Positions 1 through 64,000 of a DNA stretch of 64,000 nucleotides are shown here, piece after piece. A model generated the notes under the pieces. That model made no database searches. It saw only the letters and a list, made by a program, of their open reading frames with translations, and was not told the origin of the DNA. Both the position numbers and the translations under genes were made by a program. The stretch is taken from positions 24,407 through 88,406 of the forward strand of contig JAXGGA010004442.1 of NCBI GenBank assembly GCA_038373865.1, in the 5' to 3' direction. Each line of letters opens with the position of its first letter. Positions within the stretch are counted from its first letter, which is position 1. The DNA comes from Uloborus plumipes. Taxonomy: Eukaryota; Arthropoda; Arachnida; Araneae; Uloboridae.

Positions 1-642
1 TGTTGAACGAAAAATTGTTCAAATCGAAAATGTAGATACAGGAATGAAGTATCCTTGAAAAGTTCTTTCGAACAAAAAAAGTTTGTTCAAATCGGACTGT
101 TAACTAAAAAGATAGCATCGCGGGACAGGTTGTTTGAACGGCTCAAAGTTGAACCAAAAATTGTTCAAATCGAAAAATCAAATATGGGAATGAGCTGTAC
201 TCGCCGAGATCTTTCCAACAAAAAAAAGTTTGTCCAAATCGGAATATTCATTCAAAAGTTATTAGGGGGGGACAGATCGACCGACAGACCGACAGACCGA
301 CCGACACACAAATTCCCCATCTCAATACCCTACTTTCAAATTTTTAATTTTTCGATATTCATTTTACCTTTTTATTTTTTTAACTTGGCGATATTTTTTG
401 GACTTGGCGATATTTTTTAGATGCATTAAGCCAATTTTAATACTTTTTTCGTCTTTCTTTTATTTTTAACGGGAAAGTAGGCTAAAAAAAAGGCAAATGC
501 ATCTATTCACTCAGAGACATCCATCCCGAAATGTATTTTGATTAAAGTCTGGTTTGGGGGCACTTTTCCTTCCTCATGCCCAATAACCGAGGCCCGAATG
601 TTATTTCAGTAGTTTCTAGGATATTTTCTGAGGATCGAAATC
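1..642. other. AT-rich non-coding; short repeats at the start
   Basis: GTTCAAATCGAAAA-like words repeat three times in the first 250 bp, followed by a CGACAGAC-type run at 275-305. No gene recognised. Confidence 0.5.
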
Positions 643-966
643 AAAATAAAATATAAAAAAACCTTTTTAAATTTAAAGACTATTTCTGTCTGCTCATTCG
701 CACTAAAAAGTATGAAGTAAACGGTGAAAATGCGCTTTGGGTCCCTGTTTGGCGCATTTTCAAAAAGTCGCCAACTGGCGCGTTTTTCCTTGTTGTCTCG
801 CAAATTGAAAGCTCCGAGAGACATTACGCAAAAATTGGCGACTTTTTGAAAATGCGCCAAGAAGGGACACAAAGCGCATTTTCACCGTTTACTTCATACT
901 TTTTAGTGCGAATGAGCAGACAGAAATAGTCTTTAAATTTAAAAAGGTTTTTTTATATTTTATTTC
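643..966. repeat. Long foldback palindrome, 324 bp
   Basis: The left arm from AAAATAAAATATAAAAAAAC through GTCGCC is the inverted complement of the right arm ending at 966. The arms are about 140 bp with few mismatches, and almost no spacer remains near 805. A transcript would form a long hairpin. Confidence 0.85.
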
Positions 967-1198
967 GAAGTTTTTTCGTTTTAAAATTTATTTAGAATTG
1001 CCTGAAGACAAACGCCGTTAAGCATAATTCACCGAGAAAATAACAAACGCCGTTAAAAATGCTATTTACTAACACTTTATTTTTTTATTCATGAGAATAT
1101 TTCGTTTCCAATTTTGTTAATTTATCAACTTACTTTGAGTCAAACGCCATCAAGCGTAATGCTCAATTTGAAGGACCACCTAAGCAAATTTTTGAACT

Positions 1199-1510
1199 GG
1201 CCTAATTATGGCCTCTATATAGACGAGTCGGCGCATCAAGATTAAGTTTCACCACTTTGGATCCAGCGCGTGTTTGTGTGTTTGAGTGGTTGTCTTTTCT
1301 GGCCAGTAATCACGTTTTGGTAATTTTTCACTGTGAGCAATTATTAGCGGCACGTGGATTTGGCAAAGCTTAGCAATGTGCCAAAACTTTTTTCTGGTAA
1401 CCCTACTCCGCAACAATAAAAAATTGAAAGTAAAAGTTAAGGAATTGGATCCAAAGTGGTGAAACTTAATTTGGATGAGCCGGCCTGTCTATATAGCGGC
1501 TCTAGGCCTA
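1199..1510. mobile_element. MITE with about 65 bp inverted repeats
   Basis: AAGTTTCACCACTTTGGATC in the left arm (ends 1264) is the inverted complement of GATCCAAAGTGGTGAAACTT in the right arm (starts 1447). The symmetry extends outward through CTATATAG to GGCCTAAT. Interior about 180 bp, non-coding. Confidence 0.7.
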
Positions 1511-3913
1511 ATATGTTGATTGTTAGCTAATGTCATTCGTTTCATTTCTTCTTCTGCTTTAATATTGCAAGGTTTATCTCCAACAATTTCAGTCGGATTT
1601 AAAGCTTTCAGTCGTATTCCAGCTAATGATTGTACTCGACTCAACTCTACTATAAAGCGGAAGTGCGTTAAAGTTCACGCGTGGATTTAACTCTGCAACC
1701 GGAAGCAAAACGTGAAAACCATGACAGAAGCAAGTACAGAAAAAGTCTTTAATTAATGCGTGGAGAGGAGACGCCGTTCAACCTTTTGAGAGCATTAGAA
1801 TTTTTGGGAAAGTGAAAAAATTAGCAATATTTGACAACTATTAAACTTTTGTGTATTCTCACATTTTAAAAGTTCGCATTCTATTATGCACCCCGCCCCG
1901 AGCAAGTGTTTCACATTTTTAACAATTGCTTTCTTTTTCCCCTTAAATTGAATTTTCCTAAATTGAACATTTTAAATAGAAGGAATATTTAATTTCTACT
2001 TTTGATGAGGTGCTCCAACCATCTCGTCATCAATATTAGCCTCATCGTCCGTCCTATAATGTTTAGTCACTGTTCAGAAACGACATCCACATAATCACAA
2101 ATTTTTTTAAAAGACTTTAAGTGAATTTGGAATTTTTTTACCATGATACTATAGTGGTGTTAGCTTGATATACCTTTCTATACAAGGGTATTAGTGAGCA
2201 ATTTCAATAGGGTAGTTTGATTAGTAAATGAATACTTAAGCGCATTTTCATTTTCAGAACTTAACAATGTATTTAAATACTGTAGCATTTGGTACATGAC
2301 GCAAAACTAAATTACTTTTTATTGATACGTCAAAGGAAAAAAAAACCTTTCTTTTCAATTCTTATGTTATTGCTTCAGGTTTTCCCGTGGGCTTATCTGA
2401 ACATCCCAATAAATGAACACTTCAAACCAATGGTCAAACAAAATTTTCTGCTGTTGGGGCAAGACTAATTTTACAGCTTACAGACTGGTGTGATCCTAGG
2501 AGGATGGAGGTGTGAGCAGGCTTTCTGTAGCCCTCATAATGCGGCCTTTCGCTTTTGGGGGAAGAAGTTGCTGTTTCCATTTCATCTAATATTTTTTTTT
2601 CTGAAACTTTGTTGGAAAAAATAAATAAATAAAAAAACTAACTGTTTTATTTATTTATTATTGTTATTTTTTTCAATTATTCCATAGTGCGAGTACCCTT
2701 ATAGCAGTTCGAATTCAAGTGGATTATTAAAATGAAACTATCTTGACGGTACAATATATTGTTTCAAATTAAATGGGCTGTGTAAGAATATGAACTTTAT
2801 CATTTTTAAATGGAAAAACTTCTGCGGAGATTAGTTCGCTCGTTTAAATACATTCAGCTCATGCAATGTAAGAAAGTGACATCTTTTCGATTTATATTGG
2901 CCATATTGCAAGTTTTGTAATTGGCTTAAGGTTATGACACAATGAATCCAAATAATTTATCAATTTTAAATTTCTTAATTGCTGATACTGGTTATTTGTC
3001 TTAAACTTCTATCGTATTTTTTATTGGTTGTAGCTATAGTTAAAATAGTAATAGTTTCTTCGCCTCCTACAAGCGAACAAGCCTGTACCAATAACTACCA
3101 CACACAACATTGTTTCGATTTTCCAATCTTCAACATCCATCGTTTCTTCTAGGATGTTAGTACATTCGCCCTGGAGATAATAAAGATAGCTGATATGAGC
3201 ATAATCTTCCCTCGGATCGTTTAAAAGCGGCGATACCGATCTTTAATGCTGGCAATAATCTTTTTCGTCATGAATGGTTTGGGGTGAAAACGATCAGACA
3301 ACTTTTCGATGCGGTCGAAAATGAATTTCGAGTCGAAAAAGAAGTTCACCGAACGTTCTTTTATAGACTCGACTCTTCTACAACAATGCTGCAAATAACT
3401 TTCACAGGTACAGCAAGGCCGCTTTTTTAACGAGACAACTTTTATATACTTCTACAAGTGTTGTGAAAAGGATATGTGTGTTGGTCTGTTTTTTTTCCCT
3501 TTCAGTCTTGTCTCTTAATCAGATTTAAAGTGGCTAGCAAATGTCATCGAGAAGACAAACTCTCTCTTTTCCTTTTCAAAAGAAAGTGCTTTCTCTCAGA
3601 TGGACAAAAGAATCGAATGACTTAGTTTGTTAGATATTGGAGTCACTGTTGGAAGGTAGAATCGCATTTTTTTTTCATGCATATGTATCTGTTTTTATTC
3701 TTTATTGTCTCAAAATTATTTTGGTTTGAAGCTGGGAGGTTCTTCTTTAGCGAAACTCAGCTTTTTATTCATTCTTAACAATGAGTGCGTATGTGTTATG
3801 CGGTCTAATGCTCTACTAAAAAAAGGAAAAAAGAAAGTTGTTATGAAATAACCAATCACCGGAGTTAGTCCCGTGACGTCCCTTAATATTTAGGAAAATG
3901 AGATCTGATAACT
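1511..3913. other. AT-rich non-coding sequence
   Basis: I see no gene, RNA or bounded element here. Confidence 0.5.
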
Positions 3914-4185
3914 GTACTGTGCCTTGCGAAGCACAAAAGTCGTATCTGCAGCTGAACTCAAAAGGAAAAATTGCTGTTTAAAATTTTACGCTTCTATAAA
4001 CTTGATTCACATTCTACTTTTTCAGAATTTTTAAATATTTCCCGTTCATAAATTACACCCCCCCCAAAAAAAAGCATTTTGTGAAGGTTAATTATGTGGA
4101 CCCCCCCCCCCCCCCCACCTTGCGACAACAACTCATTTTTGATGAAGAGTGCCGATATCACTGTTTTGCTTATCACGGCAGTATA
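3914..4185. mobile_element. ACTGCCGTGC MITE, divergent copy with C-tracts
   Basis: The left end TACTGTGCCTTGCGAAGCAC and the right end TATCACGGCAGTATA match the family at 17.0 and 30.1 kb. GCACAAAAGTCGTATCTGCA is also shared. The middle holds a long poly-C tract and differs from the other copies. Confidence 0.6.
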
Positions 4186-4369
4186 TAGGGCTTCCTGCAC
4201 TTCTTATGTCAGAAATTAAGCCCCGCATTCAAACGATTCAGTTTTGCTCATTTTGTATGATGCTTCGTATGAATAAAACGTAAAAATAGACTGATACGTA
4301 TGCAAAATAACTTTTTTGCAGTCCTTGATAGCGAAATCTCTTAATTTGTCAGAAACACAATCAACTCTT

Positions 4370-4570
4370 CTGTAGAGCAGTAAGTAACCGCCCCCTAATC
4401 CAGAAACACGCGATACACCGACTCGTTTATTCCATCCATGGACTGCTGTTTCGTGCTTTTCGGCACTCGTCAGCATGGAATAGGAATGAAACGAGCTAGA
4501 GGCAAAAATCCTCTTATAGACCCGAGCCTTGCCTAAACATTTTCGAGTTGTATCGTACCAACTGCGATCG
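4370..4570 (-). repeat. Copy of the ~265 bp repeat, partly inverted
   Basis: GAAACGAGCTAGAGGCAAAA to GCAGTAAGTAACCGCC is the reverse complement of the 58.2 kb unit. From CCCGAGCCTTGCC onward the orientation is direct, so this copy folds back on itself. The hAT element at 4590 interrupts it. Confidence 0.6.
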
Positions 4571-4589
4571 CTCGCTAATTGCTCGGTCG

Positions 4590-5058
4590 CAGGGGTGCTC
4601 ACCCCCCCTCCAAGCTCAATGGCGCAAATTCCCCCCCCCCCTCCCCCAATTTTCACAACCCTCTTGTGCTTTTTATTTTTACCTTTATTTTTTTAATATT
4701 ATTAATATTTTTTTAAATTTATTTATTTTTTTAAATGTTATTTATTTATTTATTCTTTCAAACATTATTTATTTATTTATTTATTATTAATTTTCTAAAA
4801 GTACTAATTATGAGTAGAACAGAATCGCTTTTTTTCTCTTCCAGACATTCCAAGCACACTCACGCAAACAAAAATAATATAATAAAGGAATTAAATAACT
4901 AATTTAAATTAAAAATATCAATTAATAAATAATTTTTATTAAAAAAATCAGTTAATAATTTAAATAAATAAGTAAATAAATTAGTTTTAAAAAAATCCCC
5001 CCAAAGATTTTGATGGCGCAACTTGCGCCATAATCCCCCCCCCCTGTGGGTACCCTTG
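4590..5058. mobile_element. Short hAT-type element of the same family, 8 bp duplication
   Basis: The ends CAGGGGTGCTCA and TGGGTACCCTTG match the 19.6 kb element. The shared subterminal GATGGCGCAACTTGCGCCAT lies near 5012-5032. The duplication CTCGGTCG is perfect (4582-4589 and 5059-5066). At 469 bp it is a deletion derivative, and it interrupts a copy of the ~265 bp repeat. Confidence 0.88.
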
Positions 5059-5066
5059 CTCGGTCG

Positions 5067-5225
5067 GTGTTCTTATTTCACATTAGCTACCAGTTTTTAT
5101 TTGGCTTAGAGGATTTCTGCCTCCAGCTCATATCATTCCTATTCCATGCTGACGAGTGCCGAAATAAGCACGAAACTGCAGTCCATGGATGAAATAAACG
5201 AGTTGATGGTGTATTGCATGTATTG
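5067..5225 (+). repeat. Rest of the ~265 bp repeat after the hAT insertion
   Basis: The words CACATTAGCTACCAGTTTTT, GAGGATTTCTGCCTCCAGCT and CATGCTGACGAGTGCC match the 58.2-58.8 kb tandem units. Confidence 0.7.
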
Positions 5226-5286
5226 CAACTCTTTTTTTTTTTCTTTGATGCTAATTTTTGAAACAGGTCTAAAGCTTTCTTTCTTT

Positions 5287-5547
5287 CAAGGGCGGATACA
5301 ATGGAGGGGGTGATGGGGGCGATCGCCCCTCCCTTGAGGGATTCTTCTCCAGCAGTTTTTAGATTTGATGACATTAATGGAAAGGGTGCGGGGATTTGGG
5401 GCTCTGATCTGGAAATTTTTCGAAATAGAAGACCAAAACATTTGTAATCAACATATGTTAACAAGGATGCATGGTGGAAAAAAAATCGGAAAGTAAGAAA
5501 AAAAAATCAATCGCCCCTCCCTTGGAACATTTCTGGATCCGCGCTTG
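5287..5547. mobile_element. hAT-type MITE, CAAGGGCGG ends
   Basis: The ends CAAGGGCGGAT and ATCCGCGCTTG are imperfect inverted repeats. The 8 bp duplication CTTTCTTT lies at 5279-5286 and 5548-5555, although it falls in low-complexity sequence. A GCGATCGCCCCTCCCTTG block near the left end recurs near the right end as ATCGCCCCTCCCTTGG. Confidence 0.75.
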
Positions 5548-6515
5548 CTTTCTTTTATTCCTTGTGGAATGCACTCGTCTCTTTCTCGGTATCCGAATCC
5601 CGATTCTTCTCAATGGAGAAGGAGGAAGGAAGCCTCTGATCACTTCTGCGAAATCTCTCTCAGACATCTTGGGGAAGATGCATTCCTGGCGAAATCTCGT
5701 TTCCTGAAACAAATTAAGACGAATATTACTCTAATGTCTTATATGTTCTGCATAATCTGCTGGGATGCTGACTAAATTATATTCTGGAAGCTGCTCTGAG
5801 CCTGTTCCGCCGGCTAGATCCAGACATTATAATGCTCCCCGAGGATTGTTTGTACTGTCATTTTTTACAGCGTAAATATATCGTCATCGCTTATTCCCCA
5901 GGAATGAGATTGTGTAAGACTTGTGAAGCGGTTGCGATCGAACAGGTTTCCATGCCCTCTAACAATTTTCAATGTTTATTTATTTATTTATTTTTCGTGA
6001 TTACTTTTTTTTTTCTCCTGTTCACCGTCTTTTGAGATCTGCTGATATTTTCACCGTGAAAAATAAAAACATGAGCGAAGATTTAATCGTCTGTCAATAA
6101 ACATCGCTAAGAAATAAGTATCAATAAATATTTATGAGTTGAAACAATGAGGGGAAAAAAACGTGTATAGTTTTATGAGCTTGGGGAAACGCGCATGTCA
6201 GTCGATGACCCCCCCCCTCCCACACACACACTTTGAATGATGTGTTTGAATAGCATTAGTTGAATACTTTTTTTGAAATAGGAAAACAAAAATATTAACT
6301 TTACACTGAAGGCAGAATTGTGACAATTTTTTTTGTTATGAGTTATTATAGATTTGGGTTGGTGGCAAGTTTTAGCCGTATACTAATCGAGAGCCTTATG
6401 AATATCTATAGAAAATATTTCACTTATGTGATCAAATTTGATTCAAACGCCAAATGTGGGAAACAAGGGCGCATTGAGGAATGTGTGTAGGGGACCGACG
6501 TGCATCGAAGCTCAA
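5548..6515. other. Non-coding; homopolymer runs
   Basis: C-runs near 6210 and ATTT repeats near 5980. No gene recognised. Confidence 0.5.
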
Positions 6516-7054
6516 CCCATTTATGCCCAGTAGCCTAAAAACGGGACTCTTGTTAGTTACTGCATACAAAAACCTGTAATGGGTACATCATTTTACTAAA
6601 GCTGTTTTTTAAACTGTTAACCAGTTCTGTTAACCAGCTGTTAAACAGTTCTTCTTGAGAAAACCAGTTAGAGCCACTATTTGGACACCAGAGTTTATTT
6701 ACTGACAGCTATTTTCTGACAAATCAGTCAAACAGCGATCCAGCATGGGTAGCCACAGAAAGAAAGTTTTTTTCTCAAACTTATTTTTCATAAAATTAAA
6801 CTATTTTAAAATGATTTGCTTAAAATTGATCACAGATGCCTACTGTAATGTTACTTTGCAAAAGTAAAGTCAAGTAAGGTCGTATTTTGCTCACATATCT
6901 GCAAAATATCCCATAAACAGGACGTTAAATAACTTAATAAATATGGCAACGGCGAACTATTTTAAGCTTAAAATGTAGGTAAACCATTTCAAGTAAGAGT
7001 TTTAAGCGGATAAAAATTGAAAAAAATTGTTACAAAAAACTTGGGCATAAATGG
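6516..7054. mobile_element. TTAA-type MITE, 539 bp
   Basis: The ends CCCATTTATGCCCA and TGGGCATAAATGGG are inverted repeats. TTAA follows the right end (7055-7058), and the left flank is TCAA. CCC ends with TTAA targets fit piggyBac-type mobilisation. An inverted copy lies at 47110-47614. Confidence 0.75.
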
Positions 7055-8573
7055 GTTAAGTTAAAAGAGGCAGGGCGTAGCGCCCTCCTAAAATACCTGA
7101 GGGGAAACTATAGAAGCAGCTGTCCTTTCTTCCTTCCTTCTGCTTGTCATTGCTCAGCCGTCTGAATTATTAAACTTTCACTGTGAAACCCTAAACAAAA
7201 CGTGGATGTTTTTTATTTCCCTCTTTGAAAAGCTGACGAGAAATATGATAGATATTTTCCGCATGCCGAATTTCATTTTGTTGGGCAGCAGCCAAGCTTT
7301 CCTGCTGGTCAAAGCGTTCGAGTATATTTAGAATACACACCAGAGCTGCTGCAAACGGAAAATATTCCGGCGAAACTTTCCGTTCCCCTTTTTTTCCCGG
7401 ATGGAGATACCAAAGCAAACAAATCAGTCAAAGGAAGAATTCGCATCGCTTGCCAAGGTAAAGTTCTAGCCTAAGCTGCTCATTCAAGATAATGTTCTAC
7501 GAGAAATGGAGAAAGACGAAATAGTGCTGCGAGAAGCACTAAGTTAAAGAGCACCGGGAGCTGGGAAATAAAGACAGTTTTGTGTATTTTTGGACCGAGC
7601 TTCGACTGCCAATTGTTTTTCCTGACATATGAAAGGGATATTTGCTGCGAGGTCATGCTGACTAAAGGGCAGGGTTCTTTAGTTGCAAGTGGCAAGTAGA
7701 AATTTCATTGGTAATCACTTTTTTGAAGTAGAGCCCCCACTTAGTTTTTACTCTAAGTGCCAAGTTTTTTTAAAAAAAGATTTTTTAAAATATTTTTTTT
7801 TTTGAAACTTGATTACCTCAAAGTTTTCTTTTTGAAGATATAAAATATTTAGTAGAATTTTTCATTATATTGAGTTATAGAAAAATCAAATAAAATCCCT
7901 ATGCTTTTCCCAACATTGACAAAAGAAATATATTGATTAATCCTGTGAAGTCCTGGCCTTTTAAATAAATAGCTGGAAATGATTTATTAAGATGTAATAT
8001 TTTTCGATTTGATCCCTCTTTAGTGGGGAAGTTGTTCCTGTTTCACATTTTATAGATGGTTTAATTGCTTTTATCCCTCGTTTCTGCTACGTTTGCAAGT
8101 TTAAACATAGAGGCAAATGAATTAAAATAGCCGTCTCTCCTTAAAAATCATTTACTTTCCTTTTATGAATTGAACTTTAGACGCAGGTATTATTTCGTAA
8201 TTTAACTATGCCGTTGTTAGAAAGTGTGAAAACGTTTGTGAAGCGAGCAACTCTTCTGTGGTGTAACTTCTTGCAGCACTTAGAATATAAGCAGGAAAGA
8301 CTGTTTTACAGAGATTATCAGTCTGTGGAACAGGAAGAAAGCTTAGCCCGCGCCCTCCGTAGGTACGGGCTGCTAAAAATGTCTTATTTTAACATTCTTT
8401 ATTGGAAGAGTTATGCGTGTAAAAAAAAAAAAAACAGTGAATGCGGATTAAGCAAATGAAACAACGTGAAAAGCCCAAATGAGCTGATGCTTCCTCTTAA
8501 AATGAAAAATTGGACGAACAATGCTATTAAACACATACGGAAGCAATACATTTTCAAACATTTTGTTTTGAAG
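7055..8573. other. AT-rich non-coding sequence
   Basis: Short open frames only, without family features. Confidence 0.5.
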
Positions 8574-10138
8574 CAGGGTTGGGTTTTTGACGTCAAAAAC
8601 TAGTTTTTGACATGACATGTCGAAAACCTGTCGAAAACCCGTCGAAAACCTGTCAAAAACGTCGAAAACGTCAAAAACCTGTCGAAAACTCAAATACAGT
8701 GGTTATTGAGATTTTTTATAAACATATAAGGTTTCTCATCCTGAAAAATATTAAATAAAAATTTATACATGTTATCAATCAAGTTTAATAAACATGAAAT
8801 TAATAAATTTAATGAAAACTATTTCTCATTCTTTTAAACTAACTTGTTTTGCCATGAAAAAAGTTAAATGTCAAAACTTAAATCCATATTTTAAAGTAGT
8901 TTTGTTTAAATGTTTATATAACTATCAATTAGTTATTTTGTCAATCAAGTTTAATAAAAATTAAATTAATAAATTTAATGAAAATTAATTCACATTCTTT
9001 TAATTTAATTTGTTATGGAGTGAAAAAAAGTTACAAATATTAAAACTTATATCCAAATTTTAGGGTAGTTTTGTTTAAATGTTTTAATAACTATCAATTT
9101 GTTATCTTATCAATCAAGTTTAATAAAAATTAAATTAATAAATTTAATGAAAATTAATTCGCATTCTTTTAAATTAACTTGTTATGCCGTGAAAAAAGTT
9201 AAATATTAAAACTTAAATTCAGTTTTAAAGAAGTTTTGATTAAATGTTTAAAAACAATCAATTAGTTTTCTTATCAGTCAAGTTTAATAAAAATTAAATT
9301 AATAAATTTAATGAAAATTAATTCTCATTCTTTTAAATTAACTTGTTATGTCATGAAAAAAGTTAAAAGTATTAAAAGTTAAATCCAGTTTTTATAATAG
9401 TTTTGTTTAAATGTTTTAATAACTATTAATTAGCTATCTTATCAATCTAAAAATCTTTACATCAGAATTTAAAGTGATTTTTTTTTCTTTTGAGTAAAAG
9501 CAACACTAAATTAATTAGTACTCAGTGTACAAATCTGCTAAGTATTTTTGATCAAACTATTTTATTTATTTATTTATTAGTTATTGTTGTTACTTTTGTA
9601 ATCAACTCTATCTGAGAATTAATATAAATATTCTGTACTGGAAAATAAGCTTATTGTTTCAATAGTATTACTGTGGTTTCTTCAAAAAAACTCATAACAA
9701 AAAAACAATACAAACTTTACTCATTTTTCAGCATTTAATTAATGTACCCACTTCATTTTTAAGATAAAAGAAACTGTAACAGTAATTTCTCGAAGCATGA
9801 AAGCCATATTCAAAAGCCATATGTTTGATTTTTTTGAATGTTAGTTACCATTATTTACTCCCGAGTCCTTCAATTATGTTTAGGATTGCTTATTACACTT
9901 TATTTTAATAACCTAAAACTCCAAAAGTTTACTTCAGTGTCTGAAATCAGAAATTGTAAAATTCATTTGAAAATGTATTTTGATTATCAATATCAAATTT
10001 AAACATGTTTTGGACAGAAATTTAGGTTTTTGACGATTATGTCAAAAACCATGTCGAAAAGAGGTTTTTGACATGACGGTAAAAACCACGGTTAAAACCG
10101 GATAAAACCTCCGACTGTCAAAAACTTGCCAACCCTGT
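8574..10138. mobile_element. hAT-type element with internal tandem repeats
   Basis: The left end CAGGGTTGGGTTTTTGACG and the right end GTCAAAAACTTGCCAACCCT (ending G) are inverted repeats. The duplication TTTTGAAG is perfect (8566-8573 and 10139-10146). Both subterminal regions carry many copies of GTCRAAAAC. No transposase frame is present. Four ~170 bp tandem units occupy the middle. Confidence 0.87.
8773..9445. repeat. Four tandem units of about 168 bp
   Basis: Units start near 8774, 8941, 9111 and 9277, each with TCAATCAAGTTTAATAAA, then ATTCTTTTAAA, then GTTTTGTTTAAATG. The first and last units are the most divergent. They lie wholly inside the hAT element. Confidence 0.85.
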
Positions 10139-10167
10139 TTTGAAGGGAAAATAATGGACGTTACTGC

Positions 10168-10250
10168 AAGCCAGTGATGCTCAACCTGCGGCTCGTGGGT
10201 CACATGGGGCCCGCGAAGCTGATCCACGTGGCCCGTTGTTGTGCTTTATA
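10168..10250. mobile_element. hAT-like terminus, truncated
   Basis: The CAGTGATGCTCAACCTGCGG end with GTGGGTCACATGGGGCCCGC resembles common hAT termini. The matching end was not found, so this is a fragment. Confidence 0.4.
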
Positions 10251-10369
10251 TTACGAATCCAAAACAATCTTCTGGAACCTTCCATAAGAGTTGATCATCT
10301 CTATTCGATATCAACAATGACCGTTACACATTTGGAACTTAGCGATTAGCAATTGGTTTCAAACAAAAA

Positions 10370-10590
10370 TCTTACAGTTTATTACTGTGCAGTTTACAGT
10401 TTTAAACTGAAACCTCTGCTACCAGTCTTATACTGTTGTTTTCACAGTATGATACAGCTAATTTTATGGTAATAAACTGTAAAAGAGCTAGTTTTACAGT
10501 TTATTACTGTGCATTTGACAGTTTCAGGTTGGAACCTCTGCTGCCAAAGTATTATACTGTAAAAGCAACAGTTTATTTTTGGCAGTGTGA
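10370..10590. repeat. ACTGTAAAA-type repeat cluster, copy 1
   Basis: TTTTACAGTTTATTACTGTG, TATACTGT and related words recur in both orientations. The same family is at 46920 and 57480. Confidence 0.65.
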
Positions 10591-11455
10591 AGGATGAATC
10601 CATTTGCACAGGTTTTTCGTGCTGCACTTTTGTCCCTAATTTGCAAGAGCCATTTCTATTAGCATCGCCAACTAGCCTCGAACCCGATGCATGACTGGCA
10701 TGGCACCGATACCCGTCCTTTGACATTCCGTGTGGCATTAATGGGTCTTGTTATCGCTGTCACGTGAGCAGAGACAATGTCTCCCATTTCCTTTTCCATA
10801 TCGACTGAGCATCTCCGGGCTTGTTCGAAAGTGAATGATAAAACAATTGTCTTATTTTATTGTCTTCTACATCACTTGAGCGGACACGCAAAAGTGCTTT
10901 CGGAATTGATTTGTGCGAACGAAAGTGTCCAAGTTATGAATATTGCTTGCTTATGGGTAATCATGGAAGTTTTTGAAGAACGCTTTTGAGTTCGAGAGTG
11001 TTTTCCGTGCTCGTTTTGTCTTGCAAACTATACACGAGTCTTCCAAATTGTTTCCATGTCTTGGAAGTATTAGGCTGTATTTCACGTTTCGATTTTAATC
11101 TTTCTCCATAAAATGGCAGAATTAATTCAGTATTATTTTATAGAGTATCGAACACAAAAATAAATAAAGAAAGAACATGGTATGTTTTTCATGTTTTATT
11201 TTACCATTTTTTTTTAACTCCCTCTTTAGTATGTTTGTTCGAGGGAAATTTTGTGATAATTTTTAAACTTACTTCCCGATGAGGTGAAAATTTGAACATA
11301 GTTCAAAAATGGAATGACAATGCAAGAAAATGAGTTAAAAATACCCCACAATGCTCGAAATTTAATTTTATTGTCATAAAATTGCCCTTTTTGCAACACG
11401 ATGGAAACACGGAATCGTTTCGTATTTGGTACCATTGGAGAGGGGGAAACAAATA

Positions 11456-11695
11456 GGGCCATTCCACGGAAAAACCGCCATCTTGTCCCGCACGTGACGC
11501 TCGTGTATTCCATTAAAAAGTAGTCGTGATTTTAAGGGAAAACCAACAACATTTTGTTGTATAAGAAATCAAAAACCGGCGTGGGACTTTGTTGGCAAAA
11601 AACTTCGTTCTTTACCTTTTAAAAAAACTTCTTTTTAATGAAATATAGGGTGGTCACGTGCAGGAAAAAATGGCGTCGTTTTCGTGGAATGACCC
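11456..11695. mobile_element. MITE with about 40 bp imperfect inverted repeats
   Basis: The ends GGGCCATTCCACGGAAAAAC and GTTTTCGTGGAATGACCC form imperfect inverted repeats. Further in, CACGTGAC on the left pairs with GTCACGTG on the right. No target duplication is clear. Confidence 0.65.
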
Positions 11696-11730
11696 AATAA
11701 ACCATTACTTTCGATGCTGTTAGTTCGAAT

Positions 11731-12556
11731 CAGTGGTTGGGAAAACTACATTTATTTTGTAGTGAACTACCCTTTGTTATAAATATAGTTAACTACAACT
11801 ATTTTTTTTTTAAATGTAGCGACTACAAACAACTTTTGAATTGTAGTATCGCTACTTCGCTACTTAAAAAAAAATAAATAAATAGATAAAAAGCATACAC
11901 CGTTTGTGGATTGACTCGAAAAATTCGAAAAGTAGTTTACATTATGAAATTAACTCATTTGAATATGGAATAGAACTAGGAATTGTCTTTGAATTTATTT
12001 GTTACTTTTCCTTTTTTTTTTTTTTTTTGCTAAAATTTGTCCGTTTTGGATTTTTTTTACAATTTTTACGAATATTCGCCACAAGACATGATTCAATAGT
12101 TGAAAAATTGAAAGAATTCAACCTTCAATTCATATTTAAATTTCTTGCCAGGGAATATTTAGGGACATGAAAATTATTTCAAGAAGTATAAAAATTATGA
12201 TGCCAAGTAAACCTATGACATCAGATAGAATTTCGTCAAAATGATGTATCTAAGGGGATCAGCTCATATTTTTATGGTTCTTATTTCTCATTGCTTCCGC
12301 TACTGTACTCGTGCAAGATTTGCACCAGTCAGAAAAACCTTTCTTCTCTTTTTTCTTTTGATTTTTTCTCATTTATTTATTTATTTTTTTAATTTAAAAG
12401 TAGTTTCCAGAAATCGCTACAAACTACTATTTTTTTGTATCGCGCTACTCACTACTCTATTTTTTTGAAAAAGTAGTGCTCTACACTACAAACTACTAAA
12501 ATATGTAGCGTTCTACAGTAGTTTCGCTACTTGTAGCGCGCTACTTCCGACCACTG
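11731..12556. mobile_element. hAT-type element, CAGTGGTTGGG ends
   Basis: The left end CAGTGGTTGGGAAAACTAC and the right end GTAGCGCGCTACTTCCGACC (ending ACTG) are inverted repeats. The duplication GTTCGAAT is perfect (11723-11730 and 12557-12564). Subterminal stretches hold many GTAGC/GCTAC and GTAGT/ACTAC motifs. The 826 bp have no transposase frame. Confidence 0.87.
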
Positions 12557-12564
12557 GTTCGAAT

Positions 12565-14508
12565 TGTGTGGGACAATTCTCTCGCTTAGAATCAATGTTT
12601 CTGAAAGGTTCTGAACAAAATTATTTACTTATACGCATATCAAAAATTTAAAAGTTAAAAAAAAAATAGATTTCTGCCTCAAAATTAGCGATGACGAATA
12701 ATTTTGCTCTGAGAGATTGTACGAGACGGATCAAACTCCTTGACATCCCGCGTGGATCAAGATTTAGCCGAGGTCATCTCGCGTGCGAAAAGGGCGTTTG
12801 AATTTCATTCAGAAAAGAGAGCCCTTTGGGCGGAAACCTCGATGAACTTTTTGTGCACGTGGATTTTTAATGAGTGACGTCACTATCAAAAGATTATTTA
12901 TTTGCAGATGCGGGAAATTTCTCTCCAGGTGTCTTAATATGATGTGTGGGATGCTTTGGCTTTGGATTGGTTGGCTTAGGAATCTAATCTAGGTACGAAC
13001 ACAGCCAGAATCAACCTTTTGTGAGGGTGTGTATGGAAAGGGCTGGAGGGGAGGGGGCTCTTAACTTTTAACATTTTTTTAAATACTATATTATGATTGA
13101 CAATATGGCTTAAAAACAAGGGTTTCGGGGACACGTTCACCCTGAGAATCTTTGGTTTTTTGTATAGTCATGAACTTTTTCACCTACTCTTTTAGTGTGA
13201 TCGGTAAGTTCGCCATAAACCACAAATTTTACAAAAGTATCGTTTTTTTTTCTTTTTTTTTTCGTTATATAGGTAATTCATTATAGGCAGATTACGTTCT
13301 TGGTTTGTCATAAATGGATAAGTTTTTGTGGTTTTAAACTAATTCAAATTCCTATTCAATTATACAGCTTGGGGTATTGGGTCGAGAACTTTTCAGCACA
13401 CACTTGGTAGCTAGTGGTCTTTCACAAACTGCTGCAAACCATTTGTTTAAGTAACCATCAATTATGGATATACGCAACACATCGAGTGATATATTTTTCG
13501 ATGTAAAATGTTTTATGCCTTTCATTCACAAAAGATGAATTAAAAGCAAAACTTAGCACATTACTTCTTGCTTGTCGTAGAAGCTCGAAAGTTTTTCTGC
13601 ATTAACACTAGATTGTCTAAGCAAGTTTAACTGAAAAATGTTCATACTTGGATCATTACGAACATTCCAGCTACCTGGTTGACTTAAAAAAAATGTAGAA
13701 ACAAACACTCCTGGGTAGAAAGGGTGTGTCATCCACATTTTAGAGCAATTACAATGTTTGAAATGTTCTTGGCGCCAAGGTGAGATGGTCGGAGTAATGA
13801 TAACTTTGCTCGTTGTTCAGTCTCGATGAAGGTCTGTGTGCAGTTCCTTTGTTTATTTTTGAAGTGTAATTATACGATTACCTTATGGATTTCCTGTATT
13901 TCGAAATCATGGGTTACTTTTGGGTGGGTCTAATAATTCGAAAAATGCAACAAATCTGACTGAAGAGTTGATTTTATCTTATTCTTATGCATGAATTTAT
14001 GTGTTCGCTAATGTAAGTGGTAAGTATTGTGGATTCTGCTGGTTTTACTTTGATTTATTCAAATTACCGTTTTCGCAACGTTTAAATAATTTACGGAATT
14101 GAGTTTAATGTACAAAACGTATGTTTATGTGAATAAATTAGATTTTGGCAAGCAGTTTTAGCGATAGACTGGGACGTGGTCTTTATCGAATTGCATTATA
14201 ATACATTTGAATCACCTCGAAGAACGACAGCTTAGTTGTTGAAAGTATCTTTTCGCAGTGCTCCAGTAATCCTTTACTTCTCAAAAGACTTCACATTTTT
14301 GGCACTTTTCCCTTTTCAACAAACGTCTATTTAGGCTCTTGCGCCATAAAAACCAATAAAACCAACCAGTAACTGATCTGGAGGGATTTTTGTGGGCTGA
14401 TAAGTAGTTTGCTAAATTCTGGTCGTATTGATGGGTTCAACTTGTCCCGATCACTTCATGAACCTGAAAGTTTAAATTTTCCGTTGATAGCCAATATGGC
14501 CAGTTGAT
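12565..14508. other. Non-coding sequence, no bounded element
   Basis: Nothing recognisable apart from T-runs near 13250. Confidence 0.5.
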
Positions 14509-14516
14509 CCTTTTAG

Positions 14517-14668
14517 CAGGGCTGTGGAATTGAAGGGACAATGATCGACACCAAATCTGTCTCCGCAGAAATGGAAGAGTTGTAGATTCTGAGAGAAAAG
14601 TACAGACATCAACTCATGGAATTTTAAAGTCTTCCATTTCCGACCCCTTTAATTCCAACACAGCCCTG
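14517..14668. mobile_element. hAT-type MITE, 152 bp
   Basis: The ends CAGGGCTGTGGAATTGAAGG and CTTTAATTCCAACACAGCCC (ending TG) are long inverted repeats. The flanking octamers CCTTTTAG and CTTTTTAG match at 7 of 8 bases. Non-coding. Confidence 0.82.
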
Positions 14669-14676
14669 CTTTTTAG

Positions 14677-15341
14677 CTTACTGACCGCAATGTAACGAAT
14701 CTGTTGTCTACAGACCTTTTTCAGTTGTTAGCCGCAATCGCCTAACGGAACTTTTCTTGGACAAATTATGCTAGAAACATCCATACTCGTAAGTTATAAT
14801 TTACAGTAGAAAAAAAAAAGTTTCGACCTTAATCTTTTCCATTTACTGCGATTTGTTGCAAAACGAAAGAAAAACTCCGGAAAATGTGGCTGGTTGTTTG
14901 TATTTTCAATCGCCATTTAAAAAATTTCGTTTGGCATAATCATCATGTGATGAGTGGATATTCTCAGCTCTATTACTTCTAAGTGACTTGCAAGTGGTCA
15001 CATTAAGTGCTTCTCTTTTGATAAGGGGCAAAAAACTTTTTGATGTGTCCCAACTGCAACTTACACCAGGCCTCTTCAGAACATTTGTTGAGCTGCGTGG
15101 GTCTTGACAGGAGCATATCTACCCTAATCCTTTCCTGGTTTACGACTTTTTGAAAGTTTTTGGACTCGTGAACCTGGTTTAGCCATGCAGCTAGATCAGG
15201 AGGAATAAATTAACGGAAAACTTCATCAGTAGTTTATAGAAAGAAAATATTATAACTTTCCTTATCCTAAATACTGTTTTGTAACTTTTAAAGAGTGAAA
15301 TAAAAATGAATGAAAAATACTCCCTCAGTTGTTCATGCCTT
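14677..15341. other. Non-coding sequence
   Basis: Nothing recognised. Confidence 0.5.
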
Positions 15342-15878
15342 TTAACCGCTCTTGACCCGTACCCAAAATGCTAAATTCTCTGCATTCTCCCTTGAATCAT
15401 TACAAGTCCTTCCTATAATTTTTACTCGCTTGTGTGTTTGCATGGCCATTGTGAAGAAGCCAGAAAACAAATGCCCAAGTATTTGATAACAGTAATCGCG
15501 CGCTTTCTTCCGCGTGCCATCACGGGTGGACAGATCCTTTTTGCTTGCTTTCCTCGTGGCGTATTCTTCAGCAAACGATTTTTTTTCTTGGGCTCTTCGT
15601 GATTGCGGAGTCATTGTGCATGTGCGTGCTGTTGTTGTTCTTTTGTTCTGCGAGAATGGCCACTTTTGTTTTCGGTTGGGAAAGGTGTGCGAAAAGTGTG
15701 CGTTCGGAGATGAGATGATTGCGGGGTTTTTTCGTTGCTTATTGAAACGTAAAATTTGTGGCGGGAAGGGAATCATAATCTTGAAGGAACCCCCTGGGGA
15801 AAGGTTTCTTGTTTGGATAGGTGTGTCGTGTAAATTTGTTGCAACCCGGATAATAATATTGAAGTGAAATGATGGCAA
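15342..15878. other. GC-richer island with overlapping open frames, no gene recognised
   Basis: A 178-codon minus frame and a 117-codon plus frame overlap here. Neither shows a recognisable domain. The composition is less AT-rich than its surroundings, so the open frames may reflect fewer chance stops. I treat it as unassigned. Confidence 0.3.
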
Positions 15879-16320
15879 CGAAGCTACGATTCGCAGCTTG
15901 TTATTATTATTATTATTATATCCTGTATTAACTACTCTTTCTGTCCCAAATTAGCTGCTGCATTTGAATACTTTTGCACTAAATAATGAAACTGAGGATT
16001 TTATTTAAACATTCTTCAGTAATTTGATGACGATATGCTATGAATCAACTATGTTCATTTACTAAGCATTCTCTCTTTGAATCATTACCAAATCAGTTTT
16101 AAAAAATCCACGGTTCGCACACTTTCAAATCAAACCCAATTTTGTAAGGATTGCTCCATCAGCAATCACACAAAATCTTTTCTTACCAATGAATCGTGAA
16201 TTCATTAGAAAACAAACTATTTTTTTTCTGATATACTGATGGCGAACCACTTACAAACGTAACATGAATAATTTCCAAGCAATACGAAGGAAGTCATCAG
16301 AACAAATATCTTAAAATAGC

Positions 16321-16459
16321 CTTAGGGCGCTGCTTCACATCAGCGTAAAACGCGACCGAAACCGAAGGCAGAAACCTAAAATCCGGGTACTTTCCATAGG
16401 AACACTATGTAATCCATTTTACGTTTCTGCTTTACACCAATGTGGAGCAGGGCCCTTAG
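16321..16459. mobile_element. Short MITE, CTTAGGGCGCTGC end
   Basis: CTTAGGGCGCTGCTTCACAT on the left and TGTGGAGCAGGGCCCTTAG on the right are imperfect inverted repeats of about 30 bp. Total about 139 bp. No coding. Confidence 0.6.
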
Positions 16460-17001
16460 TGTCTATTGAATTTTGCTGAATGCAACCATAGTGTTTCAGA
16501 TATTACCAGAAAATTGTGAATAAAATGAAACATGGTTAAAGTGACCATGGGTAAGGGGACTTTTCAGACAGCCTGTCCTGTTGTTCCCTTACATTCTGGC
16601 AGAACACTGAAATGTTTCAGTGAAGTCAGTTTTCTTCAGTAACAGAATAGTACGCTGAGAATGTATCAACCGAAAGTGGCTGGAAGGATTTTTTTAAAGC
16701 ATTTTCTTACCAATAAATTTGACTCATGCGAACTTTTGCTTAATTATTGAATATATTTATCTTTGCCTGTCCCTTATGCACCAATAAAACCTCATTTTCG
16801 TTCATGAATCATTTGCAAACTATCACAGTTGGACCATACCAACACCACCAAATTAAGCCAAAGAAGGTTTTAAAAAATATCGATTACGTAACAGCAGAAA
16901 GCTGGGTCAAAAAATAAATAAATAAATAAATAAAAATACACACGCAGTTGTTAAAATTGTTAAATGCCCTATTTTGAGGAGGGAAAAAAAGGTGGTCACC
17001 T

Positions 17002-17259
17002 TATACTGCCGTGCTAAACACAAAAGTCGTATCTGCACTTTTTAACAAAATTGAGTTTTAGCCACCAGGTGGCTCTTTGTGACGAATTTTACCTCAATGC
17101 AAAATTATATAGTCATTTGAGAACGGGAAATATTTTTAAAAAAAATTCTGAAAAAGTTTCATCTGAATCAAATACATGGAGGCGCAAAACTTTAAAGAGC
17201 AATATCCCAGTTTGAGCTCCGACTGCAGATACCGCTTTTGCGCTTAGCACGGCCGTATA
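17002..17259. mobile_element. ACTGCCGTGC MITE, uninterrupted copy
   Basis: A 258 bp element with terminal inverted repeats TATACTGCCGTGCTAA and TTAGCACGGCCGTATA. The interior is shared with the 30.1-30.7 kb copy: CACAAAAGTCG, GAACGGGAAATATTTTTAAA and ACTGCAGAT. No coding capacity. Confidence 0.82.
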
Positions 17260-17293
17260 GGTATGGCACATGCAAAGTATTATTCCTCTATGG

Positions 17294-17580
17294 CAGGGAT
17301 TCAAGTGAAACAGGCAATCGCAAATTACAATCGCGACTGGAAATGAATTACATTAGAACGTTTCTTGATAAAAACATCGTGACGTTTGCCTATGAAAAAC
17401 TAGCTAGATAAAACGTCACAGCCTACTTGGCGAATAAGAGGAGATCGTTGAGTGCTTGTGAGCTCTTATTGGCTCCACCCGTAGTGACGTCATGCCAATT
17501 TAAGTTGATGATAATGTAATTCACTTCCAGTAGCGATTGCAATTCGAAGCGATCGCAGTGCTGTTTCACTTGAATCCCTG
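17294..17580. mobile_element. MITE with 20 bp inverted repeats, hAT-like
   Basis: The ends CAGGGATTCAAGTGAAACAG and CTGTTTCACTTGAATCCCTG are exact inverted complements. CAATCGC...ACTGGAA is also repeated inward. The flanking octamers do not match, so the family is inferred from the CAGGG ends only. Confidence 0.72.
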
Positions 17581-17625
17581 CCTATATCTCATTTTCGTTA
17601 TGTTTTCAACAAGTATGTATCTTAT

Positions 17626-17722
17626 CCCAGGTAGCACAAATAACCTTTAAACGTTTTTAAGTGGTTGTTACAACGTTAATAACCATTTTACAACCTTTAA
17701 AAAACGAAGTGTGCTACTTGGG
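17626..17722. mobile_element. Short MITE, CCCAGGTAGCAC ends
   Basis: CCCAGGTAGCACA on the left and TGTGCTACTTGGG on the right are near-perfect inverted repeats around 97 bp, with GGTTGTTACAACGTTAATAACC-like inner symmetry. No coding. Confidence 0.62.
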
Positions 17723-19168
17723 TATGTCACCATGTATTATACGAGAGAAGAGGAATTTCTATTTTTACCTCTTTCTACAATTTACTTCTAACATTCGCGT
17801 GCATTGATTGTACATTTTCCCTTGCCCTGTCAGCTCAGCTCAGCTCTTTCCACAAACACAATTGCGTGATTGCCGCGCTCGTAACATTCGATGTAATCCA
17901 CTGTTGTACAGCCCTGAGGGCCGACGTGGAAGCGGGAAGAATGTGGGTGTAATAAACCCGCTGAGGACGTTCTTCGTCCTTGCGCTATTATCTTTCCCGT
18001 CCGCTCGCGTTAATGAGTAATAATCCCCCGAGATTCTATCCCTTTTTTTCTCTCTCCCGTATGTTTACGACATCCCCAGGTTTATCAACCCCATTTGCGG
18101 CATAGCTCCGGTAATGATTTCATTTGAAAAAGGGACTCTTTAAACGAGCAATTAACTCCTTTGTTAGGAGCATTTATGGATGATGCGGTTCGCTTCCTCT
18201 GTGCTTCGGAAGTTTGAAAAAGCCCTCTCTTTTTTTGTTTTCGTTGCCTTTCTATTATTGTGGGGTTTGTTTTTCCTTCTCCGCTAATTGGAGGCCGTTC
18301 TATTTCCGACGATTAATTGTTCCTTCCTGCTCCAGTATAATTATTGTGGAAAAATTATATATAATAATGCCATAACTAGTAGCTGGGATGTTTTTTCGCT
18401 CTTGCTGAAGTTCACTGTACTGCCCTTGCCCCCTTTTTTTCTCTCTCTTCGTATCCAGCCTGGGCCTTTGACCTCCCTTTCGGGTGTGATGTGTGTACAA
18501 ACGTTTCGGCGCCTATTCTTTGTTTTAGTTGGTTTTGCCGTTTCTCGAACTGGGATTTGGATTGTTTATTTTTCCTTCCAGCTTTGTCTGCATTTTCTCC
18601 TAGCATGGACGCATTGTTGAATTTCGTTGACGTATTGTTGAACGAATTCTTCTCTTCCCCCCTTCTTCAACTTTGGATAAGTAATCTATAATTCAAACAT
18701 TCCTTGGTGTTGTTTTTTCAATGTTACGAAGTTAAGTAAATCTTTGCAAAAAAAAAAAAAAAAAACTTGACTATGGAAGGAGAAGTAATAAGATGAATAG
18801 ATCTACAAAATTTTCTTTTGAGGTCTTTGATATTGAAATGCCTTTTTGGGCTCTCTGCATTTTAAATGTGAAATCTTTAAGCGCTAAAAATATTTGTCTC
18901 GTTTACTTAACACTTGACAAAGGAGGTGATTTCTTTTTTTTTTTTTTTTGACGTAAATGGTAAAGAGGGATTTATGCTCTATATTATATTATAACTTATT
19001 AACTATATTTTTGTGCACTCCACAAAATTTAACAAATTAAAATAAACTTTCCAATGTTTTCTGCATTCGTTATTTCCATAAATGCGGATGATACAGTGCC
19101 GCAAGTGTGCATACATTTTCATTTGAGAGTCATACAGGTAAATAGTACAAAACTTTTGTGTGTAAATA
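17723..19168. other. Mixed-composition non-coding sequence
   Basis: 17860-18620 is somewhat GC-richer, with pyrimidine-rich stretches and overlapping short open frames but no domain. A poly-A run lies near 18755 and a poly-T run near 18935. Confidence 0.45.
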
Positions 19169-19326
19169 CTGTCGGCCCCGCTTAAACGAATATTGTCGGT
19201 TCCAAGAATTTTTTTTCGATTAAGCGGGGATCTTTAACATTACGTCTATGGCATCGGTTCCGAGATATTTTATTCGTATAAGCGGTGTATTCGTTTATCC
19301 GTTACCCGATTAAGCGGGGACGACAG
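19169..19326. mobile_element. pogo/Tigger-like MITE, 158 bp
   Basis: The ends CTGTCGGCCCCGCTTAA and TTAAGCGGGGACGACAG are inverted repeats, flanked by TA on both sides. The CCCCGCTTAA core resembles Tigger/pogo termini. Both orientations of TTCGTATAAGCG-like motifs repeat inside. Confidence 0.75.
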
Positions 19327-19628
19327 TATAGAAATCTTGCATTTTTTAAAAAAACTATTTTATAACACAATTTCGAATTAACTACCTCACATGGAAGGCG
19401 GAAGTTGTTTAAATATAAAATGACAAAAACTACAACAAAAAAGGGGGGGGGGGAGAAAGAAAAATTTGAAATTGCGGTGGGAAAAATTGGAAATCCTTTG
19501 GTGAGGTGCAGTTTATTACACCCTAAAAACCGCAAAATAATCAGCCATATACAACGCTTTTTATGCTCAGGCACTTGCTATTTCGCTTGAAAAGGGGTAG
19601 GTGAACTCATAGCGCAGTCTGTGTAAGT

Positions 19629-22061
19629 CAGGGGTGCCCATCCCCCCCAAGCTCAATGGCGCAAATTCCCCCCCAAAAATTTTGCCAACCCAGTTTTACT
19701 TATTTATTTTTTATTTTTAGCGCTCTCTATTTATTTATTTTTTTAATATTATTTATTTATTTATTTATTTTTATTACAATTTTTATTATTTAATTAAAAA
19801 AATTCTGCGCTACGCCACTGAAAGTTATCATTTTATTATGACTTAAAAATAGACACTGAAGGTATAAACTGAATGCAATACTTCTAATCACATGATTTTT
19901 ACGCACTATTTGTTTAAATAGGGCTGGGTGAAATAAACAGAATCTGAAGGGATAAGATTAGTTAAAAATATTTACAATAAACAGCAATAAATTAACTAAA
20001 TAAACTTGCTTGTGCTATGCAAATGAAAATAACTATTATAGTACAAACAAACATTTTCGTAGATTAATGAGTGTCATATAAATAAAACAATCATTTCAAC
20101 TCGATCTTTAATAGTAAAATCAAACATTGAAAGAAAATTCAAATGTTTAAAAATATGACGCATAAAAAGGTAGATAAATACCATTGTAATATTTATATGT
20201 GTTAACCAGCCAAAAGCGTGAAGTCGTAAATTTCCACGAAAATTTTCTCATTTGGGAGTTTATAATGAGGCATAAATTAATAAAATCAGATAATAAATTT
20301 GGGTGGGATAAATATAATAAAAATAGCTGTGAAAATGATTAATAATTCCCAATAGCAACAAGAAATTAAATCAATGATATAACTTACACTTAGCAAATGA
20401 AAATAATGCCTCTTTGCCTGGACCGTCATTTCAAACTTTTCCGGCAGGGGCAATGGGTATGTATTCAATGTAAAATATGCCAAAAAATAGTAAAAACCCC
20501 ACCCACTTGCAGGTAAACACATTGGTTTCCTAAAGCCGAGGAGGGGGGGGGGGGGTTGACCCTCTGATCCCCTAAATGACGGGCCTACCCTCCACTTCGT
20601 AAGAGTCCAGGTGCCTCTCAAATGGTAATAGCCATCAAGAAATAATTGTGCAACATGAAAGAATCTTAGTCTCGTTAGAAACAAACAAATTAACTTCTCA
20701 GGCAGACACTAAAAAATTCATTTTCTCCCTTTTAATTTTTAGCCCAATATTCATGTGCCATAGCTATCATGGAACCAATGAATTCCCTATTTCAACGCAT
20801 GCATAAAAACAGTTCAAGATTTTTAAGATGCAAGCCATGCCCATATATAGCCACTTAAAACTATGAACCGTCATTAATACTAATAAAACAGGTGTTTGGT
20901 GGTTATATATTTTTATATACATATAAAGTGTACCTTTTTGAAATCAAATAATTAACAAAGTAAGATAGTTTTAAAATACTGTTACAAGGAATGTTTAATA
21001 TAAATCTTACCTTGAAGTTAATGGTGCATTTTTGTATATTTGTCATTGTCACCGTTGAAACAATGGAGCCTGCACCCGTGTTACTAGTCGCTTTATCCCA
21101 AGTACTACTGCCTTTCTTAGCAGCTACACTTTGTACTTGATATTAATATTATTTCTAAATTTATATGCATGCTTTTTGCGACAATGTTCAGTCCATTTGT
21201 CTTGTCTGTGCACAGTGTTGCAAAGTACTTCTAAACATTTATATTTGAACGAAGTTTAAAGAGCTCTAGACATCTTCGAAGGATTTCTTTTAAAATTTCA
21301 CAAAACTTGAACCGCCATTTACTATGAACGCGACAAACTGCTACAAAATAGTCGATAACAGCGCATCTCACATTAATATGGCAACATTACGGTAGGCAGA
21401 AACTGTGACACTCCGCATTGAGAAATCTTTATCACCCAGTGTTAAGATTAAACTGAACTGAAGTGTAAAAAAATAATAAAGTAATAAAAATAATAATATC
21501 AAACGTTGGAATGACTTCGGAGCAGAAAAACTGCATAATTTTGTAGTTGTAAAACGGTATATATATATATGTCATTTTGTTGATGTAATTTGTCTATTAG
21601 GGTGAAATGCAGCAGCTAAAACACTCGCGCAAATAACGAGTTCCAGGCGCCACTAATAAATAATGTTTAGGCTGGAAGTTCCTATTTTGCATTTGAGCCG
21701 AGATTTGTTATGGTGTCAGTGGTAATGCTGAAGTTGAATTGATAGCGTATCTTTTTTCCCCCCGCTTAGCAGTATTATTCTAATTACTCAGCAACAATTC
21801 AGATACAAATCGTTCAAAAAGAAGTTAATATTTTTCGATATTAGCTTCGCACAAAAAAAAAAGAAAGAAAAAAAAACCGTAAATTAAAAAAAAAAAAAAA
21901 TAATAATTTAAAAATAATTAAAAAAAAGTTAATACATAATTTAAATTGAAACAATAAATTAATTAATAATTTAAATAAATAAATAAATAAGTTAAAAAAA
22001 TCCCCCCCAAAAATTTTGATGGCGCAACTTGCGCCATAATCCCCCCCTGTGGGCACCCCTG
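19629..22061. mobile_element. hAT-type element, 2.4 kb, perfect 8 bp duplication
   Basis: The ends are CAGGGGTGCCCA at 19629 and TGGGCACCCCTG ending 22061. They are flanked by the 8 bp duplication GTGTAAGT (19621-19628 and 22062-22069). Subterminal parts carry ATGGCGCAA on the left and TTGCGCCAT on the right next to C-runs. No transposase frame was recognised inside; the interior has AT-rich runs, a poly-C/G tract at 20540-20552 and a short TATA microsatellite near 21560. It is either a decayed or a large non-autonomous copy. Confidence 0.88.
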
Positions 22062-22069
22062 GTGTAAGT

Positions 22070-25000
22070 AACAACGTAAAATAACAATATTTTAGTATTT
22101 AAAACTTTGCTGGAGTGTAAGATGGCCCACCTAACTGACAGGCGAAGGGCTCAGTAGCGCAATTATTTTTCTTCGTTAAAACAGTGGTTTGTGTAATTTA
22201 ACGAAAAAAGCCCGTGTAACGCCGCTTTACCTAACTTGTGCTTTTTCTCCGAGGATGGATATGAGTCGTATTTTTTTTAATTCAATTACGTGACCAGTTT
22301 TTGTGAATTATCAAATTCAGAATGTCACCTTAATTTCAAGAAGTTCAATAACTTTGGTGTTAGTGAATCAGTCAAAAAAAAAAACAAAAAACTTTCTAGC
22401 TCCAAAGGTATTAACACCAGCACAGAGAGAGAGAGCACTAAGCAGTCACACGCCACAAAAACAACCACGCAAAATTAAACTGAAAAATTTACAGCTAGGG
22501 CTTGATTACTGAATTTTAAGGCATGGCCTAGAGCCAAATGGCTGAAATTGTAAGGTTTGATTACAGGTACCCCTGAAAAGCTATGGCTGGGGCCCCTGAC
22601 ATCTCCTTGTTTACAGCCACTAGATAAGAGTCTACTGAGCGATGGTTCCTTATTGCAGCAAAACTGGAGATCGACCGACTGTTTTCTACTTTTCTACTAC
22701 TAGGTGGCGTTCTACAAGGGGAGGGTCCTTAAAGTTCTGTTATATTACTGCAAGATCACAGCGATTCTTTCAGTTTGTTCGTTAATTATTTGATCAAAAT
22801 TAAAGCAGGGCAATTTTAATTTACCCAGCTCTTTAGTTGAAACAAACTGCGAATGAACAATTTTGAGTCAAATATGGAATAAACGCTCAACTATTCTTTA
22901 AAACAGCATTTTATTTTTTAATGTAAGAGTGTTGGATAACTTTCGAGTTGACCCCCTCCCCTCTCTCTGTGCGTGTAAGAGTGGTTTCAATAATTCGATA
23001 AGGAAAACCATTTGATATGAAACAAGAATTTAAAAATTAAGCCGCTGTTTTCCTCCCCCCTCTCTTTTTACAAGTACATAATTTATAGCAATAATAATTA
23101 CCATGCAATACACAATAGGTATATTACATCGAGTTATCATGAATCGTGAATGCAAGTGCTAATCACAGGAACTTGTTTGTATCGTGAATGCAAGTGCTAA
23201 TCACAGGAACTTGTTTGTATTTATTTTTTCACTGTAATTGAAGTATTTAATTCAATTTGAAGAAAACAAAGAAATGCTGTGGTTTAATTGTGGCAGTATT
23301 TTTTTCCTGTGTGGGAAAATGTTCTTAGCACAGAAGACCTTCCATACCTTCGACCATTTCATTGTTTGAAAAATTAAAAATAAAAGAAAAAAGCCGCTTA
23401 CGCAAACGCAACAAATGCGAAAACACGCAAATGCAGATTTCGTGCGCGCTTCTTCGGAAATCATTACACGCGTGTGTTTTGCTACTTCTAACCATTTAGG
23501 TAATCTACATGCCTTGTGTTCAGCATTGAAATGAACCAGCCCCCAGAGGGTTCGAATTCCAATCCGGTTGTTCTCATTGTTGTTCCTCAGCCTCGCATAA
23601 ATCACTGCCGGCGGGCCGCGAGAAATCGTTTATGGAGCACGTCAGGGCCGCAGTTTTATGATGGATTCTGTTGCCCTGTCCGAAAGGTTTTTTTTTTCCC
23701 TCTTAAAATAAGATGCGCGTGGGTTTGTTTTGGAACTGACACGTTTCCAATATGTATCAATTAATATTGCGTGCTTTCTCGTTAAATTATTTATCGTCTC
23801 ATGGATTAAATATGTAATCGGCAAGTTTTTAGTCTAATATTAAATGTTGAACCTTATGGGCAGAGGAGAACGGGCAAATGAGATACGCGCAGATTTTTAT
23901 GTTTGACAATATCGGTACCTCAGTACTAGAACGACGTAAGTCTAAAAATAGTCATAAAATGCAAAAAAAAGCCAGGTTTAAAGTGAGCAATTCAGATTGT
24001 TCGATGCATATCAAGCTAGTACCTGTTGCTACTAGTTTGTATCCAACCCTTGTATTAGCCTCAGCAAAGACTTTTACCACCGCCATATAAGTGTAATTAA
24101 TCCCTCTCTCCATGGAGCTCTCTTAAAAAAATTAATTCCCTTTGAAAAATTAAAACATTAAGGGGGTATGGGGGTGGATTCCATGGCTCATTTATCTCTT
24201 GATCTGAATTGTTCGTTGCCCACATTTTACAAATGAATCGTGAGTTCCACTGCTCATCTGTGTTTTCGAACCATTCATGCCACCCCTGCTGACAACAAAA
24301 TACTTATGAGAACAAACCATGTTGTTAATATTGCTGAAAGATATCACATTAGCCAGCGCATTAAGTTGATGTGACCCTGCAAAATTTTTGCTCTTCCTGA
24401 TATGGATGTAGTTCCTATACTTTCCACCAGTACCCAGTCATTTGGGTGAAGCTATCATCAGATCGTTGAGATTAGGCCAGCGTGGTGGTTTGGATGGAGC
24501 TATAAGTTCTTCTTGTAAGTGGCCCGGGTAAAGATCCCTAAGATAAGAAGTGTAACGCTTTTGGCAAATCTTCCCTGGTACTCTTCTATAGCGATATGGA
24601 ATCTCTAAACCAAGATTTCTATCTCTTATGCTGCATAAGTTTTGTTATTAGCCTCAGATGTTGTTGTAGTATCATATTTGATGAGAATTTTTTTCGAAAA
24701 GAAACCCATTTGGAATCGTGCTATTCCCAGCCATTTTCCTCGTATACAATATCCTTTATTTGGAAAATGATTTAATACAAATACAAATGCAACGACCAAT
24801 AACAGGTTCTGGGCCCACCTAGGCTATCCCAGTCATTTTATAACTCCCAATGAATATCAGTGGCCCTTTTAAAGCTGTCAACTAACCCCCTTACTATTTA
24901 TAATCTCTTCTGGTAAACTGTTTCAGGTGCCTCAGAACCCTCGTAAAAACTTCTAATCTCCAGGTTAAATTAAACTGCAACTCTCGCGATCTTTCTGAAA

Positions 25001-25088
25001 TCAGTTTTGGTGCTGTGATTTTTAATATGATTAATTACTAATACGTTTGACACTTTTTGTTTATGAATACTTTCTTTTCTCATTTCAG
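22070..25088. other. Upstream intron or 5' flank of the kinase gene
   Basis: No earlier kinase exon was recognised. Only the 38 bp duplication at 23143 and short purine or pyrimidine runs stand out. Confidence 0.5.
23143..23219 (+). repeat. Two perfect 38 bp tandem copies
   Basis: TCGTGAATGCAAGTGCTAAT and the following CACAGGAACTTGTTTGTA occur twice in direct succession with a 38 bp period. Confidence 0.9.
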
Positions 25089-25301
25089 GGGCAAGTTCGC
25101 GACTGTTCGCCGCTGCAAACACAAAGAGTCCGGCATCGAATACGCCGCCAAGTACATGCGCAAACGCCGGAGAGCTTCCGACGTGCGGCACGAAATATTG
25201 CACGAAGCCCACGTCCTGGAACTGAGCATCCAGCACCCACACATCGTGCAGCTGCACGAAGTGTACGAGACGCCTTCCGAAATAATTCTCGTCCTAGAAT
25301 T
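25089..25301 (+). CDS. Drak: DRAK/STK17-type Ser/Thr kinase, N-lobe exon
   Basis: This internal exon encodes 70 full codons of a protein kinase N-lobe. It starts in the glycine-rich loop (GKFATVRRC), has the ATP-binding lysine in [10 protein letters not shown] (exon residue 21) and the likely alpha-C glutamate in [11 protein letters not shown] (residue 39), and ends at the hinge (EIILVLEL). The basic MRKRRR stretch, LHEVYET and SEIILVLE match the death-associated-kinase-related (DRAK/STK17) branch better than DAPK, judged from remembered family features. A pyrimidine-rich tract ending in CAG precedes position 25089, and a GTGAGT donor follows 25301. The exon begins with the last base of a split codon and ends with two bases of a Leu codon that the exon at 29767 completes. 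It is far more GC-rich than the surrounding DNA. The upstream exon carrying the start and first loop glycine was not found. Confidence 0.88.
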
Positions 25302-25348
25302 GTGAGTGTCATGTTCATGGTGGTTTACAATGCGAAAAAAGAAGTAGT

Positions 25349-25542
25349 ATAGTTTGACCGCGGAAAGATGGCGGGTGGACAGGAAACGAAAACGGACCAC
25401 TTCATTTTGAAATAGGTTGGACCTGCAAGAAAGTGAAAGCAGTGTGAGGCCGCGTGTTCTCGCCGATCCATCCTGATTCAAAATGAGTTGTCCCTTTTCC
25501 TCTTCCAGTCCATCCCCCATCTCTACACGGTCGAACTTTAAT
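25349..25542. mobile_element. MITE 47 bp after the first kinase exon
   Basis: Its halves form imperfect inverted repeats of about 70 bp: the left begins TAGTTTGACCGCGG and the right ends CACGGTCGAACTTTAATA. TA borders suggest Tc1/mariner-type mobilisation. A related element lies just after the second exon. Confidence 0.65.
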
Positions 25543-26597
25543 AGTCGGTCCTCTATTTTGTCGAAGTTTCCATTTGTTGATAAGAAGTTTATGAGGAAAG
25601 AATCTCTTCCCCACAAGAAAAGTGTGCATCAACAGAAGTCTAACTGATCTGAGAGATTATTAAAATCAGCACATAATAGAGCATTTCAATTTTTGACATT
25701 TTTTAAACTTTGTGAAGTATAAGTTTACTTGTAATAGAGCATCCTCCAGTATGTGTAGAGCAATGCTTCGTGTGTTAAAACCTAAGGCTTACTCTGATAA
25801 GGGGGCGGGGGGTGAAAAGGGAAAAAATAAGTGTAAGAATCAAATATTTACGCTTAATTGTGTTGAAAGCTAAACACGTATTGCTTCGTTGTAAAATGCA
25901 AATAGAAGGGGAGGGGGCTTTGTAAGTTAATTACGAGTCTTGAGCAAAAAAGAAAAAAAAGATGGGTTGTTCTATAAACAAGCTAAACGCGATTAGAGCA
26001 ATGCTCTTCAAGTTGTGTTCTTAGTACCATGACGGCTCTCTATGTTTTCCATCAGCGGTACGTGAAAATTTGTAATATGCTACAGATTTCATCTGTTAGC
26101 TCGTAGCTCATTAAAAAGCGTTGGGTCTTTCGAACAATTGTGAATAGAATTAAAGTAATATTTAGTTTTAGAGAACTCTTTGATGCTCCATTGTATCATG
26201 AGTAAACATTTATTGATAGCGAAACATAATGGGACTTATTAAGTTCAAAAGCAGCTCAGAAATTATAAAACTGTCCACGTATTTCTGCATTCTCAAACAA
26301 ACGAGTTCTTAGGGAAATTAATAAGAGAAAATATTTAATATCACTTCACTAAGCTTATACTGCGGTTGGGAGTAAAATGGTCAAAACTTCGTTGGCGCAG
26401 GGATTATAAACGACAGTATCAGGGTTCATTTTTGTCCTACTTTTCCTACTTTTTTCTACTAAAGTAGGAATTGTCCTACTTTTTAGCTAAAGTTCCTACT
26501 TTCCTACTTTTCAGCAAAAAATTCCTACTTTTCCTACTTTTTAGCTTGATTTTTCTTTAGAATTTAGCTTGAATTTCCTTAAAAAGTCGAAATTGAT

Positions 26598-26975
26598 GTG
26601 ATTTCAAGAAGTTTGCAGCACATGAAAATTGGAAAATTTGGAAAAGACTGTAATGGGCACCTTCTGAAAGAATGGTGTGAAAAGAGTCCCAAGTCTAATT
26701 CCGAAGCTTATTGTAGGTTTTGCAACAAAACTGTCCGCTGTGACAATCGTGGACTTAGCCAGCTGTTAAATCATTCAAAACCGAAGATTCATGTTCTTTC
26801 GGTCAAAGATATTGTGGAGGGAAGTCAAATGACTTTTGAAACATATGGATCAGTATCAAACAAGTCAACATCTTCAAATCATAAATCTCAGTTATCCTGT
26901 TCTTCCTTCAAAGAAAACACTACATCGAGGGTGCATTGTTATGCCTTCAAAGGAGACTTTCAGAATTTCATTTTG
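26598..26975 (+). pseudogene. BED-like zinc-finger fragment of a DNA transposon
   Basis: The frame holds FGKDCNGHLLKEW followed by YCRFCNKTVRC and LLNHSKPKIH, giving CxxC and HxxxxxH ligands as in BED-type fingers at the start of some hAT-like transposases. The matching part ends near 26975, where Penelope-like reverse transcriptase sequence begins. Runs of CCTACTTTT in the same orientation lie on both outer sides (26440-26545 and 28710-28785). They suggest one older element interrupted by the Penelope insertion. The transposase core is missing, and the family assignment is inferred. Confidence 0.5.
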
Positions 26976-28071
26976 CCTCTAAAGAAATCGAGGAATTAAT
27001 TTTCCTTACTCGTACATGTCTTAAACAATGTTCTTTTGCTTTTAATGGACAATTTTACACTATGTTAGATGGTTTGGCTATGGGTAACCCACTAAGCCCC
27101 ATTCGTAGTGATATTTACATGCATTATTTTGAGGTTGAGTTGTTCCAAAAATTACAGTTTCAATTTTACATTAGATATGTTGACGACTGTTTTGTTCTAA
27201 TGAACCATAACCAGTTCCATAATGACGATGTTTTATCCGTTTTAAATGCTATAGATCCTCATATTCAATTCTCTTGTGAGAAAGAACAGGATAATTGCAT
27301 TCCCTTTCTTGATGTTCTAGTTTCTCGTACAGAATTCGGCTTTGAAACTACCGTTTATCGCTAACCTTTTGCTGTCTCGTTACCTCCTCATCGACTTTCA
27401 TCTCACCCTCCTAGTCAAAAATATGCTGCATTTAATTCTTTTGTTCAGCGTGCTATTAATCTTTGTTGTTCACCGGAACTTCTTAAAGCAGAACTCAGCT
27501 ATCTTAAAGCTGTGGCTCTTGATAGAAACTATCCTCATACTTTGATTCCATTTTTAAAAAACTTTCTAACAAATCCGAAACAACTGTTGTTAAGAGAACT
27601 TTCATTAGAAAGAATTTGGTTGTTTTGCCATTCTTTCCCTCTGTGAGTTATCAGGTTGCTAAAATTCTCAAACGTTTCAATTTCCAGGTGGTATTCTCCC
27701 CTACGAATAAACTATGTTTCTCTTCTCTTAAAGATCCCATTCATCCTCTTAACAGTTGTGGTGTTTATTAAATTAATTGCAATTGCAATCTCTCTTATAT
27801 CGGACAAACGCAATGTGCTTTGAAATTCCGCTTAAAGGAACATCAGAATTATGTGAAAAAGCAACATCTGAATAAGTCCAGTATTGCGCAACATTGTTGG
27901 GAAAAGAATCATTCTTTCGATTTTAATTCTTTTCAAATTGTCCAAAAATGCCCCAACCCATCAGATCTTGATTTTTGGGAATACTTCCATATTTTGAAAA
28001 ACAGTTCTGACTTAGTTAACGATCTCAGTGCTATTCCTTATTTTTCTGCTGTTTGGCGTCCTTTTGTATAA
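26976..28071 (+). pseudogene. Penelope-like RT plus GIY-YIG ORF, broken
   Basis: The first part has GLAMGNPLSPI and the RT active-site motif YVDDCF, then IPFLDVLVSR. A stop at about 27362 interrupts it, but the same frame continues with QKYAAFNSFVQRAINLCC and AVALDRNYPHTLI. Further frame changes and stops follow between about 27600 and 27770. The final segment has the endonuclease start NLSYIGQTQ, then RLKEHQNYV and IAQHCWEKNH, and ends at a stop at 28069-28071 after FWEYFHI and AVWRPFV. The N-terminal RT motifs are absent. The copy cannot make a working protein. Confidence 0.8.
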
Positions 28072-28470
28072 TTTTGCCTTTTCCCTTTCTAATTTATTCC
28101 TCTGATTTTGCTGGCATTTTTCCTATTTTCTACTTGTCTTTATTTTTCTTTTTTGTTTTTTTCAATTACCAATTCGCTTTCTTTCATGCTGCTCTTTTTT
28201 TGTTCTTGCGGTTAACAATTTAGCTTGGTGTTTTTTATTATGTTAGCCTTTTGGCTTATCGTGTCGTCAATCGAATTCTTTCTTTCCATTTCGTACCTGG
28301 TAGAAAGATTGGGTTCAATCTTTATTTTCCCATTGGATCTTTTTTTGGCTTAAAAAAATACATATATATATTGGTGTTCAGGTAATCCGCTATGTTTGCT
28401 TTTTAAGCTGTTCGCTTCTGTTTCCGTTGCTTTTGTCGGATGTCTGTGCATCCATAAGCTCACAATTTTT

Positions 28471-28525
28471 TCGCATTGAAAATGGCGTTCCTTGTAACGC
28501 CGAAACACGTGTCTGCAGTATCCCT
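28471..28525 (+). ncRNA. Possible hammerhead ribozyme relic in the Penelope 3' region
   Basis: GGCGTT (28484-28489) and AACGCC (28496-28501) form a stem, followed by GAAAC, a short ACGT stem III and a GTC cleavage triplet (28511-28513). This matches the 3' half of the minimal hammerheads known from Penelope-like elements. The 5' core should read CTGANGA but reads TTGAAAA, so this copy is decayed or the call is wrong. Confidence 0.4.
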
Positions 28526-28789
28526 GCTTATTTGTGCCTTCTTAACGTTGTAATTTTCTCTACTGTCCGATAGTGTTTCTAATTATTTTGCATGTATGAC
28601 ATGTGCTGGCAAAGCAAAAGTATGTAAAGATCAATTCTATTTTGATGATATTTTTTGAATATATATATTTTTTTATTTTGAAGTGTTCACATTTTTTCAT
28701 TAAAATACTTGTCCTACTTTTTCCTACTTTTTGTAAAAGTGTCCTACTTTTTTGTGAAAATATCCTACTTTTCCTACTTTTTGACCGTT

Positions 28790-29766
28790 TAAAAGCGCAA
28801 TGATCTTTGCAGTATTCGTATTCTATGAACAAAATGGCCATGAATCAATTTTAATGTAGTAATTGCTGTTGTGGAGTTACGAATGTATGAAAAGTAATAA
28901 ATAAAAAGCAAACGGAGTTTTCTTGGATTTTCGGACGAGGGGGGGGGGGTGGAGACCAAGAGGCTTACAAAGTTGAAAATAAGAGTAAATTGCACTTTCC
29001 AAAAGAAAAATGTCGGCCGAAATAAATGGTTCATTTTTGGAACACTTCCAAGATTAAAACTATTTTCATAAGATGTTTTGTGTCTGTAAGAGAAAGTTGA
29101 TAACTCAAAAATACACATGGTGATGTGTGACAAAGAAGTGACGTCACGTGAATCTAGTTTATTAATATCTAGGATGTAAGTATAAGTTCTGCTTCGTGGA
29201 GCGTCTGCTTTCCGCTAGTCTAAGGAATAGGATCTAGTTTTTGATCATTCGTGGGAAAATAGATGAGGATTTAGAGTGACCCATCCCGCACCACAAGGAT
29301 GCTCTCATCACCACGGGCCAGACTTCGACGGGTATGTCCCTACACAAAAAGTTTACCGGCTTACCATCGAAAACATTAGACCATCCTTGTAATTTTTTCA
29401 GTAATGTTTTCATTCCTGCTTTATCTGAATTCCTCGGTTTTTTAATACGCTTTTATTTCTCGTGTGGGTTTGTTTGTATGTATGTATGTATGTATGTAAC
29501 TCTGAATAAAAGACAAAATTCACGAGCTTTACTGCTATGAAAGTAATATATTTAACACTATTATTAATACTTTCTTTGCAAATATAAAAGTAATATATTG
29601 AAGACTATTATTAATACTAAAGGCTAAACTATATTACATGTTGATGTATTTATTATAAGTGCACGTAAACTTAGCGGATATTCAATAGTTTTGAAAATCC
29701 TTTTAGTTTGATTAACTCTGAAAGCGTATTTTTTAGTTTTTTTAAACTATGATTTAATTATTGCAG
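28790..29766. other. 3' part of the kinase intron
   Basis: A G-tract near 28942 and a (TATG)n run near 29475. No coding sequence before the exon. Confidence 0.55.
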
Positions 29767-29905
29767 GGTCCCCGGTGGCGAACTGCAGCGAGTGCTGGAC
29801 GACGAGGAGGTGGTGCCCGAGAAAGAAGCCGCCCGTCTCCTGAGACAGATCCTCTCCGGAGTCTGTTTCTTGCACGAACACAAAATAGCGCACCTCGATC
29901 TCAAG
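29767..29905 (+). CDS. Drak: DRAK/STK17-type kinase, exon to the catalytic loop
   Basis: This exon has a TTATTGCAG acceptor before 29767 and a GTGAGC donor after 29905. Its first base completes the Leu codon begun by the exon ending at 25301, then 46 codons follow. They read VPGGEL after the hinge, an acidic DDEEVVPEKEA stretch, the alpha-E helix RLLRQILSGVCFLHEHKIAH, and HLDLK at residues 42-46. HLDLK in place of the usual HRDLK is a known DRAK trait, and DAPKs usually have HFDLK. The exon ends in phase 0 right after the catalytic lysine, so the next exon should start with a PxN (Mg-binding) motif. I could not find that exon downstream in the window. The split-codon match and continuous kinase homology make it very likely that both exons belong to one transcript. 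Confidence 0.87.
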
Positions 29906-29927
29906 GTGAGCATTGGAAGATCTCATG

Positions 29928-30095
29928 TAAAGCTAGACCACGGGTCGACTGGAAGAGGAAACGAACCTCTTCATTTGTAAATGGGTTGGATGAGCAATTT
30001 CACTTCTCTTGCGTTCTCGCGGATCCAGCCCATTTCCAAATGAATCGGTCCGTTTCCGCTTCCGGTCCACACGCTATCTCTTCGCGGTTTTACTA
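29928..30095. mobile_element. MITE 22 bp after the second kinase exon
   Basis: It has imperfect inverted repeats, starting TAAAGCTAGACCACGGGT and ending TTCGCGGTTTTACTA. Shared blocks such as ACTGGAAGAGGAAA and CATTT-rich arms link it to the copy at 25349. It abuts the ACTGCCGTGC MITE. Confidence 0.62.
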
Positions 30096-30721
30096 TACTG
30101 CCGTGTTATGCAATGAGTTACCGCCCGGGCCGTGGTAGCCCGATCGGTAAGGCGTCGGGACTCGTGACCGGAGGTACCCGGTTTCGATCCCAGCCTGTCA
30201 AAGATCTACCGTCTTCATTAATAGTGGCTGGGGGACGTTGAAAATGTTCGTGGTTCACAAAGTCCTCCAAGTGAAACGATACCTCTGGGGTGCTGGGCCA
30301 AGGGTTTGCTCGACCCTTGGCTCTGGTTAAAAAGGAACAGAGCGCTCTTCAGGGCCCTATTCCGGTTAAACCACTAGTTGTGGCAGGTACGGGGGACCCC
30401 CCCCCGGAGTGTGTGTGATGTGAAATGAGTTACCGCCCATAAGCAGGGCTACGGCAGAACGGAAGCAAATACACCCACAGCTCGGCATAAAAGTCGTGTC
30501 TGCACTTTTTAACAAATGAGTTATTGCCAACAGGGGGCTCTTTTGGACATATTTTACCCAAACACAAAGTTTTATGGTCATTTGAGAACGGGAAATATTT
30601 TTAAAAAATTCTGAAAAAGTATCATCTGAATCGAATACATGAACGCCCAAAACTTTAAAGAGTAATAGCTCAGTTTGAGCTCGACTGCAGATTCCACTTT
30701 TGCGCTTGGCACGGCAGTATA
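30094..30721. mobile_element. ACTGCCGTGC MITE, copy split by the SINE
   Basis: The left end reads TATACTGCCGTG and the right end CACGGCAGTATA, which are inverted repeats. Outside the SINE, the interior matches the copy at 17002-17259, including the GTCATTTGAGAACGGGAAAT block. Its left TA is shared with the end of the MITE at 29928. Confidence 0.8.
30127..30423 (+). mobile_element. tRNA-derived SINE with a 15 bp target duplication
   Basis: The head resembles a tRNA, with an A-box-like TAGCCCGATCGG at 30136-30147 and a B-box-like GGTTTCGATCC at 30180-30190. An unrelated body of about 230 bp follows. The direct repeat AATGAGTTACCGCCC at 30112-30126 and 30424-30438 is the target duplication, which fits LINE-mediated insertion. 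It is inserted into an older MITE (30094-30721), so the nesting order is clear. Confidence 0.82.
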
Positions 30722-32887
30722 GTGCTCCTCTGGAAAATTGAGCTATGGTGATGTTTACCTCTCTTAGGAGTAAAATGGAAGGTAATTTGGGGCTAAATTG
30801 CATTTAGTTACTTCGATATATAGTATTCGATATCAAATCCTCTCCAATAGCACGTTCCTTTGTTGACGGAACCCGCCCAAAAAAGAGGTGAAAATTATCA
30901 AGGTCCTTGCTCGAACTACAAAACAAAATATTAACCAATTCTGTTTTGGAAGATGTGAAACCTTTCCCATGTACAAATCATACGTCAGGAAAACAGTTAC
31001 TTGTGTGTCTTACAAATGCTGTTTTGAAGCAATATTCTTTTCAACGTTTTTTAAACTGAACCAAAACTCCATGAACTTTGGAGCGATGCACGTATTCATT
31101 TCAAATAATTTCAAGCGCAATTTATTCTTCGCCATTAACGTGCAGTCAAGCATAATGGAAAGATGCTAAGTGTTCGGTGGAAAAGTTCTTTCCCGTTACA
31201 ATGGAACAAACAAACGGCGCACGATTTCATCATGGCGTGACGGAACGTTTTCGAAGGCTCGAATTATACAATGAAGTACAACGCATCGCTTTCGATCTTA
31301 TGTTCGAGAAAAAAGTTATATAACTTTCACTATCTTGAAGGAAGGTAGAATTCTTTGTTGTAATTTCGTGGACTGAGATAGGAAACAACAAACTAACTAC
31401 TAGGTAACTACAAATTTGGCAAAGAAATAATGTTTTGAAAGTTTCTTCTTGAATGACTTGGCAACAGTAATCAGGGGCGCCCCGAACTAAAATATTTGGG
31501 AAGGGGAAAACTTTCAATTTGCCGAATGAAATTCCAATTTTACCGAATGAAAAGTAATGAAAGTTCCTGACAGTAATTTCCTTCGGCACAGTTCTAAAAA
31601 GGAAACGATGAGAAAAATTGTCTATCCACTGTTACAGTGGATAGACACAAATTGAGCGACCGGCCGCCATCTTTGATGACGTCATAGCAGGAAACCGCAC
31701 CAGGGGTAGGGTGTCCACCCGAGTCCAAAATACTTCCTAGGGCACCACACATTTTTGAAAAAAAAAAAAAAAAATCCCCCCACTCAAACATTCCTACAGA
31801 AAGATCCAGAACCACAGTTCCAAAAAGGAAACTATAAGAAAATTTTGTGTCTGTCCAGAATTTTTCATTTATCCCCGCCCAAATAAACCGACTTGGAGCC
31901 GTAAAAGAACTTCCCTTTTTACCTGTATTAAAAAAAAAAATCCCTGTCATTTTTACTAGATGCTACACTTTTTAACAACATTACGAAATTGCTTTGAAAA
32001 AAAGTGCTCGAGTGCTCATTTAATGGCCAAACCCTACCTTATTTTCATTTCGAAACTGTAACGTCGAGTTACAACCGTCTTGAGGAAGCTATTGTACACT
32101 TTTCTAAAATGGCCCTTTCCCCATTTAATGCGCCAAGAAGCCAGAGGTGGAGGCACATAATGTAGCCATATACCATGTGTGACAGCGCGGGTCATGTCAT
32201 CGAAATTTGCTTGGAGTGAGAGTCGTTGAGAGGGGGCAACGACACCATCTGAGCGCCATTACATATTCAGGCGAAGTACACGAAACCCGTGTGTTCCAAC
32301 AAAAGAGGGTTTGTTCTTCCGTAAGCTTTGCGTTTGTGCAAGAGGAAGTTAAGTCTAAAAACAAATGGTCTGGTACTTACGAGAGAATGGGGAGGGTCAA
32401 GCGGTCAAGTGGGACCGACTCTGAGACGCGGACAATAAGAGTAGATGTAAAAAGTGTTGTAGTAAGCTTATTTTTTTATTGCAGGAAATCAAAATGAGCT
32501 TAGAGCTTTTCTGGGAGTAGCGGGATCCGGATGCGTTCTGGGAAGTGACGTTCCATTTCCAGGTTTGTCGTGTGACGCGAAAGGAAGCATCTCATAGGTG
32601 TGCTTGTTTCATGTCGGACATGGGATTGAAAAGGAAGAGTTAGCGCCCCTACCCCTTTCTTCTCGAAAAAAAGATTGAATGCGTGATTTTCTTTCTGTTA
32701 TACTAACAATAAGTGAAAAAGAAACTGAAAAAGTCTTTTTCGGCCTATAGGGCTACCCACAATTGATGTCATGCTTTGAGGAGGGGAAGGGGGGTCGTGA
32801 AATTGTGAGTTTATGACAAGAGGGAAACCAGAGCTGTAGCGTTTTGCATTTTTCTTATCTTTACAAATAGCTATGTTTGTCATATTT
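30722..32887. other. Intron or flank; hairpin and homopolymers
   Basis: Contains the palindrome at 31619 and A-runs near 31760 and 31930. The next kinase exon was not found. Confidence 0.5.
31619..31647. repeat. 29 bp near-perfect palindrome
   Basis: TGTCTATCCACTG pairs with CAGTGGATAGACA across three central bases. It forms a 13 bp perfect stem. Confidence 0.85.
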
Positions 32888-33020
32888 GTATTTGGTATAA
32901 ACTTACTTTACTTCTCTACATAATCGTCGTTCACTTCTAAGCATTTTTCGTACTGCTGCACCAGCTTCTTTAACCCTTCTGCATAGAAGAGTTGAACCAG
33001 TTGACATAGGCGTTTTTGAG

Positions 33021-33171
33021 TGCAGCGTACGAGATGTACGGCATGTCCCCGGCGGGGATAGAACCGGGGACGTCTGTGGTAGAAACCCAGTGCTTTGGCC
33101 GCTGGACTAAAAGGCCTCTTAACCCGGCGGGCAAAGTTGGGTTATATGCTCTCTAAGCGTACGCCGCCACA
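33021..33171 (-). repeat. 3' LTR of the TRIM-like element
   Basis: This matches the copy at 33453-33603 over all 151 bases except one T/A difference. It has the same TG...CA ends and tRNA-like centre. Confidence 0.8.
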
Positions 33172-33174
33172 ATA

Positions 33175-33184
33175 CTCCCCTCCT
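33175..33184 (-). other. Candidate polypurine tract
   Basis: AGGAGGGGAG on the minus strand lies 3 bases before the 3' LTR, where plus-strand priming would occur in an LTR element. Confidence 0.55.
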
Positions 33185-33437
33185 AGTGATGGAGCGGGGA
33201 GCGCGAGAGAGCGATATGCTTGAATTAGATGGAGCGCCAAGGAGCCAGGCGTTCTGGCTGAAGTTGTGCCTGTTGCTGCAGCTGGGAGAGTTGCTGCAGA
33301 GCAAGGAGCGTGTCCGCGGTCGGGCGCATGTGAGTCTGCGCCAGCGGTTGGGCGGACGTGGAGCGATGCAGGCAAAGTGAGTGAGCGATGGAGGAGAAGC
33401 AGATCCTGTGTTGCGTATGTTCATGGCACCATCTGTT

Positions 33438-33450
33438 GTCCGGGTCACCA
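33438..33450 (-). other. Candidate primer-binding site
   Basis: TGGTGACCCGGAC on the minus strand starts 2 bases inside the 5' LTR. It begins TGG, complementary to a tRNA CCA end. The primer tRNA was not identified. Confidence 0.55.
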
Positions 33451-33487
33451 ACTGCAGCGTACGAGATGTACGGCATGTCCCCGGCGG

Positions 33488-33497
33488 GGATAGAACC
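33488..33497 (-). promoter_or_regulatory. Pol III B-box-like motif in the LTR
   Basis: The minus strand reads GGTTCTATCC, one base off the GGTTCRANNCC consensus. It lies inside the tRNA-like segment and is identical in both LTRs. Confidence 0.6.
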
Positions 33498-33530
33498 GGG
33501 GACGTCAGTGGTAGAAACCCAGTGCTTTGG

Positions 33531-33541
33531 CCGCTGGACTA
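33531..33541 (-). promoter_or_regulatory. Pol III A-box-like motif in the LTR
   Basis: The minus strand reads TAGTCCAGCGG, matching TRGCNNAGYGG at 10 of 11 positions. It lies about 33 bp before the B-box-like motif, as in a tRNA gene. Function is inferred. Confidence 0.6.
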
Positions 33542-34056
33542 AAAGGCCTCTTAACCCGGCGGGCAAAGTTGGGTTATATGCTCTCTAAGCGTACGCCGCC
33601 ACATGAGTTCCTCTTCGGTTTCAAAACGTTCTCCACCGAGCCACTGTTTAAATGGCAAGAGGAAGTAGTCGCCAGGTGCAAGGTCGGGAGCGTACCGTGG
33701 GTGCTCAAAGAGTTCCCAACGAAAATCTTGAATTTTCTCCTTGGTTTTGACAGCAGTGTGAGGACTCGCGTTATCGTGGAGGAGGATTATGGTAAATGAC
33801 AGTTTCCCGCGGGCATTTGTTTTGGATCGCACGTCTTCACTTGTCAACGAATCACAGACCGCTTTTCACAGTTGGCGGTGTTAACGATTTTCGCTTCCAT
33901 TGTTCTTTGCATTCACGGACAACAATACGACTTCAGAATAAAAACAAATGTAGCTTCGCAGTGAGTCAGTTGATGGCCCTGCAGTAGCAAAACTGCTCAG
34001 AAGAGCCATTATTTAAGTATAAGCAAACGGCCCTTACTTTATGAACGAGCCTCGTA

Positions 34057-35729
34057 ATTCAGGTCGAAAGCAACTTCTTGAAATACAGCGAAACAAATAT
34101 TGTTTAGCTGTGTTTTAATAACTTATACACTTTCTTCTGTTCAGCGATCAAAATTTCTTGCATGAAATTCAACCGCCTGTTTCTGCGTTTTGCACGAACT
34201 ACGTTTTTCAGAAAAATAAAGCAATTGCCGATCAAAAACTACACATGATTTCCAAAATAATGACACGTATTTTGTTTTACATTTGCCCATCACAAACAGG
34301 AGTCGATTTTGCCGTCGTGTTATTAAATGGTAGACCGAACTTGAATTATCTCCGCCATCATTCTTTCTCGACCTCGTAATCATTCGAGATTGTAGACAAG
34401 CCGACCTGGAGGCCATTTTGCCGCCAGTCCAACAAACGTTATTTACTCATCTGGTGAAAATACCCTTCAATTCCGCCACTCTCAATCATGGGGCTGTTGT
34501 GTTCCTTTGGCATATAGCTGACAAAGTGCTACCTTGAGGCCTGCAGCTATTGGCGATGGATCCAAACAATGTTCGAATTAAATTTCTGATTGGTTAATTT
34601 TTGAATTTAAATTTAGAAATCAACCAATTGATAATTTCCCTGACAGTTTCTTTGTTGCGGAGAACTTCGATCGATAGTAGTGCGTCCTGAACAAGGAGCG
34701 AGTTTTTGCTCTATGTTAAAAACCAGAAAGCGATATACTTAATCGATTTGGATCTGGCTGGAATACGTCTGATGTTATTGCGGTAATATGAAGTTTTCCA
34801 GTGTCATCGTTAATTACTCTTGGTAACACAACATTTCAAACGTCAATGCTTTTCATAAGTATTTCTTGTTAAACAGGGTTACAACTGAAAAGCATGCACA
34901 CTGTGTAGATGCAATTGCTAAAACCCACCTCATGAAATTAATAAGAATTAATATTTTTGAGCTCGAATGGCACTTCCCAGTTTTAGAACTATAGCTCTCG
35001 GGTAGAATAATGACTAATCAGGTTTCTGCTAGCTGGAAAATGTCTATTGAAGGGAGAAATAGAGTACACCCAGCTGCAAGTCCATGATGTGGATCGTGAC
35101 TTCATGAATCATTTATTAACTTTTTTCATCTTCCTCCGGATGATTTATAATAACTCGTGACAAGCGGGACCTGCATTTCTTTGTTTCTCCACATTATCAC
35201 TCGTCGCTGCATTGTTTTGCTTTGATAGACCACCGCGCCTGGAATTCCTTTTGTCCATTTTGTTGATGAACCTTGACCGCCTTCAGGTATCGGTCCGATC
35301 GTTTCGAGCGATCCAGGGCAAACACCATCTCCGGCAGGCTTGACTCCATTCACAACACGTTCCCTTTCATCCGATCGGTTCAATAATTTTGGTTTTTACT
35401 TTCATTCAACCTGAAGATGAAGAATGCATTAATTCTTCGACAGCAGGTCACCTCTTCATATCTCAGCAAGACCACGTTTTTCGGCAATGGTGAAAGTGAT
35501 GAGTTATTGTTGGGATCGATTACTCAATTTCTTGCAGTTTTGAGGGGTTTCTGGGTAAACTGGTGAATTCGTGAACTTCCCAGTAACCGAATTTCAATGT
35601 GAAAACTAATCGAACCCTGAATCGGTACCAATTTCTTTTATAAGATGACGCAGGCCTATTTCCAATCTTGATGTAATGTTTATATAGAAGTAAGTTCTAG
35701 TGTCCTCGGAAACAACCTAGTAAATAACT
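34057..35729. other. Non-coding sequence
   Basis: An 85-codon minus frame at 35126-35383 has no recognised domain. The stretch at 35400-35580 resembles the 36.4-37.3 kb duplication. Confidence 0.45.
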
Positions 35730-35731
35730 TA

Positions 35732-36290
35732 CAGTGAACTCTCACTTATGCGCCGGCGCCATGGACCAACAGAAAAAGGCGCATAAGTGAGAGAGACGCA
35801 TAAGTGAATAAACCTATTTAAAGGTCTAAAATGCAACATAAGTTCTAATGAAAGAATGAATAAGAATGTTTCCATAGAAAATTGTCATATTTCTACGTTT
35901 TGGCAACTACTGTGACCTAACTGCAATGATAAGGAGAAAACAAAAATTATAGCATACCTAATCACAAACTAGTCTTTTTAAAACGATCCATAATCGATAA
36001 TTGTCCCTCTCCGAATACTAGTTCATGTGGAAAAAATGCCTTCCGTGAGCAATAAAAGCTAGAGGTTAAAGAGGAAAGTGAAGAAACATGCTCATTTTTT
36101 AAGAAAATAAATTGAATTGTTTACATTTTTTGAAAAATTCGGTGCATAAGTGAGATATTTATCTTTAGAGCGACGCATAAACGAATGAAATTATCATTAT
36201 TTTACCATGGAATGTACCGGGACCACTGAAAATCGTCGCATAAGTGAAAAAGGCGCATAAATGAGGCAATGTATAAGTGAGAGTTCACTG
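35732..36290. mobile_element. pogo/Tigger-like MITE, 559 bp
   Basis: The ends CAGTGAACTCTCACTTATGC and ATAAGTGAGAGTTCACTG are inverted repeats bordered by TA (35730-35731 and 36291-36292). GCGCATAAGTGA-type motifs recur near both ends, as expected for transposase-binding repeats. No coding. Confidence 0.8.
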
Positions 36291-36429
36291 TATTTATAAA
36301 TTAATATATCCTATGAGACAGGTCTCTGATATCGTTAACCGTCCGAATGAAGTCGTGACCAATTTTATCTAAAAGGGGAGGTTTTTTGATACATAGGTTG
36401 CTCTGCAAACAAGAACGATTGTTTTTACT

Positions 36430-37290
36430 GCAAAATTTCCAGAAAATAGAATGTTAAGGATTGTTGGATATTTCCCTTTTAGTTTGCATCAATAGTTGGA
36501 CCAGCTTTAGCTACCTGCACTCGCCACGTCATTCAGAACACTTCTATTCACACTTGTGAATCTGTTCATATTCAATTTCATTTAATTCGACGAAGACGAG
36601 GAATGAATTAGTTCACCAACATCAGGTCATCCAGTATGCTTTCACACTTCAACATGACCAAACTACGATATTTTTCGACAATGGTGATGTATGATGTTAG
36701 TGTTGGAATCGATTGCTGAATTTAGTATGTTTTTGAGTTTTTTGTTTTTATAATAATAATAATAATTATTATTATTAGTATTATTATTATTTACTAACTC
36801 AAGAGTCAAGTTTAGTTTTACTGCCCCAAATATTTATATTAAGTAAGTCGGTAAACGCTGCATACGAGGATAACTTTTCAATGGGAATTTCCAGAAAATG
36901 GAATGTTAAAAACTGAAGTTAGTGGGTATTTTCCCTTTCTGGTTCTGGTTAGTATCTATAGGTGGCCCAAGTAGTACAAACGGTTGGTGAATGGTCGGCC
37001 AACTGCAAGAAGTTGTTGGGGAACCGTTGGCCAACCATTTTCCAACCAACCCAATTTTCTACTTGGTTCACTATCACCAACAAACTCTACTCGGCACTCC
37101 ATTCCCTTTTCGTACCATAGATGAATAATTCTGCTTTAAACTTCCTCCGATTTTCAGGAATTAGAAATATATTACCTTCAACAGCAGGTCATCGCACTAC
37201 GTTATCATCAGAACCAAACTACGTTACTTGTGAGATATTTGTGAGGATGTCGGTTGCTGTAAGTTAGTGTGCTTTTGATGGGCTTCTATG
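36430..37290. repeat. Diverged tandem duplication of about 450 bp
   Basis: TTCCAGAAAATAGAATGTTA (36438) and TTCCAGAAAATGGAATGTTA (36888) begin two copies. ACATCAGGTCATC and ACAGCAGGTCATC mark later matching points. A third related stretch lies at 35400-35580 (ACAGCAGGTCACC). The MITE at 36966 lengthens the second copy. Confidence 0.6.
36966..37077. mobile_element. Short MITE, CCCAAGTAGTAC end
   Basis: The left end CCCAAGTAGTAC and the right end CTACTTGG form short inverted repeats, with GGTTGG/CCAACC symmetry inside. It interrupts the second unit of a ~450 bp duplication and may belong with the copy at 17626. Confidence 0.5.
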
Positions 37291-37938
37291 ACTGCATTAA
37301 CCCTTTAAAAAATTACCGCGTTTATCTTTGTGGTAATCCAGCACTTCTTAAAGTTTTGCTTTCTTAAACTGTGCGAAGATTAAATTCAAGAATCTTTCGA
37401 AGTTTTGTTTGAGTGCAAAATATTGGATGATACGGTGGGAGGGGGATGAAATAAAAACGCTTCTAACGTTATAATTTAGCGAAACGAACCTTTTTTCTTC
37501 AGTAACGGTTAACAGAACTTGCATACACATATCATTTGGAAGAATGAAACCAATGAATCATTTTTTGAAACATCTATTTTTCAAAACAATTGTCAACTGA
37601 TAATATGCTTTAAAAAAATGGGTACCTGTCGTGATCTTATCTAACAATTCTGGACCTGTCTCACATTGCGTGCAAATGTCTGCCGGAACAGGCGTGATGA
37701 GGATAGGTAGGGAATGTGAAAACTTCATTTCGAGTCCATCAGTTATTCCCCCTCCTCAACGAGATATTTTTACTGCAACTTTTTGCTCGGCAAGGTCGTT
37801 CACAATGTCCTTGAGCTTGGCCTCCTATCTTTTTACCTTTCGCTTGTAATTGGCATCTTTTTTTTCGCCAATGTATATGTGTGTAATAATGGCAAAATTA
37901 TCCTGGCGTTAAAAAAATAGAGATACGAAGTTGTTATT

Positions 37939-38182
37939 TTATGTCATGACAGATAAATAAGTTAATTTCTTCTCCGTGACTGAAACTAGGATTCTTTTTT
38001 TTTTCTTTCCCAAGTCTGATAGCAATGGATGAAATCTGTTCCAGGATTTGGCACAAATTTTGCAAGAGCTATGGAAACACCGTAAGATGAAACAGTTACA
38101 AAATGTGAAGTACAAATACGACGTTAAAAAAGCAAAAATAAGCAGGGATACTGCAGACACTTGTTTCGGCGTTACAAGGAAC
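37939..38182 (-). pseudogene. Penelope-like ORF start fragment
   Basis: Read leftward from the inverted junction, the minus strand encodes SAVSLLIFAFLTSYLYFTF, then SSCKICAKSWNRFHP, which looks like the start of a Penelope-like ORF following its terminal sequence. It breaks off within about 60 codons. The assignment rests on the adjoining terminal sequence. Confidence 0.45.
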
Positions 38183-38260
38183 CCTGTAACGCCGAAACAC
38201 CTGTCTGCAGTATCTCTGCGAATTTGTGCTTTTTTAACGTTGCATTTATACTTTACATTT
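38101..38260. repeat. Head-to-head inverted Penelope terminal sequences
   Basis: Two arms of about 80 bp meet near 38182. Each contains GTAACGCCGAAACA, GTCTGCAGTAT and a TTTTTTAACGT stretch, matching the 28490-28560 Penelope segment. The left arm runs leftward and the right arm rightward. Confidence 0.75.
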
Positions 38261-39080
38261 GTGGCACAAAGGTATTTAAATACTTCAGTTACAAAATCAT
38301 TGTGACACCGCGATCAGTGCTTAGTCGATATCTCCGGAATTTCCAAGGTTTTATTCGTTTTGCTAGACTCATCTTTACACATTAACAAAAATAAAGATGT
38401 TTCGAATGAAAATGACTCAGCTCCATTTGCTTTATTGAATGTCAAAGTATTGGTTAGTTTGGACAAGGCTTTACTAGATAGCGTTTTATACAGGCTGCTT
38501 CATTTGATCAAAATCTTTGGGATAAAAACGGATACATGTCGCCTAGCGACATCTATCGAATTTTGTGGTAACTAACATTATATACAAATCAGATAATAAA
38601 AGACAAAATTAAAATTTAATTTGTTGGCGACAATTTTACAATTTGGCATTCAATTCTATTTTATTATATTTTAACGTCATTTAATAGCTTGTTCGATTTA
38701 CTGGTTTATTCTGCATTTTAACGGCTTGTTTTAATTAGTTAGCGAATTATTTTTCATTTTAATTGATTCTAATTATAATTAAACTATGAAACGACTCTGG
38801 CACCGCAGAGCAATAAATGGCGATTTTGGAACGATAGTTCCATCAAAACTTTTGATGAGTTTAGATTGTCAAATTAATTTATTTGGCGATTTTTTTACAT
38901 TTTAATGGACATTTTGGAATGACTATGGCACTAATATTTTGAAAAGCACATCAAGAATTTGTTCTCCGTAAAGCTTTTGAGAATATTTCAATAACCGAGA
39001 TCTTTGGTAGTATGTGGGCAATTCCACGAAAATGTCAACCTGAGCATCAAAATTTCAATGTTCGCAAAACGCAAATTAAT
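38261..39080. other. AT-rich non-coding sequence
   Basis: No gene or bounded element recognised between the Penelope junction and the hAT element. Confidence 0.5.
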
Positions 39081-39088
39081 ATATATAG

Positions 39089-40181
39089 TAGGGATGCACC
39101 GATTAATCGGCAGTACCGATTAATCGGCCATAATCGGCCACTTCGCCGATTAATAATAATCGGCAAAATTTTGCCGATTAATCGGCGGAAAAAATATTTT
39201 TTAGATATCATTTTTTAAAGCATACTTTCACCAAGAAACTTTTATAAATAATTTTATTTACACTAAATAAATTTAACTTTCTGCAATCCTTACTGTAACA
39301 TGCAAGATGGGAGTGTGTACAGAGTAAAAACAAAACAAATAGTTCATTCAATGCATAAAACTGAATGAAATATTAAAAGAGAACCCTCACAGCCGATATT
39401 CAAATGACACTATTAGAAATAATAAAACTCCTGAAATTTTAAATTAGAATCAGAAAACATGAGTGCTTCGTTCTATTTTTCATCAGACAAATTTTGCCGA
39501 TCAACTGGCGGAAAAAATGTTTTAAATAAAATAACTTTCAGTATGCCTTGAACAAGAAACTATAACTATAATGAATTAATTTACAAAAAATAAATAATTT
39601 TCTTGAAACAAAATTATAATATGTAGTACGAAAGTGTAGTGAGTAAAAATAAAACAAATAATACTCAAAGAATGAAAAAAAAAATGCTCTCAGTTGATAT
39701 ACATGCTTCAAAAATGAATTTTTCTATTTTGCATAAATATGCATATATAGACAATTTTGCAACATTTTTCATATGTCGGTACTTTTCTCTTTAGCATAGC
39801 GCTTTATGATAATCTCTAATTTTTAAAAAAGAAAAATCTTGAATTAAATAGCTACTTACGATTGAAAAATAAATTAGTGTTTTAATTTAATTCGATTAAC
39901 TATAATATAAAAATTGGTTCAAATAAATTTGATAAAATGTTGAAATTATTTTTGGGAAAATTAGGAAAATGGAAGAAAAAAATCTTGTTCTCTGACATAA
40001 ATTAGTAACTATTTCCAAACTCTAAATCGAAAAGAAAGGGGGGGGTGGGAATTGATGGTGAAATGGATGATATTAAAAAAAAACTGATTATTAATCGGCC
40101 TGACCGATTAATCGGCCGATTATCAACAGCCGATTAATCGGTAATCGGTAATCGGCCAATTTGCTTATCGGTGCATCCCTA
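39089..40181. mobile_element. hAT-type element, TAGGGATGCACCGAT ends
   Basis: The left end TAGGGATGCACCGATTAATC and the right end ATCGGTGCATCCCTA are inverted repeats. The duplication ATATATAG is perfect (39081-39088 and 40182-40189). Both ends carry clusters of CGATTAATCGG, themselves palindromic. The 1,093 bp interior is AT-rich with no transposase. Confidence 0.88.
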
Positions 40182-40189
40182 ATATATAG

Positions 40190-40714
40190 GGTGAGTTCTG
40201 GTAAGTGCGTACCCTTTTTTGCAAAGTTCATGTTCTCAGGGATGCTGCTCTGTTGAAAAATCTTGTACACTCACAATTTTGTTTTAGTTTTCTTTCCAGA
40301 TCCTTTACTAAGATTTTCAAGCATATAATATGTCAAATAAACCATAAACATAGGTTTTGTGACCTGGTTTATGACACCTATTCTAAGGTACTCACTTTCC
40401 CTACCTAGCGGGGTAAGTGCGTCCACCTTAAATTATGTGAATATGAGCAGTAAAAAACTTCTGGCACATATTAAATATGTTAGGTAGTTGCCTTGGGATA
40501 ATTCCTAATACTAGAGATCAGCACTTGCTTGCATGGATGAAACGCAATCAGTGATATTCCACGTGTCTTGCGAACAACTTTGATTTGAAGATTGAGAGAG
40601 TTGTGTCTGTGATTCTTCCTCTGTCCTTTTAATAAGACCAAGTGAGCAAATGTAAGTTGTTTTTATTTAGTAATAATCACTCATAGTCTACATAGTTTAT
40701 TTTGGTTAAATACA
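40190..40714. other. Non-coding; repeated GTAAGTGCGT words
   Basis: GGTAAGTGCGTACCC near 40200 and GGGTAAGTGCGTCCACC near 40411 may be parts of one old element. Otherwise nothing. Confidence 0.4.
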
Positions 40715-41053
40715 TTAACCCTTTCAATGACCAGGCGAAAAATGCTTTCCGCCGCAAAGTGAATACGGCGTAGATTACAGACCGGTTTCATTTCGCTCCA
40801 GTATGATAACTGTTTCCTGCCCGTTTTGCTACGGGGATTTTAATGTTGTTTTTGCAGCCGAACATGAAATTGAAAATTATAGTCGCAAACAGTTGTGTAT
40901 AATAGAAAGTAACGTGTTTTATTTACGTAACCAAAATGTATGTCACAGCAGAAGCACGAGGAAAGATCAATTAAATTTACAAGTTATAAAAAGAAAGTAC
41001 TAAAAGTTTAGAAAAGCAAAAGCTTTAATTGTCTTAATTTATTTTATATGTTA

Positions 41054-42580
41054 TACTAGCAGTACCCGCACGGCGATGCCCGTGCATTTAAGTGGGAAGG
41101 AAGTTAAAATTTAAATTCACTCCAAACATCAGAAGTAAAATTATTATAGGGGAAACGGTATAGTTATTGGCCACTTTAGCGACATCGTATTTGTACGCTT
41201 GAATAAAAAATGAATGAAATATTTCTGCATAAATAAAAAATACTTCATATGATACTATATTAATGTATTGTACTACTCATACTGTCTGAAAACACTTTTC
41301 AAATATATTATTAGAAAAAAATCAACGCAAAAACAAAAATGTCAAATTGATAGTAATTGACCACCTTATCATAGTTATGGGCCATGAAAACAGACAGTTA
41401 TTGGCCGTGTAAACATTCAATGTTATACTGTATTATTCATACATATACGAAAATATTATACCTTTAGATGAATATGATAAATACCATTATATGAAGGTAT
41501 ATCGTTAATTGAATATAGTTTCCATTCATTAAGTATATTATAACTTTATAGCATTCAATATCTTTTTCCATCTTTCCCTTTTCTATTTTTTGACTCATCT
41601 TTATTTGTTTTAGTCTTCTATAAAGCATTTTCTTTCTGTGCGACTGCTTGTCCATTCCGTTCTCTTTTCTTTTATTTTTTTCCACTCCTTTTGCTGCTTT
41701 TCTTGTTCATTTTTTTCAATAGCTACTGTATAACTCTCAGATATAATAAAGAATGGTTTTTTTGTCTATCCTATTAAGAAAATTTCACTTAGTTTTTGGT
41801 GTATTTTGTTGGTAATCATCGACAAATTTGCTAAAATGAGTGATTTTGTTTGAAGTAGATGGCGTACACAAATTTATAGGAGTTTTCAGAGGAGTTATAC
41901 CAATTTTTGCTGCTGTCACATTATCTTCACTGGTATATGGGGGCCAATAACTACCGTTTCCCCTAGTCTTTAATTAAAATGTGTGTTACAACCTTTTAAA
42001 TTCCACTAAAAGTCTTGTTGAAGTTTAAAACACAATTCGCCAAATAAATCAAAAATATATTAAGTTAAGTAAGTAACAGGATATATTAATTATTTAAATT
42101 TAGTCACTTTTCAAGGCTTAACTCTATACGCAAATTTAAACCAGTATGAAACTTCAGAGACGAAAGAGCAGTTTGCATGGAAAATGGCTCTAGTGTTTCA
42201 GTTTAGTGTTTCAGCGTACATAGTTATGCCTTGAAAATTTACCAAATTTGATTAATTAATATCTCCTGCCGTAATTAACGGACAGAAACGTGCTACAACT
42301 TTTCTTTTTTAGAAAAAAACCCTTTCCAGCGATATATAATGTTATGGGGTGGGGGAAGGTTTTCCCCCCTCAATTATGGCAGATACACCAAAAATGAGAC
42401 TAATTAACTAATTTAAAAATAACTAATTCGAAATTAAAAATTTAGGCTTCGAGGTGCATCACGCGGGGGTGCGTTCGAATTTTTGAGCCAAGTTTCAGGT
42501 CCGTAGGTGCTGTGGGGGCTTCTGGCCAGCGGTTACAAACGAACAAACAAACTAACACCGTCATCTTTATATATATAGAT
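41054..42580. repeat. Decayed dispersed repeat enclosing the TA-flanked element
   Basis: The left side begins TACTAGCAGTACCCGCACGG, and the right side has GGTGCGTTCGAATTTTTGAG, a run of ACAAACAAACTAAC and a TATATATATAGAT end. This layout resembles widespread arthropod dispersed repeats, but I cannot assign a class. The 815 bp TIR element interrupts it. No coding sequence is seen. Confidence 0.4.
41149..41963. mobile_element. TIR DNA transposon with TA target sites, non-autonomous
   Basis: The left end reads GGGGAAACGGTATAGTTATT and continues GGCC. The right end is GGCCAATAACTACCGTTTCC ending CC, the inverted complement apart from a small indel. TA dinucleotides flank both ends (41147-41148 and 41964-41965), as for Tc1/mariner-type elements. 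The inside is AT-rich with no transposase. It lies inside a decayed repeat within the piggyBac left half. Confidence 0.75.
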
Positions 42581-43006
42581 TTATTTTACTGATTGCTTCA
42601 TAAATTTTTTCTTACTTATGATGCTTTTTAATTCAATATTTACCTTTCTACTAATTTGTTTATTTTATTTGAATAAAATTGGGATTATTAATAACTGTCA
42701 CATAACCAAATGAAACATGTTCCTAAATAATATCTTTATAAGCTTATTATTATTATTATGCAAATAAAAATACAGTTCATATAGCTTTAAGTATTTAGAA
42801 AATTTTCAACAAACAGATGAGCAAAAAATTAAGAAAGGAAAACTACTTACAATTTTACAGAGATGTGTTGTGGAACAGATCTATGAAAATACACTACATA
42901 CTCGAATTTTATTTTAGTAGAAGTTCATTGCATTAAAACTATTAAAGTCTTGCTACCTTTTAAGCATTCATGTCAGTTCATTAACTGTCTTTTTTTTTAG
43001 AAGCCT

Positions 43007-44680
43007 TCAAAATTCTTCTTTAGTGTGATAAATTTCGAAACAAGGAATTGCACACAAACCTACATCACAGTCTTTGCACATTGTACGAACATCCTTTCGA
43101 ATTCTTTTAAAATTATCAGTTCTTTTGCTGGAACACACGATGCATCGTCTTCTTGGTTCCATCTTACATGGTGTAGGTGGGATGTAACTCAGGAAATGCC
43201 TTTCAGTTAGGCGCAAAATATTAGCACTGTTTGAAATTCTTGATGGACTTAAGGTAGCTTCGGGACTATGGAATTTTTCAAGTAGTCTTTCCGCAAGCAA
43301 AACGCGAAAGTCTAAAAATTCCAGATATTTGCGATTATTTTTGCGATACAATATGTAACTATTAAAAATAGTAACATCCAAAAGGTGACGAAACATTTTT
43401 TTATAGTACTTTTTTTGTCTTCTCATAGACGAGTAATATGCCAGTCTTTGGTCACATTTATCAACACCTCCCATGTTCGCATTGTAGTCAACAACAACTG
43501 AAGGTTTCAGCACGTATTTTCCTCTTTTTTCAACACTTTTCTGGGTGGCATCGTGCACAGTTGATAACATGCAAACATCTTTTTTGTCCTTCCACTTCAA
43601 AGCTATCATTTTTCCCTTTTGAAAAGCTATGGTATTTCCTTTCTCCAAGTGAGAAAATTTAAGTTCTGCGGGTAAATTTTTACGATTTTTTCTTACTGTG
43701 CCGTAAGCATCTGTTTTATTGTTTATTAGCTCTTCATATAGCTCGGGAGATGTATAAAAGTTATCAGTAATCAAGCAATAGCCTTGATTCAGAAGAGGTT
43801 TTATCAGCGTCATTACGCATTTCGTTGCCAAGTTTCGATTTGCGAATTGTTCATCGAATAAAGTTGTTTTCCCAACGTAAACAGTCCATTTCCATACATA
43901 TCCTGTTGCTGCCTCAGATAAAACAAAAAACTTGATGCCAAATCTCGATCTCTTCGTAGGAATGAACTGGATCCACGACAATCTTCCTTTAAATTTCATA
44001 AGAGACTCGTCAATAGAAACATCTCTTTCTGGGATGTACACAGTAGAAAATTTCGTGCTTAGGTGTTCAAAAATAGACCAGATTTTTCTCAGTTTTGGTT
44101 CAGGACATGTTTCTGCAGCAGCATCATTATTAACGAAATGCAAAAACTTCGTCAGTAAATAATACCTTTTCTCAGGCATCACATTTCTGAAGAAAGGTGT
44201 TTCTAGTGATGGCCTTCTGGTCCAAAAAAGGCTTTCTTTTGGTTTCGGAGCAATACCCTGAAGAATGAAAATTGCAAGCAAAACTCTTATTTCTTCAGGA
44301 GAAGTTGGTTTCCATTTATTAGCTCGAGAGTGGGGCTTTAGCGTAGCATCTTTCAGGTAATCTTTGGCATACCTATTTGTTTCACAAGCAATATGATCGA
44401 CAATTTCGTCATTGAAAAACATATTGAAGTATTCCATTGGATCAGCAGCGTCTTTCACAGTTTCTTTTAATCCAGGATTACCCATGAAAGTAAATCGAGG
44501 TGGGGGATGTGTTGCATCATTTCTGCCAATTTTGCACCAATCCCTTGCATTGGATAAACCATCGCTTGCATCTAAATCTGAGTCACTTTCAGAGTCAAAT
44601 TCTGAATCATAGCTATTATCCTCTGAATCATAGCTACTGTTTTCTTCATCAGAAGAACCAATTAGTAATGAATCTTCCAT
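43007..44680 (-). CDS. piggyBac-family transposase, intact ORF
   Basis: The 557-residue ORF is open from ATG to stop and is by far the longest coding sequence here. The N-terminus (residues 1-40) is Ser/Asp/Glu-rich, as is common in piggyBac transposases. The DDE_Tnp_1_7 core follows. The predicted catalytic aspartates are D224 in VSIDESLMKFKGR, D306 in LITDNFY and D407 in GGVDKCDQ. Their spacings of 82 and 101 residues are close to the 78 and 101 of the founding piggyBac protein. The C-terminus holds a cysteine-rich domain (C513, C516, C535, C538, C543, C547, H552), the zinc-binding DNA-end-recognition region of the family. The start was chosen because the acidic N-terminus begins there. It should cut and paste at TTAA sites. 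No frameshift or lost catalytic residue is seen, so it may be recently active or kept by selection. Confidence 0.93.
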   Translation of the reverse strand: MEDSLLIGSSDEENSSYDSEDNSYDSEFDSESDSDLDASDGLSNARDWCKIGRNDATHPPPRFTFMGNPGLKETVKDAADPMEYFNMFFNDEIVDHIACETNRYAKDYLKDATLKPHSRANKWKPTSPEEIRVLLAIFILQGIAPKPKESLFWTRRPSLETPFFRNVMPEKRYYLLTKFLHFVNNDAAAETCPEPKLRKIWSIFEHLSTKFSTVYIPERDVSIDESLMKFKGRLSWIQFIPTKRSRFGIKFFVLSEAATGYVWKWTVYVGKTTLFDEQFANRNLATKCVMTLIKPLLNQGYCLITDNFYTSPELYEELINNKTDAYGTVRKNRKNLPAELKFSHLEKGNTIAFQKGKMIALKWKDKKDVCMLSTVHDATQKSVEKRGKYVLKPSVVVDYNANMGGVDKCDQRLAYYSSMRRQKKYYKKMFRHLLDVTIFNSYILYRKNNRKYLEFLDFRVLLAERLLEKFHSPEATLSPSRISNSANILRLTERHFLSYIPPTPCKMEPRRRCIVCSSKRTDNFKRIRKDVRTMCKDCDVGLCAIPCFEIYHTKEEF

Positions 44681-45058
44681 AAATGTCTACTATTAAAGTA
44701 TAGCAAAGAAAAAACTTTAAAGAATATGTTTAATTATTTTACTAAAGCAAGCGACTGACGAATATTCAAATATCTTTCCTAGTGCGCAGTAAAGGAGGGA
44801 ACTGATCTAAAACGCTTCAAGGGCTGGAATGGTTTTCAAAACTAGAAACATCACTGCTTACCGGCTACTTTTGATGCATTCAAACTTCCTAACAAAGGGA
44901 AGAATTTTCAATGCGGGAAGTGCTCGTATAACTCATACTGGGAAGAAAACCGAAATCAGCGTGGGAATATTTTAAAAACTACGGGAACCACAAAGGACTG
45001 AATACTGTTTCGGCATTTACTCAGAACGCTGTCAATGAAGTTTTTGTCATTGAGTTAA

Positions 45059-46254
45059 AGCAACTGAAACCACCGCTAATCCCAAAATGCACCCCAAATA
45101 AAGATGAAAGAGGCGGCGCGGCGCAGCATCACAGCATCCCGGAGGAGCACTTTTAGGAAGAAAGGTGCGGTCCGCATCAAAACGGCAGTCCTGTCAAAAC
45201 GGACCGTGGGATTCAAGCACAAGTGCGGCAATAATCCTTTCTATCTGGTTATTTTACAATGAGACAATTCAGCGTGAACTGAATAGTTTAAATGAAATGA
45301 ACTGTTGTATTTTTTCGGAACGTTTGACTTTTTACTTACCGTGCAAGAACGGAAGATAACAAACTTCTTAAGTGTGTGAACGATTTTCTAAAAGAGGTTT
45401 TTAAGTATTCCTCTGTGACTTTGGTGCATTGTGACACTTCAAAATGAACAGTAACACAGAGAGATAACTTCTCTCGTCGGTTCTTTTATCTTAACTTCTG
45501 GGACTTTAACTCCCAATCCGGGGTCATTTAAACACATTTAAACATCCAGCTAGTCCCCCATTTCCCAAGAGAACCTTTATGTGAATACAACTGAACGCGC
45601 CCCAATCCCCGTGGTGTCTAGCAGAGAGCAAGCTGAGAGAGTGTGTGTAAAAGAGAGTCACTCTGGGGGGTCCCATTCAACTCGGTTCTTGGGAGTGGTT
45701 TTCGCAAACCATCGAAGCAGGTTCCTTTCAAACAATAGCCAGAAAGTCATCCTCTCTATACTAACCCTTCCTAGTGATCTTTTTACCACAAAATAAAGTA
45801 ACTTAGAAAGAAATTCCAAAACAAGTTTTGCTACTGCTATATTTCGCAGTATTTTTTGTTGTCGGCGTATTTTTTGCTAAATTTATTGAAGAATGTTTTA
45901 AAAAGATGTTGGGATATTGTTGAAAAGAAGAAAATTATTAATTCAGTTTCTTTGTTTCATATAAGCAAGAAAAAAGTGGTCACAGTAAGGAAATATTTTC
46001 ATGGTTTTTTATCGTTAGTTCAAACCCAAGAATGCTTCGAAACAAATTTTCCATCGAAAGCTTGATTATTTGAAGCAATATACATGTAAAATCTAAGAGT
46101 ACCCAAAAGGATCATGTAATGAATCGGTTTAAAATAAACAATAATAAAAATCACAGTTTCTCGTAAATATATTACGTAATGTTGACTAAAAAAAAGAGAT
46201 GAGTACCGCTTCCCTCAAAGCGCCAGAACACTAAGGAGAAGCGTGATAATAGGG
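45059..46254. other. Non-coding sequence
   Basis: A short GC-rich patch lies near 45110-45160. No gene recognised. Confidence 0.45.
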
Positions 46255-46440
46255 TTTGCCCCTGGAAGAACGGCCGACACAGGTTCGGCCGAAGCAAAAA
46301 CTGCTAGAAACGCTGTGACGATACAGGATCGTCGCAGGCAGTTAGGAACCGATTTCTTTGGACGAGCCTGTGTCGGCCGGGCCGGCTTTTACACAAAGTG
46401 CGCGGACGATCCTGTGTCGGTCGGGCCAGCGAATGGGTTA
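46255..46440. other. GC-rich island with repeated ACACAGG/CCTGTGT words
   Basis: CGGCCGACACAGGTTCGGCC, GATACAGGATCGTCG, CGAGCCTGTGTCGGCCGG and GATCCTGTGTCGGTCGG occur in both orientations within 170 bp. It stands out from its AT-rich setting. No gene was recognised. Confidence 0.55.
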
Positions 46441-46919
46441 CACTCGTGCAATGCTAAATTAGCACCTAAGGCTTAAAATTATCTTAGCAAACAAAGTTAA
46501 ATAATGCTGACATCTATAAGTTAACAATGCACTTTTAATTTCGTCTTTAAAAAAAATCGATAGTAGTAGTAGTATAGCAGTACTACCGTAAAATTCTTAA
46601 ACTTACCCGTATGTTATGCACTACAATAGTGTAAACTATTACACACACTAATGTTTTTTAAATATACTTTTGTGTTCAACTCTTAACTACTTGCCAGCTG
46701 TAATTTTGATTAAAGAGTTGAACAAGCATGATATTTCATTGCACAGTTTATCAGTTATGTTGTGTGTTCTTCCAGAAAATGTTGTGAGCAACTTTACGTA
46801 CTATTTTTTTTTTTTTTTTTGCGGGCACCCATGCAGTATCATTTTTTGACAGTTGAAAGGCGGTTTTTGAACCTGAAGGATTAAAGAAATGCACCAAAAT
46901 ATCATTGTTCTATAATAAA

Positions 46920-47105
46920 GAGTAAAATTCCTACTTTTACAGTAATAAACTGTAAAATTTCCACTTCTACTGTAATAAACTGTAAAATTTCCACGACAGT
47001 ACTAAATTGTGAAATTACTAATTTTACAGTTTATTACCTTGCATTTTACAGGTTTAAACTGGAATCTCTGCTGCCAGTATTATACTATTGTTTTTACTGT
47101 ATAAT
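46920..47105. repeat. ACTGTAAAA-type repeat cluster, copy 2
   Basis: Short units containing ACAGTAATAAACTGTAAAAT alternate with CTACTTTTAC-like words. CTGGAATCTCTGCTGCCAGT parallels the 10.5 kb copy. Confidence 0.65.
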
Positions 47106-47109
47106 ACAC

Positions 47110-47614
47110 AGCTTTTTTTTTTTTTTTTTTTCAATTTTTATCTGCTTAAAACTCTTACTTGGAATGGTTTACATACATTTTAGGCTTAAAATAGTTCGCC
47201 GTTGCCATATTTGTTAAGTTATTTAACGTCCTGTTTATGGGATATTTTGCAGATATGTAAGCAAAATGCGACCTTACTTGACTTTTCTTTTGCAAAGTAA
47301 CATTACAGAAGACATCTGTGATCAATTTTAAGCAAATTATTTTAAAATAATTTAATTTTATGAAAAATAAGTTTGCAAAAAAAAATACTTTATGTGGCTA
47401 TACCCATGCTGAATCGTTGCTTGACTGATTCGTCTGAAAATAACTGTCAATAAATAAATTCTGATGTCCAAATAGTGGCTCTAACTGGTTTTCTCAAGAA
47501 GACAGACTATTTAACTTGTGAAACACAGCTTTAATAAAAGGATATGCCCATTACAGGTTTTTGTATGCAGTAACTAACAAGCGTCCCGTTTTTAGGCAAC
47601 TGGGCAGAAATGGG
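47110..47614 (-). mobile_element. TTAA-type MITE, truncated inverted copy
   Basis: This is the reverse complement of the 6.5 kb element over most of its length. Shared blocks include TTTATGGGATATTTTGCAGA and AGTGGCTCTAACTGGTTTTC. The end at 47614 is followed by TTAA, but the other end is lost in a poly-T run. Confidence 0.75.
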
Positions 47615-47618
47615 TTAA

Positions 47619-50600
47619 GTTTCTTCTTTTTAAGTAAAATTAAGAGTTTTAAAATATGATAGTTTTATAGTGTTATATAAACAGTTGAATAAAAAGCATC
47701 GCGCAACCATTTGCAACTAAATGATATTACTTGCTTTAATCAAGGATATTTAAGTCTCATTTCAGGCCCACATCTTTAGCTGCAAGTGATTTTAATACAA
47801 ATGTGCATGGGAAGATCTTTATTTTTCTCTATACTCGAACCTACAAACATACGAGTGCTTCTGTGTGTGAGTTGAAACGTAAATGAAGATAAAATCTTCA
47901 GATTCATTGCTAAAAGCAGTAATTTTCGTAGAGATTTTATTACAGTACATGACAAAATACCGCTCTCTGGTTAATTGTGTTGCCCAGAGGAGTCTTCGTG
48001 TAGTTTGTGTCATCTTAAATACATTTATAAACAAACTTTGCAGAAAGCATTTTTGCTTAAAAATTTTCAACTCTTAGCTACTTTTGAAACGGAAAAATTT
48101 ATAGATAATTATACCTTTTAAAATATTGGAGGAGCTATTTTGTATTCATTTCTCGAGAAAAGGACTTGAAAGATCATGGCTAATAGTTGCATGTTAACGT
48201 CTTTATTCAAAAGTCATCTTTTTAAAAAATGCAAAAGACAAATATGCAATTCCGGAGGGACATCATTACAGAGCATGGGCCCTGGTGCACGTTTCCCGTT
48301 CCTTTTTACCCTAGGAAATTGGAAGATGATTATAAATTGTGGTTACTTGTTCTATCTTAAGGCAGTTTAAAGAATGATATTACTATTGGTAAAATACTGA
48401 TATTTCATTATAAATTGTTTGTGAGAGTGCAACAGAGCTAATATTTAGAAAAATGCTATTTTGAGTCCCAAGAGATTTTTCACTAGTACTTCAATAACTA
48501 GTTTAAAATGTAATTTTCCCCAGAAAGAAAATAAGGTTCTGCTTTCATTCCATCTAATAACAATTTTTTTTTCTTCAGAAAAAATTTCTTTTATATGTCA
48601 AAAATCAGATCGGTAACGTGTCCCCAGTAGCAAAGCTTCGCATGCAAACAGCTTAAGTGCACTTTCTAACTTCCCAAAAAAAAAGCACTTGACAAAAAAG
48701 ATTCTATTTTTAAACCTTTGTTAATATTTTACTTCATTTTTGTTTTAATCGATTTCTGATTTTTTAGGGAGTGCGAAATAAGCGTGTCCCTCAGTTCCAC
48801 ATCAGAGCGGTAACAATAACTTCCGATCTATATTTAGGCTCCCAAAACCATTTCTTTCACCGATACTACATGATACTGAGTACCTGGTGTGATGTTTTAT
48901 CGCATCGTAATTAAAAATTTGCATTTCTGCATCTAAAACTGCAGGTAAGATTTTTTAAAGTGATTTTCTAAAATGTGTGTCATTTAAGTCATCAGATCGG
49001 TAACACTAGCTAAAGCGCGCAGTTTTTAGTATTTTAAAAGTTATTTTACATATAAGTATAGTCCTTTATTACGAGTGAAAAAAACTACGTGTTTGATTTT
49101 GGTTTAGCGCGATCGACTCGGAAATAAAAAATAATCTTTGTTGGTTTGTCAGATCGGTAACAGTCAGAGCGGTAACATTGAAAAACAGCGAATATGTTAC
49201 CGAACTAACTCTCACGTTTCAGAATTATTAAAAAGCAAAAAACAGGTTTTAGCCATATATATTGAATATTTTTGAATTCAAGAAATTAAACTTCCTGCAA
49301 CTAATTATAGTAAAGCAAGCAGCAGAGATATGTGTTGAAAAGTTTTTGATTAATATTAAGTTAACAACAAAATTGTTTTCATTTAAGAAAAACAGCAGTA
49401 TGAGATTCACGCTTTTAAAAATGTTGAACGAAAGCAACGAACGCATATTTATTTACAGGGTATTGAAAAACAAATCTTGCCGAAACAAAAAGAATAAAAA
49501 AATTCCGATGTTTACATTTTTTTATTTGTGCTTAGTAAAAGTAGTTAGTTGAACTGACTTTTTAAACAGAATTCATAAATAAGCTTTCTTTCTTTTATCA
49601 AAAATAACACTTCAAATAAAAATATAGGTCCTATTGACGTAGCTTTTACTTTTCTGTTTAAGTTGAAATTATTAAGACTTGTAAATCTGATTTCTAGCTT
49701 TAATTTTTATTCTTTATAAATACTTAAGGCTTTTCTTTTTTTATCAATTCTGAAATCCCACCAAAAAATTTTCGGAACTCTAGTAGTAATAACAGAATAT
49801 TGTGTACGTTTAATGTTCTTAATTTTTAACGTTTTCTGAATTTTAAATTCGATACTAGCTACTTGTTCTAAAACTTCTTTAAATCATAAATATCCAAAAT
49901 ACCTGGACGAGCTTGCAATTCATTATCTTAAACAAAAACCCGATCCCCAAAGGAACTCAGAGTAACTTCATTAAAAGTCTTCATTTTTATTACTCACGCT
50001 TTGATTTTCTTAATTTCATCAATTCAAAACTAAATTCATTAGCATAAATAAATCAGAAAAAAAATCACTCAGCTTAGTTCTTCTGTTTATTACATTACTA
50101 CTCGAACATTTAAAAAAGAACTCTCACCACAAAAAAATGAGAACCAAGATAAAATGTCAAGTCCGATGCAGACGCTGTACTAATTTTATCTCCTCATCTG
50201 AGCAAAAGATTACGAGAAATGACGATAATTGAGTCCTCTAATAAGATTAGAAGAATAAAGAAGGAAGGGAATGAAAGAATTATCTTCTACATTGAATATT
50301 ACGAATTCCTCCGCCTTTTTCATGTTTTCCAAGTCCAAGCAAAAGAAAAAAAAAGCCTATGCTTTGCTTCATTGTTCGTTGCTTTTTCATCCAATGAATT
50401 TCCCTCATCGCACAAACAATCAAAATTTTCTAATAATTCTTCTGAAGACTGAAAGAAGAATTGAAACACCGGTATTCTCTTGAAAATACTTCTAAAGAAC
50501 TACACTTTTTTAAGTTCACGGAAGATTTAATAAATTAGTTCTGACGTTGGAAAAGAATGAAAAATAGTTCAAGTAAATTATTATTTAGCTGATTATGTTT

Positions 50601-51359
50601 TGCATTTAGATGCACGTACAAATCTTAAAGTACGAGTATTTGCAAAAACAAAACGATAAAAAAATATTTTCACTCAAAAATTCTTGTAGTGGCTTTTTGA
50701 GTATTGTGTTTCACTCTTATATTTTATTTACCGAGGGATACATTTTATTAAATTCGTTAATCAGTAATGGACAGAATAACTAAAGATAATTTTACGTTTG
50801 AATGAATTAAAAAAGCACTGTTGTGGAGCTTGTAATTTCGGTGTTTCACTAAAGCATGCCCTGTAGGGTACAGCGAGGGAAGACATCTAATTTCCAATTT
50901 TATTCTACATAAAATAGGGCATTGATTTTCTTTTTAGCAAACAAATTTATCAAAAAAATATGGATTTTTGTGATTGGTAAAAGAATAAGAATCGCTTTGA
51001 AAAACATTTTTTTACCTCCGAGAATTAATAACTTCAAAACGTTTGCATTTCGGTATCTTACCCCAATCTTGGGAAATGAAAATATTGTATTTTTTAATTT
51101 CGTAAAAATGCAGGCAAAACTTCTTTAAAAAATACAGTATTGAAAGAAGATATGTGGATGCAAAACATCTAATTGCAAAAAGAAAAAGAAAAAACAAAGC
51201 AATTTTATTTATAATCACAAAGCTACTGTAAAACATCTTTTAATGTAAAATTGCCGAATTGAGTTAGAAAAATCCACTTTTTATTTCGGGAGACCATTTT
51301 ATTCAATGAACTACAACAACTAAAAATGTTCCATTCTAATATTAACCAAAATTAGTCAT
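47619..51359. other. AT-rich non-coding sequence
   Basis: Apart from the CAGATCGGTAAC motifs, only short open frames without domains. Confidence 0.5.
48606..49175 (+). repeat. Five spaced CAGATCGGTAAC/CAGAGCGGTAAC motifs
   Basis: The 12 bp word occurs at 48606, 48803, 48993, 49150 and 49164, with T or G at one position. A reversed GTTACCG is near 49197. The intervening sequence is AT-rich and not clearly repeated. Confidence 0.7.
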
Positions 51360-52830
51360 TACACAAATAAAAATATATTGCTTACTTTTAGTAAGAAAAT
51401 TTTGACCCAAAATATCCAATTGTCAAAGGGTACGAAAGTAACAAACCATTGAGTACAATTTGCCTCATTGTGCAAAAAAAGATCAATTCAATAGTAACAA
51501 GATCATAACCCAATTCTTTCTGGATACGCTCTATCTTCTCGTATGTTACCAAAACACACCCCCCAAAAAAACCTCAATAGATTTCGTCGCCACAAGTCAT
51601 CAACGTCGAAAATTTTATTGGAGCATATGTGTGATTTATTCCTGAGTGAAAACATGGCCACAGAAAGCGATAGCTTTTAGAGGGGGGGGGGGATATTGCG
51701 AAAATAGTAAAAAGAAGTTGATTCTTATTAGACGCCGAAGTGCTGTAATATTTTTAAGATACTACTTTCACCGTTCACATTCAATTCACTTAAATACAGA
51801 TCGAAACTTTCCAATTAGGGTCGTCTAAAAAATTCTACTCAAATTTTTATTTTACCTATTTTTATTTATTTATAAAACAAGTATTCAAAAAAATATTTCT
51901 TCGCTTTAGGAATACAATTTTGGTACAAAATATCCGATTGTCAAAGGGTACGAAAGTAACAAGCCATTGAATACAATTTGCCTCGTTGTGAAAAAAAAAA
52001 AATCAAATCAATAGTAACAAGATCATAACCCAATTCTCCTTCTGGTTAAGCTCTATCTTCTCGTATGTTACCAAAACGCACCCGAAAAAACCTTCAACAG
52101 ATTTCATCGCCGCATTTTAACAATGTCATTAATTTTATTGGAGCATATGTGTGATTTATTGCTGGGTGAAAGCATGGCCACAGAACAGCGATAGCTCTTA
52201 GAGGGGGGGGGGATATTGCGAAAATAATAAAAGGAAGTTGATTCTTATAAAACGCCGAAGTAATCATTTCAAGAGACCACTTTCACCGAAATTCACATTC
52301 AATTCATAAAAAACAGATAGAAACTTTCCAATCAGGATCATCTCAAAAATTCTACTCAAATTTTACTTTTTGTCTATTTTTTATTATATAACATTAGTTA
52401 TAAAACAAGTATAAAAAAATATTTCCTGGTTTTAGAAAGACAATTTTGGTACAAAAAGTCCGATTGCCAAAGGGTACGAAGGTAACAAGCCGTTGAGTAC
52501 AATTTGCCTCATTGCGCAAAAAAAAGAGATCACTTCAACAGTAACAAGATCATAAGGCAATTCTTTCTAACTTCTCGTATGCTACCAAAACGCACCCGAA
52601 AAAACCTTCAATAGATTTCGTCGCCGCAATTTATCAATGTCATAAATTTTATTGGAGCATATGTGTGATTTATTGCTGGGTGAAAACATGGCCGCAGAAC
52701 AGCGACTGCTCTTAGAGGGGGAAAAATATTGCGAAAATAATAAAAGGAAGTTGATTCTTATAAGACGCCGAAGTGCTGTTATCTTTTGAAGAGACCACTT
52801 TCGCCGAAGTCGCAAATCAGGTCGACAATT
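51360..52830 (+). repeat. Three tandem copies of a ~520 bp unit
   Basis: GTCAAAGGGTACGAAAGTAA occurs at 51423 and 51940, with a close variant at about 52466. Each unit then has AGTAACAAGATCATAA, TTTTATTGGAGCATATGTGT and GGAAGTTGATTCTTAT. Each carries a G-tract, shortest in the third copy. Copies differ by small changes, and no long ORF is shared. Confidence 0.85.
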
Positions 52831-55800
52831 TTTCCGAAGAGTTAAGCAAACATTTTTTGCGTTATTTTTTATCTCTTTCTTTTTTTTCTTCCTCCGTTTG
52901 TGTGGTGAATACACTTATTGGCTTCATAAAGAAAGTGTTATACAATAAAGTGCTGCTTTGAGTGTCACTTTTGAGACACAAAGGGATGAACTACTGTGGA
53001 AGATTTTTTTTTTCCTATTTTGAATTACGATCACAACTCAAAACTAAAGCAAAAATGCGATGCTAACTATTCAACCCTACACTGCATGATTTTTTGTTCT
53101 TTTAAAGACTTATATATGTTTTTTAGTGTAATAAGAAAACATTGGAATACATTTTTAAAAAATTAATTGAGAATATATCGTTATATTTGCTTTAAAGACA
53201 CCTAATACTTGCTTTTCATGCTTGAGTTGCCTTATGCATGGTCATAAGGAAAAATAGTCCATGTATCCAATTGGCAACGCTATGCAGTGTAGGTTAATGA
53301 CAGTAAGAGGTGTAAGAATTATGAACCCCACTCCGAAAATAGTCTAATTATTCTTCTTTTTTATAAATATTATTAATTTATGAACAATACATATGAACAA
53401 TACAACAAGGGAGCAAAAAACACAATGATAATTTGAGAAAAATTAGCGATTAAAGTCTCAACTCAGAATACTTGATTAATTTATAAACTAAACATAATTA
53501 CAAAAAAGGCGCAAGGTATTACAGCACAATGGAAATGTCCCATCACAACGTTTTGGTACTTGACGGATTTTTTTCGTTAACTATTTATACATAGTATTAA
53601 ATTTATTTATTTCCTTATGTACTTATTTGCTTTTGTGTGTTTATTTATTAATAATTTCTTTTAATTATTTAAATTAATTTATTCATGTATGTATTTATTC
53701 ATTTATTTTGTAAAAGTTCATATCACACGGTAGACACTTTTTTAATTACCGCGATAGAAATAATTTGCTGATTAATAATTCGAATTTAAGAGTTTTTTTC
53801 TATAATTATGTATTTGACAACTTTAATTGACAAAAAATATGATAGGGAAACTTGAGGATATCACCAACTGTAGGATATAGAATACTTATTTTTACACGAA
53901 ATTCAACAGAGATAAAATGACTTTTTTTTCATAACAACATTTCAATAAATGTACAGATTTAGCGTTTACATAATTATAACTAAAATTAATAATTTCTTAT
54001 TAAAACTATTACATTTCTCTCAAATTATTTTGGCAGAATGTATGCCATTTCAAGTTATCTTTCAATAACAACTGTGTTTTCAAAAGTTTGCTAATACGTA
54101 AAATGATATGCAGTATTAAATTATTAAACATTATTGTTCTTATTTTTCAGAGTTCTTGATTTGGATATTAGTTTCAATTAAGTTGTTTTTAGCGTTACAA
54201 ATCAAGCTGTATTTAAGAACCTCTAATGGCTTAGGAAAACATTTTAAATCCAGTGTGTACAAATGTAGATATTATTTTAAAAACGCGTTTCACTACTTTA
54301 TTGACCGGTTTTCATAAAAATATCATATTCTAAAGCTAAAGGAACCAGTAATATAAAAGAAATCTTTATAACCATAAACTTGAATCGTTTTCACAAAAGA
54401 GTTCTTCATACTAAACATTTCAGTTTTAGTACTTTCAGAATTACACTTTACATTTATGACTGTTTGGAAGCCAAAGTATGATTTTTAATGCACCTGGAGC
54501 TCTTCAAGGAAAAAGGCTAAACGATAATGAAAAAAATAACTACCGTTTTCTCTTTCCTTTTATGCACACTTAATCCTTTTAAAAACAAATTAAGGAAAGA
54601 ATATAAAAGCAATTTCCTGCGTCTAAAGAGCAATTCAAAACACAATTTCTGACGATAATTTATTTTGAAGAAATATAGTGTACTAGGAAGTCAGGAAGAA
54701 TTTTCACTAGTATGTTTTTTCTAGTTTTATGCACTTCCACTGTTTTTATTTTTTTCGGTATACCACTTTGAAATGCTTGTTCCAATTTGCATTATATTCA
54801 GTTCGTATTTGATTTTCTTTTTTTTCTCTTTTTTTTTTTCATTGTTTACATTTCTGGAAATTTCATTTTGAAAATATTGCTTCTTAATTTTCATTATTTG
54901 AATGTATTTACTTAATTATTCCTCATTATTCAATATATTAGCATGGGCAAGTAAAGAAGCATCGACAAAAATCAGTTTCAGAGTTATTTGAAAAAGCAAA
55001 AATGCGTTCCGGAGCCTCCCCCCCCCCCCCTTTTATGTGAATGTTGAAATGTTGAAATTTGACGTTACGTTCATGCTTTATTTTTCAGGGAAACTCAATA
55101 AGCATGCTTGTACAGTGAAATTAAAGAAAAGAAAAATAATAACAGCAAATGCTTTAGAATCTGGGAAATAACAAGAATAAATATAACAAACTTTTAAAAA
55201 CTTGTCCATGTCGTCATTTCAATATCGGTTTTCAATACAAATGACTTTGTTTACACTTCTTGTGGGTTATTTCTTCAAGTCCACAGTTTAAATATTTTAA
55301 TGTTTATTAAATCTTCCAACTGGATTAAAACATTTGTTCTTCGCTGTATTGCTTCTGTTTTACAAATCATTCAAAAAATTTAAAGCTTCCACGTCAAATT
55401 GTTAAAAGGCGTGGTCAAATTTTCGTTCCGGAAAATCCTCTACTTCCTTTCATTTTAAATCATTCACTTGGCAGTAAAAATGTATTTAGCTACAGTTTAT
55501 ATTCTCAAAAGCCAAAGTCTCTATTCGAGTATCACAGTACATAAATAACAAAAATGCGTTTTGAAAACATTTTTTGTAAAATCTTATTTTGCACTTTTTA
55601 GACATCGAAAATACTTTATTTACTCTTATACTGAAAATATTACCAGAAAAAAGTAGCTAAACCTTTCAATTAAAGCAGTCAATGATGGCTCCCTAAAGTT
55701 TTATTAAAATTAGTCCCAAAATTAATTCAAAATGTCAACACGGCTTCAATTGAGACAGTTTAAAATATTTCCATTCCTGAGTCAAGGCTGGCAACAAAAA

Positions 55801-57479
55801 GAATTTCGACTAGCATCGAACATTTTGATTTGAAGTCATTTACAAAAAAAAAATAAATAAATAAACAGAATTACCTTACACAAAGTTCCTTTTTCCCCCC
55901 GTTTGAAAGTACTCCTCTCATGAACCAAGTATAGAACTTCAAAGGAATAGAAATTGCTCGATTTATGAGACCATAGTGGCCCGGCGTCTTAAGAAAGCAC
56001 TTATTTTAAGTGACCATTTTGAAGAAGGCAGTAACCACCTAAACCCAGCTTTCACATCGGGTAAGTAAAAGGCCACTCTACCCCAACGGTCTGAGTCATT
56101 ATAAAAACTTTTTGAACGGCAAATCCAATATTTTTTTAAAGAAAAATGTATTTCTTAAGAAAGCTTATTATTTTATGCTTTCCTCTCTTTTCCAAATGGA
56201 TTTCTCTGCATTGTGAACTCCGGTAAAGATATTTCCGATTTCAGCTAACTTAATTGTGGAATGTTTTGCCCAATATTTTGAAAGAAATTGCTTTTTAAAG
56301 AAATTATATCATGGATGGATCATTTAAAATGAAAGAAGACTTCTGAAAAATACACATCGCAGTAGGAGCTCGATTCTTTCTGATGTTATTGCTTCATTTG
56401 ATGAAAATTGTAGAAACCCATAAACATTGCTTGCATTTATGGGTAACAGAACCTGGGCAATAAAGTTAAACATAAAAAATAGTTTTCATTTAAACATTGC
56501 AATTTTTTCTTAGAAATAACAGTAAGAAAAATTTATTTCCGGTCATCGTGCGTTATGTTTAGGATATATCAAGCTTTTTTTTTTTTTTTTTTGCCTCCCG
56601 AAACATTATAGATATATACTTAAAACATGTTGCTTTTCTTTTGGCATTGAAATAAATAAAAGTACCATAAATGAAAGTATCATGCGCCAAATATAATCTT
56701 TGTGATGAGCTTACGGAAGCAAATTGGCCGCTATAACTGTATATTTGCAACCGCTCACTACTTTTTTTTTCTGTGCGTATGTTTCGTAGTACCAAATCTA
56801 TGAAATCATCAGCAGTAACATGACGGGGTGCGATATTTTCCCCTTTTCATTACATTTTATTCTTGCCAAGAAATTGAAAAATGAGGTGGGAAAACTCACA
56901 TGCCTTAACGGTACCTAAATGGAAAGTTTACTTAATTTTGAATGCATCATTTAGCTTGCAGTTACAATCTCCAATTAATGAAAAGTAAATTTTCAAACCC
57001 ACTTATAAAAAGAGTTGACAAGTGAAAATACATTTATCGGATTCCTTTTAATTCCAGACGACAAGATCAACAATATTTCCCCTCTAATCATTACCAAGAT
57101 ACTACCTTCTCCATCTCCATCCCGTTTCTTTTAGTCCATACAATCATTCCCTGTTTTCTGCATCTTTGTCATCGATGGGAGATCGACCTCTTCCATGTTC
57201 CAAGTCCCCCCCAATCGTTGTCATCGAGACCTGGAACAGCAGCTGCAAGAACGCCCACGTTGTTCGATATCGTTGATCGCGTCATTCCCCGCCAAAATTG
57301 ACGAGGCGGGAAAAACGAAGACACAAGAAATCACGTAGGGTACAGAATGGTCCTTTGGATGTATGTGTGGCTATCCGGTGTCTTATTAGTGAGAAGTTCC
57401 TGCAGTTGTGGTGGAGTCTCAATGTCAAGATCCCTTCCTTGTCCACAACTATATAAGTTTGAGGTTTTTATTTCAGAAT
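52831..57479. other. Long AT-rich non-coding stretch
   Basis: No gene recognised. Poly-C at 55018-55030, poly-T near 56576, and a GC-richer patch at 57060-57310. Confidence 0.5.
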
Positions 57480-57775
57480 TGCAGCATTTCATGACAGGGA
57501 AACCTGTAAAAACTACTGTGAAAAAATATTTTTGCAGTATAATACAGCTAATTTTATAGTAATAAAATGTAAAAAATGCTAATTTTGCAGTAACAAACTG
57601 TAAAATTTCCAATTTTGCAGTACTAAACTGAAAAATTGCTACTTTTAAAGTAAAAAACTGTAAATTTGCTAGTTTTACAGTTCATAACTGTACATTTTAC
57701 AGTTTTAAATTTTTAATTTGGCTGTCAGAATTATACTGTAAAAAAAAAAAAAAAAAAATGTTCATTTTTTGCAGT
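57480..57775. repeat. ACTGTAAAA-type repeat cluster, copy 3
   Basis: About 30 bp units of TTTTGCAGTAACAAACTGTA type repeat five or more times, ending in poly-A and TTTTTTGCAGTGTAG. It belongs to the same family as the 10.4 and 46.9 kb clusters. Confidence 0.65.
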
Positions 57776-58159
57776 GTAGCTGCCCACAAGAAGCATTCGC
57801 ACTTGACAGCTATTAATTTAAAAATTAAATTTTTTGTTATATTTTTTTTCGGTAAAGTGGGTTGTTATTTTTATCCGATTTAAAATAAAAGGAAATCATG
57901 CTTTACTTTCGTAGTTTAAAGAGTACTTAAGGAAACAAAAATCAAAAAAAGAAAGCAACTTTAAGAAATATTATTTATGCTAAGTTTCTATGCCAAAATA
58001 TTTTCTTTTCTGGTAGTTTTAACGCAACAGAACAGCTATGGCATAAAATCCTACAATGAATTTCGATTATATGTTCTTGGAAATTAAGATCAAAATTAAC
58101 CGATGAAAAAAAGCGAATAAAAAGCGATATTATCAATACCAGAATCGAACCTCAGATCT
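57776..58159. other. AT-rich non-coding sequence
   Basis: Nothing recognised. Confidence 0.5.
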
Positions 58160-58845
58160 TAGGTCAGTTTTTTTGGCTCTCTTTTCTCTATAAGAGGATT
58201 TCTGCCTCCAGCTCGTTTAATTCCTACTCCATGCTGAAGAGTGCCAAAAAGCACGAAACTGCAGTTTATGGATGGAATAAACAGGTTAGTTTTGTATTGC
58301 ATGTTTTTGCCTTAGCCCTGGCTTAGGGGCGGTTACTTACTGCTTTATATCCGAGCTTGCTTCAAAATTTACGAGTTGTACCGTACCGAGTGCAGTCGCT
58401 CACTGGTATTCTAATTTCATATTAGCTGCCAGTTTTTTTGGCTCTCTTTGCTCCATAAGAGGATTTCTGCCTCCAGCTCGTTTAATTCCTACTCCATGCT
58501 GCAGAGTGCCAAAAAGCACGAAACTGCAGTTTATGGATGGAATAAACAGGTTAGTTTTGTATTGCATGTTTCTGCCTTAGCCCTGGCTTAGGGGCTGTTA
58601 CTTACTGCTTTATACCCGAGCTTTGCCTCAAAATTTACGAGTTGTACCGTACCGAGTGCAGTCACGCACTGGTATTCTGATTTCACATTAGCTACCAGTT
58701 TTTTTTTTTTTTTTTGGCTCTCTTTGCTCTATAAGAGGATTTCTGCCTCCAGCTCGTTTAGTTATAATTCCATGCTGACGAGTGCCAAAAGCACAAAACT
58801 GTAGTCCATGGATGGAACAAACGAGTTGGTGATGTATTTCATGAT
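58160..58845 (+). repeat. Tandem repeat, about 2.5 units of about 265 bp
   Basis: ATAAGAGGATTTCTGCCTCC starts near 58190, 58455 and 58731. Each unit continues with a CATGCTGA-AGTGCC block, GGAATAAACAGGTTAGTTTT and CTTAGGGGC-GTTACTTACTG. The last unit is cut short and has a longer poly-T. Confidence 0.88.
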
Positions 58846-62739
<3,894 letters not shown>

Positions 62740-64000
62740 TGATCGGAGGTCAAGGTCATTCCGTGATGACGTCATCAAAATGGCCACTTTTACAGGTAAA
62801 TACGTTCGTTTAACTGCTTAAAACGCCACCATAGATTGAAATACTGCAAAACTCAAACCTATCATATGAAAGCTCTTTGAAAAAGCTATTTATAAAGATT
62901 TAATTTTTCTTTCTAAGGTCAAGGGCCCACCTGTGATGACGTCATCAAAATGGCCGCTTTTACAGGTAACTACGTTTGTTTAACTCCCCCTAAAACTCCA
63001 TCATAGATTCAAATATTGCAAAACTCAAATTTATCATCGGAAAGCTCTTTAAAAAAGCTATTTAGAAAAAATAATTTTTCTTTCTGAGGTCAAGTGCCCA
63101 CATGTAATGACGTCATCAAAATGGCCGCTTTTACAGGTAAATATGTTTTTTTAACTTCCCCTAAAACTCCATCATATATTTAAATATTTCAAAACTCAAC
63201 TATATCATCTAAAAGTGCTTTAAAGGATCTATTTATAAAAATATAATTTTTCTTTCTGAGGTCAAGGGTTCACCTGTGATGACGTCATCAAAATGGCCAC
63301 TTTTGCAGGTAAATACGTTCGTTTAACTGCTTAAAATTCCATCATAGATTCAAATATTGCAAAACTCAAATTCATCATCTGAAAGCTCTTTAAAAGAGCT
63401 ATTTAGAAAGATTTATTTTTTCTTTCTAAGGTCAAGGGCCCACCTGTGATGACGTCATCAAAATGGCCGCTTTTACAGGTAAATACGTTTGTTTAACTAC
63501 CCCTAAAACTCCATCATAGATTCAAATATTGCAAAACTCAAATATATCATCTGAAAGCTCTTCTGCCCCCCTGCCCCCCTGCGGTTGGGCAGTCCCAGGA
63601 ATACATGTTAAATGGACGAGATATCTCGTCATAAACTGCAAGGTGGTTAAAAGAGCTATTTAGAAAGATTTAATTTTTCTTTCTAAGGTCAAGGGCCCAC
63701 CTGTGATGACGTCATTATGACGTCATTACAGGTGGGACCTTGACCTCAGAAAGAAAAATTAAATCTTTCTGAATAGCTCGTTTAAAGAGCTTTCAGATGA
63801 TATATTTGAGTTTTGCAATATTTGAGTCTATGATGGAGTTTTAAGCAGTTAAACGAACGTATTTAGTTGTAAAAGCGGTTATTTTGATGACGTCATCACA
63901 GGTGAGCCCTTGACCTCAGAAAGAAAAATAGATCTTTTAAAGCGCTTTCAGATGATATAGTTGAGTTTTGAAATATTTAAATCTATGATAAAGTTTTAAG
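62740..64000. repeat. 170 bp satellite with TGACGTCA in each unit, inverted at its end
   Basis: Units contain GATGACGTCATCAAAATGGC, then TTTTACAGGTAAATACGTT, CATCATAGATTCAAATATTG and TTTTCTTTCTRAGGTCAAG. The TGACGTCA copies start at 62767, 62937, 63108, 63280, 63450 and 63707; the last gap is lengthened by an insertion. From about 63715 the same unit runs in reverse (TGACGTCA at 63718 and 63888) to the window end. The array probably continues beyond the window. Confidence 0.9.
63562..63650. other. About 88 bp insertion inside one satellite unit
   Basis: Between CTGAAAGCTCTT and AAAAGAGCTATT, one unit gains CTGCCCCCCTGCCCCCCTGC followed by a stretch with ATGGACGAGATATCTCGTC. The latter contains the palindrome GACGAGATATCTCGTC. 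No TIRs were identified. Confidence 0.7.

Follow-up and report, generated by a model that had tools for sequence, protein, structure and literature searches.

Positions 33021-33603 of the window (the whole 64-kb stretch of spider DNA analysed here) hold, on the minus strand, an LTR element of 583 bp that is, when the explanation is taken as a whole, very probably a TRIM of the Helenus type, with tRNA-derived sequence in its LTRs and proposed mobilisation by a Gypsy element, RNA polymerase III (Pol III) being its presumed transcriber. The element comprises two LTRs, a primer-binding site (PBS), a non-coding interior and a PPT.

Structure of the element and origin of its LTR

The direct repeats, 33021-33171 and 33453-33603, are 151 nt each with one difference and have TG...CA termini; in the element's own direction, that of the minus strand, 33453..33603 is the 5' LTR (TGTGGCGG...GCTGCA) and 33021..33171 is the 3' LTR. 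The PBS (TGGTGACCCGGAC; 33438..33450, minus strand) starts two bases past the 5' LTR. All four host tRNA-Trp genes fetched end in GTCCGGGTCA, so that with the CCA added their 3' end is complementary to the PBS at 13 of 13 positions; the query was designed to fit the PBS and tRNA-Trp alone was compared with it, so that the result bears on the existence of such genes. The internal region (281 bp; 33172..33452, minus strand) encodes no transposition protein and includes, adjoining the 3' LTR, the PPT (AGGAGGGGAGTAT; 33172..33184, minus strand). On both sides, the element is flanked by the target-site duplication TGAG (33017..33020 and 33604..33607), and it interrupts a transposase relic (32973..33865, minus strand) that we take, from its motifs, to be mariner-like. 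When the flanks of the relic are joined with one TGAG, the reading frame continues across the junction and matches Pfam DDE_3 at 27.9 bits (E = 2.4e-6), slightly below the 28.6-bit cut-off of that family. The repeat comparison bears out the preliminary description of this DNA, which listed paired 151-bp LTRs with TG...CA ends and 150/151 identity, as well as a PBS, a PPT and a TGAG duplication fitting a TRIM, all of which were located in the minus-strand reading.

A majority LTR built from 87 copies was compared with 12 of the 24 host tRNA sequences fetched, the tRNA-family search having scored the best 63 of 112190 first-look candidates and tRNA-Glu being among those left uncompared. The best-aligning of the 12 was tRNA-Arg(TCT): LTR positions 58-126 align without gaps to tRNA positions 3-71, with 46 of 69 positions identical and a score of 23, compared with 7.7 +/- 1.3 for shuffled sequences, none of 300 of which reaches 23. 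Placed whole and ungapped at LTR position 56, this tRNA is identical at 47 of 73 positions, and the corresponding segment of the window's 5' LTR is 33476..33548 (minus strand; LTR positions 56-128). The antisense LTR scores 9 against tRNA-Arg(TCT); the match is thus confined to the sense strand of the element. Scores for tRNA-Cys (16) and two tRNA-Thr (13) likewise exceed all 300 shuffles because tRNAs resemble one another. On this evidence of sequence, the descent of the LTR segment from a tRNA is shown.

The A box (TAGTCCAGCGG) lies on the minus strand at 33531..33541 in the 5' LTR and at 33099-33109 in the 3' LTR, and the B box (GGTTCTATCCC), with one departure from GGTTCRANYCC, lies on the same strand at 33487..33497 and 33055-33065, respectively. 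The starts of the A box and the B box (GGTTCTATCC) are 44 nt apart. On both strands of the 64-kb window, the A+B pattern at this spacing occurs in these two LTRs only, and none of 1000 shuffled LTRs contains such a pair at any gap of 25-60 nt. Among the 87 LTRs, the A box is exact in 81 and fits TRGYNNANNNG in 84, and the B box fits the strict consensus in one and GGTTCNANYCC (any base at position 6) in 74. Conservation at the A and B columns does not exceed that elsewhere in the LTR (P = 0.39) and the B box is imperfect nearly everywhere, so that selection on the promoter is unsupported. A TTTT run (minus strand; 33541..33544 in the 5' LTR, 33109-33112 in the 3' LTR), which in the 3' LTR may serve as a Pol III terminator, is the single such run when the 432-bp unit is read in the sense direction; this depletion of TTTT within the unit is not beyond chance (shuffle mean 0.6).

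The ancestral tRNA is decayed and recognisable mainly through the alignment with host tRNA-Arg, since ARAGORN and Rfam find none in the element. ARAGORN reports no tRNA in the 64-kb window and calls tRNA-Arg(tct) in one of the 41 loci scanned (L024); Rfam gives no tRNA at the gathering score in the window, none at E<=5 in the element and none in the TRIM LTRs of the 20 loci (of 41) submitted, where the single tRNA-like hit falls in a flank. The 73-nt segment does not fold into a cloverleaf, and a functional tRNA is rejected on this ground together with the lack of an Rfam match in the element. Thus, the tRNA-like LTR middle with A and B boxes at tRNA spacing, as proposed in the preliminary description, is upheld by the sense-strand alignment with host tRNA-Arg(TCT), and the covariance-model check also suggested there came out negative in the element at E<=5.

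Several other features were observed. None of 200 shuffled sequences folds as stably as the RNA of the window's 5' LTR (150 nt; z = -3.7), and a 10-bp inverted repeat (GCGGCGTACG) is present near both ends of the majority LTR. In the flank of one locus (L019, 220-277), there is a tRNA-like stretch of 21.6 bits, below the Rfam cut-off, that is perhaps a SINE. Of the 40 tRNA-Trp matches listed, 31 are on a single 22-kb contig (C18473; L090), 27 of them on one strand and mostly at 194-bp spacing; they form a tandem tRNA-Trp array. Among the matches listed, C956:982-2778 holds 13 tRNA genes at a spacing of about 144 bp, and the one fetched (L098) is tRNA-Arg(TCG). Elsewhere in the window, 43007-44680 is an open 557-aa frame for a piggyBac-type transposase (DDE_Tnp_1_7), the best match of which is a spider protein, from Uloborus (78% over 57%). 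Among the best 120 matches listed for an HSP70 of this genome, identity is 96% to Uloborus diversus, 91-92% to the best Stegodyphus hits, about 87-91% to most other spiders and about 79-83% to ticks, the first rows being longer vertebrate, worm and mussel proteins at 70-76%; a search for COX1 found none. These comparisons make the host a spider, probably close to Uloboridae.

Copies and tandem arrays in the genome

A search of the 1.42-Gb genome, in which the best 40 of 446 first-look candidates were scored and overlapping units of tandem arrays were counted apart, gave at least 52 matching rows, 51 of which span at least 550 bases at 93-100%. The rows lie on 40 contigs, and 39 of the 40 loci were read (C7527 was left out; L006 and L007 were dropped because they are covered by L041 and L040); since the best-scoring copies were taken, the loci read are biased towards intact copies. 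Exact 4-bp duplications are present at 28 of the 39 loci, and the distinct insertions among them number fewer than 28 because the window copy (L001) and L002, which match at 99.7% over 2189 bp, look like two haplotypes of one insertion, and because L003 and L038 have their flanks and an AATG duplication in common. In the latter pair, the same insertion point is occupied in two repeat copies, by a single TRIM unit in one and by a two-unit array in the other.

L003 and L023 belong to one repeat family with different insertion places, and each shows the empty site of the other: L003 reads ctaataAATG[element]AATGtaaac, and L023 at that point reads ctaataaatgtaaac. Solo LTRs with 4-bp duplications were found at three loci (L049, L066 and L078). 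The divergence between the LTRs of a copy ranges from K = 0 to 0.092, with a mean of 0.036 over 30 two-LTR loci, among which L001 and L002 each count as one. The PBS is exact in 40 of 50 internal regions, and GGAGGGGAGTAT of the PPT is exact in 41 of 50. Hence the genome search that the preliminary description had proposed yielded LTR pairs, solo LTRs and 4-bp duplications, with many full-length copies carrying LTR, PBS and PPT; lone tRNA-like units bearing poly-A tails and flanked by long duplications, which it had named as the mark of a SINE, were not seen among the loci read.

Some loci are irregular. In L067 (1501-2003), the LTRs are inverted around a partial interior with a 4-bp AGTC duplication outside, and this copy looks like an aberrant or autointegration product; in L035 (378-1064), an incomplete LTR in the opposite orientation comes after a TRIM copy. 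At L051 (530-619), part of the TRIM interior (7-96) is present with no LTRs, in unrelated surroundings about 0.9 kb from a truncated TRIM, next to what is presumably, by eye, a hAT-like transposase relic; as an internal fragment outside any LTR-bounded element, this piece was rejected as a guide to the helper's identity.

Arrays of 3 to 6 LTRs were found at 7 of the 39 loci. In L033, the outer LTRs differ from each other at 2 positions and the middle LTR differs from both at 16; the outer LTRs are 6 apart in L041, compared with 17-18 to the middle one, and the corresponding values are 9 and 12 in L040 and 0 and 1 in L038. This pattern is lacking in L034 (4, compared with 3 and 5), and there is little variation among the LTRs of the two longer arrays, L015 and L026. 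Where a diverged middle LTR stands between two that match, retrotransposition of a multi-unit RNA would fit, and it is also possible that arrays formed by recombination of DNA copies; both routes are discussed for plants (PMC11899658).

Proposed Gypsy helper and life cycle

One copy (L073, on contig C4594), which has an AACT duplication and TRIM LTRs differing at 0 of 151 positions, carries between its 5' LTR and the TRIM PBS 212 bp that are identical to the stretch with the PBS and the beginning of gag in an element on contig C23013. The insert begins at the first base past the LTR with the PBS of the helper, followed by an ATG-started frame (MTELELLQ...LPPFWPEKPA); where the two sequences meet, gag and the end of the TRIM LTR have CCGCAGTT in common, an 8-nt microhomology. 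In a genome search with the 212 bp, all 39 first-look candidates were scored and matched, and three rows, including L073, had the identical top score; a single split copy may account for two of the 39 rows, both on C6064, and a further two are incomplete. In each of the three other copies fetched, a 218-220 bp LTR of the copy's own lies upstream, and the frame continues as gag, with the domain DUF7041 in the one copy tested. Contig C1296 encodes RT, RNase H and integrase zinc-binding domains, followed by a second LTR, with GAAG at both sides. A search of the protein collection with the gag start gave 2 candidates, none at E<=0.001, and a search of solved structures gave no match at E<=1. The TRIM and the helper have in common the 13-nt PBS and the first seven LTR bases, TGTGGCG; beyond these, nothing detectable is shared with this one Gypsy family, and the LTRs of the three helper copies show no significant similarity to the TRIM LTR.

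L073 looks like the product of a template switch between TRIM and Gypsy that identifies the helper, and it is for this reason that a Gypsy helper is proposed. In the simplest reading, the reverse transcriptase on the TRIM RNA would have switched to Gypsy RNA and ended at the Gypsy PBS, which would require both RNAs within one particle. On the strength of this copy, it is strongly suggested that a Ty3/Gypsy element of the same genome reverse-transcribes and inserts the TRIM; mobilisation by Gypsy has indirect support from the recombinant, the common PBS and the equal duplication length. L073 is the only TRIM/helper recombinant found, in a draft assembly of 25906 contigs, and its insert could have arisen after the copy integrated, through gene conversion or the joining of a DNA fragment at a break, or could reflect an assembly error; it would then be uninformative on the helper. 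We consider this improbable given that the insert is bounded by the helper PBS directly after the LTR and by the 8-nt microhomology with the TRIM LTR end, that a single AACT duplication encloses the entire copy, whose LTRs are identical, and that template switching followed by plus-strand transfer at the PBS would yield such a structure.

Under the proposed life cycle, the LTR would have acquired its tRNA-like segment from a gene resembling tRNA-Arg(TCT), or from a SINE derived from such a gene. Directed by the A and B boxes, Pol III might start at about LTR position 50, and the transcript would cross the interior and end at the TTTT (LTR 60-63) of the 3' LTR, with a predicted terminal redundancy of about 10-15 nt; this model would need the TTTT of the 5' LTR, about 10 nt past the start, to be ignored. 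The TRIM RNA would be packaged in Gypsy particles and copied with tRNA-Trp as the primer at the PBS, with integration via 4-bp staggered cuts. A more specific version, to which we give slightly less than an even chance, is that an LTR element transcribed by Pol III is packaged and copied by a Gypsy that depends on Pol II, the two having only the 13-nt PBS and the seven terminal bases in common, with L073 keeping a template switch between their RNAs and L033-like arrays recording multi-unit RNA that extended past the TTTT.

Like the LTR studied here, tRNA-derived SINEs owe their type 2 Pol III promoter elements to a tRNA gene; LINEs copy them through target-primed reverse transcription, and they lack LTRs, a PBS, a PPT and 4-bp duplications. 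Two SINEs in direct orientation, mistaken for LTRs, would account for the tRNA-derived sequence with its A and B boxes in a genome where tRNA-like sequence is as abundant as the first-look candidates indicate; however, this possibility is ruled out by the LTR-interior-LTR anatomy with the PBS to tRNA-Trp, PPT, TG..CA ends and 4-bp duplications, by the empty sites and by the solo LTRs, and the single tailed units and long duplications typical of SINEs were not seen in the loci read. The arrays of 3 to 6 LTRs at 7 of 39 loci also bring to mind a retrozyme-like or other small circular-RNA element, which is highly improbable in view of the four Rfam matches at E<=5 (651 bp), among which there is no hammerhead or other ribozyme family. 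There is, finally, an unlikely but still credible reading in which the element is an ordinary TRIM driven by Pol II; a SINE or tRNA gene would at some time have entered the LTR and would persist there as a passenger that does not drive transcription. TATAA at LTR 26-30, about 30 nt ahead of a plausible start, is compatible with Pol II initiation, and the imperfect B box in nearly all copies and the ordinary conservation of the A and B columns point the same way; what argues against a passenger is that 84 of 87 LTRs have an A box conforming to the consensus and the two boxes are spaced as in a tRNA gene, that the TRIM LTR lacks the AATAAA present in the helper LTR, and that tRNA or 5S promoter sequence recurs across TRIMs, which argues for its use (PMC10886601).

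Relation to Helenus and other TRIMs

The Helenus (TRIMp3) elements of Kojima 2024 (PMC10886601) are TRIMs with tRNA-derived LTR sequence from fungi, animals and a plant. According to the main text of that paper, animal Helenus elements have 4-bp duplications and Gypsy helpers inferred via PBS similarity, and form tandem arrays in zebrafish; Helenus elements generally encode no functional tRNA, their use of Pol III being expected but unproven; box A is TRGCY with YGG in most, but not all, families, and box B is GGTTC. The arthropods in its Table 1 are Hymenoptera only, and the terms spider, arachnid, Araneae and chelicer- are absent from its main text (PMC10886601).

Compared with Helenus as so described, the spider element has the same TRIM length and structure, tRNA-derived LTR sequence, PPT, 4-bp duplications and tandem arrays, mostly no functional tRNA, a PBS to a tRNA 3' end (tRNA-Trp is used by some hymenopteran Helenus) and a proposed Gypsy helper. 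It differs from the listed arthropod members in its host, a spider and not a hymenopteran; the nearest tRNA among those compared here is tRNA-Arg(TCT), and the A box is TAGTC..CGG, unlike the TRGCY of most Helenus families (fourth base T, not C), with YGG and the box B GGTTC present. The helper is pointed to by a recombinant, whereas the animal helpers in that paper were inferred from PBS similarity. Judged by its sequence, the element is of the Helenus (TRIMp3) kind and not a new class, fitting the features tested except for the C of TRGCY in the A box. Accordingly, the observation made in the preliminary description and its reading as a TRIM with a tRNA-derived LTR stand, but the proposal of a distinct new SINE/LTR hybrid, with Cassandra as the sole parallel, does not, given that Helenus, arthropod members included, was described in 2024 (PMC10886601).

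What is added to Helenus is a spider host, which widens the range of tRNA-LTR TRIMs among arthropods beyond Hymenoptera, and one copy that holds a Ty3/Gypsy PBS and gag start. In open-licence literature, as represented by titles and the starts of abstracts outside Repbase and supplements, we found no arachnid Helenus and no animal TRIM/Gypsy recombinant. How the dependence of a TRIM on an autonomous element is maintained is not known, and nothing indicates the autonomous partner of Cassandra, according to the main text of Kojima 2024 (PMC10886601); the recombinant copy singles out a candidate partner within the spider's own genome, and with such a partner in hand it becomes testable how little common sequence (PBS and LTR terminus) suffices for trans-mobilisation. 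The annotation of tRNAs in such genomes may also catch TRIM LTRs, as it did at one of 41 loci.

PbTRIM of ants is, like the spider element, a TRIM from an arthropod that shows 4-bp duplications and also occurs as solo LTRs; the abstract describing it makes no mention of a tRNA-derived LTR segment (PMC3532108). With Cassandra of plants, the spider element shares a Pol III-type small-RNA gene in the LTR, a PBS, a PPT and tandem arrays (PMC7215508). Both would have a short terminal redundancy, 18 bp in Cassandra (PMC10886601) and a predicted 10-15 nt or so here. Of a 5S rRNA-derived LTR segment, as in Cassandra and Ajax, there is no sign in the element (no 5S match in Rfam at E<=5). Unlike Cassandra, in which the LTR segment is derived from 5S rRNA and the hosts are plants, the element described here carries a tRNA-derived segment in a spider.
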